Part shown: one piece after another, positions 1-64,000 of the stretch | Numbering within the stretch: the first letter of the stretch is position 1 | Layout of the letters: each line of letters begins with the position of its first letter | Assembly (NCBI RefSeq): GCF_900089945.1 | Contig: NZ_FLQY01000212.1 | Span: 1-64,000, forward strand | Source of the DNA: Candidatus Propionivibrio aalborgensis | GTDB taxonomy: Bacteria; Pseudomonadota; Gammaproteobacteria; Burkholderiales; Rhodocyclaceae | Length of the DNA stretch: 64,000 nucleotides | Direction of reading: 5' to 3' | The notes under the pieces: model-generated | Databases searched by the model: none | What the model was told of the DNA's origin: nothing | The model's input: only the letters and a program-made list of their open reading frames with translations | Made by a program: the position numbers and the translations under genes

Positions 1-567
1 CGGTGTTTTCTTGTCACCTTCCCGTCTTTTGTCGGAGCCGAGCTTGCCATGCGTGATGTAATAGTCGGCGACAAAACGCGGCCGCCCGCCCGCGTCGGTG
101 TCATTCTTGTAGAGATAGAGCCTGGATTTTTGTGTGTCTACAACAATCGCGTATTTCTGGTCGGGGGGCATCTGCAGTAGATAACGCGGAACGTAGTTAG
201 ACGTGTTTGTGCGGTTGCGGTACGCCTTCAGGCGCGCGACGACCTCATCACGCAGGTCGGCAAGCTGCTCTTTAGGAGCATTGCTGGCGTTTCCGAAGGT
301 TGCAAGAGGAGCGCTGCGAGCCAACAGCAGATCGCCTTTGATCAGGTGCGCCAGGCGGAAGTTCGGATACCGCTTCAGCAGGGCTTCGGTTTCTTCAAGC
401 GCGGTGTCGAGACGGTTTTTTTCAATCTCGACAAGAATTCTTGACAGCTGTGGCTCCGGGCCAGAATCAGAAAAGGTCGCCGCCGGGTGGGGATTTCCAT
501 CGACAGAAGCCGCCGTACCTGCCGCGCACGCAGCGATCAGGGTGATGGCGAGCATCGCTCGCCGCAT
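1..567 (-). CDS. L,D-transpeptidase (YkuD/ErfK type), 3' end beyond window
   Basis: Only the first 189 codons are inside the window; the reading frame is open to base 1. I chose the ATG whose first bases overlap the upstream TGA (TGATG at 569-565), which suggests translational coupling; an in-frame ATG at 597 is possible. The N-terminus (MRRAMLAITLIAACAAG) is a Sec signal peptide. The visible end reads VVDTQKSRLYLYKND and then REGDKKTP, the approach to the catalytic domain of YkuD-type transpeptidases, which make 3-3 crosslinks in peptidoglycan or attach proteins to it in the periplasm. The catalytic HxxGxxxxxxSxGC block would lie outside the window, so activity cannot be judged. It forms an operon with the TPR gene at 567-1643. 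Confidence 0.8.
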   Translation of the reverse strand, partial: MRRAMLAITLIAACAAGTAASVDGNPHPAATFSDSGPEPQLSRILVEIEKNRLDTALEETEALLKRYPNFRLAHLIKGDLLLARSAPLATFGNASNAPKEQLADLRDEVVARLKAYRNRTNTSNYVPRYLLQMPPDQKYAIVVDTQKSRLYLYKNDTDAGGRPRFVADYYITHGKLGSDKRREGDKKTP

Positions 568-1643
568 CAGCCGACGCGTTCCTGCTGAATAAGCCATTTT
601 CCTCCGGATTTCACGAACACCAGGGTTTTGATGACCGACGAGCTGAACGATGCCGAAGTGTATTGCTGGCGAAACTTGACGGTCGCCACCTCACCGTCAA
701 TAGCCACATTGACATCTTCAACACTGACCTGCAATTTGCCAGGCTTATCGATGCGCCGGTTGCGTTCGTCCTCCCACTTCTTCCGCGGCATGCCGTTCGG
801 TGTCTGGAAATCTTTTGCGTAGTGGCTGAGATAGCTTTTCACGTCCTTGCGGGACCAGGCGTTGGCCCAAGCCTGCAAGGCCTTGGTAATATCAGCTTCG
901 TCACCCGTGGCTGCAGGGGCGGTTTGAACGGGCGCCTTGGTTTCCGCTGGTTTGGCCTCGGGTGGCTTTGACGATACGGCTGGCTCCGGTACTTTCTCAA
1001 CGGGTTTGCTTGCTGGAACTGTCGGCGCCGTTTTGGGCGGCTCTGCTGGCGGCGGTTTCGCCGGCTCGGCAACCGGGCGCGCGGGCGTTGCTGCTTTGGC
1101 GCCGGGCTTTGACGATGTGCTGATCATTTCCCTGATCATCGACAGCTTCGTTTGCGTGGCGGTGTTCGATGAGTCAAGCTGAAGCGCTTTGTCATAAGCC
1201 TGGCTGGCGAGTTTGGCGTAAACATCACCGAGGTTCTCGTGCGCGATGGAGTAGCTCGGATGCGTCCGGATAGCCATTTCAAGCGCTGTGCGCGCCTTGT
1301 CGTATTGCTTTTGCTGGGCGTAGAGAACGGCAAGATTATTGTAGGGTTCGGGTAGCTCTGGAAAATCCTCGGTCAGTTTGGTAAATATAGCGATGGCATC
1401 TGCAGGGCGGCCCATTTCAGTCAGAATAAGGCCTTTCAGAAAACGACCCTGAGCGTCCTTGGGTTTGGTTGAGATGTAGATATCGACTTTTTCAAGCGCC
1501 TGTGGCATCTGATTCTGCTTCATCAGGCGCTGGATATCCGGAAGCGTTTGGGCGTTAACGAGGGCGGCGGAAACGCTTAAGAGCAGGCCAAGAAAAACGG
1601 CCGAAAGGCGCGCCAGTGAAGGCATTTGGGAGTTTGGACGCAT
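567..1643 (-). CDS. Exported TPR protein with C-terminal NTF2/SnoaL-like domain
   Basis: This 358-residue protein starts with a signal peptide ending near AALVNAQT. Residues about 30-170 carry tetratricopeptide repeats (for example ALEKVDIYISTKPKDAQGRF and PYNNLAVLYAQQKQYDKART). A low-complexity linker rich in Pro, Ala and Lys follows (about 178-245). The last ~105 residues (DITKALQAWANAWSRKDVKSY to the end) look like a SnoaL/NTF2-type cone domain, often found at the C-terminus of TPR proteins encoded beside L,D-transpeptidases. Its stop overlaps the start of the transpeptidase gene, so the two are probably co-translated and the TPR protein may serve the enzyme in the periplasm; that role is inference. 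An alternative start at 1625 would shorten the signal peptide. Confidence 0.75.
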   Translation of the reverse strand: MRPNSQMPSLARLSAVFLGLLLSVSAALVNAQTLPDIQRLMKQNQMPQALEKVDIYISTKPKDAQGRFLKGLILTEMGRPADAIAIFTKLTEDFPELPEPYNNLAVLYAQQKQYDKARTALEMAIRTHPSYSIAHENLGDVYAKLASQAYDKALQLDSSNTATQTKLSMIREMISTSSKPGAKAATPARPVAEPAKPPPAEPPKTAPTVPASKPVEKVPEPAVSSKPPEAKPAETKAPVQTAPAATGDEADITKALQAWANAWSRKDVKSYLSHYAKDFQTPNGMPRKKWEDERNRRIDKPGKLQVSVEDVNVAIDGEVATVKFRQQYTSASFSSSVIKTLVFVKSGGKWLIQQERVG

Positions 1644-1763
1644 CGTTATGGTATACTTCAGTCGGGTTGGTGACTCAACCGAACAATTCTAACAAGAAGC
1701 ACGTCGAATCGAAAGTATTCCTTATGCTCCCGTTTTCCGTGGGGCACCCTCGTGAGTTGAAAA

Positions 1764-3140
1764 ATGCTGAGAATCTACAATTCCCTGACCAGGGAAAAGC
1801 AGAGTTTTGTTCCCAACGAGCCCGGAAAGGTCGGTATGTATGTATGCGGCATGACCGTTTACGATCTGTGCCACCTTGGGCATGCTCGGGTTCTGGTGGT
1901 CTTTGACATGGTGCAACGCTGGCTCCGGGAGTCCGGACTTGACGTGACCTATGTTCGCAATATTACCGATATCGATGACAAAATCATTGCTCGTGCGCTT
2001 GAAAACAAGGAAAGCATCAGCGATCTGACCAATCGTTTCATTCGCCTGATGGATCAAGACGCAACGGCATTGGGGGTCGAAAAGCCACAGTACGAACCGC
2101 GTGCAACCGAGTATGTGCCGCAGATGCTAAGTTTGATCGGATTGTTGGAGAAGAACGGGCTGGCCTATCAGGCGGCAGACGGTGACGTGAATTTCTCGGT
2201 TCGAAAATTCCCCGGCTACGGCAAGCTTTCCGGCAAGTCACTAGACGACCTTCGCGCAGGTGAGCGTGTTGAAGTTGACACGGCAAAGCAGGACCCGCTT
2301 GATTTCGTATTGTGGAAGCACGCTAAGGCGGGCGAGCCATTCTGGTCATCACCCTGGGGCAATGGCCGGCCGGGTTGGCACATTGAATGCTCGGCGATGA
2401 GCTCGGATCTCCTTGGCCAACACTTTGACATACATGGTGGCGGGCAGGATCTGCAATTTCCGCATCACGAAAATGAAATTGCGCAGTCCGAAGGTGCTCA
2501 TAACTGCGACTTTGCGAATTTCTGGATGCACAACGGCTTTGTGCGCGTTGACGACGAAAAGATGTCCAAGTCGCTCGGCAATTTCTTTACGATCCGTGAG
2601 ATTCTCAAGAAATACGACGCCGAGGTCGTTCGCTTCTTCATATTGCGTGCGCACTATCGCAGCCCGCTGAATTATTCCGATGTGCACCTTGACGATGCGC
2701 GTCATGCTCTAGCCCGGTTGTACACGGCGCTCAAGGCTGTTGCGGCGGATTCGGTGCAACCCGTCGATTGGAGTGAGAAGCATGCCGTTCGTTTTCGTAA
2801 GGCAATGGACGACGATTTCAATACACCCGAAGCGTGTGCCGTGCTGTTTGATCTGGCCGCCGAGATCAATCGCGGGAAATCCCCGGTTCTGGCGACGCAA
2901 TTGCGCTCACTGGCCGGTGTTCTTGGCCTGTTGCAGCGGGAGCCACAACTGTTCCTGCAAGCCTCGCCCAAGAGTGCCGAGGAACTGTCCGTCGAGAGCA
3001 TTGAGGCATTGATTGCCGATCGGGTTCTGGCTAAACGGGAAAAGAACTTCGCCGAGTCCGACCGCATCCGTTCCGATTTGCTTGCTGCCGGCGTGGTGCT
3101 CGAGGATAGTGCGCAGGGAACCACTTGGCGTCGCGCCTGA
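1764..3140 (+). CDS. cysS: Cysteinyl-tRNA synthetase
   Basis: A 458-residue class I aminoacyl-tRNA synthetase that charges tRNA-Cys with cysteine in the cytoplasm. The HIGH signature appears as HLGH at residues 37-40. The KMSKS loop is at 266-270, in the context [12 protein letters not shown]. Zinc-ligand candidates typical of CysRS are present: Cys28, a Cys in the WHIECSAM block, and the [15 protein letters not shown] block. Length matches the family (about 460). The start ATG follows AGTTGAAAA, a weak ribosome binding site, but no better start keeps the conserved [10 protein letters not shown]-terminus. It is divergent from the TPR gene, with about 120 bases between them. Confidence 0.97.
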
Positions 3141-3308
3141 GATCGATCTGGTCGGTGTTGGGACTCCGCAATTCCTTGGCCCGAAGCATCCAATACGCTG
3201 GCCAGAACTTCGTCACTGGAAAACCGGTCGCTTTTGGTCTAGGCTGAATAGCGTAGCCCATTGTTTTCAAGGTGTTATCACCATGGCGTCTTCTTGATTG
3301 TTTCTACG

Positions 3309-3917
3309 ATGACTCAGATCACGGCAATTGGTTCTGCCCAGGCAAGTTTCGGTTTTGAGAATCTCGCGCGCCCCGGTGCGCAAAAAGCGAGTCCGACGGC
3401 GAATGAAGATGATTCGAGTGTCCGCTCGGGCAGATCCGGCGTTTCCGGGTCAGGCAAGACAGGCGAATTATCGCCCGAAGAGCAGCAGGAGGTGCAACAG
3501 TTAAAGCAGGCCGACCGGAAGGTGCGCGCTCACGAGCAGGCTCACCTCGCGGCTGGAGCCGGTCTGGTGCGCAGTGGACCGTCCTTCACGTATCAAATAG
3601 GGCCGGACAATCAACGCTATGCCGTATCCGGAGAAGTTTCAATAGATGTTTCACCCGGCCGGACACCAACGGAAACGATCCCCAAGGCGCAGCAGATTCG
3701 CGCTGCAGCGCTTGCTCCCGTCGACCCTTCTCCTCAGGATCACAGTGTCGCAGCGAAGGCAGGCCGTATGGAAGGTGATGCGCGAATCGAACTTGCGACG
3801 CAGCAGCGGGATGAAGCGAAAAGCGCGGGTGAGGGCACGTCCCGCCTATACCAGAATGTCGAGCAGGGTGAGAGTGAAAAAGATTTGCTCGGCGGTCGCC
3901 TGGATCTCTATGCCTGA
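3309..3917 (+). CDS. SprA-related putative metalloprotease-like protein
   Basis: This is a 202-residue protein. Its second half carries KVRAHEQAHLAAGAG, an HExxH-like motif (HEQAH), followed by the block SFTYQIGPDNQRYAVSGEVS and later DVSPGRTPTETIPKAQQIRA. This combination is the hallmark of the SprA-related family, annotated as a putative metalloprotease catalytic domain; substrate and role are not known to me. The first ~75 residues are low complexity and polar, with no signal peptide. I start at ATG 3309 because the upstream in-frame codon at 3261 is TTG and adds an unconvincing leader. The gene lies between cysS and the convergent fur gene, with only 32 bases between the two stops. Confidence 0.72.
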   Translation: MTQITAIGSAQASFGFENLARPGAQKASPTANEDDSSVRSGRSGVSGSGKTGELSPEEQQEVQQLKQADRKVRAHEQAHLAAGAGLVRSGPSFTYQIGPDNQRYAVSGEVSIDVSPGRTPTETIPKAQQIRAAALAPVDPSPQDHSVAAKAGRMEGDARIELATQQRDEAKSAGEGTSRLYQNVEQGESEKDLLGGRLDLYA

Positions 3918-3949
3918 TCCGTCGGATTGACCATCGTTCGCGTGATAGC

Positions 3950-4399
3950 TTACTGGTGTCGAGATTTCTCGCGCGTGTCCCTATGCTGGCATGCCACCTT
4001 GGTACATTCCGCATAAAGGTAAAGTGCGTGTTCCTGAATGGCAAAACCGCGCTCCTTTGCGATTTTTTTCTGGCGACGCTCGATCTCCTCGTCGAAAAAC
4101 TCCTCAACGCGACCGCAGTTGATACACACGAGATGGTCGTGATGTGTCCCGGCTTTTATTTCGAATACCGCCTTTCCTGATTCGAAATGGTGGCGCTCAA
4201 GCAAGCCGGCTTGTTCAAATTGGGTGAGCGCCCGGTAAACTGTCGCCAGCCCGATCTCGATATTCTCGTTGAGCAGCAGGCGATAGACATCGTCGGCCGT
4301 CAGATGACGCACTTCAGCATTTTCGAAAAGCTCGAGTATTTTCAGGCGGGGGAAGGTTGCTTTGAGCCCCATGCTGTTCAGGTCGGTGGATTTGCTCAT
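3950..4399 (-). CDS. fur: Ferric uptake regulator Fur
   Basis: A 149-residue Fur-family repressor. Residues 1-80 form the winged-helix DNA-binding domain ([20 protein letters not shown], then [20 protein letters not shown]). The dimerisation half carries the metal-binding sequence [11 protein letters not shown] and the later YLYAEC segment. With iron bound, Fur represses iron-acquisition genes. The length and the opening residues match proteobacterial Fur rather than Zur or PerR, and the placement divergent from bamE-dapB is a common betaproteobacterial arrangement. I did not find a convincing Fur box in the 129-base intergenic region, so autoregulation is not shown. Confidence 0.93.
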
Positions 4400-4528
4400 G
4401 GCTAGGCCTTGTCGTCGGATAAAGGAGGCGTGCTTATCGGGTATGATATACCGCCTGACACGACATGAAGAGGCTCTGGCGTCATTCAGCAGACCATATT
4501 CGACACTTTACTTAGAAACATCCAACGC

Positions 4529-5813
<1,285 letters not shown>

Positions 5814-6017
5814 AATCTTTCAGGCAGGCGATAGCTGGCGGGGACCGGGAGGGCCGGCAAGCGGGGTACCCATTGATGGAAAATCCAGAGTCAATGGCGC
5901 CAAATTAGAGTGCTCAGGCGTTTTGAGGCGTTGGCCCGCCTAACTCAGCGACGGCCACTTGGTGCCAGCATCGCCAGGCGCGCTAGGCCCGGAAATCGAG
6001 GTTGCCAAGGAAACAAT

Positions 6018-6034
6018 TGTCGGAAATTCTTACA
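6018..6034. promoter_or_regulatory. 17-bp palindrome upstream of PEP-CTERM gene (possible PrsR-type activator site)
   Basis: The bases read TGTCGGAAATTCTTACA, which fits the symmetrical pattern TGTnnGAAnTTCnnACA in every fixed position. A degenerate copy (TGTAAGACATTGATTCA) lies at 6064-6080. The palindrome ends 63 bases before the -24 element of the sigma-54-type promoter at 6098-6113, a distance suited to an enhancer-binding protein. PEP-CTERM genes in EPS/exosortase organisms are known to depend on RpoN and the PrsK/PrsR two-component system, so PrsR is the natural candidate; that link is inference. The remaining bases of the 389-base gap after dapB hold nothing else that I recognise. Confidence 0.5.
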
Positions 6035-6097
6035 CTTGGAGGTAATCGGACGCTCGTACTCTTTGTAAGACATTGATTCAATGTGTATGCGCATTTT

Positions 6098-6113
6098 TGG
6101 CTCGTTTCGTGCT
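6098..6113 (+). promoter_or_regulatory. Sigma-54-type promoter of the PEP-CTERM gene
   Basis: The sequence TGGCTCGTTTCGTGCT has GG (6099-6100) and GC (6111-6112) at exactly the -24/-12 spacing and matches TGGCAC-N5-TTGC at eight of ten positions. Transcription would start near 6123, leaving a leader of about 80 bases before the ATG at 6203. Confidence 0.6.
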
Positions 6114-6202
6114 TCTTTCTAATCGGCGTTTGAGAACCTGCGACTGCCGATGGCTGATGTGTCTGTTCTTCAAGTTCTCCTCAACGAACAACTGGAGGTT
6201 CC

Positions 6203-6799
6203 ATGAAACGCCTATTGAGTGCCATCACGATGGCAGCGACGATGCTTTTCGTCGCACCGCTCGCACAAGCGACAATCATTACCTACTATGCCGATCTGAG
6301 TGGACTGAATGAGTCTCCCTCAAATGCATCACCGGGAACCGGGAGCGCGACAGTGATCTATGATGATGCGCTGCATACTATGCAAGTCAAGGCGACGTTT
6401 TCCGGCTTGATTGGTAACACCACCGCTGCACACATTCACTGCTGTACATTGGCTCCCATGACCGGAACAGTCGGGGTAGCTACACCAACGCCGACCTTCC
6501 CTGGTTTTTCTTTGGGGGTGACGAGCGGAACCTACGACACGACTTTCGACATGACCTTGGCCTCTTCGTACAACGCGTCTTTCGTCACGGCCAGCGGTGG
6601 AACAGCGGCTGGTGCTGAAGCGGCCTTGTTCGCGGGCATGTCGGCTGGCAAAGCGTATTTCAACATTCATACAACTTTTGTCCCAAGCGGTGAGATACGC
6701 GGCTTTCTTGCTGCTCAGGCGGTCCCGGAGCCGGGCAGTCTGGCACTGATTGGCCTTGGCTTGGCCGGACTCGCCTTTAGGCGTCGCAAGAAGGCCTAG
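6203..6799 (+). CDS. PEP-CTERM sorted CHRD-domain exported protein
   Basis: A 198-residue secreted protein. It has a signal peptide (MKRLLSAITMAATMLFVAPL, cleavage near AQA). A CHRD-type domain follows, with ADLSGLNESP, then AAHIHC and later AYFNIHTTFVPSGEIRGFL. The C-terminus is VPEPGSLALIGLGLAGLAF followed by RRRKK. That tail (VPEP motif, hydrophobic helix, Arg/Lys cluster) is the PEP-CTERM signal cut by exosortase (EpsH/XrtA family), normally linked to exopolysaccharide and floc formation. No exosortase gene is in the window, so the sorting enzyme must be elsewhere. The ATG follows a strong site, GGAGGTTCC. A single-gene transcript is likely, given its own promoter and terminator. Confidence 0.9.
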   Translation: MKRLLSAITMAATMLFVAPLAQATIITYYADLSGLNESPSNASPGTGSATVIYDDALHTMQVKATFSGLIGNTTAAHIHCCTLAPMTGTVGVATPTPTFPGFSLGVTSGTYDTTFDMTLASSYNASFVTASGGTAAGAEAALFAGMSAGKAYFNIHTTFVPSGEIRGFLAAQAVPEPGSLALIGLGLAGLAFRRRKKA

Positions 6800-6817
6800 T
6801 TTCAACGGCCACCGAAC

Positions 6818-6847
6818 AGACCCTGCATCGTCGGGGTCTTTCTTTTT
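6818..6847 (+). terminator. Rho-independent terminator after the PEP-CTERM gene
   Basis: AGACCC (6818-6823) pairs with GGGTCT (6834-6839), followed by a T-rich tract (TTTCTTTTT). The following bases up to 7093 contain no gene that I can support. Confidence 0.75.
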
Positions 6848-7093
6848 GCCCAACTCAATCGTGTTTCTGTGTTGCGCGGGCGCGTATCCTGCGTCGTCGT
6901 GTTTCCCCTTGTGATCAAACCAGGCCGTCAGATGATATGGCCACGGGATTGTTCGCCCCTTGGCGGCGTGTCCAGCGTTCTCCCGGTCTGTTGCTGTCAG
7001 TGGCAGCCCGAGTGATTGCGGCGTATGGTTCGGTGAGACAATATGTACTTCATAATATCGCCTGAACGGACGACGAGAATCGCTGGAGAGAAT

Positions 7094-8029
7094 ATGGCGG
7101 ATGATGGCAAATACGTTTTGGATGAAATCGATGAGAAGACTCTGAATGAGTTGGACCAGCTCCTGTTGACGGAGGATGTTCTGCAATACAAGAGTTGGGA
7201 TCATTTTCGTCGGGCTACGGGATATCCAGAGTCATTTCTCAGCCCGAGCACAGCACGGCGACCTGCAGGCCCCATCTACGCTCCAATCCAGACTCCTATC
7301 GAATCGGATGCCGCGCAATCAGCGCGTGATGCGGTAAAAACCTCTGGATTTCTCGCTGAACTTGAGCGGGAAGTTGCACAACTCCATCAAGGAACAAGCA
7401 CCCAACAGGATCAACTCCGGCGGTCTCAGCAACTGCATGAGGCACTGTCCCGCATATTTTCGTTTCTGCACCAGATGTCTCACCACGCAAACGAGTTGCA
7501 GCCGGAGATTTCACGATATTATCGCCTTGATTCTCAGGCTGCCTACACGAAGCTTCGCTGGCAAGGTGCGTTCACCGATTCCCGCAAACAGGATTCATCC
7601 GACAAGTCGTTTCTGTCTCACGTCAGTTTTCGCGTGCGGCTGGTTGCGGCGCAACCCCTCACCTTGACACGGCGGTGGCACCAGTTGGAAGTGCTGAAAC
7701 GTGATCTGCACACACTCAATCTTCGTGCCTTGGACGATTCCGTATTTGACGTGAAAACCGAGCAGGAGCTAATAGAAGTGCAATTGGCGCCTGATTTTCC
7801 GGTTCAGATAAGTTTCAAGGGCAACTACAAGGAGCACCGCATTGACGTCTTGAGCCGCAACCTTGAGGGGTTCTACATTTCGGCCTTTATCCTTGAAATA
7901 GACCAGGTGAATCAAGCCCTGCTGGATGGATTGGGGCGTTTTCTTCTGTCTCGTATTGATGTACTGCCTGAAGCATTCCATCGCATCAACTACATACCGC
8001 AAACGGAAACGATCTACAGAACTTACTGA
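7094..8029 (+). CDS. Protein of unknown function, 311 residues
   Basis: I do not recognise this family. I start at ATG 7094 because it follows GGAGAGAAT; an in-frame ATG at 7043 would add 17 residues without a ribosome binding site. There is no signal peptide or membrane segment, so the protein is probably cytoplasmic. Residues about 5-45 are acidic and helical (DEIDEKTLNELDQLLLTEDV). A coiled-coil-like stretch (ELEREVAQLHQGTSTQQDQL, about 95-130) comes next, then His-rich helices (HQMSHHANEL), then a mixed alpha/beta C-terminal half. It stands alone between a terminator and a tRNA gene on the other strand, so context gives no clue. Confidence 0.6.
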   Translation: MADDGKYVLDEIDEKTLNELDQLLLTEDVLQYKSWDHFRRATGYPESFLSPSTARRPAGPIYAPIQTPIESDAAQSARDAVKTSGFLAELEREVAQLHQGTSTQQDQLRRSQQLHEALSRIFSFLHQMSHHANELQPEISRYYRLDSQAAYTKLRWQGAFTDSRKQDSSDKSFLSHVSFRVRLVAAQPLTLTRRWHQLEVLKRDLHTLNLRALDDSVFDVKTEQELIEVQLAPDFPVQISFKGNYKEHRIDVLSRNLEGFYISAFILEIDQVNQALLDGLGRFLLSRIDVLPEAFHRINYIPQTETIYRTY

Positions 8030-8144
8030 TCAGAAATCGCACCGCTACTCGTCAAAAATTTAGACGTGACCAATGCTCGCGACCCCAAGAGTAAATCCAC
8101 CGCTCGAACGGTGACTGTCGGGTAGGCTTCCAGACCAAAGAAAC

Positions 8145-8169
8145 AAAAAAGCCACTGAAACAGTGGCTT
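8145..8169 (-). terminator. Rho-independent terminator for tRNA-Ser
   Basis: A perfect 9-bp stem (AAGCCACTG / CAGTGGCTT, loop AAA) is followed on the minus strand by a T run. It lies 12 bases beyond the 3' end of the tRNA. It could also serve the plus-strand gene at 7094-8029. Confidence 0.8.
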
Positions 8170-8180
8170 AGATGTGTTTC

Positions 8181-8273
8181 TGGCGGAGACGGAGGGATTC
8201 GAACCCTCGATTCAGGTTTTGCCCGAATGCTCCCTTAGCAGGGGAGTGCCTTCGACCTCTCGGCCACGTCTCC
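8181..8273 (-). tRNA. tRNA-Ser(GCT)
   Basis: Read on the minus strand, the gene has acceptor GGAGACG paired with CGTCTCC, discriminator G and an encoded CCA. The anticodon stem-loop CTCCC-CTGCTAA-GGGAG gives anticodon GCT (Ser, AGC/AGU codons). A long variable arm and the T-loop GGTTCGAATCC are present, as expected for a class II tRNA. It lies 54 bases downstream of lysC on the same strand. Confidence 0.96.
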
Positions 8274-8327
8274 GGAAGGGCGCGATGATAGCCTTTCCAC
8301 TACGCCCGGTCAAACTCAAAAGCGCGA

Positions 8328-9554
8328 TTAGTCTGCCTTGTCAAGGCCGAAAGCCTTGTGCAGGACACGCACGGCCAGCTCAAGATATTTTTCCTCGATA
8401 ACGACGGAAATCTTGATTTCAGATGTCGAGATCATCTGGATGTTGATGCTTTCTGATGCCAGCGCACTGAACATCTGACTGGCTACGCCGGGGTGCGAAC
8501 GCATGCCGACACCGACCGCCGACACCTTGCAGGTCTTGTTGTCACCGACGACGCCGCGCGCATCCAGTTTGGTCTTGACGGTTTCCAGCACCCCCAGTGC
8601 CTTCGTGTAGTCGCCGCGATTGACAGTGAATGAGAAGTCCGTCGTTCCGTCGTGGCCGACGTTTTGAATGATCATGTCAACGTCGATATTGGCCTCGGCT
8701 ATCGGGCCGAGGATCTGGTAGGCGATACCGGGGCGATCGGGTACTCCCAACACGGTGAGTTTCGCTTCATCGCGATTGAAGGCGATTCCGGAGATGATCG
8801 GTTGTTCCATTTTCTTTTCTTCCTCAACAGTGATCAGGGTGCCTTCGCCTTCGTCGTCGAAGCTTGAAAGCACCCGCAATTTGACCTTGTATTTGCCGGC
8901 GAACTCCACGGAGCGGATCTGCAAGACTTTTGAGCCCAGGCTGGCCATTTCCAGCATTTCTTCAAATGTGATGGTGTCAAGTTTGCGCGCCTCCGGCACC
9001 ACCCGCGGATCGGTGGTATAGACGCCATCGACGTCGGTATAGATTTGGCATTCATCGGCTTTCAACGCAGCAGCGAGGGCAACCGCCGACGTGTCCGAAC
9101 CACCTCGGCCAAGTGTCGTGATGTTGCCATTCTCGTCGGCGCCCTGAAACCCGGCAACAACAACGACATTGCCTTCGGCCAGATCCTTGCGGATCTTCTC
9201 GTCGTCGATTTGAAGAATACGTGCTTTGGTGAAGGTGCTGTCAGTCAGCACGCGTACTTGCGCGCCGGTGTAGCTTTTCGCCTTCAGACCTTCTTCGTGC
9301 ATTGCCATGGCCAGCAGAGCAATGGTGACTTGCTCACCGGTTGAGGCAATAACGTCGAGTTCCCGTGGATCGGGTTCGGCAGAAATCTCCCTGGCCAGCC
9401 CGATCAGGCGGTTGGTTTCGCCTGACATGGCTGAGGGAACCACAATAACGTCATTCCCTTGGGCTTTCCAGCGCGCTACTCGCCTGGCCACGTTTTTGAT
9501 ACGATCCGTCGAGGCAACCGACGTACCTCCGAATTTCTGAACTATCAGTGCCAT
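8328..9554 (-). CDS. lysC: Aspartate kinase
   Basis: A 408-residue enzyme that phosphorylates aspartate, the first step towards lysine, threonine, methionine and diaminopimelate. The N-terminal kinase domain opens with [11 protein letters not shown]. It also shows the [16 protein letters not shown] and [13 protein letters not shown] motifs of the amino-acid kinase fold. The last ~150 residues hold two ACT domains ([20 protein letters not shown] and [20 protein letters not shown]), the usual site of feedback control by lysine and/or threonine. Length fits the single-function aspartate kinase typical of betaproteobacteria. tRNA-Ser follows on the same strand. Confidence 0.96.
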
Positions 9555-9676
9555 GCAAAATCCAACTATGGGTCATGAAAGCTCGCGATTCTAACCCAAT
9601 GTCGAGTTGAAACGTAAGCGCGATCCTTTCTTGCCGACTCAAACCCTTGTAGTCACATGGTCTTTAAAAATGCTAC

Positions 9677-9706
9677 TTGCAAATCGATATGTAGCTGTTC
9701 TATACT
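9677..9706 (+). promoter_or_regulatory. Sigma-70-type promoter for the XRE gene
   Basis: TTGCAA (9677-9682) and TATACT (9701-9706) are separated by 18 bases. The transcript would begin near 9713, about 90 bases before the ATG at 9803. No stable hairpin was obvious in that leader. Confidence 0.55.
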
Positions 9707-9802
9707 GTGATCACCATAGGAAGTCATACACTCAGTAGTATCGACCGGGGTCGAAAAAACCTCGATTTCTCCATGGCACGCTTGCCAAACGAAAGGATCG
9801 CT

Positions 9803-10105
9803 ATGAACACTTCAAAATCCACGGACAAGTCCGAGCCCCGCGAAATTCGTCGCAAGCTTGGTTTGAACCAACAGCAGTTCTGGTCAAAAATTGGCGTTAC
9901 GCAAAGCGGTGGCTCGCGTTACGAGAGCGGTCGCAATATGCCGCGCCCGGTACGTGAGTTGCTCCGCCTTGTTCACGTCGAGCAGATAGATATCCAGCGT
10001 ATCAAGCGCGAAGACATGGATGTTATCGAGTATTTGAAGAGTGAAGAATCCGAACTCTACAAGACACTGAAGAAATCCGCCAAGGCCAAGAAGAAGACGG
10101 GTTGA
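9803..10105 (+). CDS. XRE-family HTH regulator, 100 residues
   Basis: A small DNA-binding protein. The helix-turn-helix occupies about residues 12-60 (REIRRKLGLNQQQFWSKIG, then VTQSGGSRYESGRNMPRPVR), a lambda-repressor/XRE arrangement resembling antitoxin-type or MqsA-like HTH domains. The C-terminus is a basic Lys-rich tail (KKSAKAKKKTG). I start at ATG 9803, which follows GAAAGGAT; the longer frame from 9707 starts inside the promoter. It has no toxin partner next to it: the neighbours are lysC (divergent) and a radical SAM gene (convergent, 11 bases between stops). Target genes cannot be inferred. Confidence 0.75.
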   Translation: MNTSKSTDKSEPREIRRKLGLNQQQFWSKIGVTQSGGSRYESGRNMPRPVRELLRLVHVEQIDIQRIKREDMDVIEYLKSEESELYKTLKKSAKAKKKTG

Positions 10106-10116
10106 TGTTCAGGGCG

Positions 10117-10950
10117 TCAGAGGTTGGCAACAACCTCGATGCCTAGCGCGGAGATGCTTCCGGCAAAGCGCTGGAAGTCTTCCTTGGACAGGTTGGATAG
10201 TCTTCCTGCGTCAGGCTGCATTGAAGGGCGTGCCAAACCATAAAGGTGCACGCCCTTTATCTTTCCCGCGACCGATTTCATAAACTCGCGAAACCCCGAC
10301 CGTTCCGCCTCGCTTGCTTCGTCGCCGTCGATCGCAAAATAGCAGGTTTGCACCCATGTCGGCGCCAGTTCCGCGCATTGCAAGAGCGACCGCCTGACCT
10401 TTTCCGGCGTGGTATGGATGCCATTGACACGCTCGATTCCAATCGCAGTGGCCCGATCGAGCTTGAACCAGATCTCTCCATTGAGCGCACCAATAGCGGC
10501 GATCCCCTGACGCACGACCGGCCGGTGCATCAAGCTGCCGTTGGTAATCAAACGAAGCTTGACGCTTTCCAGCAACCCGCACTCCTGCAACACGCGCCCG
10601 ACACGCTCAACAGCCTTGGCAAACTCCGGCGCGCTGGTTGGTTCGCCATTCCCGGAAAAGGCGACATCAACCAGTTGCTGTGCTTCCGGAGGGGCGAGTC
10701 GGCGTAGAGAGTCACCCGTCGTGATCCCGTTCAAAAAGCGCCGTAACTCATCTTCAAGCAAATCAAGATTCACTGGGGGCGGGCCCCCGCGCGTCAGATT
10801 CGGCACCTGGCAATAGACACAAGCCCAGTTGCAGGCGTTGTTGACGTTAAGGTTGATGCCTAGCGACAGGCCGCACGCCCGTCTCGATAGAACGGGGTAG
10901 ACATAGGTCATCCCCGCGCTGTCACGACTATGATTCCTGACATTCAGCAT
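10117..10950 (-). CDS. Radical SAM enzyme, COG0731-like
   Basis: A 277-residue protein starting at ATG 10950; the longer frame begins with TTG at 11013. The [4Fe-4S] motif CxxxCxxC is at Cys40, Cys44 and Cys47 (NNACNWACVYCQVPNL). AFSGNGEPTSAPEF follows, then LRLITNGSL and WFKLDRATAIGIERVNG, the barrel motifs of radical SAM enzymes. The GNGEPT element is typical of the group containing wyosine synthase-like and pyruvate-formate-lyase-activating-like proteins. It is divergent from queD, which tempts a link to queuosine, but it does not look like QueE, so I leave the substrate open. Confidence 0.8.
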   Translation of the reverse strand: MLNVRNHSRDSAGMTYVYPVLSRRACGLSLGINLNVNNACNWACVYCQVPNLTRGGPPPVNLDLLEDELRRFLNGITTGDSLRRLAPPEAQQLVDVAFSGNGEPTSAPEFAKAVERVGRVLQECGLLESVKLRLITNGSLMHRPVVRQGIAAIGALNGEIWFKLDRATAIGIERVNGIHTTPEKVRRSLLQCAELAPTWVQTCYFAIDGDEASEAERSGFREFMKSVAGKIKGVHLYGLARPSMQPDAGRLSNLSKEDFQRFAGSISALGIEVVANL

Positions 10951-11024
10951 GACTGGCAAACTCCACGGCTTCTCGCGCCAATTTGCGTACTCCAGGCACA
11001 GCAAGGTGCCCAATCCGGCAATGA

Positions 11025-11030
11025 TATAAT
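11025..11030 (+). promoter_or_regulatory. -10 element upstream of queD
   Basis: A perfect TATAAT lies 29 bases before the queD ATG, in the radical SAM/queD divergent region. The expected -35 position (about 11002-11007) is poor, so the call rests on the -10 box and its location. Confidence 0.4.
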
Positions 11031-11058
11031 CATCGACTACATTTCCCCGAGTTTTTCA

Positions 11059-11502
11059 ATGCTCATCACCCGCCGCCTTGAGTTCGATGCCGGTCATCGT
11101 ATTCCTGACCACAAGAGCCAGTGTCGCCATCTGCATGGTCATCGCTATGCGCTCGAAATTACCCTCAGTGGCGACATCATCGTTCAGGCGGGCGATCCCG
11201 CCAACGGTATGGTGATGGATTTCTCCGAAGTCAAATCACTGGCGAAAGAGCACCTCATTGACCATTGGGATCATAGTTTTCTGGTTTACGCCGGTGACAA
11301 ACAGCTTGTGGAATTCTTGAACTCGATTCCGGACCACAAGACCGTGATCCTGGACTGCATTCCGACCTCGGAGAATCTTGCCGTACAAGCGTTTTCGATA
11401 CTCGACAGCGTATTTCAAGACACATATGGTAACCACTTGCGACTGGAGCGGGTTCGCCTCTACGAAACGCCCAACTGTTGGGCGGATGCAGGTCGCCAAT
11501 AG
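11059..11502 (+). CDS. queD: 6-carboxy-tetrahydropterin synthase QueD
   Basis: A 147-residue member of the PTPS family, which converts dihydroneopterin triphosphate to 6-carboxy-tetrahydropterin early in queuosine (preQ0) synthesis. Zinc ligands His13, His26 and His28 and the catalytic Cys22 are visible (FDAGHRIPDHK, then QCRHLHGHRYALE). The catalytic pair continues with DHSFLV and the Glu of RLYETPNCWAD. The ATG at 11059 gives the standard N-terminus; the longer frame runs into the divergent promoter region. queC and queE are not in the window. Confidence 0.92.
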   Translation: MLITRRLEFDAGHRIPDHKSQCRHLHGHRYALEITLSGDIIVQAGDPANGMVMDFSEVKSLAKEHLIDHWDHSFLVYAGDKQLVEFLNSIPDHKTVILDCIPTSENLAVQAFSILDSVFQDTYGNHLRLERVRLYETPNCWADAGRQ

Positions 11503-11541
11503 ATTCGTCCGGATCGCTGAATCAAATTCTTGTAACAGGCC

Positions 11542-12315
11542 ATGATCCTCGTACTTTCTCCTGCCAAAGCACTGGATTTCACCACGCCGGCGACAATTGC
11601 CGATCATACTCAACCCGATTTTCTCGATCAGTCGCAGTTGCTGATCAAGCGCCTGCGTACCTTGTCGCCGCTTGAGATCGAGAAGCTGATGGGTGTGAGC
11701 AGCGCGCTTGCCGTGTTGAACGCGTCTCGCTACTCCGCTTGGGATCAGCCGTTTACGCCCGAAAATGCGAAACACGCAGTACTAGCCTTTAACGGCGATG
11801 TCTATGAGGGCCTGGATGCCAAGACGCTTTCTCCCGCGGACCTTCATTTTGCGCAGGGCCATTTGCGAATTCTCTCCGGGCTGTACGGTGTGCTGCGTCC
11901 CCTCGATCTGATGCAAGCCTATCGTCTGGAAATGGGAACACGGCTGTCGAGTAGACGCGGCAAGGACCTGTACGCCTTTTGGGGCAATCGCATCGTGGAT
12001 TCGCTGAACTCTGCGCTGCGGGATGTCGAGGCACCGGCGCTAATCAATCTGGCATCGGCCGAGTACTTCAGAGCGGTCAAATTGCGGAGACTTGCCGTGC
12101 CAGTGATCCAGCCCGTATTCGAAGATTGGAGTGCGGGAAGGTACAGGGTTGTCAGCTTTTTCGCCAAGCGTGCCCGCGGGCTGATGGCGCGTTTTGCCGT
12201 CACTGGACGATTATTGCAACCGAAAGACCTGCAAGTTTTCGCTGACGAAGGCTATTCCTACACGGCGATGGCTTCAGACGAAACCCGCTGGGTTTTCCGG
12301 CGCAAGTTGCAGTAG
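11542..12315 (+). CDS. yaaA: Peroxide stress protein YaaA (UPF0246)
   Basis: A 257-residue protein of the YaaA/DUF328 family, starting MILVLSPAKALDFTTPATI, the family's highly conserved opening. Other signatures are FNGDVYEGLDAKTLS, HLRILSGLYGVLRPLDLM and YRLEMGT. In E. coli, YaaA limits free iron and thereby oxidative damage under peroxide stress. The length matches the family. Its last 42 bases overlap the 3' end of the convergent PIN-domain gene. It follows queD by 39 bases and may share its transcript. Confidence 0.93.
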   Translation: MILVLSPAKALDFTTPATIADHTQPDFLDQSQLLIKRLRTLSPLEIEKLMGVSSALAVLNASRYSAWDQPFTPENAKHAVLAFNGDVYEGLDAKTLSPADLHFAQGHLRILSGLYGVLRPLDLMQAYRLEMGTRLSSRRGKDLYAFWGNRIVDSLNSALRDVEAPALINLASAEYFRAVKLRRLAVPVIQPVFEDWSAGRYRVVSFFAKRARGLMARFAVTGRLLQPKDLQVFADEGYSYTAMASDETRWVFRRKLQ

Positions 12316-12729
12316 GGTTTCGGCGGTTTCGGCCGTGACGATGGGGCAGGGCGGCGGATTTCGCCTGTTGCGAACCAGTTTGAGCAGCATTTTGTCACGG
12401 GTTATGAGCAGGTCGGCCTTGCTGCGGGCGGCAAGAACCAGGAATTTCTGATCGTCCCGGTCGCGACAGCGTGGCAGCAGGTAGTCCTCGACTCCGCTGG
12501 CGTCGCACAGGGTGGCGATTCCTCGGTAGCCCTCTATCAGGGCATTGCGTGCGGGCAAATCGAGCCCGAACTCCGGGTAGCGGCTTACTCTTTCCAGTTC
12601 TGCCAGGCATTCGCTATCGGTGAAACACGTCATGTGCCCATGATTGAGCGCTATTCGGAGGGCGTGGGTGTGGCGGTCGGCGAAGTGCAACATGTCCATT
12701 ACGATGTTGGTATCTAGCACAAGGCGCAT
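12274..12729 (-). CDS. PIN-domain protein, toxin-like (COG1569 type)
   Basis: A 151-residue single-domain protein. The acidic residues expected for a PIN ribonuclease site are visible: Asp6 (LVLDTNIVMDML), Glu44 (DSECLAELERV), Asp92/Asp93 (RDRDDQKFLVLA) and Asp112 (LLITRDKMLL). This is the layout of the 'putative toxin-antitoxin system toxin component, PIN family'. No antitoxin-like small gene sits upstream: the next gene is the diguanylate cyclase on the other strand. It is therefore either a solitary PIN nuclease or an orphan toxin. It overlaps yaaA tail to tail by 42 bases. Confidence 0.8.
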   Translation of the reverse strand: MRLVLDTNIVMDMLHFADRHTHALRIALNHGHMTCFTDSECLAELERVSRYPEFGLDLPARNALIEGYRGIATLCDASGVEDYLLPRCRDRDDQKFLVLAARSKADLLITRDKMLLKLVRNRRNPPPCPIVTAETAETLLQLAPENPAGFV

Positions 12730-12853
12730 TGGGAATATCCGAAAATATGCTGGTTGGAGTTGTGCAGCGCATCATACGCACATAGAATCGTTCTGATTGT
12801 TTCCGTTGCTCTGTACTACTCGCCCATCGGGCCTACTGTGAAAATTCAAAATC

Positions 12854-13882
12854 GTGTTGCCCCTGTTACGCTTTATTGAAGAAATTACGTATTGCAGGGA
12901 TCGGGCCAGATTGCCCCGAGCCTTGATGCGTGCGGTGGCAGTCCTGCTTGGCGATGGGGCGGATGTCGGAATTCTTTCGCGCGATGCGCAGGGCGAAACT
13001 GTCCTGAGAGTGTTTTCAGGGGTGACCATAATGAATTCGGCCGTTTTTCTATGGCCCGAGTTCCTTCAGGATGTCAGGAGCGACGGGAAGCTGGTGACCC
13101 GTTGCATTCGCGGCCGGAACTGCGGTGCCCTGATGCTGCAATCCTCCGAGCTCGGCTCCGAGCAGACGATCCTGGCGTATGACGTAAATCAGCTTGATGC
13201 CGCTGAGCATGCCGAAGAAATCGCCAGCCTGGCGCGAATGTATAGCAATCAGATCAAGCTTCTCGATTACAGCGAACTGGATTCGCTGACCCGACTGCTC
13301 AATCGCAAGACCTTCGACGAGACGTTCGACCGGCTGTTGACCGTCTCTTCCACCGATATGCCCGATGATGACTTCGACGATCGACGTTCGAGTCCTGATA
13401 TGGGTTCGCAGGCGTGGCTGTGTGTCGTGGATGTCGATCACTTCAAGCGGGTTAACGATTCGTTTGGCCACCTCTTTGGTGACGAGGTTCTGTTGCGAAT
13501 GGGCAAGCTCATGCGGAAGACCTTCCGAGGTGCTGACCGGCTGTTTCGGTTTGGTGGTGAAGAATTCGTCGTAATTCTGAACGCGGAAACCGAAGCCCTG
13601 GCATCGACCGGATTCAACCGCTTCCGTGAATCGGTCGAAAGCCATGAATTCCCCCAGGTCGGAAAGGTCACCTGTTCAATCGGGTTTACCGCCGTTTCGA
13701 ACATCGACGTGCCCACCGATGTTGTTGGTCGTGCCGACGAGGCGTTGTACTACGCGAAGGAACATGGCCGGAATCAGGTCTGTTGTTATGAAAGCCTCGT
13801 TGCCGCAGGCGCAATTGCCAAAGCAAAGGCGGTTGAAGCGGCGGTCGATGAAGACTTCGATATTGACGCTCTTTTCGGGTGA
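12854..13882 (+). CDS. Diguanylate cyclase (GGDEF), 342 residues
   Basis: The C-terminal half is a GGDEF domain that makes cyclic di-GMP. Supporting sequence: the domain entry LDSLTRLLNRKTFDETFDRL, the metal-binding VVDVDHFKRVNDSFGH, and the active-site loop GGEEF at about 234-238. RGAD ends five residues before that loop and fits the RxxD inhibitory site, so product feedback is likely. An acidic insertion (PDDDFDDRRSSPD) interrupts the early part of the domain. The N-terminal ~150 residues resemble no sensor that I can name and have no membrane segment. The start is GTG at 12854 with no clear ribosome binding site; ATG 12926 is an alternative. Confidence 0.85.
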   Translation: MLPLLRFIEEITYCRDRARLPRALMRAVAVLLGDGADVGILSRDAQGETVLRVFSGVTIMNSAVFLWPEFLQDVRSDGKLVTRCIRGRNCGALMLQSSELGSEQTILAYDVNQLDAAEHAEEIASLARMYSNQIKLLDYSELDSLTRLLNRKTFDETFDRLLTVSSTDMPDDDFDDRRSSPDMGSQAWLCVVDVDHFKRVNDSFGHLFGDEVLLRMGKLMRKTFRGADRLFRFGGEEFVVILNAETEALASTGFNRFRESVESHEFPQVGKVTCSIGFTAVSNIDVPTDVVGRADEALYYAKEHGRNQVCCYESLVAAGAIAKAKAVEAAVDEDFDIDALFG

Positions 13883-13946
13883 CCTGTCGGGATTGCGCTT
13901 GTTCAATTTGAGGGTGCAGTAGGGAGCGGAGAGAAGTCGCCAACAT

Positions 13947-14363
13947 ATGTCTGTTCAGTCCCAACAAATCCTGCTGCGCGAGGAAGAGGTCGAGTTCATT
14001 GCCATTCGGGCACAAGGTGCCGGCGGTCAGAACGTCAACAAAGTGTCGAACGCCATCCACCTGCGCTTTGACATCGGAGCCTCCTCGCTGCCTGAAGAAA
14101 TCAAGAATCAACTCTTGCAGATGCGCGACCAGCGTATCAGCGCAGATGGCGTCGTGGTCATCAAGGCGCAGGCGCATCGCAGTCTGGAACGAAATCGCAT
14201 CGACAGTTTGACTCGATTGCGCGAGCTGATTGCCCGTGCGGCCTTTGTGCCCGTTGTGCGGCGTCCGACCCGACCGACGCGTAGTTCACAGAAAAAACGT
14301 ATAGAAAACAAAGTCAGGCGCGGGCTGGTCAAGGTATTACGCGGCCGGGTTGAAACCGACTAG
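13947..14363 (+). CDS. arfB: Ribosome rescue peptidyl-tRNA hydrolase ArfB
   Basis: A 138-residue release-factor-like protein. The catalytic GGQ is in AQGAGGQNVNKVSNAIHLRF, typical of ArfB (YaeJ) and mitochondrial ICT1. The basic C-terminal tail (RPTRSSQKKRIENKVRRG) is the part that enters the empty mRNA channel of stalled ribosomes. It hydrolyses peptidyl-tRNA on non-stop ribosomes without a stop codon. It lacks the codon-recognition domain of RF1/RF2, and its length fits the family (about 140). A good ribosome binding site (GGAGCGGAGAGAAG) precedes the ATG. Confidence 0.93.
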   Translation: MSVQSQQILLREEEVEFIAIRAQGAGGQNVNKVSNAIHLRFDIGASSLPEEIKNQLLQMRDQRISADGVVVIKAQAHRSLERNRIDSLTRLRELIARAAFVPVVRRPTRPTRSSQKKRIENKVRRGLVKVLRGRVETD

Positions 14364-14437
14364 CCGATATCCTGGGCAATCTGTCCATGCTCTGGATACA
14401 ATCACGAATTCTGCCAATTGTAAGTTGCCTGTAGTGA

Positions 14438-14502
14438 TCAGGTCGAAAACCTGAACATCAACAGGCGAATCGATCAATCACAATCATAAGCGCCCAAGGC
14501 GC
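14438..14502 (+). other. Two small hairpins in the kup leader
   Basis: TCAGGT/ACCTGA (14438-14454, loop CGAAA) and GCGCC/GGCGC (14490-14502, loop CAA). The second sits directly before the Shine-Dalgarno GAGGGAG of kup. I cannot assign them to a known riboswitch. Confidence 0.3.
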
Positions 14503-14515
14503 AATCGAGGGAGTT

Positions 14516-16375
14516 ATGCATTCTCGCCAAGCCGTGCCTGCTCTGACTGTCGGCGCTATCGGCGTCGTTTTTGGTGACATCGGCACCAGTCCCCTTTATG
14601 CGATGAAGGAGATTTTCAACGGCCATCATCCGATTCCGGTGACGCCCGAAAACATTCTCGGCATTCTCTCGATGGTGTTCTGGTCCATCATGGTGATGGT
14701 GTCGATCAAGTACGTCGCAATAATCATGCGTGCGGACAATCGCGGAGAGGGCGGTTCGCTGGCATTGCTTGCCTTGATCACCGATCGCGCCAAGAGTTCC
14801 GGATTGACGTGGATCGTTACCCTGCTCGGAATCTTTGCGGCTGCCCTGTTTTACGGCGACAGCATGATCACACCGGCCATTTCCGTCCTCTCGGCCGTTG
14901 AAGGGCTGGAAGTCATCGCGCCGTCTCTGAAGCCTTACGTCATTCCCGTAACACTGGGCATCCTGACCGGGCTTTTCGTGATTCAGAAACGGGGCACCGG
15001 AGCCGTCGGCATGCTGTTTGGGCCGATCATGATTCTCTGGTTTGCACTCCTCGGCATTCTTGGGGCCATGGAGGTGGCTCATAACCCCGGCGTGCTTGCT
15101 GCGCTGAACCCCCTTTACGCCATCAACTTCATAAATACCCATTCCGGACTCGCCTTTCTGGCCTTGGGTTCGGTGGTGCTGGCCGTCACGGGTGGCGAAG
15201 CGCTTTATACCGACATGGGTCATTTCGGACCGTTCCCCATTCGCCTGGCGTGGTTCGCTTTTGCCCTGCCTACACTGGTGCTCAATTACTTCGGCCAGGG
15301 CGCACTGCTGCTCAGCGAACCGCAAGCCATTGCGAGCCCGTTCTACCATCTGGCGCCGGACTGGGCTCTGGTTCCCCTGGTCACCATGGCTACGGTTGCC
15401 ACGGTCATCGCATCCCAGGCCGTGATCTCAGGCGCGTTTTCAGTGGCGCGCCAGGCCATTCAGATGGGATTCTTGCCGCGCATGCTGATCGTTCATACAT
15501 CCGGCAAGGCCAAGGGCCAGATTTATGTGCCATTCACTAACTGGACGCTCTATCTGGCTGTCGTCGCCCTGGTCATCGGGTTCGGGAATTCATCCAATCT
15601 GGCCGCCGCCTACGGCATTGCGGTGACCGGGACGATGCTGATCGACACCGTGCTGATCGCGTTTGTGATGGTGCTGATGTGGCGCTGGCACTGGAGTATC
15701 GTTGCGCTTGTTGCTGGCTCACTGCTCATCTTCGATCTTGCCTTCTTCTCGTCCAATATCCTAAAGATCCCGGCTGGTGGCTGGTTTCCGATCCTGATCG
15801 GACTGGCGTCATTCACCGTATTGACCACCTGGCGGCGTGGCCGCAAGCTGGTCGGCGAGGAAATGGCCAAGCAGAGCATTCCAATACATGCCTTCCTTGA
15901 TTCGATTTTCGATGTGCATCGTGTCCATGGTACGGCAGTTTTCATGACCAGTACCAAGGAAGGCGTGCCTGCGGCACTGTTGCACAACCTCAAGCACAAT
16001 CAGGTTCTGCACGAGCGGGTGGTCCTGGTTACCGTTCAAACGACCGAAGCACCCAATGTTCTCGAACACGATCGCATCTATCTACACCAGATGCAGCAAG
16101 GCTTCATCCGTTTGATCATCCGTTATGGCTTCATGGAAGACCCCGATATTCCCGGCGCTCTGATGAGCTGCAAACGCTTCGGCGAGAGTTTCGACTTGAT
16201 GGAAACGACGTTCTATCTGTCGCGTGAAACCATCGTTCCGACATTGACTCGCAACATGACGTGCCTGCGCGCCCGCTTGTTCGCGCTAATGTCGAAAAAC
16301 GCGACCAGTGCGACCGAGTTTTTCAAGATTCCAACGGGTCGGGTCGTCGAGTTGGGTACCCAGCTTGAAATCTAG
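14516..16375 (+). CDS. kup: Potassium uptake protein Kup
   Basis: A 619-residue inner-membrane K+/H+ symporter of the KUP/HAK/KT family. The N-terminal signature [20 protein letters not shown] is intact. About twelve hydrophobic segments follow to about residue 450, with motifs [12 protein letters not shown]-like ([14 protein letters not shown]) and [19 protein letters not shown]. The C-terminal ~170 residues form the cytoplasmic domain. Length matches E. coli Kup (622). The start ATG follows GAGGGAGTT. It is followed by a perfect 11-bp hairpin and then by the convergent cytochrome gene. Confidence 0.96.
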
Positions 16376-16391
16376 CGATCTTGCGTGCACT

Positions 16392-16417
16392 CTTGCGCGC
16401 ATCTTCATGCGCGCAAG
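16392..16417. terminator. Perfect hairpin between kup and the cytochrome operon
   Basis: CTTGCGCGCAT (16392-16402), loop CTTC, ATGCGCGCAAG (16407-16417): an 11-bp perfect stem lying between two convergent stop codons. There is no T run on either side, so termination would rely on Rho or on the stem alone; it may also protect 3' ends. Confidence 0.55.
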
Positions 16418-16423
16418 GATCTC

Positions 16424-17899
16424 CTACAGCGTTTTCAGATATTCCACCAGAGCCGCTTTGTCCGTGGCCGACAAACCGGTTCCAAACTCGTGCCCCTGGT
16501 TGCTGCCACCCTTGCTTGCGGTATCCAGGCGTGTTCCAACGCGTTGGGCTTCGGGCGTGTCAGTGACGAAACCAACCTTGGTCTGATCGTAGACATCGTA
16601 CCCGCGCCAGAATACCTTGGGGCGTTTGGCGACCGGTTCCAGCAGATCGCGCAAAGTGGGCACCGAGCCGTTGTGCAGGTAGGGTGCCTTGAGCCAGATT
16701 CCGTCAAGAAAAGCGGCGACATAGCCTTTCAGGTCCTCTTCGACCAGACCGCGGCGTTCCAGCCCCATGTCCTTGACTACCTGATTGGCCTTGATGGCGG
16801 CGCCCTTGTTCCACGAGTCGAGGCGACCTCGGTCGGTGCCGACCTCGGCCAGAAGTAGGGGCGTGCCGGTCTTATCGCTGGCGTGGCAGCTGGCGCAGTG
16901 AGCGTCGAACAGAGGCTTGCCAGCCGCCGCCTTGGCGTTATCGATAGGGAAGGGATATTTTGGCGGCGGTAGCTCGGAGAGATAGTCCTTCAGCCATTGC
17001 ACCTGTCCGACAAAATCCGCCTTGTCGGCCGGAGCCGCGCCGAGCAGGCCGAGTGCGGAATCCATGATCACCGAGTAGGGATCGTGGCTGTCGCCGGCGT
17101 AATTCATGCGGTGGCCCTTGTCCCATACGTATTTTTTCAGATTCCAGACCGAGGGCATGTCGGTAGGGCCGAAGGTGTCGTCCATCGGTGCCTTGATCAT
17201 GAAGTACTTTGTCAGGTTCATGGCGTCATCGCGGCCGCGTCCCCATTCCGGGAAATCTTCGCGGTAGATCCAGGCGAACTGCTCTTCACGTTCGATCAGG
17301 CGTTTCTTGGTGATGGGAATGATGAAGAAGCGATACAGCAGCTTGTCGATGAAATCGAGATTGGTGACCCGATTGATCTCGGCCATCAGAATGTCGGCGT
17401 TGAAACGCGGATCCTTGGCGCAGTCGACGAGGTAGCGGAAGAAGCTTTCAACGTTGGTTGTATGCGATGAGCCGCCGACCACGAACACCGGGTTGGCATC
17501 GGGTGACTCGCGGTAGCTGGTCGTGTGGCAGACGGCGCAGTTGTTGGCCACGCGGTCGAAGCCGATTTTCTTTTTGGTGAACCCCGTCGGCAGTTCACGG
17601 CCCTGCTCCCAGGGCACACCGAGCGCCGCATAGCCTCCGGGGATTACTTTCCCGTCCTGAGTCAGCTTTTCCGGAAAGACGCGCGGCAACACATAGAAGA
17701 TCCAGTAGGGAATTCCCGCGTCGTTTTCGGCGCCGATGGAACCGTACTTGAAGCGCATTTCCGGCGTGGCCGTGACCCAATCCGGTTGCGGATGCTCGCG
17801 GAAGCCTCGGTCGTAGCCGATCATCGCGCCAAGCAGGCCGACAACCACCAGCGCCAAGCCTCCGATCTTGAGCCAGGTCTTGCATTTCGTGGTAATCAT
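16424..17899 (-). CDS. Exported diheme cytochrome c, RoxA/MauG-like (491 residues)
   Basis: An N-terminal hydrophobic segment (LKIGGLALVVVGLLGAMIG) serves as signal or membrane anchor. Two c-type heme sites are present: CAVCH at 121-125 and CASCH at about 334-338. A late block DGIWLKAPYLHNGSVPTLRD continues with LLEPVAKRPKVFWRGYDVYD, the 'APYLHNGSVPT' sequence shared by RoxA (rubber oxygenase) and MauG/diheme peroxidase relatives. It is the last gene of a minus-strand operon starting at 25081 and is a clear paralogue of its neighbour at 17913-19439. Substrate and redox partner are unknown; a structural comparison with RoxA would be needed to choose between oxygenase, peroxidase and electron carrier. 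Confidence 0.8.
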   Translation of the reverse strand: MITTKCKTWLKIGGLALVVVGLLGAMIGYDRGFREHPQPDWVTATPEMRFKYGSIGAENDAGIPYWIFYVLPRVFPEKLTQDGKVIPGGYAALGVPWEQGRELPTGFTKKKIGFDRVANNCAVCHTTSYRESPDANPVFVVGGSSHTTNVESFFRYLVDCAKDPRFNADILMAEINRVTNLDFIDKLLYRFFIIPITKKRLIEREEQFAWIYREDFPEWGRGRDDAMNLTKYFMIKAPMDDTFGPTDMPSVWNLKKYVWDKGHRMNYAGDSHDPYSVIMDSALGLLGAAPADKADFVGQVQWLKDYLSELPPPKYPFPIDNAKAAAGKPLFDAHCASCHASDKTGTPLLLAEVGTDRGRLDSWNKGAAIKANQVVKDMGLERRGLVEEDLKGYVAAFLDGIWLKAPYLHNGSVPTLRDLLEPVAKRPKVFWRGYDVYDQTKVGFVTDTPEAQRVGTRLDTASKGGSNQGHEFGTGLSATDKAALVEYLKTL

Positions 17900-17912
17900 G
17901 ATGTCATCGCCT

Positions 17913-19439
17913 TCAGAAGGTTTTCAGGAACTCGACCAGCGCCGTCTTCTCGGCGAGGGGCAGCTCGGTGCCGTAGGCCTTGCCCTCGTGGCCGCCATTG
18001 CCGTTGCCGGGTTGCGCGGTGTCGAGGCGGAAGAAAGTCTTGCCGTTGGCTTCCGGTACGTTGGAGACGAAGCCGAGTCTTGCCGGATCATAGACGTCGT
18101 TTCCACGGAAGAACGACTTGGGCCGTTTTGCGGCCGGTTCGAGCAGATCGCGTACGCTGGGGACCGAGCCGTTGTGCAGGTAGGGTGCGCGCAACCACAG
18201 GCCGTCGAGCGGCATGTTGGCGTAGCCGTGGGTCTTCTGGAAATGCGTGAAACGCCAAGGGTACCCGGCATAGAGGGTGGCCTGGTTCACCGCCAGCGTG
18301 TAGGTGTAGGAATCCAGACGGCGGCGATCCGTGCCGATTTTGGCCAACGGCACCACCTGGCCGACATGCTCGCCAGAAAAATCGCTTCCCGACGCGCCAT
18401 GGCAGGCGGCGCAATATTCCTTGTAGATGGGCGCTCCTTTGGCGGCGAGCTTGTCGTCGATCGGGAAGAAGTCGCTGAAGGGCGGTGGCGTAACATCCAT
18501 GATCCAGTCTTCGACACGGCGGATGCGGGCGATGTCGATGGTCGGCGGTGTTGTGCCGGTACCGAAGGCGGCGCTCTTGTTACGCTCCTCGACGGTGGTG
18601 TTGTTACCGTCCCAGTGTAACTGCATTTCCTTCGGCTCCTTGCGCTGGCGCTGACGCCAGATCGAGGGGAAGTCGGCAGGTGCGTCGAATTCCTTTGGAT
18701 CGAGATGGGCCATCGGGAAGTTGAAGATGACTTTGGCCGAATTGAAGGTGTCGACCCGGCCCGGCCCCCACTCCTTCTGCTTGAAGACCCAGTCGAAGCG
18801 CCCGGCCAGGGCCAGCACCCGGTCGCGCATGATGGCGATGGCCACCGGATAGACCAGGTAACGGTCGAGCAGATCAAGGTTGGCACCCTGGCGCTCGATC
18901 TCGGGAAGGATGAATTCCTTGGAGAATTTCGGATCGGCAGCACAGCGGAAGAAGAATTCCTCGAACCCCTTCATGTTGAAGGTCGCGGCAGGCATGCCGA
19001 GGACGATGGTCGGCGCCGTGTCGGCGGCGGTGCGCACGGTGCTGACATGGCAGGCGGCGCAATTGACGAAAACCCGGTCGATACCCTGGAAGCGGCGTTT
19101 CGAGGTGCCAATAGGCAGATCCTTGTCGCTACCGTCAGGCTGTTTTTCATAGACCATGCCCAGCGACTGATACCCTTTGCCCGGCAGATACTGAGGGCAA
19201 ACCTCGGGCAGCGCCTTCCATATCCAGTAGGGGAAGCCCATTTCATGCTCGCCGCCGGTGGAGCCGTACTTGAAATGTTCGGTTGGGCTCTTGTAGTCGA
19301 CCGGCATATCGCCGCCGAAGCGCTGGAGCAGCCACAGTCCGACGATTGCCGGAATCCCAACGGTGACGATGACGAGAATCACGAAACGTCGTTTCCAGGG
19401 GTTCTCCGCGGGATCGGAAGGCATGTTTTTGTCTTGCAT
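17913..19439 (-). CDS. Exported diheme cytochrome c, RoxA/MauG-like (508 residues)
   Basis: Residues about 18-40 (KRRFVILVIVTVGIPAIVGL) form a membrane anchor or uncleaved signal. Heme sites are CAACH at about 127 and a second CAACH at about 342. The block LWLRAPYLHNGSVPSVRDLL followed by EPAAKRPKSFFRGNDVYDPA matches the paralogue at 16424 almost word for word. I choose ATG 19439, which follows AAGGTGA; a GTG at 19448 overlapping the upstream stop is the alternative. The gene before it ends at 19445 and the gene after it starts 13 bases beyond its stop, so all three are tightly coupled. Function beyond periplasmic heme redox chemistry is not known to me. Confidence 0.8.
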   Translation of the reverse strand: MQDKNMPSDPAENPWKRRFVILVIVTVGIPAIVGLWLLQRFGGDMPVDYKSPTEHFKYGSTGGEHEMGFPYWIWKALPEVCPQYLPGKGYQSLGMVYEKQPDGSDKDLPIGTSKRRFQGIDRVFVNCAACHVSTVRTAADTAPTIVLGMPAATFNMKGFEEFFFRCAADPKFSKEFILPEIERQGANLDLLDRYLVYPVAIAIMRDRVLALAGRFDWVFKQKEWGPGRVDTFNSAKVIFNFPMAHLDPKEFDAPADFPSIWRQRQRKEPKEMQLHWDGNNTTVEERNKSAAFGTGTTPPTIDIARIRRVEDWIMDVTPPPFSDFFPIDDKLAAKGAPIYKEYCAACHGASGSDFSGEHVGQVVPLAKIGTDRRRLDSYTYTLAVNQATLYAGYPWRFTHFQKTHGYANMPLDGLWLRAPYLHNGSVPSVRDLLEPAAKRPKSFFRGNDVYDPARLGFVSNVPEANGKTFFRLDTAQPGNGNGGHEGKAYGTELPLAEKTALVEFLKTF

Positions 19440-19444
19440 GGCGT

Positions 19445-21499
19445 TCACCTTGGTGATGGGTTTGTCGCAGGGCGCTGGGTGGGCAGGCAGGGACGCAGGG
19501 CTTCGTAGCCACCGGCCAGAAGAAGTGTCAGGTCCGGTGTCTTGCCGGTTTCGGCGCGCAACCAGTTACCAACCTGAGCGAGCAGTGCGGCGCGGGCCGG
19601 GCTGGCACGCCAGCCGGCGATATCGGTGCCAAAGGCTGGCAACAGGCTCTCCGGCGGCATGGGGGTCTTGTTCCGGTGTTCGGGCGTCTGATCGGCCATG
19701 GACAGTCGCACATAAAGCCGTGGTGCACACTGTCGTAGCTGAGCTTCCACCTGGCTGGCGGTACCCGTCAGGAAATTGGGGGGGAAAGTCTCGGCACTCT
19801 GATGACAGGTGGCGCAATAGGGATAGAAGCCCTGCAGGACAGGGGCAACTGGAACAAGCGCCGGGCCATCCGGGCCTTCGGCGAGGGCGGTCACTGCCTG
19901 CTCTACAGCGGGGAACTCTTCGCGCATTTCGATAAGGACTTCCCCATCGTCCGGTTTCCCCGGTGAGACCTGGAAGGCGATGCGTACCAGCGGGTTGCCA
20001 TCGGCCCCCCGAGGCAGGGGTTTGTTATCCGGAGTGAAGGTATCGCGTTCGCCTGCACGGGGCGCCGAACTCATCAGTGCAATTGAATTGAAAGCACCGC
20101 TCGCAGGCAGGGTCAGGCGTTCCAGTCGGCCACCCGGCGACTGATTACGGGTTTCGACTCGACCGTGAGCGCGTGTCTTGTCCAAGGTCGCCGTCAGTTT
20201 CAATCCACTATTGCCGTCGCCAGGCTGGCAGCCTACTGACCAGCGCGAAGCGCCTGGCGTCATACGGCAGGGGGCATGGTACTGGATGCTTTGTGCCGGC
20301 CGAGCCGCAAGGGCGTCAACGAGGCGCTGCCGGTCTGAGGCAGAAACGAATTCGGCCAGCCCGCCGGTTATTCGGTCGATGGCGTCAGCCGTGTCGGCTC
20401 GCCAGATTTCCTGGGACGAGCGCCGGGTTAGCGGTTCGAAGAGCGCCGGGACGTGCGAAAAGCTTATGCGCCGGGCTATGTCGTCGGGCCCGGAACCTAA
20501 ATCCTGCAGGGGATTGCGATTGGGGATGTCCGACGCGCCGATGGCCAGTCCGCCGGGCCAGCGTCGATCGGCTTCGGCACGAAACAAAGTGGAGTTGCTG
20601 TCGCTTTGGGCGGGGGCAACTGTTCCCTTGCGACCATCGGAGAGGGCATGGCGAAGCGCAGCGGTGAACAGGCCGGCACGACAGCGCAAGGCCGGCCGGT
20701 CCGCCCCGCCGCAACCCTCTTGCCAAAGACGCTGAGTCAGCGCAAAGCCGTTGGCACGCTTGATCGCGATGTCGATGGCGTAGGGGATATCAACGCCCCG
20801 TTCCGGGGGTATTCCGTAGAAATCTTTGCCACTGGCGGACAACAATGCGGCGACTTTGGGGTTGGCGTTTGTTTCGTCCCACAAGGCGCGGGAAAATATG
20901 GGTGCGCCATTCTGGTGGCAGGCATAACAGAGCGTACGATTGGCGTAGAAGACCTGAGGCTTGGCGCCAGCCCGGTAATTCTTGACCAGCTGGAACTCAA
21001 ATCGACCGGCCGATTCGTTGTAACTGATGACTTCCAGCACGTCCGACTTTTCCTGGTAGCCGATGTACAGACGGTCTTTCAGCAACAGTCCTGAGGGCAC
21101 GGACGGCGGTGAATCCACGGCAACCACCACGCGCGGAAACAGGAAGTAATCGGGCGCTGCCGCGGTACGCTGCAGCGAACGACCCAAGGGAATCAGAACC
21201 CGCTTGGCCGGGTACAGCAGACTGTTGGGATCGCGCTTGAGTTGGGTATCAAGGCGGGTGAGCAGCTTTGTAAAGGGAAAAGGGATGTCATAACCCGCCG
21301 TTTCATGACCCTCAACCCCCTTCTCGCGGACGGCGAACAAGCGATCAAACAGCGAACGGCCCGAAGGCGGCAGGTTCTCGCCCGGCATTGCCGGATCGAC
21401 TACCCATGCCGGAGGATCAGCCTGGGGGGCCGACATGGCCGTTCCACTGCAAGGGGCCAGGCACCAGAGGACGGCGAGAAGAGCCGAAGACAACTTCAT
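19445..21499 (-). CDS. Exported diheme c-type protein, 684 residues
   Basis: A signal peptide (MKLSSALLAVLWCLAPCSGT, cleavage near AMSA) sends the protein to the periplasm. Heme sites are LCYACHQNG (about residue 193) and YCATCHQSAETFPPNF (about 571). The two sites are far apart and the middle region has no domain that I recognise; it contains the segment PQVFYANRTL just before the first site. It differs from the RoxA-like paralogues downstream, lacking their APYLHNGSVP block. It sits between a lipoprotein gene and the two paralogues, all on one transcript by spacing. Role unknown; an enzyme subunit or electron carrier of the same system is the simplest reading. Confidence 0.7.
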   Translation of the reverse strand: MKLSSALLAVLWCLAPCSGTAMSAPQADPPAWVVDPAMPGENLPPSGRSLFDRLFAVREKGVEGHETAGYDIPFPFTKLLTRLDTQLKRDPNSLLYPAKRVLIPLGRSLQRTAAAPDYFLFPRVVVAVDSPPSVPSGLLLKDRLYIGYQEKSDVLEVISYNESAGRFEFQLVKNYRAGAKPQVFYANRTLCYACHQNGAPIFSRALWDETNANPKVAALLSASGKDFYGIPPERGVDIPYAIDIAIKRANGFALTQRLWQEGCGGADRPALRCRAGLFTAALRHALSDGRKGTVAPAQSDSNSTLFRAEADRRWPGGLAIGASDIPNRNPLQDLGSGPDDIARRISFSHVPALFEPLTRRSSQEIWRADTADAIDRITGGLAEFVSASDRQRLVDALAARPAQSIQYHAPCRMTPGASRWSVGCQPGDGNSGLKLTATLDKTRAHGRVETRNQSPGGRLERLTLPASGAFNSIALMSSAPRAGERDTFTPDNKPLPRGADGNPLVRIAFQVSPGKPDDGEVLIEMREEFPAVEQAVTALAEGPDGPALVPVAPVLQGFYPYCATCHQSAETFPPNFLTGTASQVEAQLRQCAPRLYVRLSMADQTPEHRNKTPMPPESLLPAFGTDIAGWRASPARAALLAQVGNWLRAETGKTPDLTLLLAGGYEALRPCLPTQRPATNPSPR

Positions 21500-21531
21500 G
21501 GCGAATTGCCCGAATCACGTGCCAGCACCGC

Positions 21532-22440
21532 TCAGGGTTTGGCGGCAGCGACAACCGCGGCGGTTCTCACCTGCGTTCCCGGCCAGCAGTCTTCCTGTAC
21601 CTTGCCGGTCTTGACGAAATCCTCCTGCGCCTTTTCATCGGTTGCCTTGTCGTAAAGCGTGAAATTGAGGGCAAAGCCGCGATCAAGGTAGGCCCTTCCA
21701 AGGTAGAAACCGGGACGAATCATGCGGATTTCGTCGCGCACGCGCAGTCCGCGACGACCCGCCAGAAAATCCGGGCTCTCCTGATACCCCGGGATTTCGT
21801 CGGTGAAGAAGTAGTCGATAATCACTGACTCGCGGCGCGAATCGAGCAGGCTCTGGCCGCAGTACAGCTTGGCCGGGAAGAGTAGCCAGGTTTCCTTGCC
21901 GCCGTAACTCATCTTCTTCGGCTCGCCTTCGACCAGACCGATCTTCTTGAGGACCGATAGATCGTCGATGCGGTTGCGCAGCACCCGCTCGTCACGGAAA
22001 AACACCTTGCCCCGCCACAGCGCTTCGCCGATATTCTCGACGACCAGACCCTTGAGGTGCAGCGCCGTGCCGGCAAAGCCGCCGACGATTTCGGAAAGGC
22101 GGAATTTGCCGCTGCTGCCCCGCGGCAGCAGAATTCGGCCATCAAACGCGCCGTCGGGTATGGGGCCGGCCGTCAGACGGGCATAGATCTGGTCAAGCTG
22201 TTCCTGATCCAGGGTGGCGAGGTAATCCGGCGTGATCTTTGCCAGTTCGGCCGGGGCGATAGGGTACTTGTAGTCGACCTGAGCCAGATCAAGCTTCGAC
22301 GAGTACGTCTGATCGTAGGGTGCGAAGGCAATGTTCGGCGGTTCCGGTTTGCTGCATCCGGTGAGGAAGAGCGCTGGAACAGCGAGGGCGGCCAAGGTGA
22401 TTCGGCCGGTAAGCAGACGGAAAATGGTCGGCAGTCTCAT
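21532..22440 (-). CDS. Predicted lipoprotein of the cytochrome operon, 302 residues
   Basis: I start at ATG 22440, preceded by GGGAGATCACC. The signal peptide ends in the lipobox LFLTGC (Cys29), so the mature protein is lipidated; the next residue is Ser, so the outer membrane is likely. There is no CxxCH, so unlike its neighbours it carries no c-type heme. I do not recognise the family. The sequence is mixed, with GGFAGTALHLKGLVVENIGE in the middle and a hydrophobic Ala-rich end. It starts 19 bases after the stop of the large cytochrome and could anchor the cytochromes to the membrane; this is inference. Confidence 0.65.
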   Translation of the reverse strand: MRLPTIFRLLTGRITLAALAVPALFLTGCSKPEPPNIAFAPYDQTYSSKLDLAQVDYKYPIAPAELAKITPDYLATLDQEQLDQIYARLTAGPIPDGAFDGRILLPRGSSGKFRLSEIVGGFAGTALHLKGLVVENIGEALWRGKVFFRDERVLRNRIDDLSVLKKIGLVEGEPKKMSYGGKETWLLFPAKLYCGQSLLDSRRESVIIDYFFTDEIPGYQESPDFLAGRRGLRVRDEIRMIRPGFYLGRAYLDRGFALNFTLYDKATDEKAQEDFVKTGKVQEDCWPGTQVRTAAVVAAAKP

Positions 22441-22459
22441 GTGGTGATCTCCCGGAGCC

Positions 22460-25081
22460 TTAGAGCGTGGCGAGGAAGGCTGTGAGCGCCTTCTTGTCGG
22501 ATTCGGAAAGGTCTTCGCCGAAGCGGTGGCCTTCATTCTCGATTTCCTCGGTGCAGGTCAGGTAATTTGCTTTGAGGAAATCGCGCTTCTCGCGCAGGAT
22601 TTCCGCAAAGCGTGCCGGGTTCTTCAAGACATCGTCGGCGATGGCCTGCAGCGTTGGCACGAGGTCCTTCTTGCCCGAGGCTTCAAGCTTGGCCGGATCC
22701 CGCTTGGCGAGGAAAAGGTCGGCAACCAGTTGCTTGTGCTCTAGCCCGTTGAGGAAGCCGACACTGCTGCCCGCCGGGATCTTGACCTGACCAAAGCCAA
22801 GCAGCGGCTTCTCGGTCTTGCCGTCGAGCGGCCGGATGCCGACGTCGATCAGCAGATCGGCATTGGTCAGCGTGCGCTTGATACCCCTCTCCTTCGGGTT
22901 TAGCAGGTCGTGCATCGAAAGCTTGTAGAGCTTGAAGCGTCCTTCGACGCTCGGGTCAAAACGCAGGCACTCGGGCTGCTCCGCGAGCAACTTGCCGTCG
23001 GCATCGACGTAACGCACGCGGTCAAAGTTGTTTTCCTTGTTGGCCGGTTTGCCGCAGATTTCCGGACCGATGGCGTTGTTGTGCATGAATGGCGCGGTGG
23101 CCCAGACATTGACCAGCGAGATGTTGCGCATGTAGCCGCGACCGCCATCCTTTAGCGTGTTGCGTTCCGGGATGTCGGCAACCATCGGACGCTGGCGCAA
23201 GCTGTCGGATTGATAGCCCATGTAGAGGCGACCCGCCTCGTGGTTGGAGTGCAGCGAACGACAACGGAAGGTGCCGACCTCGGTAACCGGTGTCGACTGG
23301 TCGTTGCCGAGGAAATCGGCGCGCACCTTGCGCGGATGTGCTTCATTGGGCGCGGCGAAATCGCGATTCTTGAATGCGCCGCCGGTGTTTTCCGGAATGC
23401 TCGAATGACAGCGCGCGCAGTTTTCGGCAAAGACGCTCTGGCCGCGACCGACGGCTCCGCTACCGAATTCGGCTTCCAGTCCGGCAACCAGATCCGCGCG
23501 ACCGTAGTTCTCCGAAGGATTGCCGGCCTTGCGCAGATTGGCACGGGCGGCGTAGAGGTCACTTTCATCGGACTCGGCCGAGGCGAAGAAATCCAGGACG
23601 GTCTGCAGGCGATCCTCGATGGCGCGGAAGTTCGGGCAATCGCGCCGGCATTGGCCAATGTCGAACGATGTCTGGTTGAATCCGCGTTGCTGTGGGTCGA
23701 CCTGCCGCATGTCCGAGAAGTGATTTATCCAGCATTGCTCGGAACACGAACCAATGTTGAAATAGACCCGCTGGACGGCTTCCAGGGCGCCGGTGGAATC
23801 CTCGCTACCCTTGAGTATGTGATGGACACCGGGCAGCACGACCTTCTGTCCACCGAGATTGACTGGCGTCGTATCGTCGTTGCGCGTGCTCTGCAACCAG
23901 CATTTGTTGTTGCGGCCGGGTTCGCACCAGCATTTGCTTTCGTCCTTCTCGGTGCCGCAGGTGTTGGTTTTGCGCCATTTGGTGATGGTTTCACCTTGGA
24001 ACACTGGGCGCTGGGCGACATTGATCAGGGCATTGATGGTGCCCGGGTTGTTGATCTGGTCGTTGGAAATGGCCGAGGTGTCGGTGACTCCTGGCCTGGC
24101 GTGCGCAAACATCTGAAACTCCAGACTGCTCCTGGGCATGCCGGAAACCAGTAGCTCGGACATGCGGGTGTATTGATTGCCGATCAGCCCCTTGAGGTTC
24201 TCCCATTTCGGATGCGCCGGATCGGCCGGCGGATTCAGGGGGTCGAAAGCAATGTGACACGAGCCGCAGGCGGTGCCGATCAGGAAAGGCGGCTCGACCG
24301 AGCCATCGGCCAGCTTGCTCACCCGTTGATCGGATTCGATGCCGGTTTGCTCCGATTTGGCGGCGTTGAAGCCGGCCCAGGTGGCCATACTGCCGTTCAG
24401 CTTCTTCCACTTTTCGGCATCAAAGCGCGGGTTGGGGAACTTGCGGATGCCCAGGGCGCCTGTCGATGTGCCGAACTTGAGATCGCAGGCCGAATGGCGC
24501 TGATCCAGCTTGCCGCCCTGGCTGTGCGGATCGTCGGCGTCCAGCGCGGCATCCTTGAGCCCGCAAGCCGGGTCGACATAGCCGGGCTTGCCGACATACT
24601 TGAGCAATACGTCGTCTCCGGGACACCAGTCGAAGCCGAAGGTTTCATCCGCAGTTTTGGCAGGGCAGTCGGGATCGCCCGGTTTGCAGCATGACGGGTC
24701 GTTCATGATGCCCCAGGCCCAGAAGCGGTCATCGCGCTGATCGCTGCGCAGTACCCGGAACCAGTCCACCAGCACGCCGACACGCTGCTGGAAGGTATAG
24801 GTATGGAAACGGTCGTTACCGGCAGTCGCCTTGAACCAGATCAGGCGTCCGACGCATTCCGATTCATTGAGGCCCTCGCGGGCGCAGGCCTCGAAGTAGG
24901 GCGCATCCTGGTCTACGGCTGCGGCCTCCGGAAGTGGTCGGCCAGGAGTCCCTGGATTGCCTGGTGCTGCCGCCGGCGCGTTTTCGGCATGTGCTGCACC
25001 AAGATTCTGGTATTGGACAAGCCCGATACCGGCGACAAGGGTCACGAATGCCGCGATAGCGGCCAGCAATGTACGTTTCAT
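22460..25081 (-). CDS. Large exported diheme cytochrome c, 873 residues
   Basis: First gene of the cytochrome operon. The ATG at 25081 follows ACGGGAGACAACGA. The signal peptide is MKRTLLAAIAAFVTLVAGIG with cleavage near AHA. Heme sites are ACGSCHIAF (about 273-277) and NCARCHSSIPENTGG (about 553-557). It also has clusters of extra cysteines (DPSCCKPGDPDCPAK; CGTEKDESKCWCEPG; IGSCSEQCW) that suggest disulfides. The C-terminal third holds the block TAPFMHNNAIGPEICGKP, a variant of the APYLHNGSVP segment in the smaller paralogues. I cannot name its substrate. No ccm heme-maturation genes are nearby, so general machinery must serve it. Confidence 0.75.
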   Translation of the reverse strand: MKRTLLAAIAAFVTLVAGIGLVQYQNLGAAHAENAPAAAPGNPGTPGRPLPEAAAVDQDAPYFEACAREGLNESECVGRLIWFKATAGNDRFHTYTFQQRVGVLVDWFRVLRSDQRDDRFWAWGIMNDPSCCKPGDPDCPAKTADETFGFDWCPGDDVLLKYVGKPGYVDPACGLKDAALDADDPHSQGGKLDQRHSACDLKFGTSTGALGIRKFPNPRFDAEKWKKLNGSMATWAGFNAAKSEQTGIESDQRVSKLADGSVEPPFLIGTACGSCHIAFDPLNPPADPAHPKWENLKGLIGNQYTRMSELLVSGMPRSSLEFQMFAHARPGVTDTSAISNDQINNPGTINALINVAQRPVFQGETITKWRKTNTCGTEKDESKCWCEPGRNNKCWLQSTRNDDTTPVNLGGQKVVLPGVHHILKGSEDSTGALEAVQRVYFNIGSCSEQCWINHFSDMRQVDPQQRGFNQTSFDIGQCRRDCPNFRAIEDRLQTVLDFFASAESDESDLYAARANLRKAGNPSENYGRADLVAGLEAEFGSGAVGRGQSVFAENCARCHSSIPENTGGAFKNRDFAAPNEAHPRKVRADFLGNDQSTPVTEVGTFRCRSLHSNHEAGRLYMGYQSDSLRQRPMVADIPERNTLKDGGRGYMRNISLVNVWATAPFMHNNAIGPEICGKPANKENNFDRVRYVDADGKLLAEQPECLRFDPSVEGRFKLYKLSMHDLLNPKERGIKRTLTNADLLIDVGIRPLDGKTEKPLLGFGQVKIPAGSSVGFLNGLEHKQLVADLFLAKRDPAKLEASGKKDLVPTLQAIADDVLKNPARFAEILREKRDFLKANYLTCTEEIENEGHRFGEDLSESDKKALTAFLATL

Positions 25082-25308
25082 TCGTTGTCTCCCGTTCAAC
25101 GTTCTGATCCCCCGGTCCGCCGGGCCCCCGATCATCTGTCAGTGACAATCGTAGTGTTTTGAAGTTCAAAGACGGTATTAGTTCTGTGTTTTTTTAAAAC
25201 TAGCGCTACGGCTCCACGCAGAGGTTTGCTTTTTACCTTGTTCGGATGCTGGAGGCAACGGTCTTTGAGTGCGCATGACATATGTGTAACAGGGCAGAGC
25301 TAGCAGGT

Positions 25309-28215
25309 TCAATGCAGCGCCAACGGAAAATCCATTCCGTTCGAGCTGACCACCGGGTACTGTTCTTCCGAACGATAGCGCCGCGTGAGTTCGGGCATTG
25401 CTTGTTCGACAAAGACCATCAGCTTGCGAGCGGTTACATCTTTTTCGCCGCTTGCTGCCTTACCCATGAGGCCTTCCAGCAGGGTATAGGTGAATACTCC
25501 GTGTCCCAGCGCATCCAGTTCCGAGGCCGGTTGATCCTTGGTGGTCGCCGCGATCATGTGGGTGCCGGTCGAGCGCGACAGTTGGGCAAGAGCGCGTCGT
25601 TCTTCGAGCCCACGGAAGCTGATTGTCGCAGCACCCGATTTGCACGCGTCGATTATGACCATCAGCTTTTGCGCCGGGATCATTTTTACGGCTTCTGCCA
25701 ATTCGCGCGAGGAAATCCCGTCACGTTGCAATACTTCCGGGCGTTCAGGTGTCACCAGATCGTAAGGAATGAACATCCAGTCTTCATTCAACGTCTCGCC
25801 GTGACCGGCGAGATATACAACCACAACATCGTCCGGCCGGGCCTCGCGCAATTCCTTCAGGCGTGAGCGAATATTGGTCTGCGTGGCATCGTTGTTATAG
25901 ATCTCGTCAACTTTGACATCCTTGAACAGTCGACCGTAGTTATTACGAAAGAATCGGGCCATGCCTTGCGCATCGGGTACCGAGAAACTCAGGTTCAAGA
26001 CGGCATTGCGGTAGGAATTGATGCCTACCACGAGGACATACAAGCGTGCCCGTTGATCACTGGCTGCATACTCGATCGCGCGTTCGATCGCTTCCGATTC
26101 AGTTCGGTCGGAACCGAGTGCAAGTGCGCGGAAGACATTCTTGCCGGCTTCAAGGGGCACGTCGTAAACCTTGATGACATGTCCCTTGCCCGCGGTGCGG
26201 GTCGTTTTGATCGCAGCCGTGTCGGCAACGATCTTGCCATTATGATACAAGCGTATCTCGTCGACTCCGCTGCCGCGGTCGTTGGCAACGATTTCAAGGC
26301 GCAGACGCCCATTCTTGGCCAGCTTTTCCGCTTCCGGCGTAAGCAGGGTCACGCTCGGCGGCAGATTGATACCTTTGCGCAGGTCAGCCATTTTGGGTGG
26401 CGGGGAAGCTGGAGACGCTTTCGGCGGCGACAAGACAGCGGCGATGGCAGGCGGGTTGTAATAGCGCTCGCTGAAGCGCGCCACCGGCAAGAATTCGGCG
26501 GATTGATCAGGACCGCGATTGACGTGCCAGCCGACCAAGCCATCACCGTCCTGGCTGGCGGAAAAGCGTCCGTCCGGCGTCCACATCACCCAGCGTTGAC
26601 GGTCTTCATGCGGAAACAGCGCCAATTGCTCAGCACCGTCCTGGCGTCGGTACCAGCGTATGGTTCCGTCGCCGAGTGCGGCGACTACCCAGGGCTTCGC
26701 CGGGTCGGAATTGTCGATATCCACCGCCCAGCAGGGCGCCGGCGTCGCGGTTCGCCACAATTCGCGCCCGTTTGCATCGAAAAGTCTGACGAACCAGTTG
26801 CTGCCCAGGGCTGCCGCATCGCCGGCCGCTGAAACCGATGTCGAAACGCTCATCTCCCCAGGTTCCAGGGCGACCGCCTGGCCATTGATCAGGGGTTTCT
26901 GCGAATCCTTCCACTCGCTGACCTCCAGGCCCTTGCCGCCAACTGCCTGCTTGGGAAGCGCTGCGTCCTGGAGAATCAGCACCTGATTGTCGAGGTCAAA
27001 CAGCGCCGGATGCCGCCCGCCAAAGCCGTACGCAAAGCCGATGGCATGACGCGCTTGCTGTATGCCGAAGCCAGACCAGTTGGCCCGAAAATCAGCCAGC
27101 GGCACGGTCTGACGATAGCTGACTGCACCCTTGGCATCGACGATTCCCCAGCTTGCGTCCGCAGCGGCAAATACCACGCGCTGATCGGGAAGCGCAGCGA
27201 GACCGGTGACGCTATCGCCGGCGACCGTGACGTCCGTGAACGCGCCGCGGCCGCCATCGTCCCAGCGTCGCAAAACGTGCTCGGACGCTCTTTTTCGCGA
27301 AGTGCCGGCAGCATAGAGTGTATTGCCATCCGGCGACCAGGCGACGCTGGTCAGATTCCCGTCGGAGAGGCCGCGGATGTCGGGCGAATAGGCCGGCGTC
27401 AGATCATCGGCTTTCACTACCGCGACGCGCCCCGCATCCTCGAATCCAACCGCCAGAAATTTCCCGTCGGGTGAAAAACGTGCGGCAAAGGGGTGCTGGC
27501 CGCCGCTGACGCGTGTTTTGGCGATCAAGCTTAGTCCGCTCGCCGTAATTTCGTACACGCGGACGTACCCGTCATACGCGGTACTCGTCAGTCGGCGGCC
27601 GTCGGAACTAAAACTGACGCTGTACGAATCACCGCCATAGGCGCTGTCTTCACCCAACAGCGCCGCACTCGACCAGGCATTGCGGCTGGTGAAAACCCGG
27701 ATGCCGTGGCCGCCCCAAAGTGCGACTGCCAGCATTTTTCCGTCCGGCGAAAAGGTCAGATGGTTGATCACATTGGGCATCCCGCTCAGGCGCAGGCGCA
27801 TGGCGCCGCTTTCCCTCCGGAAAATATAGACGTCGTTGTCGGCACTCCAGCCGCCGACTGCGGCCAGATCGCCTTGCGGCGTTAGCGCCGCAGCGTAGAG
27901 CTTGCCCTCATTCCCCGGACCGATCGGGGGCCGCAGGACGCCGATCGGCTGGCCGTCTGAAAGCCGCCACAGCCGCGCGGTCTTGTCGTCGGACGCCGTG
28001 AGCATGATCTGTCCGTCGGCGTCCACCGCAAGGCTGCGAATCGACGCCGTGTGCGTACCAGTTTCGATGCGCAACAACGGCGCGTTTTCAGCCGCCCCAG
28101 CAAGCAGGTGGGCGCTCAACAGGATCGCAGTGACGACGCGGCGTAGCCAGAAGCGGCTCACGGATTGCCCACTACGCAACAAGGCTACAACCGACCGAGA
28201 TATGGATACAGTCAT
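25309..28215 (-). CDS. Exported WD40-repeat caspase-family (C14) peptidase, 968 residues
   Basis: I start at ATG 28215, 16 bases past the stop of the OmpA-like gene. A signal segment (RRVVTAILLSAHLLAGAAEN) precedes a long beta-propeller region of WD40-type repeats (for example HTASIRSLAVDADGQIMLTA and VAWSPDGNTLYAAG). After a proline-rich linker and a Big/CARDB-like section comes a caspase domain (DQRARLYVLVVGINSYRNAV). Its catalytic pair is intact: His near 804 in YLAGHGE and Cys858 in IIDACKSG. Such proteins usually cut after basic or acidic residues, but the substrate cannot be read here. The signal peptide implies a periplasmic or surface site, unlike cytoplasmic bacterial caspases used in phage defence. 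Confidence 0.85.
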   Translation of the reverse strand: MTVSISRSVVALLRSGQSVSRFWLRRVVTAILLSAHLLAGAAENAPLLRIETGTHTASIRSLAVDADGQIMLTASDDKTARLWRLSDGQPIGVLRPPIGPGNEGKLYAAALTPQGDLAAVGGWSADNDVYIFRRESGAMRLRLSGMPNVINHLTFSPDGKMLAVALWGGHGIRVFTSRNAWSSAALLGEDSAYGGDSYSVSFSSDGRRLTSTAYDGYVRVYEITASGLSLIAKTRVSGGQHPFAARFSPDGKFLAVGFEDAGRVAVVKADDLTPAYSPDIRGLSDGNLTSVAWSPDGNTLYAAGTSRKRASEHVLRRWDDGGRGAFTDVTVAGDSVTGLAALPDQRVVFAAADASWGIVDAKGAVSYRQTVPLADFRANWSGFGIQQARHAIGFAYGFGGRHPALFDLDNQVLILQDAALPKQAVGGKGLEVSEWKDSQKPLINGQAVALEPGEMSVSTSVSAAGDAAALGSNWFVRLFDANGRELWRTATPAPCWAVDIDNSDPAKPWVVAALGDGTIRWYRRQDGAEQLALFPHEDRQRWVMWTPDGRFSASQDGDGLVGWHVNRGPDQSAEFLPVARFSERYYNPPAIAAVLSPPKASPASPPPKMADLRKGINLPPSVTLLTPEAEKLAKNGRLRLEIVANDRGSGVDEIRLYHNGKIVADTAAIKTTRTAGKGHVIKVYDVPLEAGKNVFRALALGSDRTESEAIERAIEYAASDQRARLYVLVVGINSYRNAVLNLSFSVPDAQGMARFFRNNYGRLFKDVKVDEIYNNDATQTNIRSRLKELREARPDDVVVVYLAGHGETLNEDWMFIPYDLVTPERPEVLQRDGISSRELAEAVKMIPAQKLMVIIDACKSGAATISFRGLEERRALAQLSRSTGTHMIAATTKDQPASELDALGHGVFTYTLLEGLMGKAASGEKDVTARKLMVFVEQAMPELTRRYRSEEQYPVVSSNGMDFPLALH

Positions 28216-28231
28216 CACGACCATTTCCGAG

Positions 28232-29509
28232 TCATTCGCGGCAAGCGAGCAGGCGGAATTCGACCCGCCGATCGAGTGCATCGCTGGCATTGTCCTTTCC
28301 AGTCCCGATCAGGTTTTCACGCGACCCGTAACCGGCAGCGATCAGACGCTTATCCAGGGATGGTGTCTCATCGACCAGTCGCTGACGGACGTATTCGGCG
28401 CGCAAGGCGGACAGGCGCTCATTGACGGATTCCGGCCCGCCACGACTGGCGTGGCCAATGATTTCCATGCACGAATTGCGCTGCGCCGCATGCTGCGCAA
28501 GGCTCTTCAGCCACATATCGTAGGGTTCCTTGGCGGTGCCGCCGTGTAGCGAGGTTGCGCCGGGACGGAAGGTAAACACAACAGAGAGCTTGCCCGCATC
28601 GAGTCCGAAGTCGACAATTCTGCCGAATGCCTGAGCGCTCTCCTGGCGGCGCCCAAGCTTACTGGCCGCCAGATAGTTTCCTGTCAGCGTGCGAAATTGC
28701 TGTCCGGCAGGCGTGGCCCCGGCTTTGACAAAGAGCGCCAGTGCTTCCTTGAAATGTGCGCTGTTATAGGCGCGGATGCCTTCGTTGATCAGTGCGTCGG
28801 CAACCAATGAATCGATATAGGCAGGGCTGACTTCGCCGTCCAGCTTGGAAGCCTGGCACGTTGCGACATAAGCCTCGCCGGTCGGATCCCGCGTCCAGAC
28901 AGGAGCATCACTGAAGAATGGCAAGGGTGCTGAATCGACATTTTCCATACGCGAACGCGCTACGGCCTTGCTGACGATACGCCTTGACTTGAGGTCGACG
29001 AGAGCCAGGCAGAATCGATACGATTCGCGTACGCCTTCCGTTTTACCCAGCTGATTGATCGGCGTGAAGGTGCCGACGACCAGCAAGGGCGATTGCCCAA
29101 GATTGGCTGCCGTAAACGGCTTGACCTCGAACTGGGGATATTTCGCCTTCACCAGATTGGCAACATTGGTTTCCATTTTCCGTGTCGCGGCAGTTTGCAT
29201 GCGCGACACGCCGTCGATCAACGGGTCGATGACGACTGGCCGACGCATTGTCTTGTCCGCTGGATCGCCGGCCAACTCCGCCTTGGAAAACAGAGTATTG
29301 GCGGCCTTGAGGACGGCTTCATCGTGCGGCAGAATTGGGATTTGCAGGATCGGGGAAGGCGGTGGGGGTGCCGGGGGTGCGGCTTTTTGCGCCGACTGAT
29401 CGGGGTCAGCGGGCATTGTAGTTTCAGTGGAGCAGGCGCCCAGCAACGCCAGGATCACCAGGTACGGCATAGCAACCAAACTGCACTTCGACGAAATCTT
29501 GTTATTCAT
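28232..29509 (-). CDS. OmpA-family lipoprotein, 425 residues
   Basis: Start ATG 29509 follows ACGGGAGAGACAG. The signal peptide has a lipobox (LALLGACST). The middle (VVIDPLIDGVSRMQTAATRK to about residue 210) resembles FlgO-like or curli-assembly proteins that build repeated envelope structures. A short TPR-like helical part follows (AYNSAHFKEALALFVKAGAT). The last ~120 residues are an OmpA C-terminal domain (MEIIGHASRGG, SALRAEYVRQRL, LIAAGYGSRENL, RRVEFRLL), which binds peptidoglycan. The protein thus probably ties the outer membrane to the wall. It is translated together with the WD40-caspase gene, 16 bases apart. Confidence 0.83.
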   Translation of the reverse strand: MNNKISSKCSLVAMPYLVILALLGACSTETTMPADPDQSAQKAAPPAPPPPSPILQIPILPHDEAVLKAANTLFSKAELAGDPADKTMRRPVVIDPLIDGVSRMQTAATRKMETNVANLVKAKYPQFEVKPFTAANLGQSPLLVVGTFTPINQLGKTEGVRESYRFCLALVDLKSRRIVSKAVARSRMENVDSAPLPFFSDAPVWTRDPTGEAYVATCQASKLDGEVSPAYIDSLVADALINEGIRAYNSAHFKEALALFVKAGATPAGQQFRTLTGNYLAASKLGRRQESAQAFGRIVDFGLDAGKLSVVFTFRPGATSLHGGTAKEPYDMWLKSLAQHAAQRNSCMEIIGHASRGGPESVNERLSALRAEYVRQRLVDETPSLDKRLIAAGYGSRENLIGTGKDNASDALDRRVEFRLLACRE

Positions 29510-29666
29510 CTGTCTCTCCCGTATCACGCCGGTGACGAAAAGACCTTCGGCAGCAGGTAGCACTGTAGTTGGCAAGCATTAGAGCGCGCAAACCCAGCCG
29601 AGTTCAGTCGTTTGTCAAATGGGCAAGCAGCGTATTACGAAACAGACCGCCCATTGAGGCTGAAGC

Positions 29667-30128
29667 TTAGCGGGCGCCCCAAGGCATGACCGGCACCGTG
29701 GAAATGCTGTTGGCCGGCGCGCCCTCAATCAGCTTGCGGCTGATCGCCAGATACACCAGCGTGCGGTTGGCTTCGTCCCACAAGCGGATGACGCGTGTTT
29801 CCTTGAAGAAGATCGAGGTGTCCTCGGTGAATACCGTGGCGTCCTTGGGCAGCTTGTCGGGCAGCGTGATCGGGCCCGTTTGTCGGCAAGCCAGAGAAAA
29901 TTGCGAAGGATCCTGCGCCAGCCCGAACGAACCGCTGATGCCGCCGGTTCGCGCCTGGCTGACATGGCAGGTCACGCCCGGTATCTTGGGGTCGTGAAAC
30001 GACTCGACACATACCTTGTGATTGGCGCCGATCAGCTTCCATTCGGTGGTCACGCAGCCGACATTCTCCGCGAGCGAGGGGTTGGCCAATAGCGCGAGTG
30101 CTACGAGCAGGGCAGGTTTCGTATTCAT
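29667..30128 (-). CDS. creA: CreA family protein
   Basis: A 153-residue exported protein with a signal peptide (MNTKPALLVALALLANPSLA) and the complete CreA core: VGCVTTEWKLIGANHKVCVE, SFHDPKIPGVTCHVSQARTG, then the Asp/Ser-rich FGLAQDPSQFSLACRQTGPI. CreA proteins are widespread periplasmic proteins of unknown biochemical role; in E. coli, creA heads the creABCD operon. No creBCD genes follow here, so the setting differs from E. coli. The ATG at 30128 was chosen because the residues before it are not conserved. It is 157 bases from the OmpA-like gene. Confidence 0.88.
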   Translation of the reverse strand: MNTKPALLVALALLANPSLAENVGCVTTEWKLIGANHKVCVESFHDPKIPGVTCHVSQARTGGISGSFGLAQDPSQFSLACRQTGPITLPDKLPKDATVFTEDTSIFFKETRVIRLWDEANRTLVYLAISRKLIEGAPANSISTVPVMPWGAR

Positions 30129-30195
30129 AGGATCAAATTCCAACTTCCCGGGAGGTTCGGTGCGGGTGAACGGTCCATGTTCGAAGGTAGATCGT

Positions 30196-30996
30196 TCATG
30201 GGGTGCGTGGCACCTTCGCGACGTGCTGCCGAATTTCGCGCAACTTCGTCCTGAGTTGTCCGGCGTTGTCGCGGCTCATGCGGATCATGATTTTCTGGCC
30301 GGCGGAACGTGCTTCCAGCTCCGGATCGGCGTACTTGAAGAGAATTTTCGGCTGTACCAGCTTGATCGGCTCGTCTGGTTCCGGCGACGCCAGAAGATCG
30401 TCGATGGCCTCAACCAGACGGTCGTTGAAATACCCCTTGGGATAGCCGATTTCGATATAAGCGCGCTGAAACAGCGGGTAGAACTGGCGATACAAATCGA
30501 CCAGTTTCTCGGTATCGACGGACTGGATCAGCCGGACATAGGAAGAGTAGCGCTGCGGGTTCTGCACACTGATGGAAAGCGCATTGCCTTTCCCACTGGT
30601 CAGGAAAGCACCTTTCACGCGTTTCAACGGCACCACTTTCGCCGGCAGATCCTTACGTGGGAGGTTGTCCACGGTGACGACAATCTTGTGAATCAAGGCT
30701 TCGGGCTTGAGCAGTGCTTTCCATTGTTCGCCCAGAACCTGGATCAGGGGCTTGAATATTGACGGATCGCTCTGCTCCAGGTCGGGCAACGGTTCAACCG
30801 GCGCTATCGTTTCCAATGGATGGGCGATTGCGGGTTCAGCGGGCGCTGTTTCTGGCTGCGCGATCGGTGCAGTCAGCGGCGGAGTCGTTTCCAGCAAAGG
30901 AGGGAGCGGCTCGGCTTCCCGATTCAGCGGAATGTAGATTGCAATTGCTGCACCAAACAGGACGATGGCAACAACCGCCCAGACTTTGCTTTGCAT
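30196..30996 (-). CDS. DUF3014 membrane-anchored protein
   Basis: A 266-residue protein with one N-terminal transmembrane helix (VWAVVAIVLFGAAIAIYIPL), a Pro-rich linker (residues about 30-75), and a DUF3014 domain. The domain is recognised from VTVDNLPRKDLPAKVVPLKR, YPLFQRAYIEIGYPKGYFND, RLVEAIDDLLASPEP and EARSAGQKIMIRMSRDN. The bulk of the protein would face the periplasm. No function is known for the family. The start at ATG 30996 follows ACGGGAGACTG; a TTG codon lies immediately upstream. It is 67 bases upstream of creA. Confidence 0.82.
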   Translation of the reverse strand: MQSKVWAVVAIVLFGAAIAIYIPLNREAEPLPPLLETTPPLTAPIAQPETAPAEPAIAHPLETIAPVEPLPDLEQSDPSIFKPLIQVLGEQWKALLKPEALIHKIVVTVDNLPRKDLPAKVVPLKRVKGAFLTSGKGNALSISVQNPQRYSSYVRLIQSVDTEKLVDLYRQFYPLFQRAYIEIGYPKGYFNDRLVEAIDDLLASPEPDEPIKLVQPKILFKYADPELEARSAGQKIMIRMSRDNAGQLRTKLREIRQHVAKVPRTP

Positions 30997-30999
30997 CAA

Positions 31000-31239
31000 T
31001 CAGTCTCCCGTGGCAGTATTTTCGGTGTTCAAAGGATAGACCACAACCGTTTGCTTGTGCGTTTTCGAGCGGGAGAAATTCAGCGTCCCCTGGAAGCAGG
31101 TCGTGCTTTCGCGCTGATTTCCGGAGGCTGCGGGCTTGGCAGGCACGCTGAAGATTCGCTCGTCGAATGCGATGCCTTCCCGGACCCGACTGCTTTCTAC
31201 TCTCCGGTCTCGCGCCTGAAGGATACTGCCAGCGCGCCG
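31000..31239 (-). other. Open frame between META and DUF3014 genes, no normal start
   Basis: After a TAA at 31240-31242 this minus-strand frame stays open until the TGA at 31000-31002, 3 bases before the DUF3014 start codon. It lies in the -1 frame relative to the META gene and overlaps its last ~14 codons. The first usable start is GTG at 31146 (48 codons). The translation contains protein-like stretches (REGIAFDERIFSVPAK and TTCFQGTLNFSRSKTHKQTV). It is either a lost 3' end of the META gene or a chance open frame. Confidence 0.3.
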
Positions 31240-32003
31240 TTAGCCGTGCGCAACTCGAGCCGGTCACCGTTCAGCCGGAACGTGGCGGTCGTCTGTAGTG
31301 CTTCGAGGTAAAGTCGTTCCTGATTCATCATCCCATCGGGTTCGGCACAGAACCTGCGCGTAGCGCCCGCCGCGCCGATGCGCATGCTTGGGCCGTCCAG
31401 CGTATAGGCAGCAAAATACTGGTTGCAGCCGGCGCTTCCGCTCACCCGACCGTTAGTGCCAAAGCTGGCGCTGATGCGGCTGCCCAGAAGCAGACTGACG
31501 GCGCCCTGTTTGCCGTTGTTGTAGAGCACGACTTCCCATGTCGTGCCGACCGGAGATGTGACCGCCGGTACAAACGTGGCGAGCAGGTTGCCGGCATCGT
31601 CTCGCAGGCTGAGCCGGTCCCGGTCGAGCGCAAAACGCGCTGCTCGCTGCAAGGCTTGGCGATAGTCACGAGCTTGTGCCTCAAGCTGATCCGGGCAGGC
31701 CATCAAGGTGCCAGCCAGATTTTCGCCAATCCGGATCGAGTCGTCTCCTGAGGTGTGGTTTCCTTGGTACTGGTTACACCCGTCGTTCCCGCCGATACGA
31801 TTGTCCGAGCCGAAATTGAGCGTCACAGGAGGGGTTTTCGCGACTGCACTGCTTCCGAGGGCTTGCAAGACCCAGTGCGTGCCTGCGAGGGGTGGATTGC
31901 TGCTACGCTCGCTCGTGGTCGGGCGTGGAGTGGGTGCGCAAGCCAGCATCAACAGTGTAGCCAACAGGACTGCCGCCGTTCTTGTGTGCATAAAGGCGCT
32001 CAC
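31197..32003 (-). CDS. Lipoprotein with two META/HslJ domains, 268 residues
   Basis: The signal peptide ends in LLMLAC, a lipobox. Two META domains follow. The first (about 35-135) has GTHWVLQALG, GGNDGCNQYQG and LAGTLMACPD. The second (about 145-262) has GTTWEVVLYNNG, GSAGCNQYFAAY and ATRRFCAEP. META domains are found in heat-shock protein HslJ and in secreted proteins that bind small molecules or stabilise the envelope. The GTG start at 32003 overlaps the TGA of the HD-CBS gene (GTGA), which suggests coupling; ATG 31991 would also keep the lipobox. See the open frame at 31000-31239 for a possible missing C-terminus. Confidence 0.8.
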   Translation of the reverse strand: MSAFMHTRTAAVLLATLLMLACAPTPRPTTSERSSNPPLAGTHWVLQALGSSAVAKTPPVTLNFGSDNRIGGNDGCNQYQGNHTSGDDSIRIGENLAGTLMACPDQLEAQARDYRQALQRAARFALDRDRLSLRDDAGNLLATFVPAVTSPVGTTWEVVLYNNGKQGAVSLLLGSRISASFGTNGRVSGSAGCNQYFAAYTLDGPSMRIGAAGATRRFCAEPDGMMNQERLYLEALQTTATFRLNGDRLELRTANGALAVSFRRETGE

Positions 32004-33346
32004 TGTGGCCCGAGTTCCGACAGACGCTGGGTGATGCGAATGATCTGCACCCAGTCGTGGGTAGCGATGTCTTGGGAGTGTGCGAGGTGATTGCGCAGCG
32101 ATTCCAGCTCCTTGGTGAGTAGTTTGGCGGTCCGCTTCGATTTTATGCCCAGGGCCTCCAGCGCGGCCTGGTCCTCAAGCAAGATCTGCATCTTGTCGGA
32201 AAATTGCAGGCAGTCGATCAAGTTGCTATGCAAGTTGCGGCGCTCCCGTTCCTTCTGCAACTCCCACGCTTTCGTCAGGCGGGCGGGGGCCAGTAAAGCT
32301 TCCCAGGTGTTGCCGGGGAAGCACCGCTCGATGAATTGGACCAGCCCCATTTCGTAGAGGGTGATGGCGCCGAACAGCCACATGCGCACGACCGGCTTGT
32401 TAACGGCGTTACGAGTGATAACCCCGACGATCGTATCGAACATGGAGACGAAACAGTGTTCGTGCCGTGTCAGGATGCCAAACACATCGGTGAGCGGCGC
32501 GCTGCCATCCAGCACCTGATCGGCCGAGATGTGCTGCATTAGCTGCCCACTGGGCGCAGAGTCGCCGGCCGCCATGTCGGTCAGGCGCAGGTAGCCTTGG
32601 ACTGTGCCATCGACGCGGATGCCGGCGATGTTCAGATGCCGAGATTGCATGACGCGTGCGACAGCGCTTTGCGCCTTGTCGTCGTCGAAAGAGAGCAGGG
32701 GTTCGACGATATCGCTTGCGCTGAAGGTCTCCCGAAACAAGCGCACGATCTGCGGGTTGTCCAGGTGTGGGATCAGGGCCGCCAGACTCGCAGATGCCGG
32801 TGGCGGTACGGTCCTTTGCAAGGCCCTCAGCTTTTCCTGCGTGCTGTCATGTAGCGCGCGCGCCTGCCTCATCAATTCCGGCTCGCCTTCACCGAGTACC
32901 GCCAGCAGCGCTTCCATTTCCTGCAGATAGACCTGGGCGAAGCGCGGGTCGTGGTGCGCAATGTCCTCGCAGTTGTCGATCAGGTCCGCGAGCTTGATCG
33001 TCTTGGCGCGAGGCGAGGCGTGGGCGGTGTGGCGGCGGTCGATTTCCTTGCGCACGGCACGGTTTCCGTCGCTGGGCCGGCTTACGTCGGTCAGCGCCTC
33101 GACCAGCCCCGCAACCGGTGCGCCAAATTCGCTCTCGACGTCCTCCATGGTGGCTGGCGTGTCTTCGACCACGTCGTGGAGCCATGCCGCAGCTATCATT
33201 TCCTCGTCATGGGTGACCGAGGAAACCAGGCGCGCTACGCGCTCCAAGTGCACTCGATAGGGCTGATCGTTGTACTTGCGGCGCTGGTCGATGCGCTGAT
33301 GTGCGCTCGTTGCGAAGGTTCTGGCACGTTCTATCAACTCGGACAT
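32000..33346 (-). CDS. HD (alarmone hydrolase-like) - CBS - HEPN fusion protein, 448 residues
   Basis: The N-terminal ~185 residues match the hydrolase half of RelA/SpoT proteins: His33, His57-Asp58 (AAWLHDVVEDT), Glu61-Asp62 and Asp121 (IKLADLIDN), with spacing very close to the known (p)ppGpp hydrolase site. No synthetase domain is present. The middle (about 215-330) resembles a pair of CBS domains (VARVMQSRHLNIAGIRVDG; RHEHCFVSMFDTIVGVITRN). The C-terminal helices end in ESLRNHLAHSQDI, whose RNHLAH (Arg418 to His423) fits the Rx4H catalytic motif of HEPN ribonucleases. The domain calls are from motifs alone. It is first in a minus-strand gene series and divergent from tpiA. Confidence 0.7.
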   Translation of the reverse strand: MSELIERARTFATSAHQRIDQRRKYNDQPYRVHLERVARLVSSVTHDEEMIAAAWLHDVVEDTPATMEDVESEFGAPVAGLVEALTDVSRPSDGNRAVRKEIDRRHTAHASPRAKTIKLADLIDNCEDIAHHDPRFAQVYLQEMEALLAVLGEGEPELMRQARALHDSTQEKLRALQRTVPPPASASLAALIPHLDNPQIVRLFRETFSASDIVEPLLSFDDDKAQSAVARVMQSRHLNIAGIRVDGTVQGYLRLTDMAAGDSAPSGQLMQHISADQVLDGSAPLTDVFGILTRHEHCFVSMFDTIVGVITRNAVNKPVVRMWLFGAITLYEMGLVQFIERCFPGNTWEALLAPARLTKAWELQKERERRNLHSNLIDCLQFSDKMQILLEDQAALEALGIKSKRTAKLLTKELESLRNHLAHSQDIATHDWVQIIRITQRLSELGPQ

Positions 33347-33537
33347 CGCTTGATTTTAGGGTGCTGCCGGTCCCGGTCCTGTAAGTGTTCATTGGCCTGA
33401 AGCAGGAGGAAGATTAGTGCGGCAATCAGTTTAGCCGTTTTTCGGCCGGGAGGAGATCATGCCGTTACGCCGGTCGCATGCGCAGCTCTGGACGTCCGGA
33501 AAATGGTCTCTGCCTGCGCCATCCCAAGCCTCAATTA

Positions 33538-33567
33538 TTGACCATACCGTTACTGTTTGACTATAAT
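33538..33567 (+). promoter_or_regulatory. Sigma-70 promoter of tpiA
   Basis: TTGACC (33538-33543) and a perfect TATAAT (33562-33567), separated by 18 bases. The transcript would start near 33574, about 20 bases before the tpiA ATG. Confidence 0.7.
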
Positions 33568-33592
33568 TGCGCCTTTTTATCGGGGGTGTGCT

Positions 33593-34348
33593 ATGCGTCA
33601 AAAACTGGTTGCAGGCAATTGGAAAATGCATGGTGGGCTGAAGACCAACTTGCAGTTGCTTAAAGATGTCGTAGCCGGCGTGGCTGGATTCAACGGTATG
33701 TCGGCAGCCGTATGCGTTCCTTTCCCCTATCTGGCACAAGCGCAGTCTGTATTGACCGGAACCCCCGTCGCATGGGGCGCCCAGAATCTGAGCGAACAGG
33801 CGCAAGGCGCTTTCACCGGCGAAGTCAGTGCCGCGATGCTGCAGGATTTCGCTTGTCGTTATGTACTTGTCGGTCACTCCGAGCGCCGGGCGATCTATGG
33901 TGAGTCGGACGCCCTGGTTGCCGAGAAGTTTGCAGCGGCGCTGGCGGCTGGTTTGTGCCCTGTATTGTGTGTCGGCGAGACGCTGGATCAGCGTGAGGCC
34001 GGACAGACCGTTGCCGTGGTTTCGGCCCAGATTGATGCAGTGCTCAAGCGTGCGGGCGTTGCAGCGTTTTCGGGTGCTGTCGTCGCCTACGAGCCGGTAT
34101 GGGCCATCGGTACCGGCCGCACGGCGACTTCCGAGCAGGCGCAGGAAGTGCACGCAGCCATTCGCGCGCAGATTGCCGCTGCTGATGCCAAGGTGGCCGA
34201 GGGGCTACAAATCCTTTACGGCGGCAGTGTAAAGCCCAACAACGCAGTCGAGCTTTTCGGCATGGCCGATATTGATGGTGGCCTGATTGGGGGCGCGTCT
34301 TTGGTTGCTGCTGATTTCCTGGCGATTTGCCGCGCAGCTGCTCAATAA
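33593..34348 (+). CDS. tpiA: Triosephosphate isomerase
   Basis: A 251-residue TIM barrel that interconverts dihydroxyacetone phosphate and glyceraldehyde 3-phosphate in glycolysis and gluconeogenesis. The N-terminal catalytic segment is VAGNWKMHG. The electrophilic histidine lies in VGHSERR. The catalytic base is the Glu of AYEPVWAIGTGRTAT, and the phosphate loop is YGGSVKPNN. The ATG at 33593 gives the conserved N-terminus; the upstream frame to 33557 covers the promoter. secG follows 9 bases after the stop. Confidence 0.97.
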   Translation: MRQKLVAGNWKMHGGLKTNLQLLKDVVAGVAGFNGMSAAVCVPFPYLAQAQSVLTGTPVAWGAQNLSEQAQGAFTGEVSAAMLQDFACRYVLVGHSERRAIYGESDALVAEKFAAALAAGLCPVLCVGETLDQREAGQTVAVVSAQIDAVLKRAGVAAFSGAVVAYEPVWAIGTGRTATSEQAQEVHAAIRAQIAAADAKVAEGLQILYGGSVKPNNAVELFGMADIDGGLIGGASLVAADFLAICRAAAQ

Positions 34349-34357
34349 AGAGACAAA

Positions 34358-34729
34358 ATGGAATATCTGTTTTCTGTGGTTTTGGTCGTTCACATTCTGG
34401 CGGCGATCGGTGTCATCGGTCTCGTGCTGGTTCAGCACGGCAAGGGAGCTGACATGGGCGCAGCTTTCGGTAGTGGCGCTTCGGGCAGCCTGTTTGGTGC
34501 GACGGGGTCTGCCAACTTCCTGAGCCGGACAACAGCGGTGCTAGCCGCTGTTTTTTTTGTGACCAGCCTTTCGTTGGCTTATATCGCCTCCAATAAACCA
34601 AAAACGACTGGCAGTGTGATGCAGGATGCGGTAAGATCGCAGGCTGTTCAGGAGCCGGTTGCGGCCGGTGCCGACAAGGCTGGAACTCCCGTGGAGTCAG
34701 GCTCCAAGACCAAAGATATTCCGCAGTAG
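34358..34729 (+). CDS. secG: Preprotein translocase subunit SecG
   Basis: A 123-residue membrane protein. Two hydrophobic helices (VVLVVHILAAIGVIGLVLVQ and TAVLAAVFFVTSLSLAYIAS) flank the SecG signature HGKGADMGAAFGSGASGSLF. A polar C-terminal tail follows. SecG joins SecY and SecE in the SecYEG channel and helps SecA-driven protein export. The tpiA-secG-tRNA-Leu order is a conserved proteobacterial arrangement. Confidence 0.95.
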   Translation: MEYLFSVVLVVHILAAIGVIGLVLVQHGKGADMGAAFGSGASGSLFGATGSANFLSRTTAVLAAVFFVTSLSLAYIASNKPKTTGSVMQDAVRSQAVQEPVAAGADKAGTPVESGSKTKDIPQ

Positions 34730-34744
34730 ATTGACTGTATGAAA

Positions 34745-34782
34745 GCGGCGGTGTGCTTTCCCTCGTTCAGGCACATCGCCGC
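34745..34782 (+). other. 12-bp hairpin between secG and tRNA-Leu
   Basis: GCGGCGGTGTGC (34745-34756) pairs with GCACATCGCCGC (34771-34782), with one G-T wobble and a 14-base loop. There is no T run after it, so it is less likely to be a full terminator than a processing or attenuation structure ahead of the tRNA. Confidence 0.5.
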
Positions 34783-34796
34783 CTGACTGTAGCAGT

Positions 34797-34881
34797 GCCG
34801 ACGTGGTGAAATTGGTAGACACGCTATCTTGAGGGGGTAGTGACTTAGGTCGTATGAGTTCGAGTCTCATCGTCGGCACCA
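34797..34881 (+). tRNA. tRNA-Leu(GAG)
   Basis: Acceptor GCCGACG pairs with CGTCGGC, with discriminator A and encoded CCA. The anticodon stem-loop CTATC-TTGAGGG-GGTAG gives anticodon GAG (Leu). A variable arm and the T-loop GAGTTCGAGTCTC are present. It lies between secG and nuoA, 58 bases before the nuoA start. Confidence 0.96.
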
Positions 34882-34939
34882 AGTGGAGTTACCCGATTGG
34901 GAAGCTCTGGTTGAAATGTAATTGATAGTGTGGCGGATC

Positions 34940-35314
34940 ATGCTGGAAAACTATTTCCCGATACTTGTTTTCATCCTGATTGGAATCGTTTTTGGTTTCG
35001 CGCCGGTCATCACCGGCATGATCGTAGCGCCCCATCGCCCTGATAGCGAAAAACTTTCACCCTACGAATGCGGCTTCGAGGCTTTCGAGGACGCACGTAT
35101 GAAGTTCGACGTGCGGTATTACCTGATCGCCATCCTGTTCATTCTGTTTGACCTCGAAGTGGCGTTCCTTGTGCCATGGGCGTCGATCTTCAAGGAAATC
35201 GTCCAGACGGATTCGGTCAAGCTGTTCGGTTTTGTCGAGATGCTGGTCTTCATCCTCATTCTTGTCGTGGGCTACGTCTATGCCTGGGTCAAGGGTGCGC
35301 TGGATTGGGAGTGA
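34940..35314 (+). CDS. nuoA: NADH-quinone oxidoreductase subunit A
   Basis: A 124-residue subunit with three transmembrane helices. The signature segment [20 protein letters not shown] between helices 1 and 2 contains the conserved Cys whose accessibility changes with enzyme state in complex I. Start ATG 34940 gives [11 protein letters not shown], the usual betaproteobacterial start; the longer frame begins with TTG in the tRNA-nuoA gap. First gene of a 13-gene nuo operon; nuoB begins 4 bases after its stop. Confidence 0.95.
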
Positions 35315-35318
35315 GCAA

Positions 35319-35795
35319 ATGGGTATTGAAGGCATTCTCCAGGAAGGCTTCATCACGACGACAGCTGACAAGCTGATCAACTACATGCGAACCGGTTCGA
35401 TGTGGCCGATGAGCTTCGGTCTGGCCTGTTGCGCAATCGAGATGATTCATGCCGGTTGCTCGCGCTACGATCTGGACCGTTTCGGCATCGTGTTTCGACC
35501 CAGTCCGCGACAGTCGGATGTGATGATTGTTGCCGGCACCCTGACCAACAAGATGGCGCCGGCCATGCGCAAGGTCTATGACCAGATGGCCGAGCCGCGC
35601 TGGGTGATCTCCATGGGTTCCTGCGCCAATGGCGGCGGTTATTACCACTATGCGTATTCGGTTGTCCGTGGATGTGACCGCATCGTTCCAGTCGATATCT
35701 ACGTTCCCGGTTGTCCGCCGACCGCCGAGGCGCTGATTTATGGCCTGATCCAGTTGCAGAACAAGATTCGCCGCACCAGCACCATCGCCCGCTGA
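35319..35795 (+). CDS. nuoB: NADH-quinone oxidoreductase subunit B
   Basis: A 158-residue peripheral-arm subunit that holds iron-sulfur cluster N2 next to the quinone site. Cluster ligands are visible in LACCAIEM (adjacent Cys pair), [13 protein letters not shown] and [12 protein letters not shown] use the ATG at 35319; the longer frame from 35148 runs over nuoA in another frame and is not real. Sequence and length are typical of bacterial NuoB/PSST. Confidence 0.96.
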
Positions 35796-35823
35796 ACCAA
35801 ACGAGAAGCCCGGAGTATTTCCA

Positions 35824-36429
35824 ATGTCCGCCAAGCTTGATCTGCTAAGCCAAAACCTGCAACAGCATTGCGGAAACCGCATCACGTCCCAGCAGATCGC
35901 CTTTGGCGAAATCACGATCGATGTCGATGTGGGCGATTATCTTGAAGTAATGACGACACTGCGCGACGAACCCGAATTGCGTTTCGAGGAGTTGATGGAT
36001 CTCTGCGGTGTCGACTATTCCACTTACAAGAATAGTGCGTGGACCGGAAAGCGATTCGCTGCGGTAAGTCATCTGGTTTCGATTGCGCACAACTGGCGTG
36101 TCCGTGTCCGCTGTTTCGCGCCGGACGATGATTTCCCCTCGATCCCCTCGATTACTTCGATCTGGAACTCGGTCAACTGGTTCGAGCGCGAGGCATTCGA
36201 TCTGTTTGGCATCGTTTTCCCAGGGCACAACGATCTGCGCCGGATTCTTACTGATTACGGATTCATCGGGCATCCTTTCCGCAAGGACTTTCCGATATCC
36301 GGTTATGTCGAGATGCGCTACGACCCCGATCAGCAACGCGTCATTTATCAGCCCGTGACGATCGAGCCGCGTGAGATCACGCCGAGAATTGTCAGGGAAG
36401 AGGGTTACGGGGAAGTCGACAATGCCTGA
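35824..36429 (+). CDS. nuoC: NADH-quinone oxidoreductase subunit C
   Basis: A 201-residue peripheral subunit (30-kDa type). The signature [20 protein letters not shown] followed by [18 protein letters not shown] is complete. It is separate from nuoD, unlike the fused NuoCD of E. coli, as expected in betaproteobacteria. It overlaps the start of nuoD by 8 bases, which points to translational coupling. Confidence 0.96.
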
Positions 36430-37675
36430 TATCCAGAATTACACGCTCAACTTCGGGCCACAGCATCCGGCCGCACACGGCGTATTGCGCATGGTGCTGG
36501 AGCTCGATGGCGAAGTCGTCGTGCGTGCCGACCCGCACATTGGGTTGCTGCATCGCGCGACTGAAAAGCTGGCGGAAACCAAGACCTGGGTGCAGTCCGT
36601 GCCGTACATGGATCGTCTCGACTACATGTCGATGATGTGCAACGAGCATGCCTACTGCATGGCGATTGAACGGCTGCTGGAAATCGAGGTGCCGATTCGC
36701 GCCCAGTACATCCGTGTGATGTATGACGAAATTACGCGAATTCTGAACCACCTGTTATGGATTGGCGCGCATGGCCTTGACGTCGGCGCGATGACCATGG
36801 TGCTTTACGCCTTCCGTGAGCGTGAAGATCTGGTCGACTGCTACGAAGCCGTGTCCGGCGCCCGGATGCACGCGGCGTATTACAGGCCGGGGGGCGTCTA
36901 TCGTGACCTGCCGGACAGCATGCCGCAGTATCGCGAGTCGAAGTGGAAGAGCGCGGCAGAAGTCAGGAAGATCAATGAAGTGCGCAGCGGCTCTCTGCTG
37001 GACTTCCTCGGGGATTTCGTCAGCCGTTTTCCAAAAATACTCGACGAGTACGAAACCCTGCTGACCGACAACCGGATATGGAAGCAGCGTTTGGTCAACG
37101 TGGGTATTGTTTCTCCCGAGCGCGCCATGCAGCTTGGTTTTACCGGCCCGATGCTCCGTGGTTCGGGTATCGCCTGGGATCTGCGCAAGAAGCAGTCCTA
37201 CGAGGTTTATGACCGACTCGATTTTGACATTCCGGTTGGCGTGACGGGAGACAGCTATGACCGGTACCTTGTTCGCGTCGAGGAAATGCGTCAGTCGAAT
37301 CGCATAATCAAGCAATGCATCGACTGGCTGCGTGTCAACCCGGGTCCCGTAATTACCGATAACCACAAAGTGGCGCCGCCGTCGCGAGCGGACATGAAGT
37401 CGAATATGGAGGAGTTGATCCACCACTTCAAGTTGTGCACCGAGGGCATTCATGTCCCGGAAGGCCAGGTCTACTCGGCCGTTGAGCACCCGAAGGGTGA
37501 GTTCGGCATCTACGCGATTTCGGATGGCGCGAACAAGCCTTACCGACTGAAGATACGCTCGCCGGGTTACGTCCATCTGTCGGCAATGAATGAACTGACG
37601 CGTGGCCACATGATTGCCGACGTAGTAACGATGGTCGGCACGATAGACATCGTTTTTGGCGAGATTGACCGCTGA
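36422..37675 (+). CDS. nuoD: NADH-quinone oxidoreductase subunit D
   Basis: A 417-residue subunit (49-kDa type) that forms the quinone pocket with NuoB. The opening [20 protein letters not shown] carries the conserved His residues of the quinone loop. [14 protein letters not shown] and the C-terminal FGEIDR are also diagnostic. The ATG at 36422 lies inside the end of nuoC. Its TGA overlaps the nuoE ATG by one base (TGATG). Confidence 0.97.
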
Positions 37676-38148
37676 TGCTGACTACAGAATCCTTGCAAAG
37701 AATTGATCGAGAGATCGCCAAGTATCCGGCTGACCAGAAGCAGTCGGCGGTGATGGCAGCGCTGGCGATCGCCCAGGAAGAACAGGGCCGGTTGTCGAGC
37801 GAAGCGATTGAGTTTGTTGCCCACTATCTTGGCATGGCGCCGATGGCTGCCTACGAAGTGGCCAGCTTCTACAGCATGTATGACCTGACCCCGGTAGGCA
37901 AATACAAGCTGACTGTCTGCACCAACCTGCCGTGCATGTTGTCCGGTGGTGTCGATGCGGCCGAGTACCTGAAGAACAAGCTGGGCGTTGGTTTCAATGA
38001 AACGACGCTCGATGGGAAGATCACGCTCAAGGAAGGCGAGTGTATGGGCGCCTGTGGCGATGCGCCCGTGCTGTTGGTTAATAACCGTCGCATGTGCAGC
38101 TTTATGCAGCCGGAGCAAATCGACAAACTGCTGGCGGAGCTCGAATAA
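37675..38148 (+). CDS. nuoE: NADH-quinone oxidoreductase subunit E
   Basis: A 157-residue thioredoxin-fold subunit (24-kDa type) with the [2Fe-2S] cluster N1a. Ligands are visible in [12 protein letters not shown] and in [16 protein letters not shown]. Part of the NADH-oxidising module with NuoF and NuoG. Its ATG overlaps the nuoD stop and its own stop (TAA) shares a base with the nuoF ATG (TAATG). Confidence 0.96.
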
Positions 38149-39482
38149 TGGCGATCCTCGGTGCAATCAACCCGATGCTCACCGTCGGCCTCGACTATGA
38201 AAGCGATCGTGCCTGGCGACTGGATGGCTACGTCGAGCGTGGCGGCTATTCGGCGCTGAAAAGAATTCTTGCCGAGAAAATGCCTCAGGACCAAGTGATC
38301 GGCGAAGTCAAGAAATCCGTACTGCGCGGTCGGGGCGGTGCCGGTTTCCCGACCGGCTTGAAGTGGAGCTTCATGCCGCGTGCCTTTCCGGGCGACAAAT
38401 ACGTGGTCTGCAATTCGGACGAGGGTGAACCGGGAACCTTCAAGGACCGCGACATCCTGCTCTTCAATCCGCATTCGGTGATTGAAGGCATGGCAATTGC
38501 CGCCTATGCCATGGGAGCTTCACGCGGTTACAACTACATTCACGGTGAAATCTGGGAAGTCTATACGCGTTTCGAAGATGCGCTGGACGAAGCCCGTGCA
38601 GCCGGCCTCTTGGGAAAAGACATACTGGGCTCGGGATTTGATTTCGATCTCTTTGCGCACCATGGTTACGGCGCTTACATCTGCGGCGAAGAAACCGCAC
38701 TGCTCGAATCGATCGAGGGCAAGAAAGGGCAGCCGCGCTTCAAGCCGCCATTTCCTGCATCGTACGGTCTTTACGGCAAGCCGACGACGATCAACAACAC
38801 CGAGACGTTTGGCGCCATTCCGTTCATTCTTGAGCTGGGTGGCGAGGCTTATCTCGAAGCCGGCAAAGCCAACAACGGCGGCACCAAACTGTTCTCGATT
38901 TCCGGCCACGTCAACAAGCCGGGAAATTATGAAATTCCGCTCGGTACGCCCTTCTCAACGCTGCTCGAGATGGCCGGCGGCATGCGTGGCGGTCGCCAGC
39001 TCAAGGGCTGCATCCCCGGTGGGTCATCATCCCCCGTGGTGCCGGGCGACATCATGATGGAGTGCACGATGGATTACGACTCCATCAGCAAAGCCGGCTC
39101 AATGCTCGGTTCTGGCGCGGTCATCATCATGGATGAGACGACCTGCATGGTGAAGGCGCTTGAGCGCTTGTCCTACTTCTACTACGAAGAATCCTGCGGA
39201 CAATGTACGCCATGCCGCGAAGGCACCAACTGGCTCTACAGGATCGTTCACCGCATTGAAAGCGGACAGGGGCGCCCGGAAGACCTTGATCTGCTCAACA
39301 GCGTGACCACCAACATCATGGGCCGCACCATTTGTGCGCTCGGTGATGCCGCCTCGATGCCAGTGCAGAGCTTCGTCAAGCATTTTCGAGACGAGTTTGC
39401 GTACCACATTGAACACAAGAAGTGCCTTGTTCCGCTGGATGTTCAGCGCGCGGGAAGCGGCTTCTTCAAGGCAACGGTCTAA
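38148..39482 (+). CDS. nuoF: NADH-quinone oxidoreductase subunit F
   Basis: A 444-residue flavoprotein (51-kDa type) that oxidises NADH. The FMN/NADH glycine-rich motif is [16 protein letters not shown]. Later come [14 protein letters not shown] and [16 protein letters not shown]. The [4Fe-4S] N3 ligands lie in [12 protein letters not shown], with a further Cys in [12 protein letters not shown] 38148 was chosen over an upstream frame start inside nuoE. Confidence 0.97.
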
Positions 39483-39491
39483 GGTAGCGAT

Positions 39492-41828
39492 ATGCTTGAT
39501 ATTGAAATCGACGGCAAACAGGTCCAAGTACCAGCGGGGGGCACCATCATGGATGCCGCCCAGCTCGTCGGCGCTTACATCCCGCATTTCTGCTACCACA
39601 AGAAACTCTCGATCTCGGCCAATTGCCGGATGTGCCTGGTGCAGGTCGAGAAAGCTCCGAAGCCCTTGCCGGCTTGCGCAACGCCGGTCACCAGTGGCAT
39701 GAAGGTGTTTACCCACTCGGAGCTTGCCGTCAATGCCCAGAAGGGCGTTATGGAGTTTCTGTTGATCAATCACCCGCTCGATTGCCCGATCTGTGATCAG
39801 GGTGGCGAGTGTCAGCTGCAGGATTTGGCAGTGGGTTATGGCGGGAGCGCCTCACGTTATCAGGAAGCCAAGCGCGTCGTTTTCCACAAGGACGTGGGTC
39901 CGCTGGTGTCGATGCAGGAAATGGCACGTTGTATCCATTGCACGCGTTGTGTCCGTTTTGGCCAGGAAATAGCCGGCGTAATGGAGCTTGGCATGGCCAA
40001 CCGCAACATGCATTCGGAGATCCAAACCTTCGTTGGCCGCACGGTCGATTCCGAATTGTCCGGCAACATGATCGACATTTGTCCGGTTGGCGCATTGACT
40101 TCGAAGCCATTCCGGTACTCGGCCCGCAGCTGGGAGCTGTCGCGCCGCAAGTCGGTCAGCCCTCACGACAGCCTGGGTTCAAATCTGACGGTGCAGGTGA
40201 AGAGTGATCGCGTGATGCGAGTTCTTCCTCGCGAGAATGAAGAGGTCAACGAATGCTGGATATCCGACAAGGATCGTTTTTCCTATGAAGCGCTGAACGT
40301 CGGTGATCGTCTTCAGAAACCGATGATTCGTGTCGACGGCGCTCTGCGTGAAGTCGAATGGAATGTCGCGCTGGACTACGTTTCGCATGGACTCAAGGAT
40401 ATCGCCGCACAGCACGGCGGCGAGCAGATCGCTTCGCTCGCGGCGCCTAATGCAACACTGGAAGAAATCTATCTGTTACAGAAACTGACCCGTGGTCTGG
40501 GTTCGGGGAACGTCGATTTTCGTCCGCGTCGCCGCGATTTTTCAGCCGATGGTCAATTGGCCGGCACGCCCTGGCTCGGCCTCAGGCTTGCACAGATCAA
40601 TGAGCTTGACGCAGCGCTGGTTGTCGGGAGCTTTTTGCGCAAGGATCATCCACTATTTACCCAGCGGCTGCGCCAACTGGCCAAGAAATCGGGCAAAGTC
40701 AGCCTTGTTTCTGTCACCGGTGATGATCCCCTGATCAAGCTGCATGAGCGCATTACAGTGTCGCCGGCCGAATTGCCGCTCGCACTGGCCGGCATTGTGA
40801 AAGCTGTGGCTCAGCTCAAGAGCGCCACGCCTCCGGCCGGACTGGAATCCGTCGAGCCCAGTGCAGCGAGTACAGCCATTGCGGAAAGCCTGTTATCGGG
40901 CGAGAAGCATGCCATCTTCCTGGGTAACGCTGCCGAGCAAAGCACGCAGGCAGCTCAACTTCATGCACTGGCCTCCGAACTCGCGAGGCTTACTGGAGCC
41001 AGCTTCGGTTTTATCGGCGAAGCAGCAAACAGTGTCGGTGGCTATGTTGCCAAGGCTTTGCCGACGGCTCTCAATGCCTACGATATGTTCGCGCAAGCGC
41101 GCAAGGCCTATGTCCTGTTTGGCGTCGAACCTGAACTCGATTGCCACAACCCGCAACTCGCGGTTTCAGCACTCAGGCAGGCTGAGCTTGTTGTGATGCT
41201 GACACCTTTCAGGCATGAAGCAGCCCTTGAATACGCCGACGTGCTGTTGCCGGTTACCCCTTTTACCGAGACATCGGGTTCGTATGTCAATACGGAGGGC
41301 CGTGTGCAGGGAACAGTCGGCGTCTGTCGACCGCTGGGTGATTCCCGTCCGGGCTGGAAAGTCCTGCGCGTTCTGGGGAATACGCTGGCGCTGCCTGGAT
41401 TCGATTACGAATCCAGCGAACAAGTTCGTGACGAGATGCTTGCTCCGGACCAGCAATTCGTTGACGGCCTGAATAACGGCCTCAACGACATCGGCGGCTA
41501 TGCACTGGCCGGCAAAGCCGGCAAGGACCTGCAGCGCATTGCCGATGTACCGATCTACGCGACCGATCCGCTTGTGCGCCGTGCGGCCTCGCTGCAGCAG
41601 ACCCATGACGCTGCGGCTCCAACGGCGCGCATGTGCGCATCGACTCTGGCACAAGCGGGCTTCGTCGACGGCGAATCGGTGCGTGTCAGGCAAGCGCAGG
41701 GTGAGGCGCTGATGACAGCCAGCCTGGATGAGACTGTCCCTGCGGGTTGTGTACGAGTCGCAACGGCGCACGTATCGACTGCCGCGCTGGGTGACATGTT
41801 TGGTGCGATCAGCGTGGAGCGTGCGTGA
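39492..41828 (+). CDS. nuoG: NADH-quinone oxidoreductase subunit G
   Basis: A 778-residue iron-sulfur subunit (75-kDa type). The N-terminal ferredoxin-like domain has C-rich segments ([20 protein letters not shown]). [14 protein letters not shown] and [13 protein letters not shown] bind further clusters. The large C-terminal part is a molybdopterin-oxidoreductase fold without evident cofactor function, as in other NuoG. Its TGA overlaps the nuoH ATG by one base. Confidence 0.96.
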
Positions 41829-42934
41829 TGATTGATACGCTACAGCAATTGCTGCCGGGCTTCTTGATTCCGTATTTGAACTGGCTGATGGACTTGGGCC
41901 ATGACATCTTCGGCGCCGCCTGGCCGAACATTCTGACGGTGGTGTGGACGGTGATCAAGGTCATGCTGATCATTGGGCCGCTGCTCCTGATCGTCGCCTA
42001 TGTGACCTTCTGGGAACGCAAGATCATCGGCTGGATGCAAGTGCGTATTGGCCCGAATCGCGTCGGACCCTGGGGCCTGATTCAGCCGATTGCCGATGGC
42101 CTCAAGCTGATGCTGAAAGAGGTTGTGATCCCAGCCGGAGCAGACAGAAGCGTGTTCCTGCTGGCGCCGGCCTTCGCTTTTGCTCCGGCGCTGATGGCCT
42201 GGGCAGTGATACCTTTCAACAGCACGCTGGTGCTGGCCAATATCGATGCCAGTCTGCTTTACATTATGGCAATTTCCTCACTGGGCGTTTACGGGATCAT
42301 CCTTGCCGGATGGGCGTCCAATTCCAAGTACGCATTTTTGGGCGGTATGCGTTCCGCCGCGCAGTTGATTTCTTATGAGATAGCGATGGGATTGGCGCTG
42401 GTGGTCGTTCTGATGGTCTCGAACAGCCTCAATCTGGGCGACATCGTCGAAGGCCAGGGCCAGGGCCGTTTTGCCGAAATGGGTCTGGGCTTCCTGTCAT
42501 GGAACTGGTTGTCGCTGTTGCCGATGTTTGTTGTCTATCTGGTTTCCTGTGTGGCTGAAACGAACCGCGCGCCTTTCGACATGGCAGAGGGCGAATCCGA
42601 GATCGTCGGCTTCCATGTCGACTATTCGGGGATGGCGTTCGCCGTATTCTCTCTTGCCGAATACTCGGCAATGCTCTTGTGTTCGACATTGACCTCGCTC
42701 CTGTTCCTTGGCGGCTGGTTGTCGCCCGTCGGTTTCCTGCCGGACAGCATCTTCTGGTTGTTTGCAAAGATATTCGCCATCATCTACTTCTACTTCTGGA
42801 TTCGCGCCACCTTCCCGCGTTATCGCTACGACCAGATCATGCGTCTCGGCTGGAAAGTGTTCATACCCGTGTGCCTCATCTGGCTGGTGGTTGTCGGTTG
42901 CTGGATGATGTCGCCGTGGAACATTTGGAAGTAA
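41828..42934 (+). CDS. nuoH: NADH-quinone oxidoreductase subunit H
   Basis: A 368-residue membrane subunit with eight or so helices, at the joint between the peripheral arm and the membrane arm, lining the quinone channel. Diagnostic segments are [39 protein letters not shown] and [20 protein letters not shown]. The ATG at 41828 makes a TGATG overlap with nuoG; a GTG three bases earlier is the alternative. Confidence 0.96.
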
Positions 42935-42944
42935 GAGGCCAGTC

Positions 42945-43445
42945 ATGGGTTCAATGAAAGATATTTTTAACAGCCTCCTGCTCAAGGAGTTGTTCAAGGG
43001 CATGTCGGTGACCGGGCGTTACATGTTTGCGCGCAAGATTACCGTCCAGTATCCCGAGGAGAAGACGCCGCAGAGTTTCCGCTTCCGTGGTCTCCACGCC
43101 TTGCGCCGCTACCCGAATGGTGAGGAGCGTTGCATTGCGTGCAAGCTCTGCGAAGCGGTGTGCCCGGCCATGGCCATCGTTATCGAATCGGCGGAACGCG
43201 AAGATGCGAATGGGCAGAAATCGCGCCGCACGACGCGCTACGACATCGATCTGAGCAAGTGCATTTTCTGCGGCTTTTGTGAAGAAGCCTGCCCGGTCGA
43301 TGCGATTGTCGAGACGCGCGTTTTCGAGTACCACGGCGAAAAGCGCGGCGATCTTTACTACACCAAGCCAATGCTGCTGGCCAATGGCGATCACTACGAA
43401 ACGCAGATCGCCGAGGACCGCGAACTTGACTCGAAATACCGCTAA
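42945..43445 (+). CDS. nuoI: NADH-quinone oxidoreductase subunit I
   Basis: A 166-residue 8Fe ferredoxin-type subunit (23-kDa, TYKY) carrying clusters N6a and N6b. Two CxxCxxCxxxCP motifs are complete: [16 protein letters not shown] and [16 protein letters not shown]. The first ~40 residues form the amphipathic part that docks to the membrane arm. It starts 10 bases after nuoH. Confidence 0.97.
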
Positions 43446-43459
43446 CAGGCACTGACTCG

Positions 43460-44062
43460 ATGGAATTCAAGACCTTCGTTTTTTACTTTCTTTCCACGAT
43501 TCTGGTCTACGCCAGTCTGCGTGTCGTGACCCTGCGCAATCCGGTTCACGCCGCGTTGCATCTCATTCTTGCTTTTTTCAGTGCGAGCGGCGTGTGGGTT
43601 CTCTTGCAGGCGGAATTTCTGGCCATTGCCCTGGTTCTCGTCTATGTCGGGGCCGTCATGGTCCTCTTCCTGTTTGTCGTCATGATGCTCGATATCAATC
43701 TGGATCGGCTGCGCGAGGGCTTCTGGAGCTACCTGCCGATGGGCGCTATCGTTGCACTGCTGATGGTTGCCGAAATGAGCCTGGTTCTTTGGGGCAATTA
43801 CTTCAATTTGTTCGAGAGCAATGTTCCACAGACGGATGCCAACTTCAGCAACGTCCAGGCGATCGCCCGCCTGCTGTTTACCGAATACGTCTATCCGTTT
43901 GAGCTGGCCTCGGTCATCCTCCTGGTCGCTATCGTAGCCGCAGCGGCGCTGACACTGCGTGGCAAGAGGATGAGCAAATCGGTCAGTCCGTCGCAGCAGG
44001 TTTTCGTCAAAGCGAAGGATCGTGTTCGTGTGCTGCAAATGCCGGCCGAGAAGCGCGAGTGA
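43460..44062 (+). CDS. nuoJ: NADH-quinone oxidoreductase subunit J
   Basis: A 200-residue membrane subunit (ND6 type) with five hydrophobic segments. The conserved helix-3 region, with its pi-bulge, is seen as YVGAVMVLFLFVVMMLDINL. The C-terminal tail is polar and basic. It is followed by an unusually long gap (134 bases) within the operon, which holds two hairpins. Confidence 0.95.
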   Translation: MEFKTFVFYFLSTILVYASLRVVTLRNPVHAALHLILAFFSASGVWVLLQAEFLAIALVLVYVGAVMVLFLFVVMMLDINLDRLREGFWSYLPMGAIVALLMVAEMSLVLWGNYFNLFESNVPQTDANFSNVQAIARLLFTEYVYPFELASVILLVAIVAAAALTLRGKRMSKSVSPSQQVFVKAKDRVRVLQMPAEKRE

Positions 44063-44114
44063 AGACGGACTGTCTTTTAGCGAGTTGAGTTTGAGTTACT
44101 GAAGAATTGAAATC

Positions 44115-44167
44115 GAATCCCCGAGCATTCGGGATTCAAGAATACGACGTGCTGGCGCGTGGCGCCA
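44115..44167 (+). other. Two hairpins in the nuoJ-nuoK gap
   Basis: GAATCCCCGA (44115-44124) pairs with TCGGGATTC (44129-44137) with one bulged C, and TGGCGC (44153-44158) pairs with GCGCCA (44162-44167) across a 3-base loop. Neither is followed by a T run. They may set mRNA stability or translation of nuoK, which starts with TTG 30 bases later. Confidence 0.5.
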
Positions 44168-44196
44168 TCACATGAAGAAGGAACCAGGGAGGCACC

Positions 44197-44502
44197 TTGC
44201 TTACACTGTCCCATTTTTTGATACTAGGCGCGATCCTGTTTGCAATCAGCATCGTCGGTATTTTCCTTAACCGGAAGAATCTGATCATCATCCTGATGTC
44301 GATCGAACTGATGCTGCTTGCGGTGAACATGAACTTCATCGCTTTTTCGCATTACATGCAGGATCTTGCCGGGCAGGTCTTCGTCTTCTTCATTTTGACC
44401 GTTGCCGCCGCCGAATCGGCGATCGGTCTGGCGATTCTCGTCGTGCTGTTCCGTAACCTGAAGACCATCCACGTGGATGATCTGGACAGCTTGAAGGGTT
44501 GA
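44197..44502 (+). CDS. nuoK: NADH-quinone oxidoreductase subunit K (TTG start)
   Basis: A 101-residue three-helix membrane subunit (ND4L type). [20 protein letters not shown] and [12 protein letters not shown] include the conserved Glu residues of the proton path. The start appears to be TTG at 44197: AGGGAGGCACC stands right before it, the resulting length equals that of other NuoK proteins, and no ATG precedes the first conserved helix in this frame. Every other nuo gene here can be read from ATG. The stop overlaps the region just before the nuoL ATG (2 bases apart). Confidence 0.93.
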
Positions 44503-44504
44503 CC

Positions 44505-46571
44505 ATGGAAATGCAAAGCCTGTACCTGCTCGTCCCCCTGGCGCCACTCGTCGGAGCCGCCATCGCCGGTCTTCTCTGCCGCGTGATTCCGCGCTGGGTG
44601 GCACATACGGCCGCCATTTCCGGCGTGGCGATTGCCTTCATCGCATCGGTAGTGATCTTCAAGGATGTGATGGCCGGCAATACCTTCAACGGTCCGGTCT
44701 ATGAATGGCTGACTTCCGGCGATTACAGTTTTCAGGTCGGATTCCTGATCGACCAACTGACGGTAACGATGATGCTGGTCGTTACCTTCGTTTCGCTGAT
44801 GGTGCATATCTATACCATCGGCTACATGCAGGACGATCCGGGCTACAACCGTTTTTTCAGCTACATCGCATTGTTTACCTTCTCGATGCTGATGCTGGTG
44901 ATGAGCAACAACTTCATGCAGTTGTTCTTCGGTTGGGAAGCGGTGGGCCTGGTTTCCTACCTGCTGATCGGCTTCTGGTACACACGCCCGACCGCGATTC
45001 TGGCCAACATGAAGGCCTTTCTGGTCAATCGCGTTGGCGATTTCGGTTTCATTCTCGGGATCGGCCTGGTGCTGGCGCATTTCGGATCGCTCGATTACAA
45101 GACCGTTTTTGAGCACGCGCCCTCGCTGGCAAGTTCCACAATCACCTTATACGAAGGTTGCGAGGGAGGCACCGTTTCCCTGATGAGCGCCATCTGCATC
45201 CTGCTGTTCATCGGTGCGATGGGCAAGTCGGCGCAGGTTCCACTGCATGTCTGGTTGCCTGATTCGATGGAAGGTCCGACGCCGATCTCTGCGCTGATCC
45301 ATGCAGCGACCATGGTCACCGCCGGTATCTTCATGGTGGCACGCATGTCGCCACTGTTCGAACTCTCCAATACGGCGCTGTCCTTTGTCGTGATCATCGG
45401 ATCGATCACTGCGCTGTTCATGGGCTTTCTCGGCATCATCCAGAACGACATCAAGCGTGTGGTGGCCTATTCGACGCTCTCGCAGCTCGGTTACATGACC
45501 GTGGCGCTGGGCGTCTCGGCTTACTCGGTGGCGATCTTCCATCTGATGACCCATGCCTTCTTCAAGGCGCTCCTCTTCCTTGGCGCCGGCTCGGTGATCA
45601 TCGGCATGCACCACGATCAGGACATCCGCAACATGGGTGGTCTGCGCAAGTACATGCCGATTACCTGGCTGACATCGTTGATCGGTTCGCTGGCGCTGAT
45701 CGGTACGCCATTCTTCGCCGGTTTCTACTCGAAAGATTCAATTATTGAGGCGGTTGCGCTGTCGGACATTGCCGGCTCGGGATTTGCCTACTTTTCGGTC
45801 ATGGCCGGTGTGTTCATCACCGCTTTCTATTCCTTCCGGATGTACTTTCTGGTGTTCCATGGCGAGGAGCGATTCGGCAAGCCGCACGACGCGGCACACG
45901 CTGCGCACGACAGTCATGCCAAGCAGGATGCGCATGACGACCATCATGCCGATGACACGCATGAAGAGCATCATGGTCTGGCGCCCGGCCAGAAACCGCA
46001 TGAGACACCCTGGGTGGTGACCCTTCCGCTCGTACTGCTGGCTATTCCTTCGGTCGTTATTGGTTACATCGCCATCGAACCGATGCTGTTCGGCGACTAT
46101 TTCAAGGACGCCATTTACGTCAATGCCGAAGCCCATCCGGTAATGGAAGAGCTTGCGCACCACTTCCACGGCGCTACTGCCATGGCACTGCACGCCGTCA
46201 GTACGCCTGTGTTCTGGCTGGCATTCGCGGGCGTTGCACTGTCGTGGTTCTTCTACCTGAAGCGGCCCGCCATCCCGGCTGCGCTCAAGGTGGCCAGCGG
46301 GCCGATCTACACCCTGCTAGAAAACAAGTTCTACTTCGACAAGTTCAATGAGGTGGTCTTTGCCGGCGGCGCGCGCCTGCTCGGCAGAGGGCTCTGGAAG
46401 GGCGGCGACGCGGGCGTAATCGACGGTTTTGTCGTCGGTGGTGCGGTGCGATTGGTGGGCTGGGTCTCGACGATGGTTCGCTTCTTCCAGTCGGGGCACA
46501 TTTACCACTACGCCTTCACGATGATTTTTGGTGTCTGCGCGCTCCTTTCCTTCTGGCTGCTGCGCGCCTGA
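44505..46571 (+). CDS. nuoL: NADH-quinone oxidoreductase subunit L
   Basis: A 688-residue antiporter-like proton-pumping subunit (ND5 type), the distal end of the membrane arm. Core segments include FFGWEAVGLVSYLLIGFWYT, GAMGKSAQVPLHVWLPDSME, GPTPISALIHAATMVTAGIF and VVAYSTLSQLGYM. A His/Asp-rich loop at about 462-497 (HDAAHAAHDSHAKQDAHDDH) is inserted late in the chain and may bind metal; loops of this kind occur in other betaproteobacterial NuoL. The long lateral helix lies in the C-terminal part. ATG 44505 follows nuoK by 2 bases. Confidence 0.96.
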   Translation: MEMQSLYLLVPLAPLVGAAIAGLLCRVIPRWVAHTAAISGVAIAFIASVVIFKDVMAGNTFNGPVYEWLTSGDYSFQVGFLIDQLTVTMMLVVTFVSLMVHIYTIGYMQDDPGYNRFFSYIALFTFSMLMLVMSNNFMQLFFGWEAVGLVSYLLIGFWYTRPTAILANMKAFLVNRVGDFGFILGIGLVLAHFGSLDYKTVFEHAPSLASSTITLYEGCEGGTVSLMSAICILLFIGAMGKSAQVPLHVWLPDSMEGPTPISALIHAATMVTAGIFMVARMSPLFELSNTALSFVVIIGSITALFMGFLGIIQNDIKRVVAYSTLSQLGYMTVALGVSAYSVAIFHLMTHAFFKALLFLGAGSVIIGMHHDQDIRNMGGLRKYMPITWLTSLIGSLALIGTPFFAGFYSKDSIIEAVALSDIAGSGFAYFSVMAGVFITAFYSFRMYFLVFHGEERFGKPHDAAHAAHDSHAKQDAHDDHHADDTHEEHHGLAPGQKPHETPWVVTLPLVLLAIPSVVIGYIAIEPMLFGDYFKDAIYVNAEAHPVMEELAHHFHGATAMALHAVSTPVFWLAFAGVALSWFFYLKRPAIPAALKVASGPIYTLLENKFYFDKFNEVVFAGGARLLGRGLWKGGDAGVIDGFVVGGAVRLVGWVSTMVRFFQSGHIYHYAFTMIFGVCALLSFWLLRA

Positions 46572-46596
46572 ACTGTATAAAGAGACTGGGAACGAT

Positions 46597-48081
46597 ATGT
46601 CAGGTTTGCCGCTTCTCTCACTCGCCATCTGGGTTCCGATTCTGTCCGGCATTGTCGTGCTGGCGACCGGATCGGATCGCAATGCACCGCTGGCGCGAAT
46701 GCTTGCCTTGCTCGGCGCGGTTGCCGGCCTGCTGGTCACCATCCCGCTCTATACCGGCTTCGACATGACGACGCCGGCGATGCAGTTCGTCGAACTGTCG
46801 CCGTGGATACCGCGCTTCAACATCAACTACCATCTGGGCGTTGACGGCATCTCGATGCTGTTCGTGATCCTCAACAGCTTTATCACCATCATTGTCGTTC
46901 TCGCTGGATGGCAGGTCATCGACAACAAGGTGGCTCAGTACAACGCCGCTTTCCTGATCATGTCGGGTCTGCTGAACGGCATTTTCGCGTCACTCGATGG
47001 CATGCTTTTCTATGTGTTCTTCGAGGCTTCGCTGATCCCGCTCTATCTGATCATCGGCGTCTGGGGCGGGCCGAATCGCGTCTATGCCGCATTCAAGTTT
47101 TTCCTGTTTACGTTGATGGGTTCGCTGCTTTTCCTGATTTCGCTGATCTACCTTTTTGTTCATTCGGGCGGCAGTTTCTCGATTCTCGACTGGCAGCAGA
47201 TGCCGATCGCCATGGTGCCCCAGATGTGGATCTTCCTGGCTTTCCTTGTCGCCTTCGCCGTCAAGGTGCCGATGTGGCCGGTACATACGTGGTTGCCGGA
47301 CGCGCACGTTGAAGCACCGACCGGCGGCTCGATCGTGCTGGCTGCCATTGCTCTAAAGCTGGGTGCCTACGGCTTCCTGCGTTTTTCGCTGCCGATCGCA
47401 CCGGATGCCTCGCAAGAGCTTTCTGGCCTGATCATCGGCCTGTCGCTGATCGCCATCATCTACATAGGTCTGGTTGCACTGGTTCAGGAAGACATGAAGA
47501 AGTTGGTGGCCTATTCGTCGATTGCCCACATGGGCTTCGTGACGCTGGGTTTCTTCATGTTCAGCGCGCTCGGTCTGGAAGGAGCGCTGGTGCAGATGGT
47601 TTCGCACGGCTTCATTGCCGGTGCCATGTTCTATTGTATCGGTGTCATGTACGACCGGGTACATTCGCGCCAGATTGCCGATTATGGTGGCGTGGTCAAT
47701 ACCATGCCGAAGTTTGCCGCCTTCTTCATGCTGTTCGCCATGGCCAACGCCGGACTCCCGGCGACGTCGGGTTTCGTCGGTGAATTCATGGTCATTCTGG
47801 CAGCGGTCAAGTTCAACTTCTGGGTCGCTTTTGCGGCGGCAACGACGATGATCGTTGGCGCGGCCTATACGTTATGGATGTACAAGCGCGTGGTTTTCGG
47901 TGCGGTGGGCAATCATCATGTGGCCGAGCTTGCCGACATCAATGCACGCGAATTTTTCGTTCTGCTCCTGCTCGCCGCTGGCGCGCTGGGCATGGGTATC
48001 TACCCGCAGCCTTTCACTGAAGTCATGCACAGCTCCGTCAATGAGTTGTTGCGTCACATCGCTGTAAGCAAGATCCTATAA
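46597..48081 (+). CDS. nuoM: NADH-quinone oxidoreductase subunit M
   Basis: A 494-residue antiporter-like proton pump (ND4 type) with about fourteen helices. FEASLIPLYLIIGVWGGPNR and KVPMWPVHTWLPDAHVEAPT hold the conserved Glu and Lys of the proton channel. LVAYSSIAHMGF is the second channel signature. ATG 46597 follows AGAGACTGGGAACGAT; the longer frame overlaps nuoL and is not needed. Confidence 0.96.
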   Translation: MSGLPLLSLAIWVPILSGIVVLATGSDRNAPLARMLALLGAVAGLLVTIPLYTGFDMTTPAMQFVELSPWIPRFNINYHLGVDGISMLFVILNSFITIIVVLAGWQVIDNKVAQYNAAFLIMSGLLNGIFASLDGMLFYVFFEASLIPLYLIIGVWGGPNRVYAAFKFFLFTLMGSLLFLISLIYLFVHSGGSFSILDWQQMPIAMVPQMWIFLAFLVAFAVKVPMWPVHTWLPDAHVEAPTGGSIVLAAIALKLGAYGFLRFSLPIAPDASQELSGLIIGLSLIAIIYIGLVALVQEDMKKLVAYSSIAHMGFVTLGFFMFSALGLEGALVQMVSHGFIAGAMFYCIGVMYDRVHSRQIADYGGVVNTMPKFAAFFMLFAMANAGLPATSGFVGEFMVILAAVKFNFWVAFAAATTMIVGAAYTLWMYKRVVFGAVGNHHVAELADINAREFFVLLLLAAGALGMGIYPQPFTEVMHSSVNELLRHIAVSKIL

Positions 48082-48093
48082 TTGGTATCCGCT

Positions 48094-49581
48094 ATGACGC
48101 TTGCCGAAATGCAATTTGTACCGCCTGACCTTCGTCTGGCCAGCGCGGAGATTTTCCTGCTGGCGATGGCTTGCCTGATTCTGATCGTCGATCTGTTCGT
48201 CAAGGACAAGAAACGCACAGTGACTTTCTTTCTTACGCTGCTGGCGCTGGTCGGTGCGGCAGCCGCCACGATCCTGACAAGTTCCGGAGAGATCGTTTAT
48301 ACCTTCAGCAACATGTACGTCGGCGACCTGATGGGCGACCTGCTCAAGCTCTTGCTTTACGTGACCGTGATGGTCGTGCTGGTCTATTCACGCGGCTATC
48401 TCCAGGATCGTCCGCAAATGGCCAAGGGCGAGTACTACTCGCTGACCCTGTTTGCCACGCTGGGCATGATGGTAATGATTTCAGCGAATCATTTCCTGAC
48501 GGTATATATCGGTATTGAACTGCTTTCGTTGTCGCTCTACGCTTTGGTCGCGCTCAATCGCGATTCAATCCCTGCAACCGAGGCCGCGATGAAGTACTTT
48601 GTACTGGGCGCACTGGCTTCCGGCTTGCTGCTCTACGGCATGTCGATGATCTATGGCGCCACAGGGTCGCTGGAGATTTCTGCAGTTTCCGAGCATCTGT
48701 TCAGCGGGCAGGTCAACAAGGCAATCCTCGGTTTCGGGCTTGTCTTCCTGGTGTCCGGTATTGCCTTCAAGCTCGGTGTCGTTCCTTTCCATATGTGGAT
48801 CCCGGATGTTTACCACGGCGCCCCGACGGCGGTAACGCTGTTCATCGCCAGTGCACCAAAGCTCGCTGCGTTCGCCATGGTCATCCGCCTGCTGGTGAAC
48901 GGGCTGCTTGTCGCTGCGCAGGACTGGCAGACGATGCTGCTTATCCTCTCGGTTCTATCGATGGCTGTCGGCAATTTTGCCGCCATCGCGCAAACCAATC
49001 TCAAACGCATGCTCGCCTATTCGGCCATTTCGCACATGGGCTTCATGCTGCTTGGTTTGGTGACCGGTGTCGTGGGAGGCGATGCGCGCTTCGCCCTCAA
49101 TGCCTACAGCTCGTCAATGTTCTATGTCATCACCTACGTGCTGACCAGCGCCGGTACTTTCGGAATGATTCTGCTGCTTGCCCGTGCCGGCTTTGAATCC
49201 GATGAAATCAGTGACTTCGCCGGGTTGAACAAGCGCAACCCGTGGTATGCAGCTCTCATGATGATGATGATGTTCTCGATGGCCGGCATCCCGTTCTTCG
49301 TTGGCTTCTTTGCCAAGTTCTCTGTACTGCAGGCCGTCGTTGCCGCCGGTTATCTGTGGCTGGCCATCGCCGCCGTGTTCTTCTCTCTTGTGGGTGCCTA
49401 CTATTACCTGCGCGTGGTCAAGGTCATGTATTTCGACCCCCCGGCAGACAAGTCGCGCATCGAAGCGCCAATGGATATAAAAATTCTGCTTTCGGCCAAC
49501 GGTCTGGCCGTCGCCCTGATTGGAGTTTTCCCGCAGACCTTGATGTCGCTCTGTGCATTTTCCTTGTTGCGTTCGCTGTAA
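48094..49581 (+). CDS. nuoN: NADH-quinone oxidoreductase subunit N
   Basis: A 495-residue antiporter-like proton pump (ND2 type). Signatures are [39 protein letters not shown] and [15 protein letters not shown] use ATG 48094; a TTG four codons earlier directly follows the nuoM stop. Last gene of the operon, closed by the terminator at 49613-49637. Confidence 0.95.
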
Positions 49582-49612
49582 TCAGTCTGCTTACTACACT
49601 TTGACGCAATGG

Positions 49613-49637
49613 ACGCCCCGCTGGCCGGGGCGTTTTC
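49613..49637 (+). terminator. Rho-independent terminator of the nuo operon
   Basis: ACGCCCC (49613-49619) pairs with GGGGCGT (49627-49633), followed by TTTTC. It lies 32 bases after the nuoN stop and 17 bases before the nudF ATG, so transcription of nudF may partly depend on read-through. Confidence 0.8.
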
Positions 49638-49653
49638 ATTTGTGGGGATACAG

Positions 49654-50226
49654 ATGAAAAAACAACTCGCCAATGAGCACGCACACCTGGAAGAGACCCA
49701 GATCGAAAGCACACAGGTGTATCGCGGAAAACTGCTCGATGTGCGCCTTGATCGAGTGCGCTTGCCGGATGGGCACGAAAGCGCACGGGAGTATGTCATC
49801 CATCAGGGTGCTGTGGTCATCATTCCCGTGCTCGACAGTGGAGAGTTGATCTTCGAACGGCAGTATCGCTATCCGCTGCGCAGAGCCTTTCTTGAGTTGC
49901 CGGCCGGGAAGATTGAGGACGGTGAAGACATCCTCAAAACCGCAACGCGGGAACTGCTTGAGGAGACGGGGCACAGCGCAAGCCAGTGGCGCTACCTGGG
50001 GGTGGTGCATCCCTGCATTGGCTATTCCAACGAGCGCATCGAGATCTATATCGCGCAAGGCCTGCGACGCGAATCAGACCAGCAGCTTGATCACGGCGAG
50101 TTTCTTGACGTGCTGAACCTGAGCCTGGACGAGGCGTTGGACGCGATTCGCCGCGGTGATGTCACCGACGGAAAAACCATCGCGGCTCTCTTCTGGGCAG
50201 AAAAAGTCCTGCGTTCCGGCTGGTAG
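49654..50226 (+). CDS. nudF: ADP-ribose pyrophosphatase (NUDIX)
   Basis: A 190-residue NUDIX hydrolase that cleaves ADP-ribose to AMP and ribose 5-phosphate. The Nudix box is complete: GKIEDGEDILKTATRELLEE followed by TGH, fitting Gx5Ex7REUxEExGU. The preceding FERQYRYPLRRAFLELPAGK is typical of the ADP-ribose group (NudF), and the PCIGYSNERIEIYIA segment also fits. I start at ATG 49654 (MKKQLANEHAH); the frame from 49609 would begin inside the nuo terminator. Confidence 0.88.
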   Translation: MKKQLANEHAHLEETQIESTQVYRGKLLDVRLDRVRLPDGHESAREYVIHQGAVVIIPVLDSGELIFERQYRYPLRRAFLELPAGKIEDGEDILKTATRELLEETGHSASQWRYLGVVHPCIGYSNERIEIYIAQGLRRESDQQLDHGEFLDVLNLSLDEALDAIRRGDVTDGKTIAALFWAEKVLRSGW

Positions 50227-50358
50227 GGATCCGCAATGCAATACCGGTTCTGCCCTACGCCTGAACGGGCTCCATAGGGATGGCGCTTATCGTTCTTCCG
50301 GGTGGGTGTAGCATTATCCCTGCAGCACGGACAATACCGGCCGAAGGAGACTGATTCC

Positions 50359-51147
50359 ATGACGCATACAATTGCAGACCTCCTGCAACCGCTGGCGCAA
50401 GCGCGGGAGGTGGTGGTTTTCACGGGTGCCGGCCTCTCGGCGGACAGCGGCATCCCGACCTTCAGAGATGGCGCCACCGGCCTGTGGGCCAACATTGACC
50501 CCGAGGAAGTCGTGAGCATCGAGGGCTTCGAGAGGGATCCGGACAAGGTCTGGGCCTGGCACGAGTCAATGCGGTCGCTTGTCGCCGATGTATGTCCCAA
50601 TGCCGGACACGATGAGATCGCGGAACTCGAAAGCCTGTTGCCGAATGCCCGGGTGACTGTAGTCACCCAGAATATTGATGGCCTGCATCAGGCCGCCGGG
50701 AGCACTCGGGTCCTGGAAATTCATGGGAGTGCTCTGCGCGTTCGCTGCCATGATCATTGCGGATTTGTCGAAGCATGGGAGGCCGGCCAGACGCCACATC
50801 GGCGCTGTCCCTCCTGCGGTGCTCCGGCGCGTCCGGATGTCGTCTGGTTCGGCGAAGCTCTGGACGAGGAAGTGTTCTCACTGGCGGCACAAGCCACGCT
50901 TGACGCCGACGTTTTCTTCACCGTGGGTACCTCGGCGATCATCCAGCCTGCGGCGAGTCTGGCGATGGCAGCGAAGGAGTACGGCGCCCTTTTGATCGAA
51001 GTCAATCCCCATGAAACGCCATTTTCTGAGCACGCGGATTACTCAGCGCGCATCGGCGCCTCGGAGTTCTTTCCATCTCTTCGGGAAGCGCTGGAAAATT
51101 TCCTGGAGAAAACTGACGGAAGGGATGGCAATGATCATGGACGCTAA
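50359..51147 (+). CDS. Sirtuin (NAD-dependent protein deacylase)
   Basis: A 262-residue SIR2-family enzyme that removes acyl groups from lysines using NAD and yields O-acyl-ADP-ribose. The NAD site is GAGLSADSGIPTFRD (23-37) and TQNIDGLHQAAG. The catalytic His is His122 (EIHGSAL). Four zinc cysteines are at 130, 134, 150 and 153. GTSAIIQPAASL and EVNPHETPFSEHAD complete the fold. Its position after a NUDIX ADP-ribose hydrolase could reflect linked NAD/ADP-ribose metabolism, which is inference. ATG 50359 follows AAGGAGACTGATTCC. Confidence 0.92.
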   Translation: MTHTIADLLQPLAQAREVVVFTGAGLSADSGIPTFRDGATGLWANIDPEEVVSIEGFERDPDKVWAWHESMRSLVADVCPNAGHDEIAELESLLPNARVTVVTQNIDGLHQAAGSTRVLEIHGSALRVRCHDHCGFVEAWEAGQTPHRRCPSCGAPARPDVVWFGEALDEEVFSLAAQATLDADVFFTVGTSAIIQPAASLAMAAKEYGALLIEVNPHETPFSEHADYSARIGASEFFPSLREALENFLEKTDGRDGNDHGR

Positions 51148-51407
51148 CGGGGTGGGTGAATCGATTTGGCCTTGTTAGACGAGGTCTCTTGCCTTAGCTT
51201 TTTGGCCTTTTTCACATCCAGAATGATCTTTATCGCAGCCACCAGATTTACCAGGCACACGGCTAGGGCTGGCCAGAGGGGTAATTCCTGGCCGGACTTG
51301 GAGCCGTATAGAAGCAGGCCGCCGAGTGCGAGGCCGCCGATCAGAATAGTCATTACGCCGCCGCTCATGAAGCCTTCTTGCATCCGTTTCAAAGCCAAAT
51401 CCTCCAT
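51144..51407 (-). CDS. Small two-helix membrane protein of unknown function, 87 residues
   Basis: I favour ATG 51407, preceded by GGAGTACATACC. A longer frame from ATG 51467 would add a CPVCG motif (two cysteines, possible zinc knuckle) but has no ribosome binding site. Two hydrophobic helices are clear: GGVMTILIGGLALGGLLLYG and WPALAVCLVNLVAAIKIILD. A basic tail follows (KKAKKLRQETSSNKAKS). I do not recognise the family. It overlaps the end of the convergent sirtuin gene by 4 bases. Confidence 0.6.
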   Translation of the reverse strand: MEDLALKRMQEGFMSGGVMTILIGGLALGGLLLYGSKSGQELPLWPALAVCLVNLVAAIKIILDVKKAKKLRQETSSNKAKSIHPPR

Positions 51408-51589
51408 GGTATGTACTCCGCAGACGGGACAGTCCGCCAGCCCGGTATCAAGGGCCAAATTTACCATGTAGCCGCGCGCGGTGACACCCCCGAGGCGGCG
51501 AAGGCCAGCCAGGGCGTCACTCCCCTACAGAAAGATGCTTTGCTGATCATTGTCCCGGATTGCTCCTCCGCTGCGCGAAGTAATGGCGC

Positions 51590-51934
51590 TTAGCGCAACA
51601 TCGTGGAGGGATAGCCTGAAAGCGGTCGGTGCTGCCAGCGTCGCACCAGCAGCAAGATCGAAGCGGCCAGCTGGCGAGGCGCCACTCTTGGCTTGGTCGA
51701 CTGCGGATGCGTGACAACCAGCCTCGATGCGCAGAGTGCCGAGGCGACGACCGCGGCGTCATCCCCGATCAGCCAGCTTTCACCCGGCTTGAGAATGATG
51801 TCTTGCTGGCTGCCCTCTCGTGTGATCCAGATTTTCCCGGATGTGCAATGCAGGCGATTTCCAGCGGCCCGATCCAGGGCCAGCAGTTCGCGCTTGGCAA
51901 GTTCATAACTGGTTTGTTGCGCCTGTTGTGCCAT
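51590..51934 (-). CDS. DUF2917 domain protein, 114 residues
   Basis: A small protein with the DUF2917 core: ELLALDRAAGNRLHCTSGKI, WITREGSQQDIILKPGESWL and IGDDAAVVASALC, a beta-rich cupin-like pattern. ATG 51934 follows GGGGGAAAGGATC. The function of the family is unknown. It is encoded divergently from a GcvA-like LysR regulator, a pairing that suggests control by that regulator; the ~120-base gap would hold both promoters. Confidence 0.8.
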   Translation of the reverse strand: MAQQAQQTSYELAKRELLALDRAAGNRLHCTSGKIWITREGSQQDIILKPGESWLIGDDAAVVASALCASRLVVTHPQSTKPRVAPRQLAASILLLVRRWQHRPLSGYPSTMLR

Positions 51935-52053
51935 GATCCTTTCCCCCATGCGTTTTATGCATAGACAGAATGCCTCTGCATTGATTGCAAAGATAGGACG
52001 TACCCTACATACTGACAAACGATCATTACGAATGTATCGCATGAGAAAAACGC

Positions 52054-52983
52054 ATGGATAGCCGCTTGCAACGCTTGCCATCGCTTGATCCGCTGAAGGG
52101 TTTCGACGCCGCCGCGCGCCATCTGAGTTTTACGAAGGCCGCGGCTGAGCTGTTTCTTACCCAGTCTGCGGTCAGCCGCCAGATACAGACGCTGGAAGAG
52201 CAACTCGGCGTCCGGCTGTTTCGCCGTGAAACGCGGCGACTGGTCCTGACGCCGGAAGGCGAGCTGCTGCATCGCGTCGTGATCGAGATACTTTCGCGAC
52301 TGACCGAAGTCTGCGCCGGCTTGCGTGCTGGTCGGTGGCGACCGCGCGTGACCGTTTCTGCCGCCGTCGGAATCGCCGCGCTGTGGCTGGTGCCGCGTCT
52401 TTCTGCGTTTCAGGAAATCGAGCCCGATGTCGGTGTGCGGCTCTCGGCGGATAACCGCATCGTAGACCTCGACCACGAGGATATCGATCTCGCTTTGCGC
52501 TATGTATCGCCTGACAATGCACCATCGGGCTCTGTGCTGCTTTTCGAAGAGGAGGTTTTTCCTGTGGCGGCGCCCGAACTGGCCGCTCGTCTGCCTGCAA
52601 CACTGCGTCCCGAAGATCTGGCCCAGGTATCGCTGCTCGCCTTTGAGCACGGCCATCAGGCGCCTTGGCTCTCATGGGATCCATGGCTAGCCGGAATGGG
52701 TCTGGCGAATGCGCCGCCGAAGGCCGTGATGCAATTCAATCAGTACGATCAGTTGATTCGGGCCGCCGAAGATGGCCGTGGCATCGCACTCGGGCGTGGT
52801 CCGCTGGTTGCGCAGATGATGTCCGAAGGAAAACTACAATTGATCGGCGGCACGCGATTGCGGGTCGCCGCGCGCGGCTACTACCTGGTTCGCACGCAGC
52901 CATCGGCGCGACCCGAGGTCGAGCGTTTTGCCACATGGCTGTTAGGCGAAGCGAAGCAGACTGAACGCGATGCGCAGGCCTGA
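52054..52983 (+). CDS. LysR-family transcriptional regulator, GcvA-like
   Basis: A 309-residue LTTR. The N-terminal winged helix-turn-helix (LKGFDAAARHLSFTKAAAEL, then FLTQSAVSRQIQTLEEQLGV and RLFRRETRRLVLTPEGELL) is typical of GcvA-type LysR proteins. The rest is the effector-binding domain (VSAAVGIAALWLVPRLSAFQ; DIDLALRYVS). LysR proteins usually control the divergent neighbour, here the DUF2917 gene. Nothing in the sequence tells the inducer, and no glycine-cleavage genes are nearby, so the GcvA name should not be taken as function. Confidence 0.88.
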   Translation: MDSRLQRLPSLDPLKGFDAAARHLSFTKAAAELFLTQSAVSRQIQTLEEQLGVRLFRRETRRLVLTPEGELLHRVVIEILSRLTEVCAGLRAGRWRPRVTVSAAVGIAALWLVPRLSAFQEIEPDVGVRLSADNRIVDLDHEDIDLALRYVSPDNAPSGSVLLFEEEVFPVAAPELAARLPATLRPEDLAQVSLLAFEHGHQAPWLSWDPWLAGMGLANAPPKAVMQFNQYDQLIRAAEDGRGIALGRGPLVAQMMSEGKLQLIGGTRLRVAARGYYLVRTQPSARPEVERFATWLLGEAKQTERDAQA

Positions 52984-53088
52984 TTGTTCTTTTCATGTTC
53001 TGCCGGGTACGGGAATTTGCGTATCACATCCCTTCGCGGCGAAAATAGCGCATTGGTCGCCTGATTACGACCTGTTGGATTCGCCGAC

Positions 53089-53871
53089 TTGAGCTCGTAC
53101 TGCTTTTCTCTTCGCACTCCGTCGCTGGCCATCGTCATGGCCGCGCTGCTTGCTGCTTGCGCTGCACCCGCACCGCAGACCGGCATCGAATGGCGTCCGT
53201 CGCCCAACTTTGACGCACGCCGGCCAAATCTGGTGGTCATCCATCACACCACCGACGAAACAGCCGAAGAAGCGTTGGGTACGCTGACCAACCCGGAGCG
53301 CAAGGTCAGTTCGCACTATCTGGTCGGCCGGGATGGCAAGGTCTTTCAGCTCGTTGACGAAAAAGACCGTGCCTGGCATGCCGGACTGTCATGGTGGAAC
53401 GGGCAGAGCGACGTCAACTCGGCATCGATCGGTATCGAACTTGATAACACCGGCAGCGAACCTTTCCCCGATGTGCAGATTGACGCGCTGCTTGTGCTGC
53501 TCGCCGAAATCAAAGAGCGCAACGGCATACCGACCGCCAATTTTGTCGGCCACTCGGACGTTGCACCGGGGCGCAAGGTCGACCCGAGCGACTTCTTCCC
53601 CTGGGTGGCGCTTGCCGCGCACGGCTTCGGCCTGTGGTGCGCGCCACCCTATCCGCTGGCTCCGGACGGTTTCGACTCTGGCCTTGCGCTGGCCGCGTTA
53701 GGCTACAATCCGAGCCTGCCGGAAGCTTCGGAACGGGCATTCCGCCTGCATTACATGCACGACGTCGGCGATCAAAGTCTGAGTGAGGCTGATGACATTC
53801 AGATGGCAATCGCTGCAAGAGATTTGCTCTTCTGCCTGGTTCAGCAGAAAGCGACTCTCGGCAGCGACTGA
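53089..53871 (+). CDS. N-acetylmuramoyl-L-alanine amidase, AmiD-like lipoprotein
   Basis: A 260-residue amidase_2-family protein. A short signal peptide ends in the lipobox LLAACAAP (Cys24), so it is outer-membrane anchored like AmiD. The zinc ligands appear in LVVIHHTTDETAE (His52/His53 region) and in the late GHSDVAPGRKVDP, and the catalytic region includes SIGIELDNTGSEP. It cleaves the bond between muramic acid and the stem peptide in wall turnover and recycling. The start is TTG at 53089, because the first ATG (53137) would leave a signal peptide of only seven residues. No strong ribosome binding site is seen. Confidence 0.86.
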   Translation: MSSYCFSLRTPSLAIVMAALLAACAAPAPQTGIEWRPSPNFDARRPNLVVIHHTTDETAEEALGTLTNPERKVSSHYLVGRDGKVFQLVDEKDRAWHAGLSWWNGQSDVNSASIGIELDNTGSEPFPDVQIDALLVLLAEIKERNGIPTANFVGHSDVAPGRKVDPSDFFPWVALAAHGFGLWCAPPYPLAPDGFDSGLALAALGYNPSLPEASERAFRLHYMHDVGDQSLSEADDIQMAIAARDLLFCLVQQKATLGSD

Positions 53872-54061
53872 TCGTTTCGATCGAGCACCAGCGCGCACGA
53901 ACTGCCAGCGCGCGAAATATTGGTCCCGGTTGAACATCATATGTTGATGGAGTGCCCCCGCGGTTTTTGATGACTCCGCAATCCCTGATCGCTCATTACG
54001 CACTGGCGAACGCTGTCCCCAAGTGAGTGCGGCTCCCCATTGTTGGAAATTCACCGATATC

Positions 54062-54078
54062 TGCACCCGGATAGTGCA
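54062..54078. promoter_or_regulatory. NtrC-like enhancer site upstream of the NrtA-type transporter
   Basis: TGCACCCGGATAGTGCA is a perfect 5-bp inverted repeat (TGCAC-N7-GTGCA) and matches the NtrC consensus TGCACC-N5-GGTGCA with one mismatch. Its centre lies about 85 bases upstream of the -24 element of the sigma-54 promoter. A second perfect inverted repeat, CATGCAG/CTGCATG with a 5-base spacer, adjoins it at 54077-54095. The rest of the 365-base gap (53872-54236) holds no gene that I can support. Confidence 0.65.
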
Positions 54079-54153
54079 TGCAGGGTAGCTGCATGTACTG
54101 CGCAAAAATACAAACTATTTGTAATGCGCTGAAAATAAACGATAAAAGTTAAC

Positions 54154-54169
54154 TGGCACGAAGTCTGCT
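54154..54169 (+). promoter_or_regulatory. Near-consensus sigma-54 promoter of the NrtA-type operon
   Basis: TGGCACGAAGTCTGCT: nine of ten conserved positions of TGGCAC-N5-TTGC match, with correct GG-to-GC spacing (54155-54156 and 54167-54168). Transcription would start near 54180, about 57 bases before the ATG at 54237. Confidence 0.78.
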
Positions 54170-54236
54170 GTTGAGAGGCATGAGTCGAGATGCAAGAGCG
54201 TCTCGGATGCCGATTTTTTCATCAGGAGCTAACTTC

Positions 54237-55646
54237 ATGAAACAGTACGCGATGCAAAACAAATGGTCATTGCGGGCGGCACGGTTTGTCCGTTGCGCGC
54301 TGACCTCAGCCGTCGTTGCGACATTCGTCGTCGGCGCACCCGCCATGGCGGCCAAGGCGAAGATCGAGCGGCCGGATCTCAAGTTCGGCTTCATCAAGCT
54401 GACCGACATGGTGCCGCTGGCCATTGCTTATGAAAAAGGCTATTTCGAAGACGAAGGTTTGTTCGTCACCCTGGAAGCCCAGGCCAACTGGAAGGTGCTG
54501 CTTGACCGCGTCATCTCGGGCGAACTTGATGGTGCCCATATGCTCGCTGGACAGCCGATTGGCGCCACCATGGGGTACGGCACCAAGGCTCACATCATCA
54601 CCGCCTTCAGCATGGACCTGAATGGCAACGCCATCACCGTTTCGAATGCGGTCATGGACGAACTGAAGAAGAAGCTGCCGAAGCAGGCGGACGGCAAGCC
54701 GGAGCACCCGATCAAGGCCGAGTATCTGAAGGCCGTCGTGGACGACTACAAGAAGCAGGGCAAGAGCTTCAAGATGGGCATGGTGTTCCCGGTATCCACC
54801 CACAACTACGAGCTACGTTACTGGCTGGCTTCGGGCGGTATCAAACCCGGTTATTACGCACCGTTGAAGGGCGACACGACGGGTCAGATCAATGCCGACG
54901 TGCTGCTTTCGGTCACTCCGCCGCCACAGATGCCAAGCACCATGGAAGCCGGCACCATCGATGGCTACTGCGTTGGCGAGCCGTGGAACCAGCAGGCCGT
55001 GTTCATGGGAATTGGCGCCCCGGTCATTACCGACTACGAGATCCAGAAGAACAATCCGGAGAAGGTCTTCGGGGTGAACAAGGACTGGGCCGACAAGAAT
55101 CCGAACACGCACAAGGCCGTTGTCAAGGCGCTGATTCGTGCCGGCTACTGGCTTGATGCCGAGAACAACAAGAATCGCGCGGAAGCGGCGAAAATAATCG
55201 CCAAATCCAACTACGTCGGCGCCGACTACAAGGTTATTGCCAACAGCATGACCGGCACCTTCGAATACGAGAAGGGTGATGTGCGCAAGGTTCCCGACTT
55301 CAACGTCTTTTTCCGCTACAACGCCACCTATCCCTACTACTCGGATGCCATCTGGTACCTCACGCAGATGCGCCGCTGGGGCCAGATTCCCGAGTACAAA
55401 CCGGATTCCTGGTATCTCGATATGGCGAAAAAAGTCTACCGCCCCGAGGTTTACGCCAGCGCGGCGAAGGAGCTGATCGCCGAAGGCAAGATGAAGGCGT
55501 CCGACTTCCCCGACTTCGACAAGGAAACCGGATTCAAACCGCCAGCGAAGGATTTTCTTGACGGCGTGGTGTACGACGGCACAAAGCCGAACGCCTACAT
55601 CGATAGCCTGAAGATCGGCCTTAAAGGCAAGGAAACGGTGAAGTAG
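54237..55646 (+). CDS. nrtA: NrtA/CmpA-family ABC transporter substrate-binding protein
   Basis: A 469-residue periplasmic binding protein with a signal peptide (cleavage near APAMAA). The opening of the mature chain, [20 protein letters not shown], then [20 protein letters not shown] and [15 protein letters not shown], is the hallmark of nitrate/bicarbonate binding proteins NrtA and CmpA. Nitrate (or nitrite/cyanate) is the most likely ligand given the NtrC-like and sigma-54 control, but the sequence does not separate these. The ATG follows AGGAGCTAACTTC. Permease and ATPase genes follow on the same strand. Confidence 0.88.
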
Positions 55647-55771
55647 TTTTGCTGGAATGACTTCTGTCGCCGGGAATGTGGGTCTGCGAGACCGCGAGAC
55701 TGTGACGCAGCCCCGGCGATGTGAACTCCGAATGATAGGAACGAAACTTTTGGACTTTGAGGACCACTGTC

Positions 55772-56791
55772 ATGATTAACGAAACGGCAAGTATTCTGAC
55801 CAAGACGGGCCTGACCTGGTTCGTTCCCTTTTTGCGACTGGCGGCAGGTGAAGACCCGCGCCAGCAGATGAAGGAAATTCTGTTGCAGATCGGCGTTCCG
55901 GTTCTCGCATTTGCGCTTTTCCTGGCAGTGTGGAACGTCCTCGCCGCCGGTGTGCATACCAGCCTCGGAACCATTCCCGGCCCGATGCAGGTGGTTGCGG
56001 AGGCCAAGGGATTGGTCGAGGAACACTACAGCGAGCGCGAAAAGGCAGCTGGGTTTTACGAGCGCCAGGAAGCTCGCGTTGCCGCGGCCCTGGCTGAAGA
56101 CCCGACGGCCGAAGTCACGATGCGCACCTGGACCGGCAAACCGACGTATCTCGACCAGATCATTACCAGCCTGTACACGGTTTTCACCGGTTTTGCGCTG
56201 GCTACGCTGGTGGCCGTTCCGCTTGGCATCCTGTGCGGTTTGTCACCGACCTTTCAGCTCGCGATCAATCCGCTGATCCAGATCTTTCGGCCGGTATCGC
56301 CTCTCGCCTGGCTGCCGATCGTCACCCTTGTCGTCAGCGCGGTGTACGTTACATCCGACGGTGCCTGGTTCGAAAAGTCGTTCATCACTTCGGCAGTGAC
56401 CGTGACGCTCTGCTCCTTGTGGCCAACCCTGATCAATACGGCGCTGGGCGTTTCGTCGATCGACAAGGATCTGATCAACGTTGCCAAGGTGCTGCGCCTC
56501 CCGTGGTATACCAAGGTAGTGAAAATCGTATTGCCGTCATCGCTCGAGCTGATCTTCACGGGTCTGCGCCTGTCGCTCGGGGTGGGCTGGATGGTGCTGA
56601 TTGCCGCCGAAATGCTGGCGCAGAACCCCGGCCTTGGCAAGTTCGTCTGGGACGAATTTCAGAACGGCAGTTCACACTCGCTCGGCCGCATCATGGTCGC
56701 CGTATTCACCATCGGTTTCGTCGGCTTCCTGTTGGATCGGGTGATGTACACGCTGCAGCAAATGGTCAGTTTCAGCGGGCAATCACACTAA
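55772..56791 (+). CDS. nrtB: ABC transporter permease, NrtB-like
   Basis: A 339-residue inner-membrane permease of the nitrate/sulfonate/taurine group. Hydrophobic segments start at VPVLAFALFLAVWNVLAAGV. The charged stretch VEEHYSEREKAAGFYERQEA (about 85-130) is a soluble insertion. The EAA-type coupling loop is in INVAKVLRLPWYTKVVKIVL, and the C-terminal helices are VGWMVLIAAEMLAQNPGLGK onward. ATG 55772 follows GAGGACCACTGTC. It lies 125 bases after nrtA and 30 before the ATPase gene. Confidence 0.87.
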   Translation: MINETASILTKTGLTWFVPFLRLAAGEDPRQQMKEILLQIGVPVLAFALFLAVWNVLAAGVHTSLGTIPGPMQVVAEAKGLVEEHYSEREKAAGFYERQEARVAAALAEDPTAEVTMRTWTGKPTYLDQIITSLYTVFTGFALATLVAVPLGILCGLSPTFQLAINPLIQIFRPVSPLAWLPIVTLVVSAVYVTSDGAWFEKSFITSAVTVTLCSLWPTLINTALGVSSIDKDLINVAKVLRLPWYTKVVKIVLPSSLELIFTGLRLSLGVGWMVLIAAEMLAQNPGLGKFVWDEFQNGSSHSLGRIMVAVFTIGFVGFLLDRVMYTLQQMVSFSGQSH

Positions 56792-56821
56792 AGAACCCAG
56801 CCATCACAACAAGGACTCACC

Positions 56822-58576
56822 ATGTCTAATCTGCAACTGAAAATCGTGGAGCCCGAGTTGGCTGTCGCCGAGCCGGCCAATGCGACCCCGGCCGCCGTGA
56901 CGGGTACTCCGATCCTGGAACTGAAGAACCTGTCCAAATCCTACGGAACCGGCGCAAATGTCACGTCCGTACTCAAGGACATCAACCTGCAGATCAAGGA
57001 CGGTGAGTTCGTCGCCATCGTCGGATTTTCCGGAAGCGGGAAAACGACACTGATTTCGCTGATCGCCGGGCTGATCGCTGCCGACAGCGGCGCCGTCCTC
57101 CTCAATGGCCAGCCAGTCGATGGGCCGGGTGCGGATCGCGGGGTGGTGTTTCAAAGCTATTCGCTGATGCCCTGGATGACCGTGCGGCAGAACGTCGCGC
57201 TCGCCGTTGATCAGGTGTTCAGGGATTCCCCCAAGGCCGAGCGCGAGGCCCGTGTCGAAAAATACGTCGCCATGGTGAATCTCACCCCGGCCATGGACAA
57301 GCGTCCCGCCGAACTGTCGGGGGGTATGCGCCAGCGCGTCTCTGTTGCCCGTGCGCTGGCTGCCAGCCCCGAGATACTGCTGCTCGACGAGCCGCTTTCG
57401 GCGCTCGATGCGCTTACCAGAGCCAATCTACAGGACGAAATCATTCGCATCTGGAGCCAGGAGAAGAAGACCGTCGTGCTCATCACCAACGATGTGGACG
57501 AAGGCATCATCATGGCCGACCGCATCATTCCGCTCAACCCCGGCCCCGGCGCGACGTTCGGGCCGAAGTTCGAAGTTACCCTGCCGCGCCCGCGCGATCG
57601 CACCGGGATCAATCATTCGCCCGAGTTCAAGCGCATCCGCAAGGAAGTTACCGCCTACCTGATGCGGGTCGGCTCCGAGCAGGCTGCCGGAGGCGATGCA
57701 AAGGTTGTCGCGTTGCCGGGCGTGCGGCCCAATACCAGCCGTGAGCACCAAGCCAGCCTTAAAGGCGTTGCAATGCCCATTGCGCTTCCGGCGCATGCCG
57801 ATCGCTACGTCGAATTCTCGCAAGTCTCGAAGATCTATCCGACAAAGAAGGGGCCCGTCACCGTCGTCGAAGAATTCGACCTGAAGATCAGGCAAGGCGA
57901 GTTCATTTCGGTTATCGGCCACTCCGGTTGCGGCAAGTCGACGGTACTCTCGATGGTCGCTGGCCTCAGCGACATCAGTCTGGGAGTCATCGTTCTTGAC
58001 GGCCGCGAGGTGGCCAATGCCGGCCCCGATCGTGGCATTGTCTTCCAGGCGCCGAGCCTGGTTCCTTGGCTTACCGCCTACGAAAACGTCGCTCTCGGGG
58101 TCGAACAGGTCTATCCCCACGCCAGCCGTCAGGAGCGCCGTGACATCGTCGGGCATTTTCTTGAGCGCGTCGGGTTGGCCGACGCTGCCGACAAGAAAGC
58201 CGCCGAGCTTTCCAACGGCATGAAGCAGCGGGTCGGCATTGCACGTGCCTTCGCGCTATCTCCCAAGTTGCTGCTGCTCGATGAGCCATTTGGCATGCTC
58301 GACTCGCTCACCCGCTGGGATCTGCAGGAAGTGCTGATGGAAGTCTGGAGCCGTAGCCAGCTAACCGCCATGATGGTCACCCACGACGTGGACGAAGCGA
58401 TTCTGCTGGCCGACCGTGTGGTGATGATGACCAATGGTCCACGCGCCAAAGTCGGCAAAGTGCTGGAAATCAACCTGCCCAGGCCGCGTACCCGAAAGAT
58501 GCTGCTCGAACATCCGGACTACTATCCCCTGCGCGAGGAGTTGCTGGGCTTCCTGTCCGATTGCGGGCACGGCTAG
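56822..58576 (+). CDS. Double ATP-binding protein of the NrtA-type transporter (two ABC domains)
   Basis: A 584-residue protein with two complete ABC domains in one chain. The first has Walker A GFSGSGKT (68-75), signature LSGGMRQR (about 165) and Walker [12 protein letters not shown]. The second has Walker A GHSGCGKS (about 366), signature LSNGMKQR (about 463) and Walker [12 protein letters not shown]. In cyanobacterial Nrt systems two separate ATPases (NrtC and NrtD) serve one transporter, and NrtC carries a NrtA-like regulatory domain; here both nucleotide sites are fused and no NrtA-like tail is present. The second signature has Asn in place of the first Gly. Confidence 0.9.
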
Positions 58577-58591
58577 TCTGTGCGGAGGCAG

Positions 58592-59704
58592 CTATCCGAG
58601 GCGTTCAACGACGTGTTCGGCGATGGCCAATGAAGCAGTCAGCCCCGGCGACTCGATACCGAAGAGGTTGATCAGGCGCGGAACGCCGTGCGTTTCTTGC
58701 CCCTGGATCAGAAAGTCGGCCGCCGCGTCCTGCGGCCCTGAAATTTTCGGCCGGATACCGGCATAGGCCGGGGTCAGCGCACCATCATGCAGGCCCGGCC
58801 AGTAACGGCGAATCTCGTTGCAGAATGCATCGGCGCGTACTGGATCGACACGATAGTCGGGTTTGTCACCGAGCGCTGGCAGCCACTCGACGTCGGGGCC
58901 AAAGCGCGCCTGTCCGCCAAGGTCGAGCGTCAGATGAATGCCCAGGCCTCCCGGTTCCGGCAGCGGGTAGATCAGCCGCGTAAAAGGTGATTTCGCGGTG
59001 AGGGCACAGTAGTTGCCTTTGGCATAGAAGGCCGGCGGAATCTGCTCTGCCGGAAACCCCTCCAAGGAGGCGGCGACCTGCGTCGCGTAGAGCCCGGCGG
59101 CGTTGATCACGATGTCGGCTTTGAGTTGCGTCGGATCCTTTCCGCCAATCTCCAGAATCATCCCGTCGTCTTCGATGCGGCCGGCGCACACCGGGCTGCA
59201 TACAGCCAGAGTCGCGCCGTTGCGTTCGGCATCACCGAGCAGCGCCAGCATCAGGCCATGGCTGTCGATGATGCCGGTTGACGGGGAGAGCAGGGCGGCA
59301 GTGCATCTGAGCTCGGGTTCCAGTCGGCGCGCATCGCCGGCGCCAAGTGGTTGAAGATCGTCGACGCCATTGGTTTCGCCCTGCCGACGCAGTGCGTCCA
59401 GTCGGGCTTCCTGTTCCAACGAAGTAGCGACGAGCAGTTTGCCGCAACGGCGGTGCCGGACGCCGTGCGTGGCGCAATAGTCATAGAGGAGACGCCGACC
59501 GACGACGCACAGCTGAGCCTTGAGCGAGCCGGACGGATAATACAGACCGGCGTGGATCACTTCGCTATTGCGGGCGCTCGTTTCGGTGCCGAACGCATCG
59601 TGCCGTTCGACAATGATTGTCGCGATACCGCGTTGGGCCAGCGCGCGTGCGCACGCCAGTCCGACGACACCGGCGCCGATCACTATCGCTGCGATCTTTT
59701 CCAT
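58592..59704 (-). CDS. FAD-dependent oxidoreductase, L-2-hydroxyglutarate oxidase-like
   Basis: A 370-residue flavoprotein of the DAO/LhgO group. The N-terminal dinucleotide motif is [20 protein letters not shown], and the segment [20 protein letters not shown], typical of 2-hydroxyglutarate oxidases, follows. The C-terminus shows [11 protein letters not shown] and [20 protein letters not shown], the FAD-binding close. It would oxidise a hydroxy or amino acid and pass electrons to quinone or oxygen; the exact substrate is unproven. I start at ATG 59704, preceded by GGAGCCTTACAGA; the longer frame adds an unconserved leader. It is convergent with the transporter operon, 15 bases between stops. 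Confidence 0.82.
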
Positions 59705-59832
59705 TCTGTAAGGCTCCACCCGATCGGGTGCATGGTAATTCGGCAGACCGTATACCAAGCATTGAACGTATACTGACGCATAGGCCAAGGAAAGTTCATC
59801 TTGGATGGGCTAAGCTGCACGGCTGTCGAAGC

Positions 59833-59866
59833 AAAAAAGCCGCAGAACCTGGTGGTTTTGCGGCTT
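59833..59866 (-). terminator. Rho-independent terminator for tRNA-Leu(CAG)
   Basis: AAGCCGCA (59837-59844) pairs with TGCGGCTT (59859-59866). On the minus strand the stem is followed by TTTTTT. It lies about 35 bases past the 3' end of the tRNA. Confidence 0.75.
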
Positions 59867-59900
59867 GAAGAACCTGTCTGGAATATCTCGGATTGTTGTT

Positions 59901-59987
59901 TGGTGCCCAGGAAGGGACTCGAACCCCCACAGTGTTGCCACCACTAGGACCTGAACCTAGCGCGTCTACCAATTTCGCCACCTGGGC
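59901..59987 (-). tRNA. tRNA-Leu(CAG)
   Basis: On the minus strand, acceptor GCCCAGG pairs with CCTGGGC, with discriminator A and encoded CCA. The anticodon stem-loop CTAGG-TTCAGGT-CCTAG gives CAG (Leu, CUG codons). A long variable arm and the T-loop GGGTTCGAGTCCC are present. It is divergent from rnr. Confidence 0.96.
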
Positions 59988-60011
59988 AGTTCCAGAGAAG
60001 GCGGGATTCTA

Positions 60012-62258
60012 ATGGAACGTCAGAAAATGTCAATCAAAAAACTATCGAAGACCAGAAGAAACGACCCGCACTTTGACCGCGAAGTCGCGAAATACGAGCA
60101 CCCCCTGCCGTCACGAGAGTACGTGCTGCAAGTCCTGGAGGAGCAGGGCAAACCGGTCAGTTTCGACGAGCTGAGCGCGCTGCTCGACATTCATCAGCAG
60201 GAAAGCGAGATGTTCCAGCGCCGCCTTGCTGCGATGGAGCGCAACGCGCAGCTGATGCGCAACCGCAAGGGCTCGTACATCGTTCCGGAGCGCGCCAGCC
60301 TGATTGCCGGGCGCGTGGAAGGGCATGCCGACGGCTATGGCTTTTTCATCCCCGACGAGGGTGGAGACGATCTGTTTCTTGATGCCAAACAGATGTCCAG
60401 GGTGCTGCATCGTGACCGGGCGCTGGTACGGGTTGTCGGCATGGATCGCCGGGGGCGTCGCGAAGGGGTAATTGTCGAGGTGCTAGAACGGGCCAACAGC
60501 CGGGTCGTCGGCCGGGTTCTGGTTGAGCATGGCATTACCGTAGTCGTACCTGAAAACCGCCGTATCAACCAGGACATTCTGGTTGCGCCGGAAAAGAGAT
60601 CCAAGGCCAGGGCAGGCCAGGTGGTGATCGTCGAAATCATTGAACAGCCTAACCGTCACGCGCAGCCCATCGGGCGAATTGTCGAAGTGCTGGGCAATTA
60701 CGCCGATCCCGGCATGGAAATAGAGATCGCGCTGCGCAAGCACGATATGCCTTTCGAGTTTTCGCCAAAGGTTCTGGAGGAGACCAAGGCATTGCCGGCC
60801 AAGGTCCGGAAAACCGAGTGGGCCGGACGCAAGGATTTGCGCGATCTAGCGCTCGTGACTATCGACGGCGAAACGGCAAGGGATTTCGACGACGCCGTCT
60901 TTGCGGAGAAGAAGGGGCGTGGCTGGCGGCTGGTGGTGGCCATTGCCGACGTCAGCCACTACGTTCGACCCGGCATGGCACTTGATCGCGAGGCAATGGA
61001 TCGCGGGAATTCCGTCTATTTCCCGCGTCGGGTGATCCCGATGCTGCCGGAAAAACTCTCCAACGGTCTATGTTCGTTGAATCCTGACGTTGAGCGCCTG
61101 GCCATGGTGTGCGACATGGATATCAACAGCCGCGGCGAAATCAAGGACTATACGTTTTATCCAGCCGTCTTCCTTTCCAGGGCGCGGCTGACCTACGATC
61201 AGGTGTGGAGCTGGCTATCCGGTATCGCAGAGCCGCAGAACGATACGCATCGCGCCGTGCAGCCGCAATTGCAGGCGCTGTACGCGCTGTTCCATATCCT
61301 GTTGAAGGCGCGGCATAAACGTGGTGCGATCGATTTCGAAACGATCGAGACGATGATGCTGTTCAACGACCAGGGAAAGATCGACAACATCGTTCCGGTA
61401 TTCCGCAACGATGCCCACCGCCTGATCGAGGAATGCATGCTGGCGGCCAATGTGTGCGCCTCGGCGTTTCTCGAAGAGCACAAGCAGCCGTGTCTGTATC
61501 GGGTGCACGAAGGGCCGACGCCGGAGAAGCTCGAAGGTCTGCGCAACTTTCTCAAGGAATTCGGCCTGAGCCTGCCCGGTGGCGAAAGCCCGACGGCCAA
61601 GGATTACGGCGCGCTGCTCGAAAAGATCAAACCGCGCCCGGATGCCCAGTTGCTGCAAACGGTGATGTTGCGCTCGCTGCGACAGGCCATGTACAGCCCG
61701 GACAATGTCGGCCACTTTGGTCTTTCCTACGAGCACTACACGCACTTCACGTCGCCGATCCGGCGTTACCCCGATTTGCTGGTGCACCGCTCGATCAAGG
61801 CCGTGCTCGATGGTGTGCGGTATTCGCCGGGCAAGTGGGACGATATCGGCCTGCATTGCTCGATGACCGAGCGGCGCGCCGACGAGGCATCGCGTGACGT
61901 GAACAACTGGCTCAAGTGCTATTACATGCGCGACCGGATCGGCGAGGAATTTGCCGGAACCATTGCGTCGGTCGTTCCATTTGGCGTTTTCGTCGCGCTG
62001 GATTCCGTCTATGTCGAAGGCCTGGTCCACGTTTCCGAGTTGGGCGAGGATTATTTCAAGTACGACAACGTCAAGCATTTGATGCTCGGTGAGCGAAGTG
62101 GACAACGCTTTCGTTTGGGGGATCGTCTGCAAGTCAAACTGGTGCGCGCCGATCTGGAAACCGGACGTATCGACTTCGTGCTGGCCAATCCATCGGCGCA
62201 AACCCACGTGCCTGCACTGAAGCCAGCTTCGAAAGGCGCGTCAAAAGCGCGCCGCTGA
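60012..62258 (+). CDS. rnr: Ribonuclease R
   Basis: A 748-residue 3'-5' exoribonuclease that degrades structured RNA and takes part in tRNA, rRNA and tmRNA-related quality control. After an N-terminal HTH-like region come two cold-shock/OB domains, then the RNB catalytic domain (TIDGETARDFDDAVFAEK and FPRRVIPMLPEKLSNGLCSL with the catalytic Asp cluster). A C-terminal S1 domain (EEFAGTIASVVPFGVFVALD) and a basic tail (PASKGASKARR) follow. The ATG at 60012 may be replaced by the ATG at 60027. It sits 24 bases past the tRNA gene on the other strand. Confidence 0.95.
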   Translation: MERQKMSIKKLSKTRRNDPHFDREVAKYEHPLPSREYVLQVLEEQGKPVSFDELSALLDIHQQESEMFQRRLAAMERNAQLMRNRKGSYIVPERASLIAGRVEGHADGYGFFIPDEGGDDLFLDAKQMSRVLHRDRALVRVVGMDRRGRREGVIVEVLERANSRVVGRVLVEHGITVVVPENRRINQDILVAPEKRSKARAGQVVIVEIIEQPNRHAQPIGRIVEVLGNYADPGMEIEIALRKHDMPFEFSPKVLEETKALPAKVRKTEWAGRKDLRDLALVTIDGETARDFDDAVFAEKKGRGWRLVVAIADVSHYVRPGMALDREAMDRGNSVYFPRRVIPMLPEKLSNGLCSLNPDVERLAMVCDMDINSRGEIKDYTFYPAVFLSRARLTYDQVWSWLSGIAEPQNDTHRAVQPQLQALYALFHILLKARHKRGAIDFETIETMMLFNDQGKIDNIVPVFRNDAHRLIEECMLAANVCASAFLEEHKQPCLYRVHEGPTPEKLEGLRNFLKEFGLSLPGGESPTAKDYGALLEKIKPRPDAQLLQTVMLRSLRQAMYSPDNVGHFGLSYEHYTHFTSPIRRYPDLLVHRSIKAVLDGVRYSPGKWDDIGLHCSMTERRADEASRDVNNWLKCYYMRDRIGEEFAGTIASVVPFGVFVALDSVYVEGLVHVSELGEDYFKYDNVKHLMLGERSGQRFRLGDRLQVKLVRADLETGRIDFVLANPSAQTHVPALKPASKGASKARR

Positions 62259-62357
62259 GTGCGCGCTTACGCTGTCCGCACGTCAAGGGCTTGGCCACCC
62301 GGACGTTTCCCGTGCCAAAGTAAAATACGCTTCTAATTCCGCCTGCGAGAATCATTC

Positions 62358-63098
62358 ATGTCACAAACCCGCTTCATCCACGGATTTCACGCCATCATCG
62401 CCAAACTGCGTCATCAACCCGACGCCATTCTTGAGATATTCATCGACGCTGAACGCCATGATGCCAGGGTGCGGGATCTGATGCGCCATGCCGAGCTGCA
62501 CACAGTCAGGGTCGTCCCGGTGGATGCAAAACGACTCGAAGGCATGGCCGGTGGCGATATGCGGCATCAAGGGGTGGTGGCCAGGGTTTCCGGCGAGTCG
62601 CGTCATGTCGCGCTTGACGATGTGCTGGATACGCTGGAAGAACCCGCTTTCCTGCTGGTGCTGGACGGCATTCAGGACCCGCACAATCTCGGTGCCTGCC
62701 TGCGTGTTGCCGACGCCGTGGGCGCGCACGCCGTCATCGCCCCGAAAGACAGGGCAGTCGGTCTGACACAAACGGCGATCAAGGTGGCCAGCGGTGCGGC
62801 GGAGAGCGTGCCCTACATCACCGTGACCAATCTGGCGCGTACGCTACGCGAGCTGAAAGAACGTGAAATCTTCCTGATCGGTACCGATGCCGACGCCACG
62901 GAAGACCTCTACTCGGCACAATGGCCGCTGGCCACCGCGTGGGTGCTCGGCGCCGAAGGCGATGGCATGCGCCGCCTGACGCGCGAAGCCTGCGATCAAC
63001 TGGTGAGTATTCCGATGCTCGGTTCGGTGCAGAGCCTGAACGTATCGGTCGCTACCGGAGTTTGCCTGTACGAGGCAAGGCGGCGACGCGGAAACTGA
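62358..63098 (+). CDS. rlmB: 23S rRNA (guanosine-2'-O-)-methyltransferase RlmB
   Basis: A 246-residue SPOUT-class methyltransferase that methylates the 2'-O of G2251 in the peptidyl-transferase region of 23S rRNA. The N-terminal substrate-binding domain ([20 protein letters not shown]) precedes the knotted catalytic domain with [60 protein letters not shown] and [20 protein letters not shown]. rnr followed by rlmB is a conserved gene pair in proteobacteria. Confidence 0.95.
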
Positions 63099-63212
63099 TT
63101 GTCAAATATCTCCAAAGCTTGCTCGTGATAATTCTGATGTTTTCACACCCTGGTGGGCTTGCACCGAGTTCCGGGCGATAACGGATTATTCAACCTGATT
63201 GAAGGAAGTTCC

Positions 63213-64000
63213 ATGCCTGAGCTTGACAGGGCGCAGCGCCGTCGTCGCAATACGGCTTTGGTCGTCGTCCTGGCGGCCTATGTCATTTCGTTTTTCCAGC
63301 GCTTCGCACCGGCGGGCATCGCCCAGGATCTGACTGCGGCCTTCAATACCACGGCCTCATCGCTCGGTGCGCTGGCGGCGACCTATTTCTACGTTTACAC
63401 GGTAATGCAAGTGCCCACCGGCATTTTTGTCGACACCTTCGGGCCAAGGCGGATTCTCCTGCTGGGCGGTATTGTTGGTGCTGCGGGGAGTCTCTTGTTC
63501 GGTATGGCGAGCTCGCTGGAGTTGGCGCTGGTCGGACGTACCCTGATCGGCCTGGGCGTCTCCGTTACCTTTATTTCCATGCTCAAGTTCATCGCCGTGT
63601 GGTTTGACGAAAAGCGGTTTGCCAGCATGGTCGGCGTGGGTTTGCTGGTCGGCAATCTTGGCTCGGTGCTGGCGGGCGCTCCATTGTCATGGTTGGCACA
63701 AGCGGTTGGATGGCGATCTGTCTTTGTCGCTATCGCGTGCGTTTCGTTGTTGCTCGGTATCGCCTGTTGGGTGCTTGTGCGCGATCGACACGATGGCGGC
63801 ACAATTGGTGAAGTAAAGAAGCCGCACTTTGACCGCACGGTAGTTCTCTCCGGCCTGCTGCAGGTTGTCAGAAACCGTGCGACCTGGCCAGCTGCGTGGA
63901 TCAATCTTGGCGTCAGCGGAAGCTTCTTTGCGTTTGGTGGCTTGTGGGCGACGCCGTTTCTGGTTGAGGCGCACGGGATGACGCGTACCGTTGCGGCCAG
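63213..64000 (+). CDS. MFS transporter, 3' end beyond window
   Basis: Only the first 262 codons are visible. The ATG at 63213 follows GAAGGAAGTTCC. Six or more hydrophobic helices are seen, starting with NTALVVVLAAYVISFFQRFA. The loop between helices 2 and 3 carries GIFVDTFGPRRILLLGG, the major-facilitator motif A type D-x-x-G-P/R-R. The sequence resembles the anion/sugar-phosphate cation symporter or nitrate/nitrite group of small MFS carriers, but the C-terminal half is missing, so no substrate is proposed. Confidence 0.8.
   Translation, partial: MPELDRAQRRRRNTALVVVLAAYVISFFQRFAPAGIAQDLTAAFNTTASSLGALAATYFYVYTVMQVPTGIFVDTFGPRRILLLGGIVGAAGSLLFGMASSLELALVGRTLIGLGVSVTFISMLKFIAVWFDEKRFASMVGVGLLVGNLGSVLAGAPLSWLAQAVGWRSVFVAIACVSLLLGIACWVLVRDRHDGGTIGEVKKPHFDRTVVLSGLLQVVRNRATWPAAWINLGVSGSFFAFGGLWATPFLVEAHGMTRTVAA

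Follow-up and report, generated by a model that had tools for sequence, protein, structure and literature searches.

A conserved protein chain of a putative alarmone hydrolase, a CBS pair and a HEPN domain as a candidate stress or anti-phage switch

Why would a bacterium carry what looks like an alarmone hydrolase, a nucleotide-sensing module and a ribonuclease on a single polypeptide? This question is raised by a gene in the window, a stretch of 64,000 nucleotides from Candidatus Propionivibrio aalborgensis, which occupies positions 32000 to 33346 of the minus strand and encodes, from an ATG start, a protein of 448 amino acids followed by a stop codon, at the very position given in an earlier note made from the sequence alone. 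At an E-value of up to 1, the protein matches only the Pfam families HD_4, HD and HEPN_Swt1; a synthetase domain is absent at this threshold, as the note had claimed. The three-domain match lies well beyond chance level. The N-terminal HD domain is connected to a CBS pair by a linker (residues 179-203; 32738 to 32812, minus strand), in which residues 180-186 are modeled with low confidence (pLDDT < 50), and the chain ends with a Swt1-like HEPN domain. Since the model of the whole chain reaches a pTM of only 0.56, the placement of the domains relative to each other is not predicted.

Relatives were collected by scanning genome contigs with a three-sequence CBS-HEPN alignment, by which 163 were found and 80 loci kept; a single-protein query in the same scan returned no relatives. 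The whole HD-CBS-HEPN chain is present in one frame in 71 of the 80 kept loci, and together with the window protein these form a set of 72 full-length sequences, while all kept loci and the window protein form a set of 81. The occurrence of the chain in unrelated assemblies rules out a chance motif or an assembly artefact, and the same follows from dN/dS ratios of 0.10 to 0.26 (15 pairs among six genes); the gene is under purifying selection. Sixty alignment columns are invariant, 38 of them in the HD domain, 19 in the HEPN domain and three in the CBS pair. Because PxVRMWLF- and DCLQxSDK-type patterns served as anchors in the scan, the constancy seen at residues 318-325 and 378-385 carries a bias; ten of the HEPN columns, the HD residues and the HEPN residues Arg418 and His423 lie outside these anchors. 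Invariance of both catalytic centres is what would be expected if both enzymes are in use. Five of the 80 loci (L082, L089, L098, L100 and L106) encode CBS-HEPN proteins without an HD domain, which makes the HD domain dispensable for the core device. Three loci are cut by a contig end (L034, L090 and L058), and in another, L070, the frame follows a stop and opens 50 bases away from a contig end; in the class search, two copies were split over two frames (G751 and G546) and one was cut (G641). The conservation of the three-part chain in many distant bacteria suggests that it may serve as a compact stress or anti-phage switch.

The full chain was found neither on plasmids nor in phages, as none of 381 matching plasmid records and none of 326 matching phage records aligned at a single place with 80% of the protein. 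The CBS-HEPN half likewise gave no phage match and no confirmed relative on viral contigs. For L128, which lacks the HD domain, no DNA match was found in E. coli genomes, and protein searches with L128 and L129 led to haloarchaeal plasmids only. Three of five haloarchaeal plasmid records were compared (L025, L026 and L027); their CBS-HEPN proteins match the family by profile over 220 columns with a probability of 99.6% and with the Rx4H motif aligned, but they have no HD domain, are 262 to 284 amino acids long and are preceded by a divergent gene for 115 to 118 amino acids.

The HD domain (residues 1-178; 32813 to 33346, minus strand) is recognized by Pfam HD_4 (E = 5.1e-18) and by NCBIfam spoT_relA (E = 1.3e-20), and a phmmer search aligns it with 3nqw, a metazoan SpoT ortholog (E = 1.9e-17). 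Both profiles match all 72 full-length members, HD_4 at E ≤ 1 and spoT_relA at E ≤ 0.01. The predicted structure of the domain superimposes on MESH1 with a Z score of 23.4 over 166 residues at 1.7 Å, and on RelH with a Z score of about 23. The hydrolase residues that had been picked out by eye, His33, His57-Asp58, Glu61-Asp62 and Asp121, were recovered at exactly these sites, with the spacing seen in Rel and MESH1 and none of them displaced. They are identical in all 72 sequences, including the catalytic motif of residues 57-62 (33161 to 33178, minus strand), and so are Arg23, Lys24, Lys118 and Asn125; the R, H, HD, ED, D and N set is what we take to be the catalytic residues of active RSH hydrolases. 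The same RSH hydrolase residues are found in the small alarmone hydrolases (SAHs) PaSpo of phage SSU5, Mesh1 and RelH. Judged by its family, the HD part of the window protein is therefore quite probably an RSH-type alarmone hydrolase. The substrate may differ from case to case, as SAHs vary in this respect and one of them favours (p)ppApp with negligible activity towards (p)ppGpp (PMC7644958). Among named records, the nearest stand-alone HD proteins are encoded on plasmids and phages, with identities of up to 55%, and one solo HD protein in a genome of the same family is nearer still (59%). In a tree of 71 HD sequences, the fused domains lie close to SAHs of phages and plasmids and to a few solo ones. 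This tree was built by a quick method, about half of the fused sequences and two cut ones were left out, 13 of its 68 branches are starred and several are long, so that it is weak evidence; the fused state takes two changes on it, and the fusion may still have arisen once.

The earlier note had also described a CBS-like pair and a HEPN C-terminus, and both descriptions hold, the latter with modest support from the fold. The CBS pair (residues 204-317; 32396 to 32737, minus strand) is matched by Pfam PF00571 in 37 of the 72 family members at E ≤ 1 (best E = 3.1e-6), the window protein itself having no match. A model of residues 204-328 resembles known CBS pairs, best 2yzi (Z = 13.5, 121 residues, 3.5 Å) and also AMP-bound 2rif (Z = 12.3), and the profile of the CBS-HEPN part finds the CBS domain-containing proteins 9zni and 9znf weakly (E = 0.0085 and 0.075). 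Ser219 (81/81), Asp221 (80/81), Arg244 (79/81) and Arg312 (78/81) are kept, which is consistent with a phosphate-bearing ligand. In CBS nucleotide sites, an acidic residue binds the ribose; at the acidic position of the first repeat, the window protein has Asp257, where 55 of the 81 sequences have Asp and nine Glu, and in the second repeat it has Ala314 at a position that is Asp in 47 of 81. Two positions of the pair differ between fused proteins and the five relatives without an HD domain: position 277 is Gln in 71 of 72 fused sequences compared with Q, Q, N, A and S, and position 294 is mostly Arg (53/72) compared with E, E, K, E and K. These differences are suggestive of a communication between the HD domain and the CBS pair, in a comparison with five relatives, two of which share their gene neighbourhood.

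The Swt1-like HEPN domain (residues 318-448; 32003 to 32395, minus strand) matches Pfam HEPN_Swt1 in the window protein with E = 7.5e-6 and 26.7 bits, 0.8 bit short of the curated cut-off of 27.5, and all 72 members match the profile at E ≤ 1 (best E = 3.3e-6). Arg418 and His423 of the motif RNHLAH (residues 418-423; 32078 to 32095, minus strand), which fits the HEPN Rx4-6H pattern, are unchanged in 81 of 81 sequences. When the HEPN part was modeled by itself and compared in VIA, the top matches, with Z scores of 6 to 6.8, were mostly HEPN toxins and AbiF, among them HEPN-MNT toxins (Z = 6.8, 93 residues, 3.3 Å) and AbiF itself (Z = 6.6, 131 residues, 3.6 Å), followed by an unrelated chain at rank 15 (Z = 5.8) and remaining matches of at most 4.8; scores this middling may reflect merely a shared helical arrangement. 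For the HEPN part, Foldseek alone gave no match with E < 1, and a sequence search of the PDB nothing credible. The PADLOC model PDC-M34B matches 45 of the 81 HEPN domains (best E = 6.4e-7), and there are weak matches to Csm6/Csx1-type models; the window protein reaches an E-value of 0.0012 with the domain and 0.0078 with the whole protein, which we do not count as membership. Based on its family, the C-terminal half is likely to be a CBS-gated HEPN ribonuclease.

The statement that the domain types are known separately turned out to be inexact, as the combination is listed in a survey of HEPN proteins from 2013, which names Swt1-type HEPN domains fused to "CBS and HD", among them alr3009 and the Pelobacter propionicus protein gi 118580987 (PMC3710099). 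Compared by domain description, these fusions have HD, CBS and Swt1-type HEPN domains in one chain as the window protein does; the survey labels the HD part just as an HD phosphohydrolase, and ppGpp, RelA and SpoT are absent from its text as whole words. The three-domain architecture is thus already known, and the reading of the HD part as an alarmone hydrolase is the addition made here. A second known relative in kind is DS-11, a one-protein CBS-HEPN anti-phage system reported with DefensePredictor in 2026, whose activity needs the catalytic HEPN residues as well as a CBS residue with a predicted adenine contact, and whose ligand was left for discovery (PMC13092281). Going by its description there, DS-11 combines CBS and HEPN in one chain as well, with no HD domain mentioned, whereas the window protein has one. 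SAHs, by contrast, have been described as consisting of the HD domain only (PMC3153485), and compared with them the window protein has about 270 further residues, the CBS and HEPN parts, in the same frame.

Taking these parts together, we give a probability of roughly 0.4 to the window protein being a HEPN ribonuclease that is gated by a nucleotide and has an alarmone hydrolase built into the same chain. It would probably dimerize via its CBS and HEPN parts, and the CBS pair would bind a phosphorylated, probably adenine-containing nucleotide that is made during stress or phage infection. Binding of this ligand would release the Rx4H site of the HEPN domain, leading to cleavage of RNA. The HD domain would strip (p)ppApp or (p)ppGpp of its 3'-pyrophosphate; since its target would be the signal itself or a nucleotide metabolically linked to it, the ribonuclease would be turned off again once production of the signal has stopped. 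Counted against this picture are Ala314 in the second CBS repeat, the missing Pfam CBS match of the window protein and the five relatives that do without an HD domain. Provided that the hydrolase and the CBS-gated ribonuclease both hold, the fusion as such makes it slightly more probable than the opposite that the HD domain restrains its own ribonuclease. A narrower version, in which the CBS pair is a (p)ppApp-type receptor, the HEPN domain the effector and the HD domain the destroyer of the signal, is tentative and rather doubtful. HEPN ribonucleases with an off-switch of their own have precedents (PMC7293037, PMC10897365): for the self-limiting Csx1/Csm6 enzymes, including a fusion of ribonuclease and ring nuclease, the same logic of sensor, ribonuclease and signal destruction in one chain applies to what is proposed here (PMC7293037). 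These proteins use CARF domains and cyclic oligoadenylate, whereas the window protein has a CBS pair and a probable 3'-pyrophosphohydrolase, so that it would be an alarmone counterpart of Csx1/Csm6 by analogy, with no membership in that group. The CBS protein DarB turns off the hydrolase of Rel via the SYNTH domain (PMC9848473) and is only a loose precedent, because it engages that domain. If the proposal is true, there would be a direct tie between stringent-response hydrolases and HEPN immunity, stress alarmones would be connected with RNA-cutting immunity, a CBS-type receptor would be paired with the hydrolase of its own signal, and the RSH superfamily, whose small members are described as HD-only, would gain an effector-bearing class in several phyla. 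The hydrolase fusion also offers a clue to the possible ligand class of CBS-HEPN defence.

The phage relatives of the HD domain could also suit a different arrangement of the same parts. Over 152 residues, the HD domain of the window protein shares 44% identity with an SAH encoded by phage SSU5; since this gene is the sole match in that phage, we infer it to be the PaSpo gene of PMC9712102. Some toxSAS antitoxins are hydrolases that undo the pyrophosphorylation caused by the toxin, and the SSU5 SAH neutralizes toxSAS toxins (PMC9712102). The protein might accordingly be a guard against toxic pyrophosphorylation: its HD domain would detoxify (pp)pApp or mend tRNA that incoming toxSAS-type toxins or injected synthetases had 3'-pyrophosphorylated, its CBS pair would sense nucleotides left unrepaired, and its HEPN domain, as a second line, would fire only when the HD domain is overwhelmed. 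In toxSAS-SAH pairs, a small alarmone synthetase is co-encoded. A scan of 17 genomes (15 fusion carriers and two carriers without the HD domain) with the RelA_SpoT synthetase profile PF04607 found this family 28 times, in 15 of the genomes. Of these matches, 27 lie in frames of at least 707 amino acids, i.e., long RSH proteins, and one is a partial match in a 350-amino-acid frame of G779; the window's own genome has two, both in long frames (741 and 769 amino acids). Hence there is no clear self-encoded toxSAS in these 17 genomes, nor would one be required for guarding against toxins from outside. The sequence leaves the direction of control unconstrained, however, and no link of the gene to secretion or toxin loci was seen, so that we regard such a guard as unlikely.

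It is similarly improbable that the protein is a housekeeping starvation regulator, in which the CBS pair would read the adenylate energy charge, the HD domain would trim basal (p)ppGpp and the HEPN domain would tune RNA stability at low energy. Genes recognized by eye as tpiA and nuo-type genes adjoin the window gene, phosphoglucose isomerase adjoins L082, which has no HD domain, and NhaA adjoins L057; ligand-controlled RNA stability was moreover suggested in 2013 for such CBS/HD-HEPN proteins (PMC3710099). The spread of the family is patchy, however, unlike that of a core regulator: besides the window's own genome, the order-level search gave one match in 300 genomes and the family-level search one full-length copy in 199. 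Furthermore, the CBS-HEPN protein DS-11 protects against phage (PMC13092281).

Two further readings, each denying one of the two enzymes its proposed role, are much weaker. The HD domain could act on another substrate such as NADPH or PAPS, thereby coupling the state of a cofactor or sulfur nucleotide to RNA decay with no role for alarmones. Human MESH1 with NADPH (5vxa) and MESH1 (D66K) with PAPS (9chy) are among the nearest solved structures, and many carriers bear the names of sulfur bacteria, which presumably indicates sulfur metabolism. Metazoan Mesh1 hydrolyses NADPH, and a bacterial SAH is promiscuous (PMC9765508); however, Mesh1, MESH1 and the M. extorquens SAH do not seem to hydrolyse NADPH in the assay of PMC7644958, and the nearest relatives of the HD domain among named records are the phage and plasmid HD/SAH proteins, which makes this reading very unlikely. 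That the HEPN domain is a catalytically silent module for RNA binding or dimerization, leaving a regulated alarmone hydrolase, is highly improbable, since the invariance of Arg418 and His423 and the marking of the CBS-and-HD member alr3009 as active speak against it, even though Swt1-type HEPN domains include inactive ones, eukaryotic Swt1 among them (PMC3710099), and the Pfam match of the window protein falls slightly below the cut-off.

For the preferred reading of a nucleotide-gated ribonuclease with its own hydrolase, the surroundings of the gene offer no pointer to a signal-making partner, because no neighbour family is common to more than six of the 81 loci and thus no conserved operon partner was found; in this comparison the family gene was fixed and all other genes were called as longest open reading frames, some of them spurious. 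Apart from one family of ABC ATPases, which lies near five loci at scattered distances, the shared neighbour families come from syntenic regions in two groups of related genomes (symbiont or Sedimenticola-type). Both neighbours could be called in 66 loci, and of these the upstream gene is on the same strand in 33 and divergent in the other 33.

The reading frame at 32000-33346 on the minus strand encodes a protein of 448 residues, in which an HD domain of the RelA/SpoT-homolog (RSH) type, a CBS pair and a HEPN domain follow one another. In the Pfam search of this protein, HD_4 was matched at residues 8-150 (E 5.1e-18) and HEPN_Swt1 at residues 328-442 (E 7.5e-6; 26.7 bits, cut-off 27.5), and no synthetase domain was found, in agreement with the earlier note; in NCBIfam, the RelA/SpoT model was matched over its first part (1.3e-20). 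The structure model of the protein has a mean pLDDT of 90.7 and a pTM of 0.56. The HD-CBS-HEPN fusion is real, conserved and readily testable; the observation made in the earlier note stands, and its interpretation is supported in part.

The protein belongs to a family and is no accident. A pattern scan of 84,980 species genomes with the alignment of the CBS-HEPN half yielded at least 163 relatives, the best 80 of which were kept. HD, CBS and HEPN are joined in a single frame in 71 of these; five lack the HD domain, three are ended by the contig end and one is unclassified. With the window protein, this gives 72 full-length and 81 total sequences. According to the record titles, full-length members occur in Pseudomonadota, Nitrospirota, Deltaproteobacteria/Desulfobacterales, Synergistales and Verrucomicrobia, and HD-less members in Chloroflexota (L100) and Acidobacteriota (L106). 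No second full-length copy was found in the genome of the window; besides this genome, one full-length relative (46%) was found among 199 genomes of the same family and one match to the CBS-HEPN half among 300 genomes of the order. Counting the own genome, 18 of 369 genomes match in the class sample and 3 of 398 in the phylum sample. The full chain was not found in any searched phage or plasmid record, and viral contigs gave no confirmed relative of the CBS-HEPN half.

The RSH hydrolase residues of the HD part, recognized in part in the earlier note, are invariant in all 72 full-length sequences, each of which also matches HD_4 and spoT_relA. By sequence, the nearest proteins of solved structure are SpoT orthologs of the metazoan MESH1 type, followed by Rel and bacterial small alarmone hydrolases (SAHs). 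The HD model superposes on MESH1 (Z 23.4, 166 residues, 1.7 A) and also on bacterial SAHs and SpoT. Among named records, the closest stand-alone HD relatives are located on plasmids and phages (identity up to 55%), and a solo HD protein from a genome of the same family shares 59% identity with the window HD. The SAH-like protein of Salmonella phage SSU5 has 44% identity over 152 residues; the SSU5 SAH is described as neutralizing toxic small alarmone synthetase (toxSAS) toxins (PMC9712102). The substrate choice of the HD part cannot be read from sequence; the SAH of M. extorquens is reported to strongly prefer (p)ppApp (PMC7644958). The own genome contains a second HD/SAH-like stretch with an in-frame TGA (L003, G000:C34:5103-5540), possibly a decayed SAH.

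Pfam CBS is matched by 37 of the 72 members, the window protein not being among them; however, the model of residues 204-328 matches CBS pairs, AMP-bound ones included, with Z up to 13.5, which bears out the CBS-like pair of the earlier reading. Ser219, Asp221, Arg244 and Arg312 are retained in 78 to 81 of the 81 sequences and would be consistent with a phosphate-bearing ligand. The Asp of the second repeat is present in 47 of 81 sequences and absent from the window protein.

The HEPN_Swt1 profile matches all 72 members, and R418 and H423 of the proposed Rx4H motif are invariant in 81 of 81 sequences. For the HEPN-only model (pLDDT 85.7), the 14 best VIA rows (Z 6.0-6.8) include AbiF, with 131 of 133 residues aligned, as well as HEPN-MNT toxins and a Cas nuclease; the next row is one unrelated chain (Z 5.8), and Foldseek alone gave no significant match. 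HD-less proteins of haloarchaeal plasmids are homologous over 220 columns, with the Rx4H motif aligned. In three of these plasmid loci (L025, L026, L027), a conserved divergent gene of 115-118 aa lies upstream of the CBS-HEPN gene and could be a partner; these genes share 51-55% identity with the first, and the one scanned, that of L025, has no Pfam match.

The architecture itself is already in print, as a Swt1-type HEPN fused to 'CBS and HD (alr3009), active' is listed in a 2013 HEPN survey, which suggests that CBS/HD-HEPN proteins might answer ligands to regulate RNA stability (PMC3710099). The words ppGpp, RelA and SpoT were not found in its text. A CBS-HEPN chain is also a validated defence system: DS-11 stops phage, for which both a tyrosine of its CBS part and the catalytic residues of its HEPN domain are required (2026 DefensePredictor paper, PMC13092281). 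SAHs, in turn, are described as HD-only in an RSH survey (PMC3153485). As far as these sources extend, the new element is thus the nature of the HD domain as an intact RSH-type alarmone hydrolase, its activity being predicted, which is kept throughout the fused family; a link between alarmone hydrolase and the fusion was not found in the open-licence literature among the matches listed.

Both enzyme centres appear intact, and the fusion gene is under purifying selection. The likeliest scheme, in which the activities, the ligand and the direction of control are predicted, is that of a CBS-gated HEPN RNase whose signal, or a linked nucleotide, would be removed by the HD domain of the same chain. 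There is no clear sign that the HD part answers to a co-encoded toxSAS, since 27 of 28 PF04607 matches in 17 genomes (15 fusion carriers and two with the HD-less form) lie in long RelA/SpoT-type frames, the other match is partial, and two of the genomes (completeness 86% and 72%) have none.

No neighbour family is common to more than six of the 81 loci. In the window, a lipoprotein-like gene with two META-domain stretches and a GTG start (31197-32003, minus strand) could be translationally coupled to the fusion gene, as its start overlaps the fusion stop by 4 bases; by eye, it was not recognized among the neighbours of other loci. Further away, the gene at 25309-28290 (minus strand) encodes a protein of 993 residues that combines WD40 repeats with a caspase domain (Peptidase_C14) at its C-terminus; an OmpA-domain protein is encoded beside it at 28232-29575. 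In tubeworm and Thiodiazotropha symbiont lineages (L048, L049, L051, L053, L059, L060, L066), an upstream gene of one family lies within 6 bases or overlaps; in L048 it encodes a hybrid histidine kinase with a receiver domain. An NhaA-type antiporter gene overlaps the fusion gene end by 4 bases in L057 (8801-9967), and L058 (813-1862) has an identical overlap and start sequence; in L044, a gene ahead of the fusion (5805-7403) encodes a sodium/hydrogen exchanger containing a TrkA_N domain. Upstream of the HD-less CBS-HEPN gene of L128, a 455-aa protein (15-1382) resembles a PD-(D/E)XK nuclease by eye, with no Pfam match at E<=0.01. In L082 (6200-9375), an HD-less CBS-HEPN gene is flanked by phosphoglucose isomerase on one side and by a separate HD-domain gene (Pfam HD, 1.3e-11) on the other, an arrangement in which the HD function would seem to reside in a neighbour.
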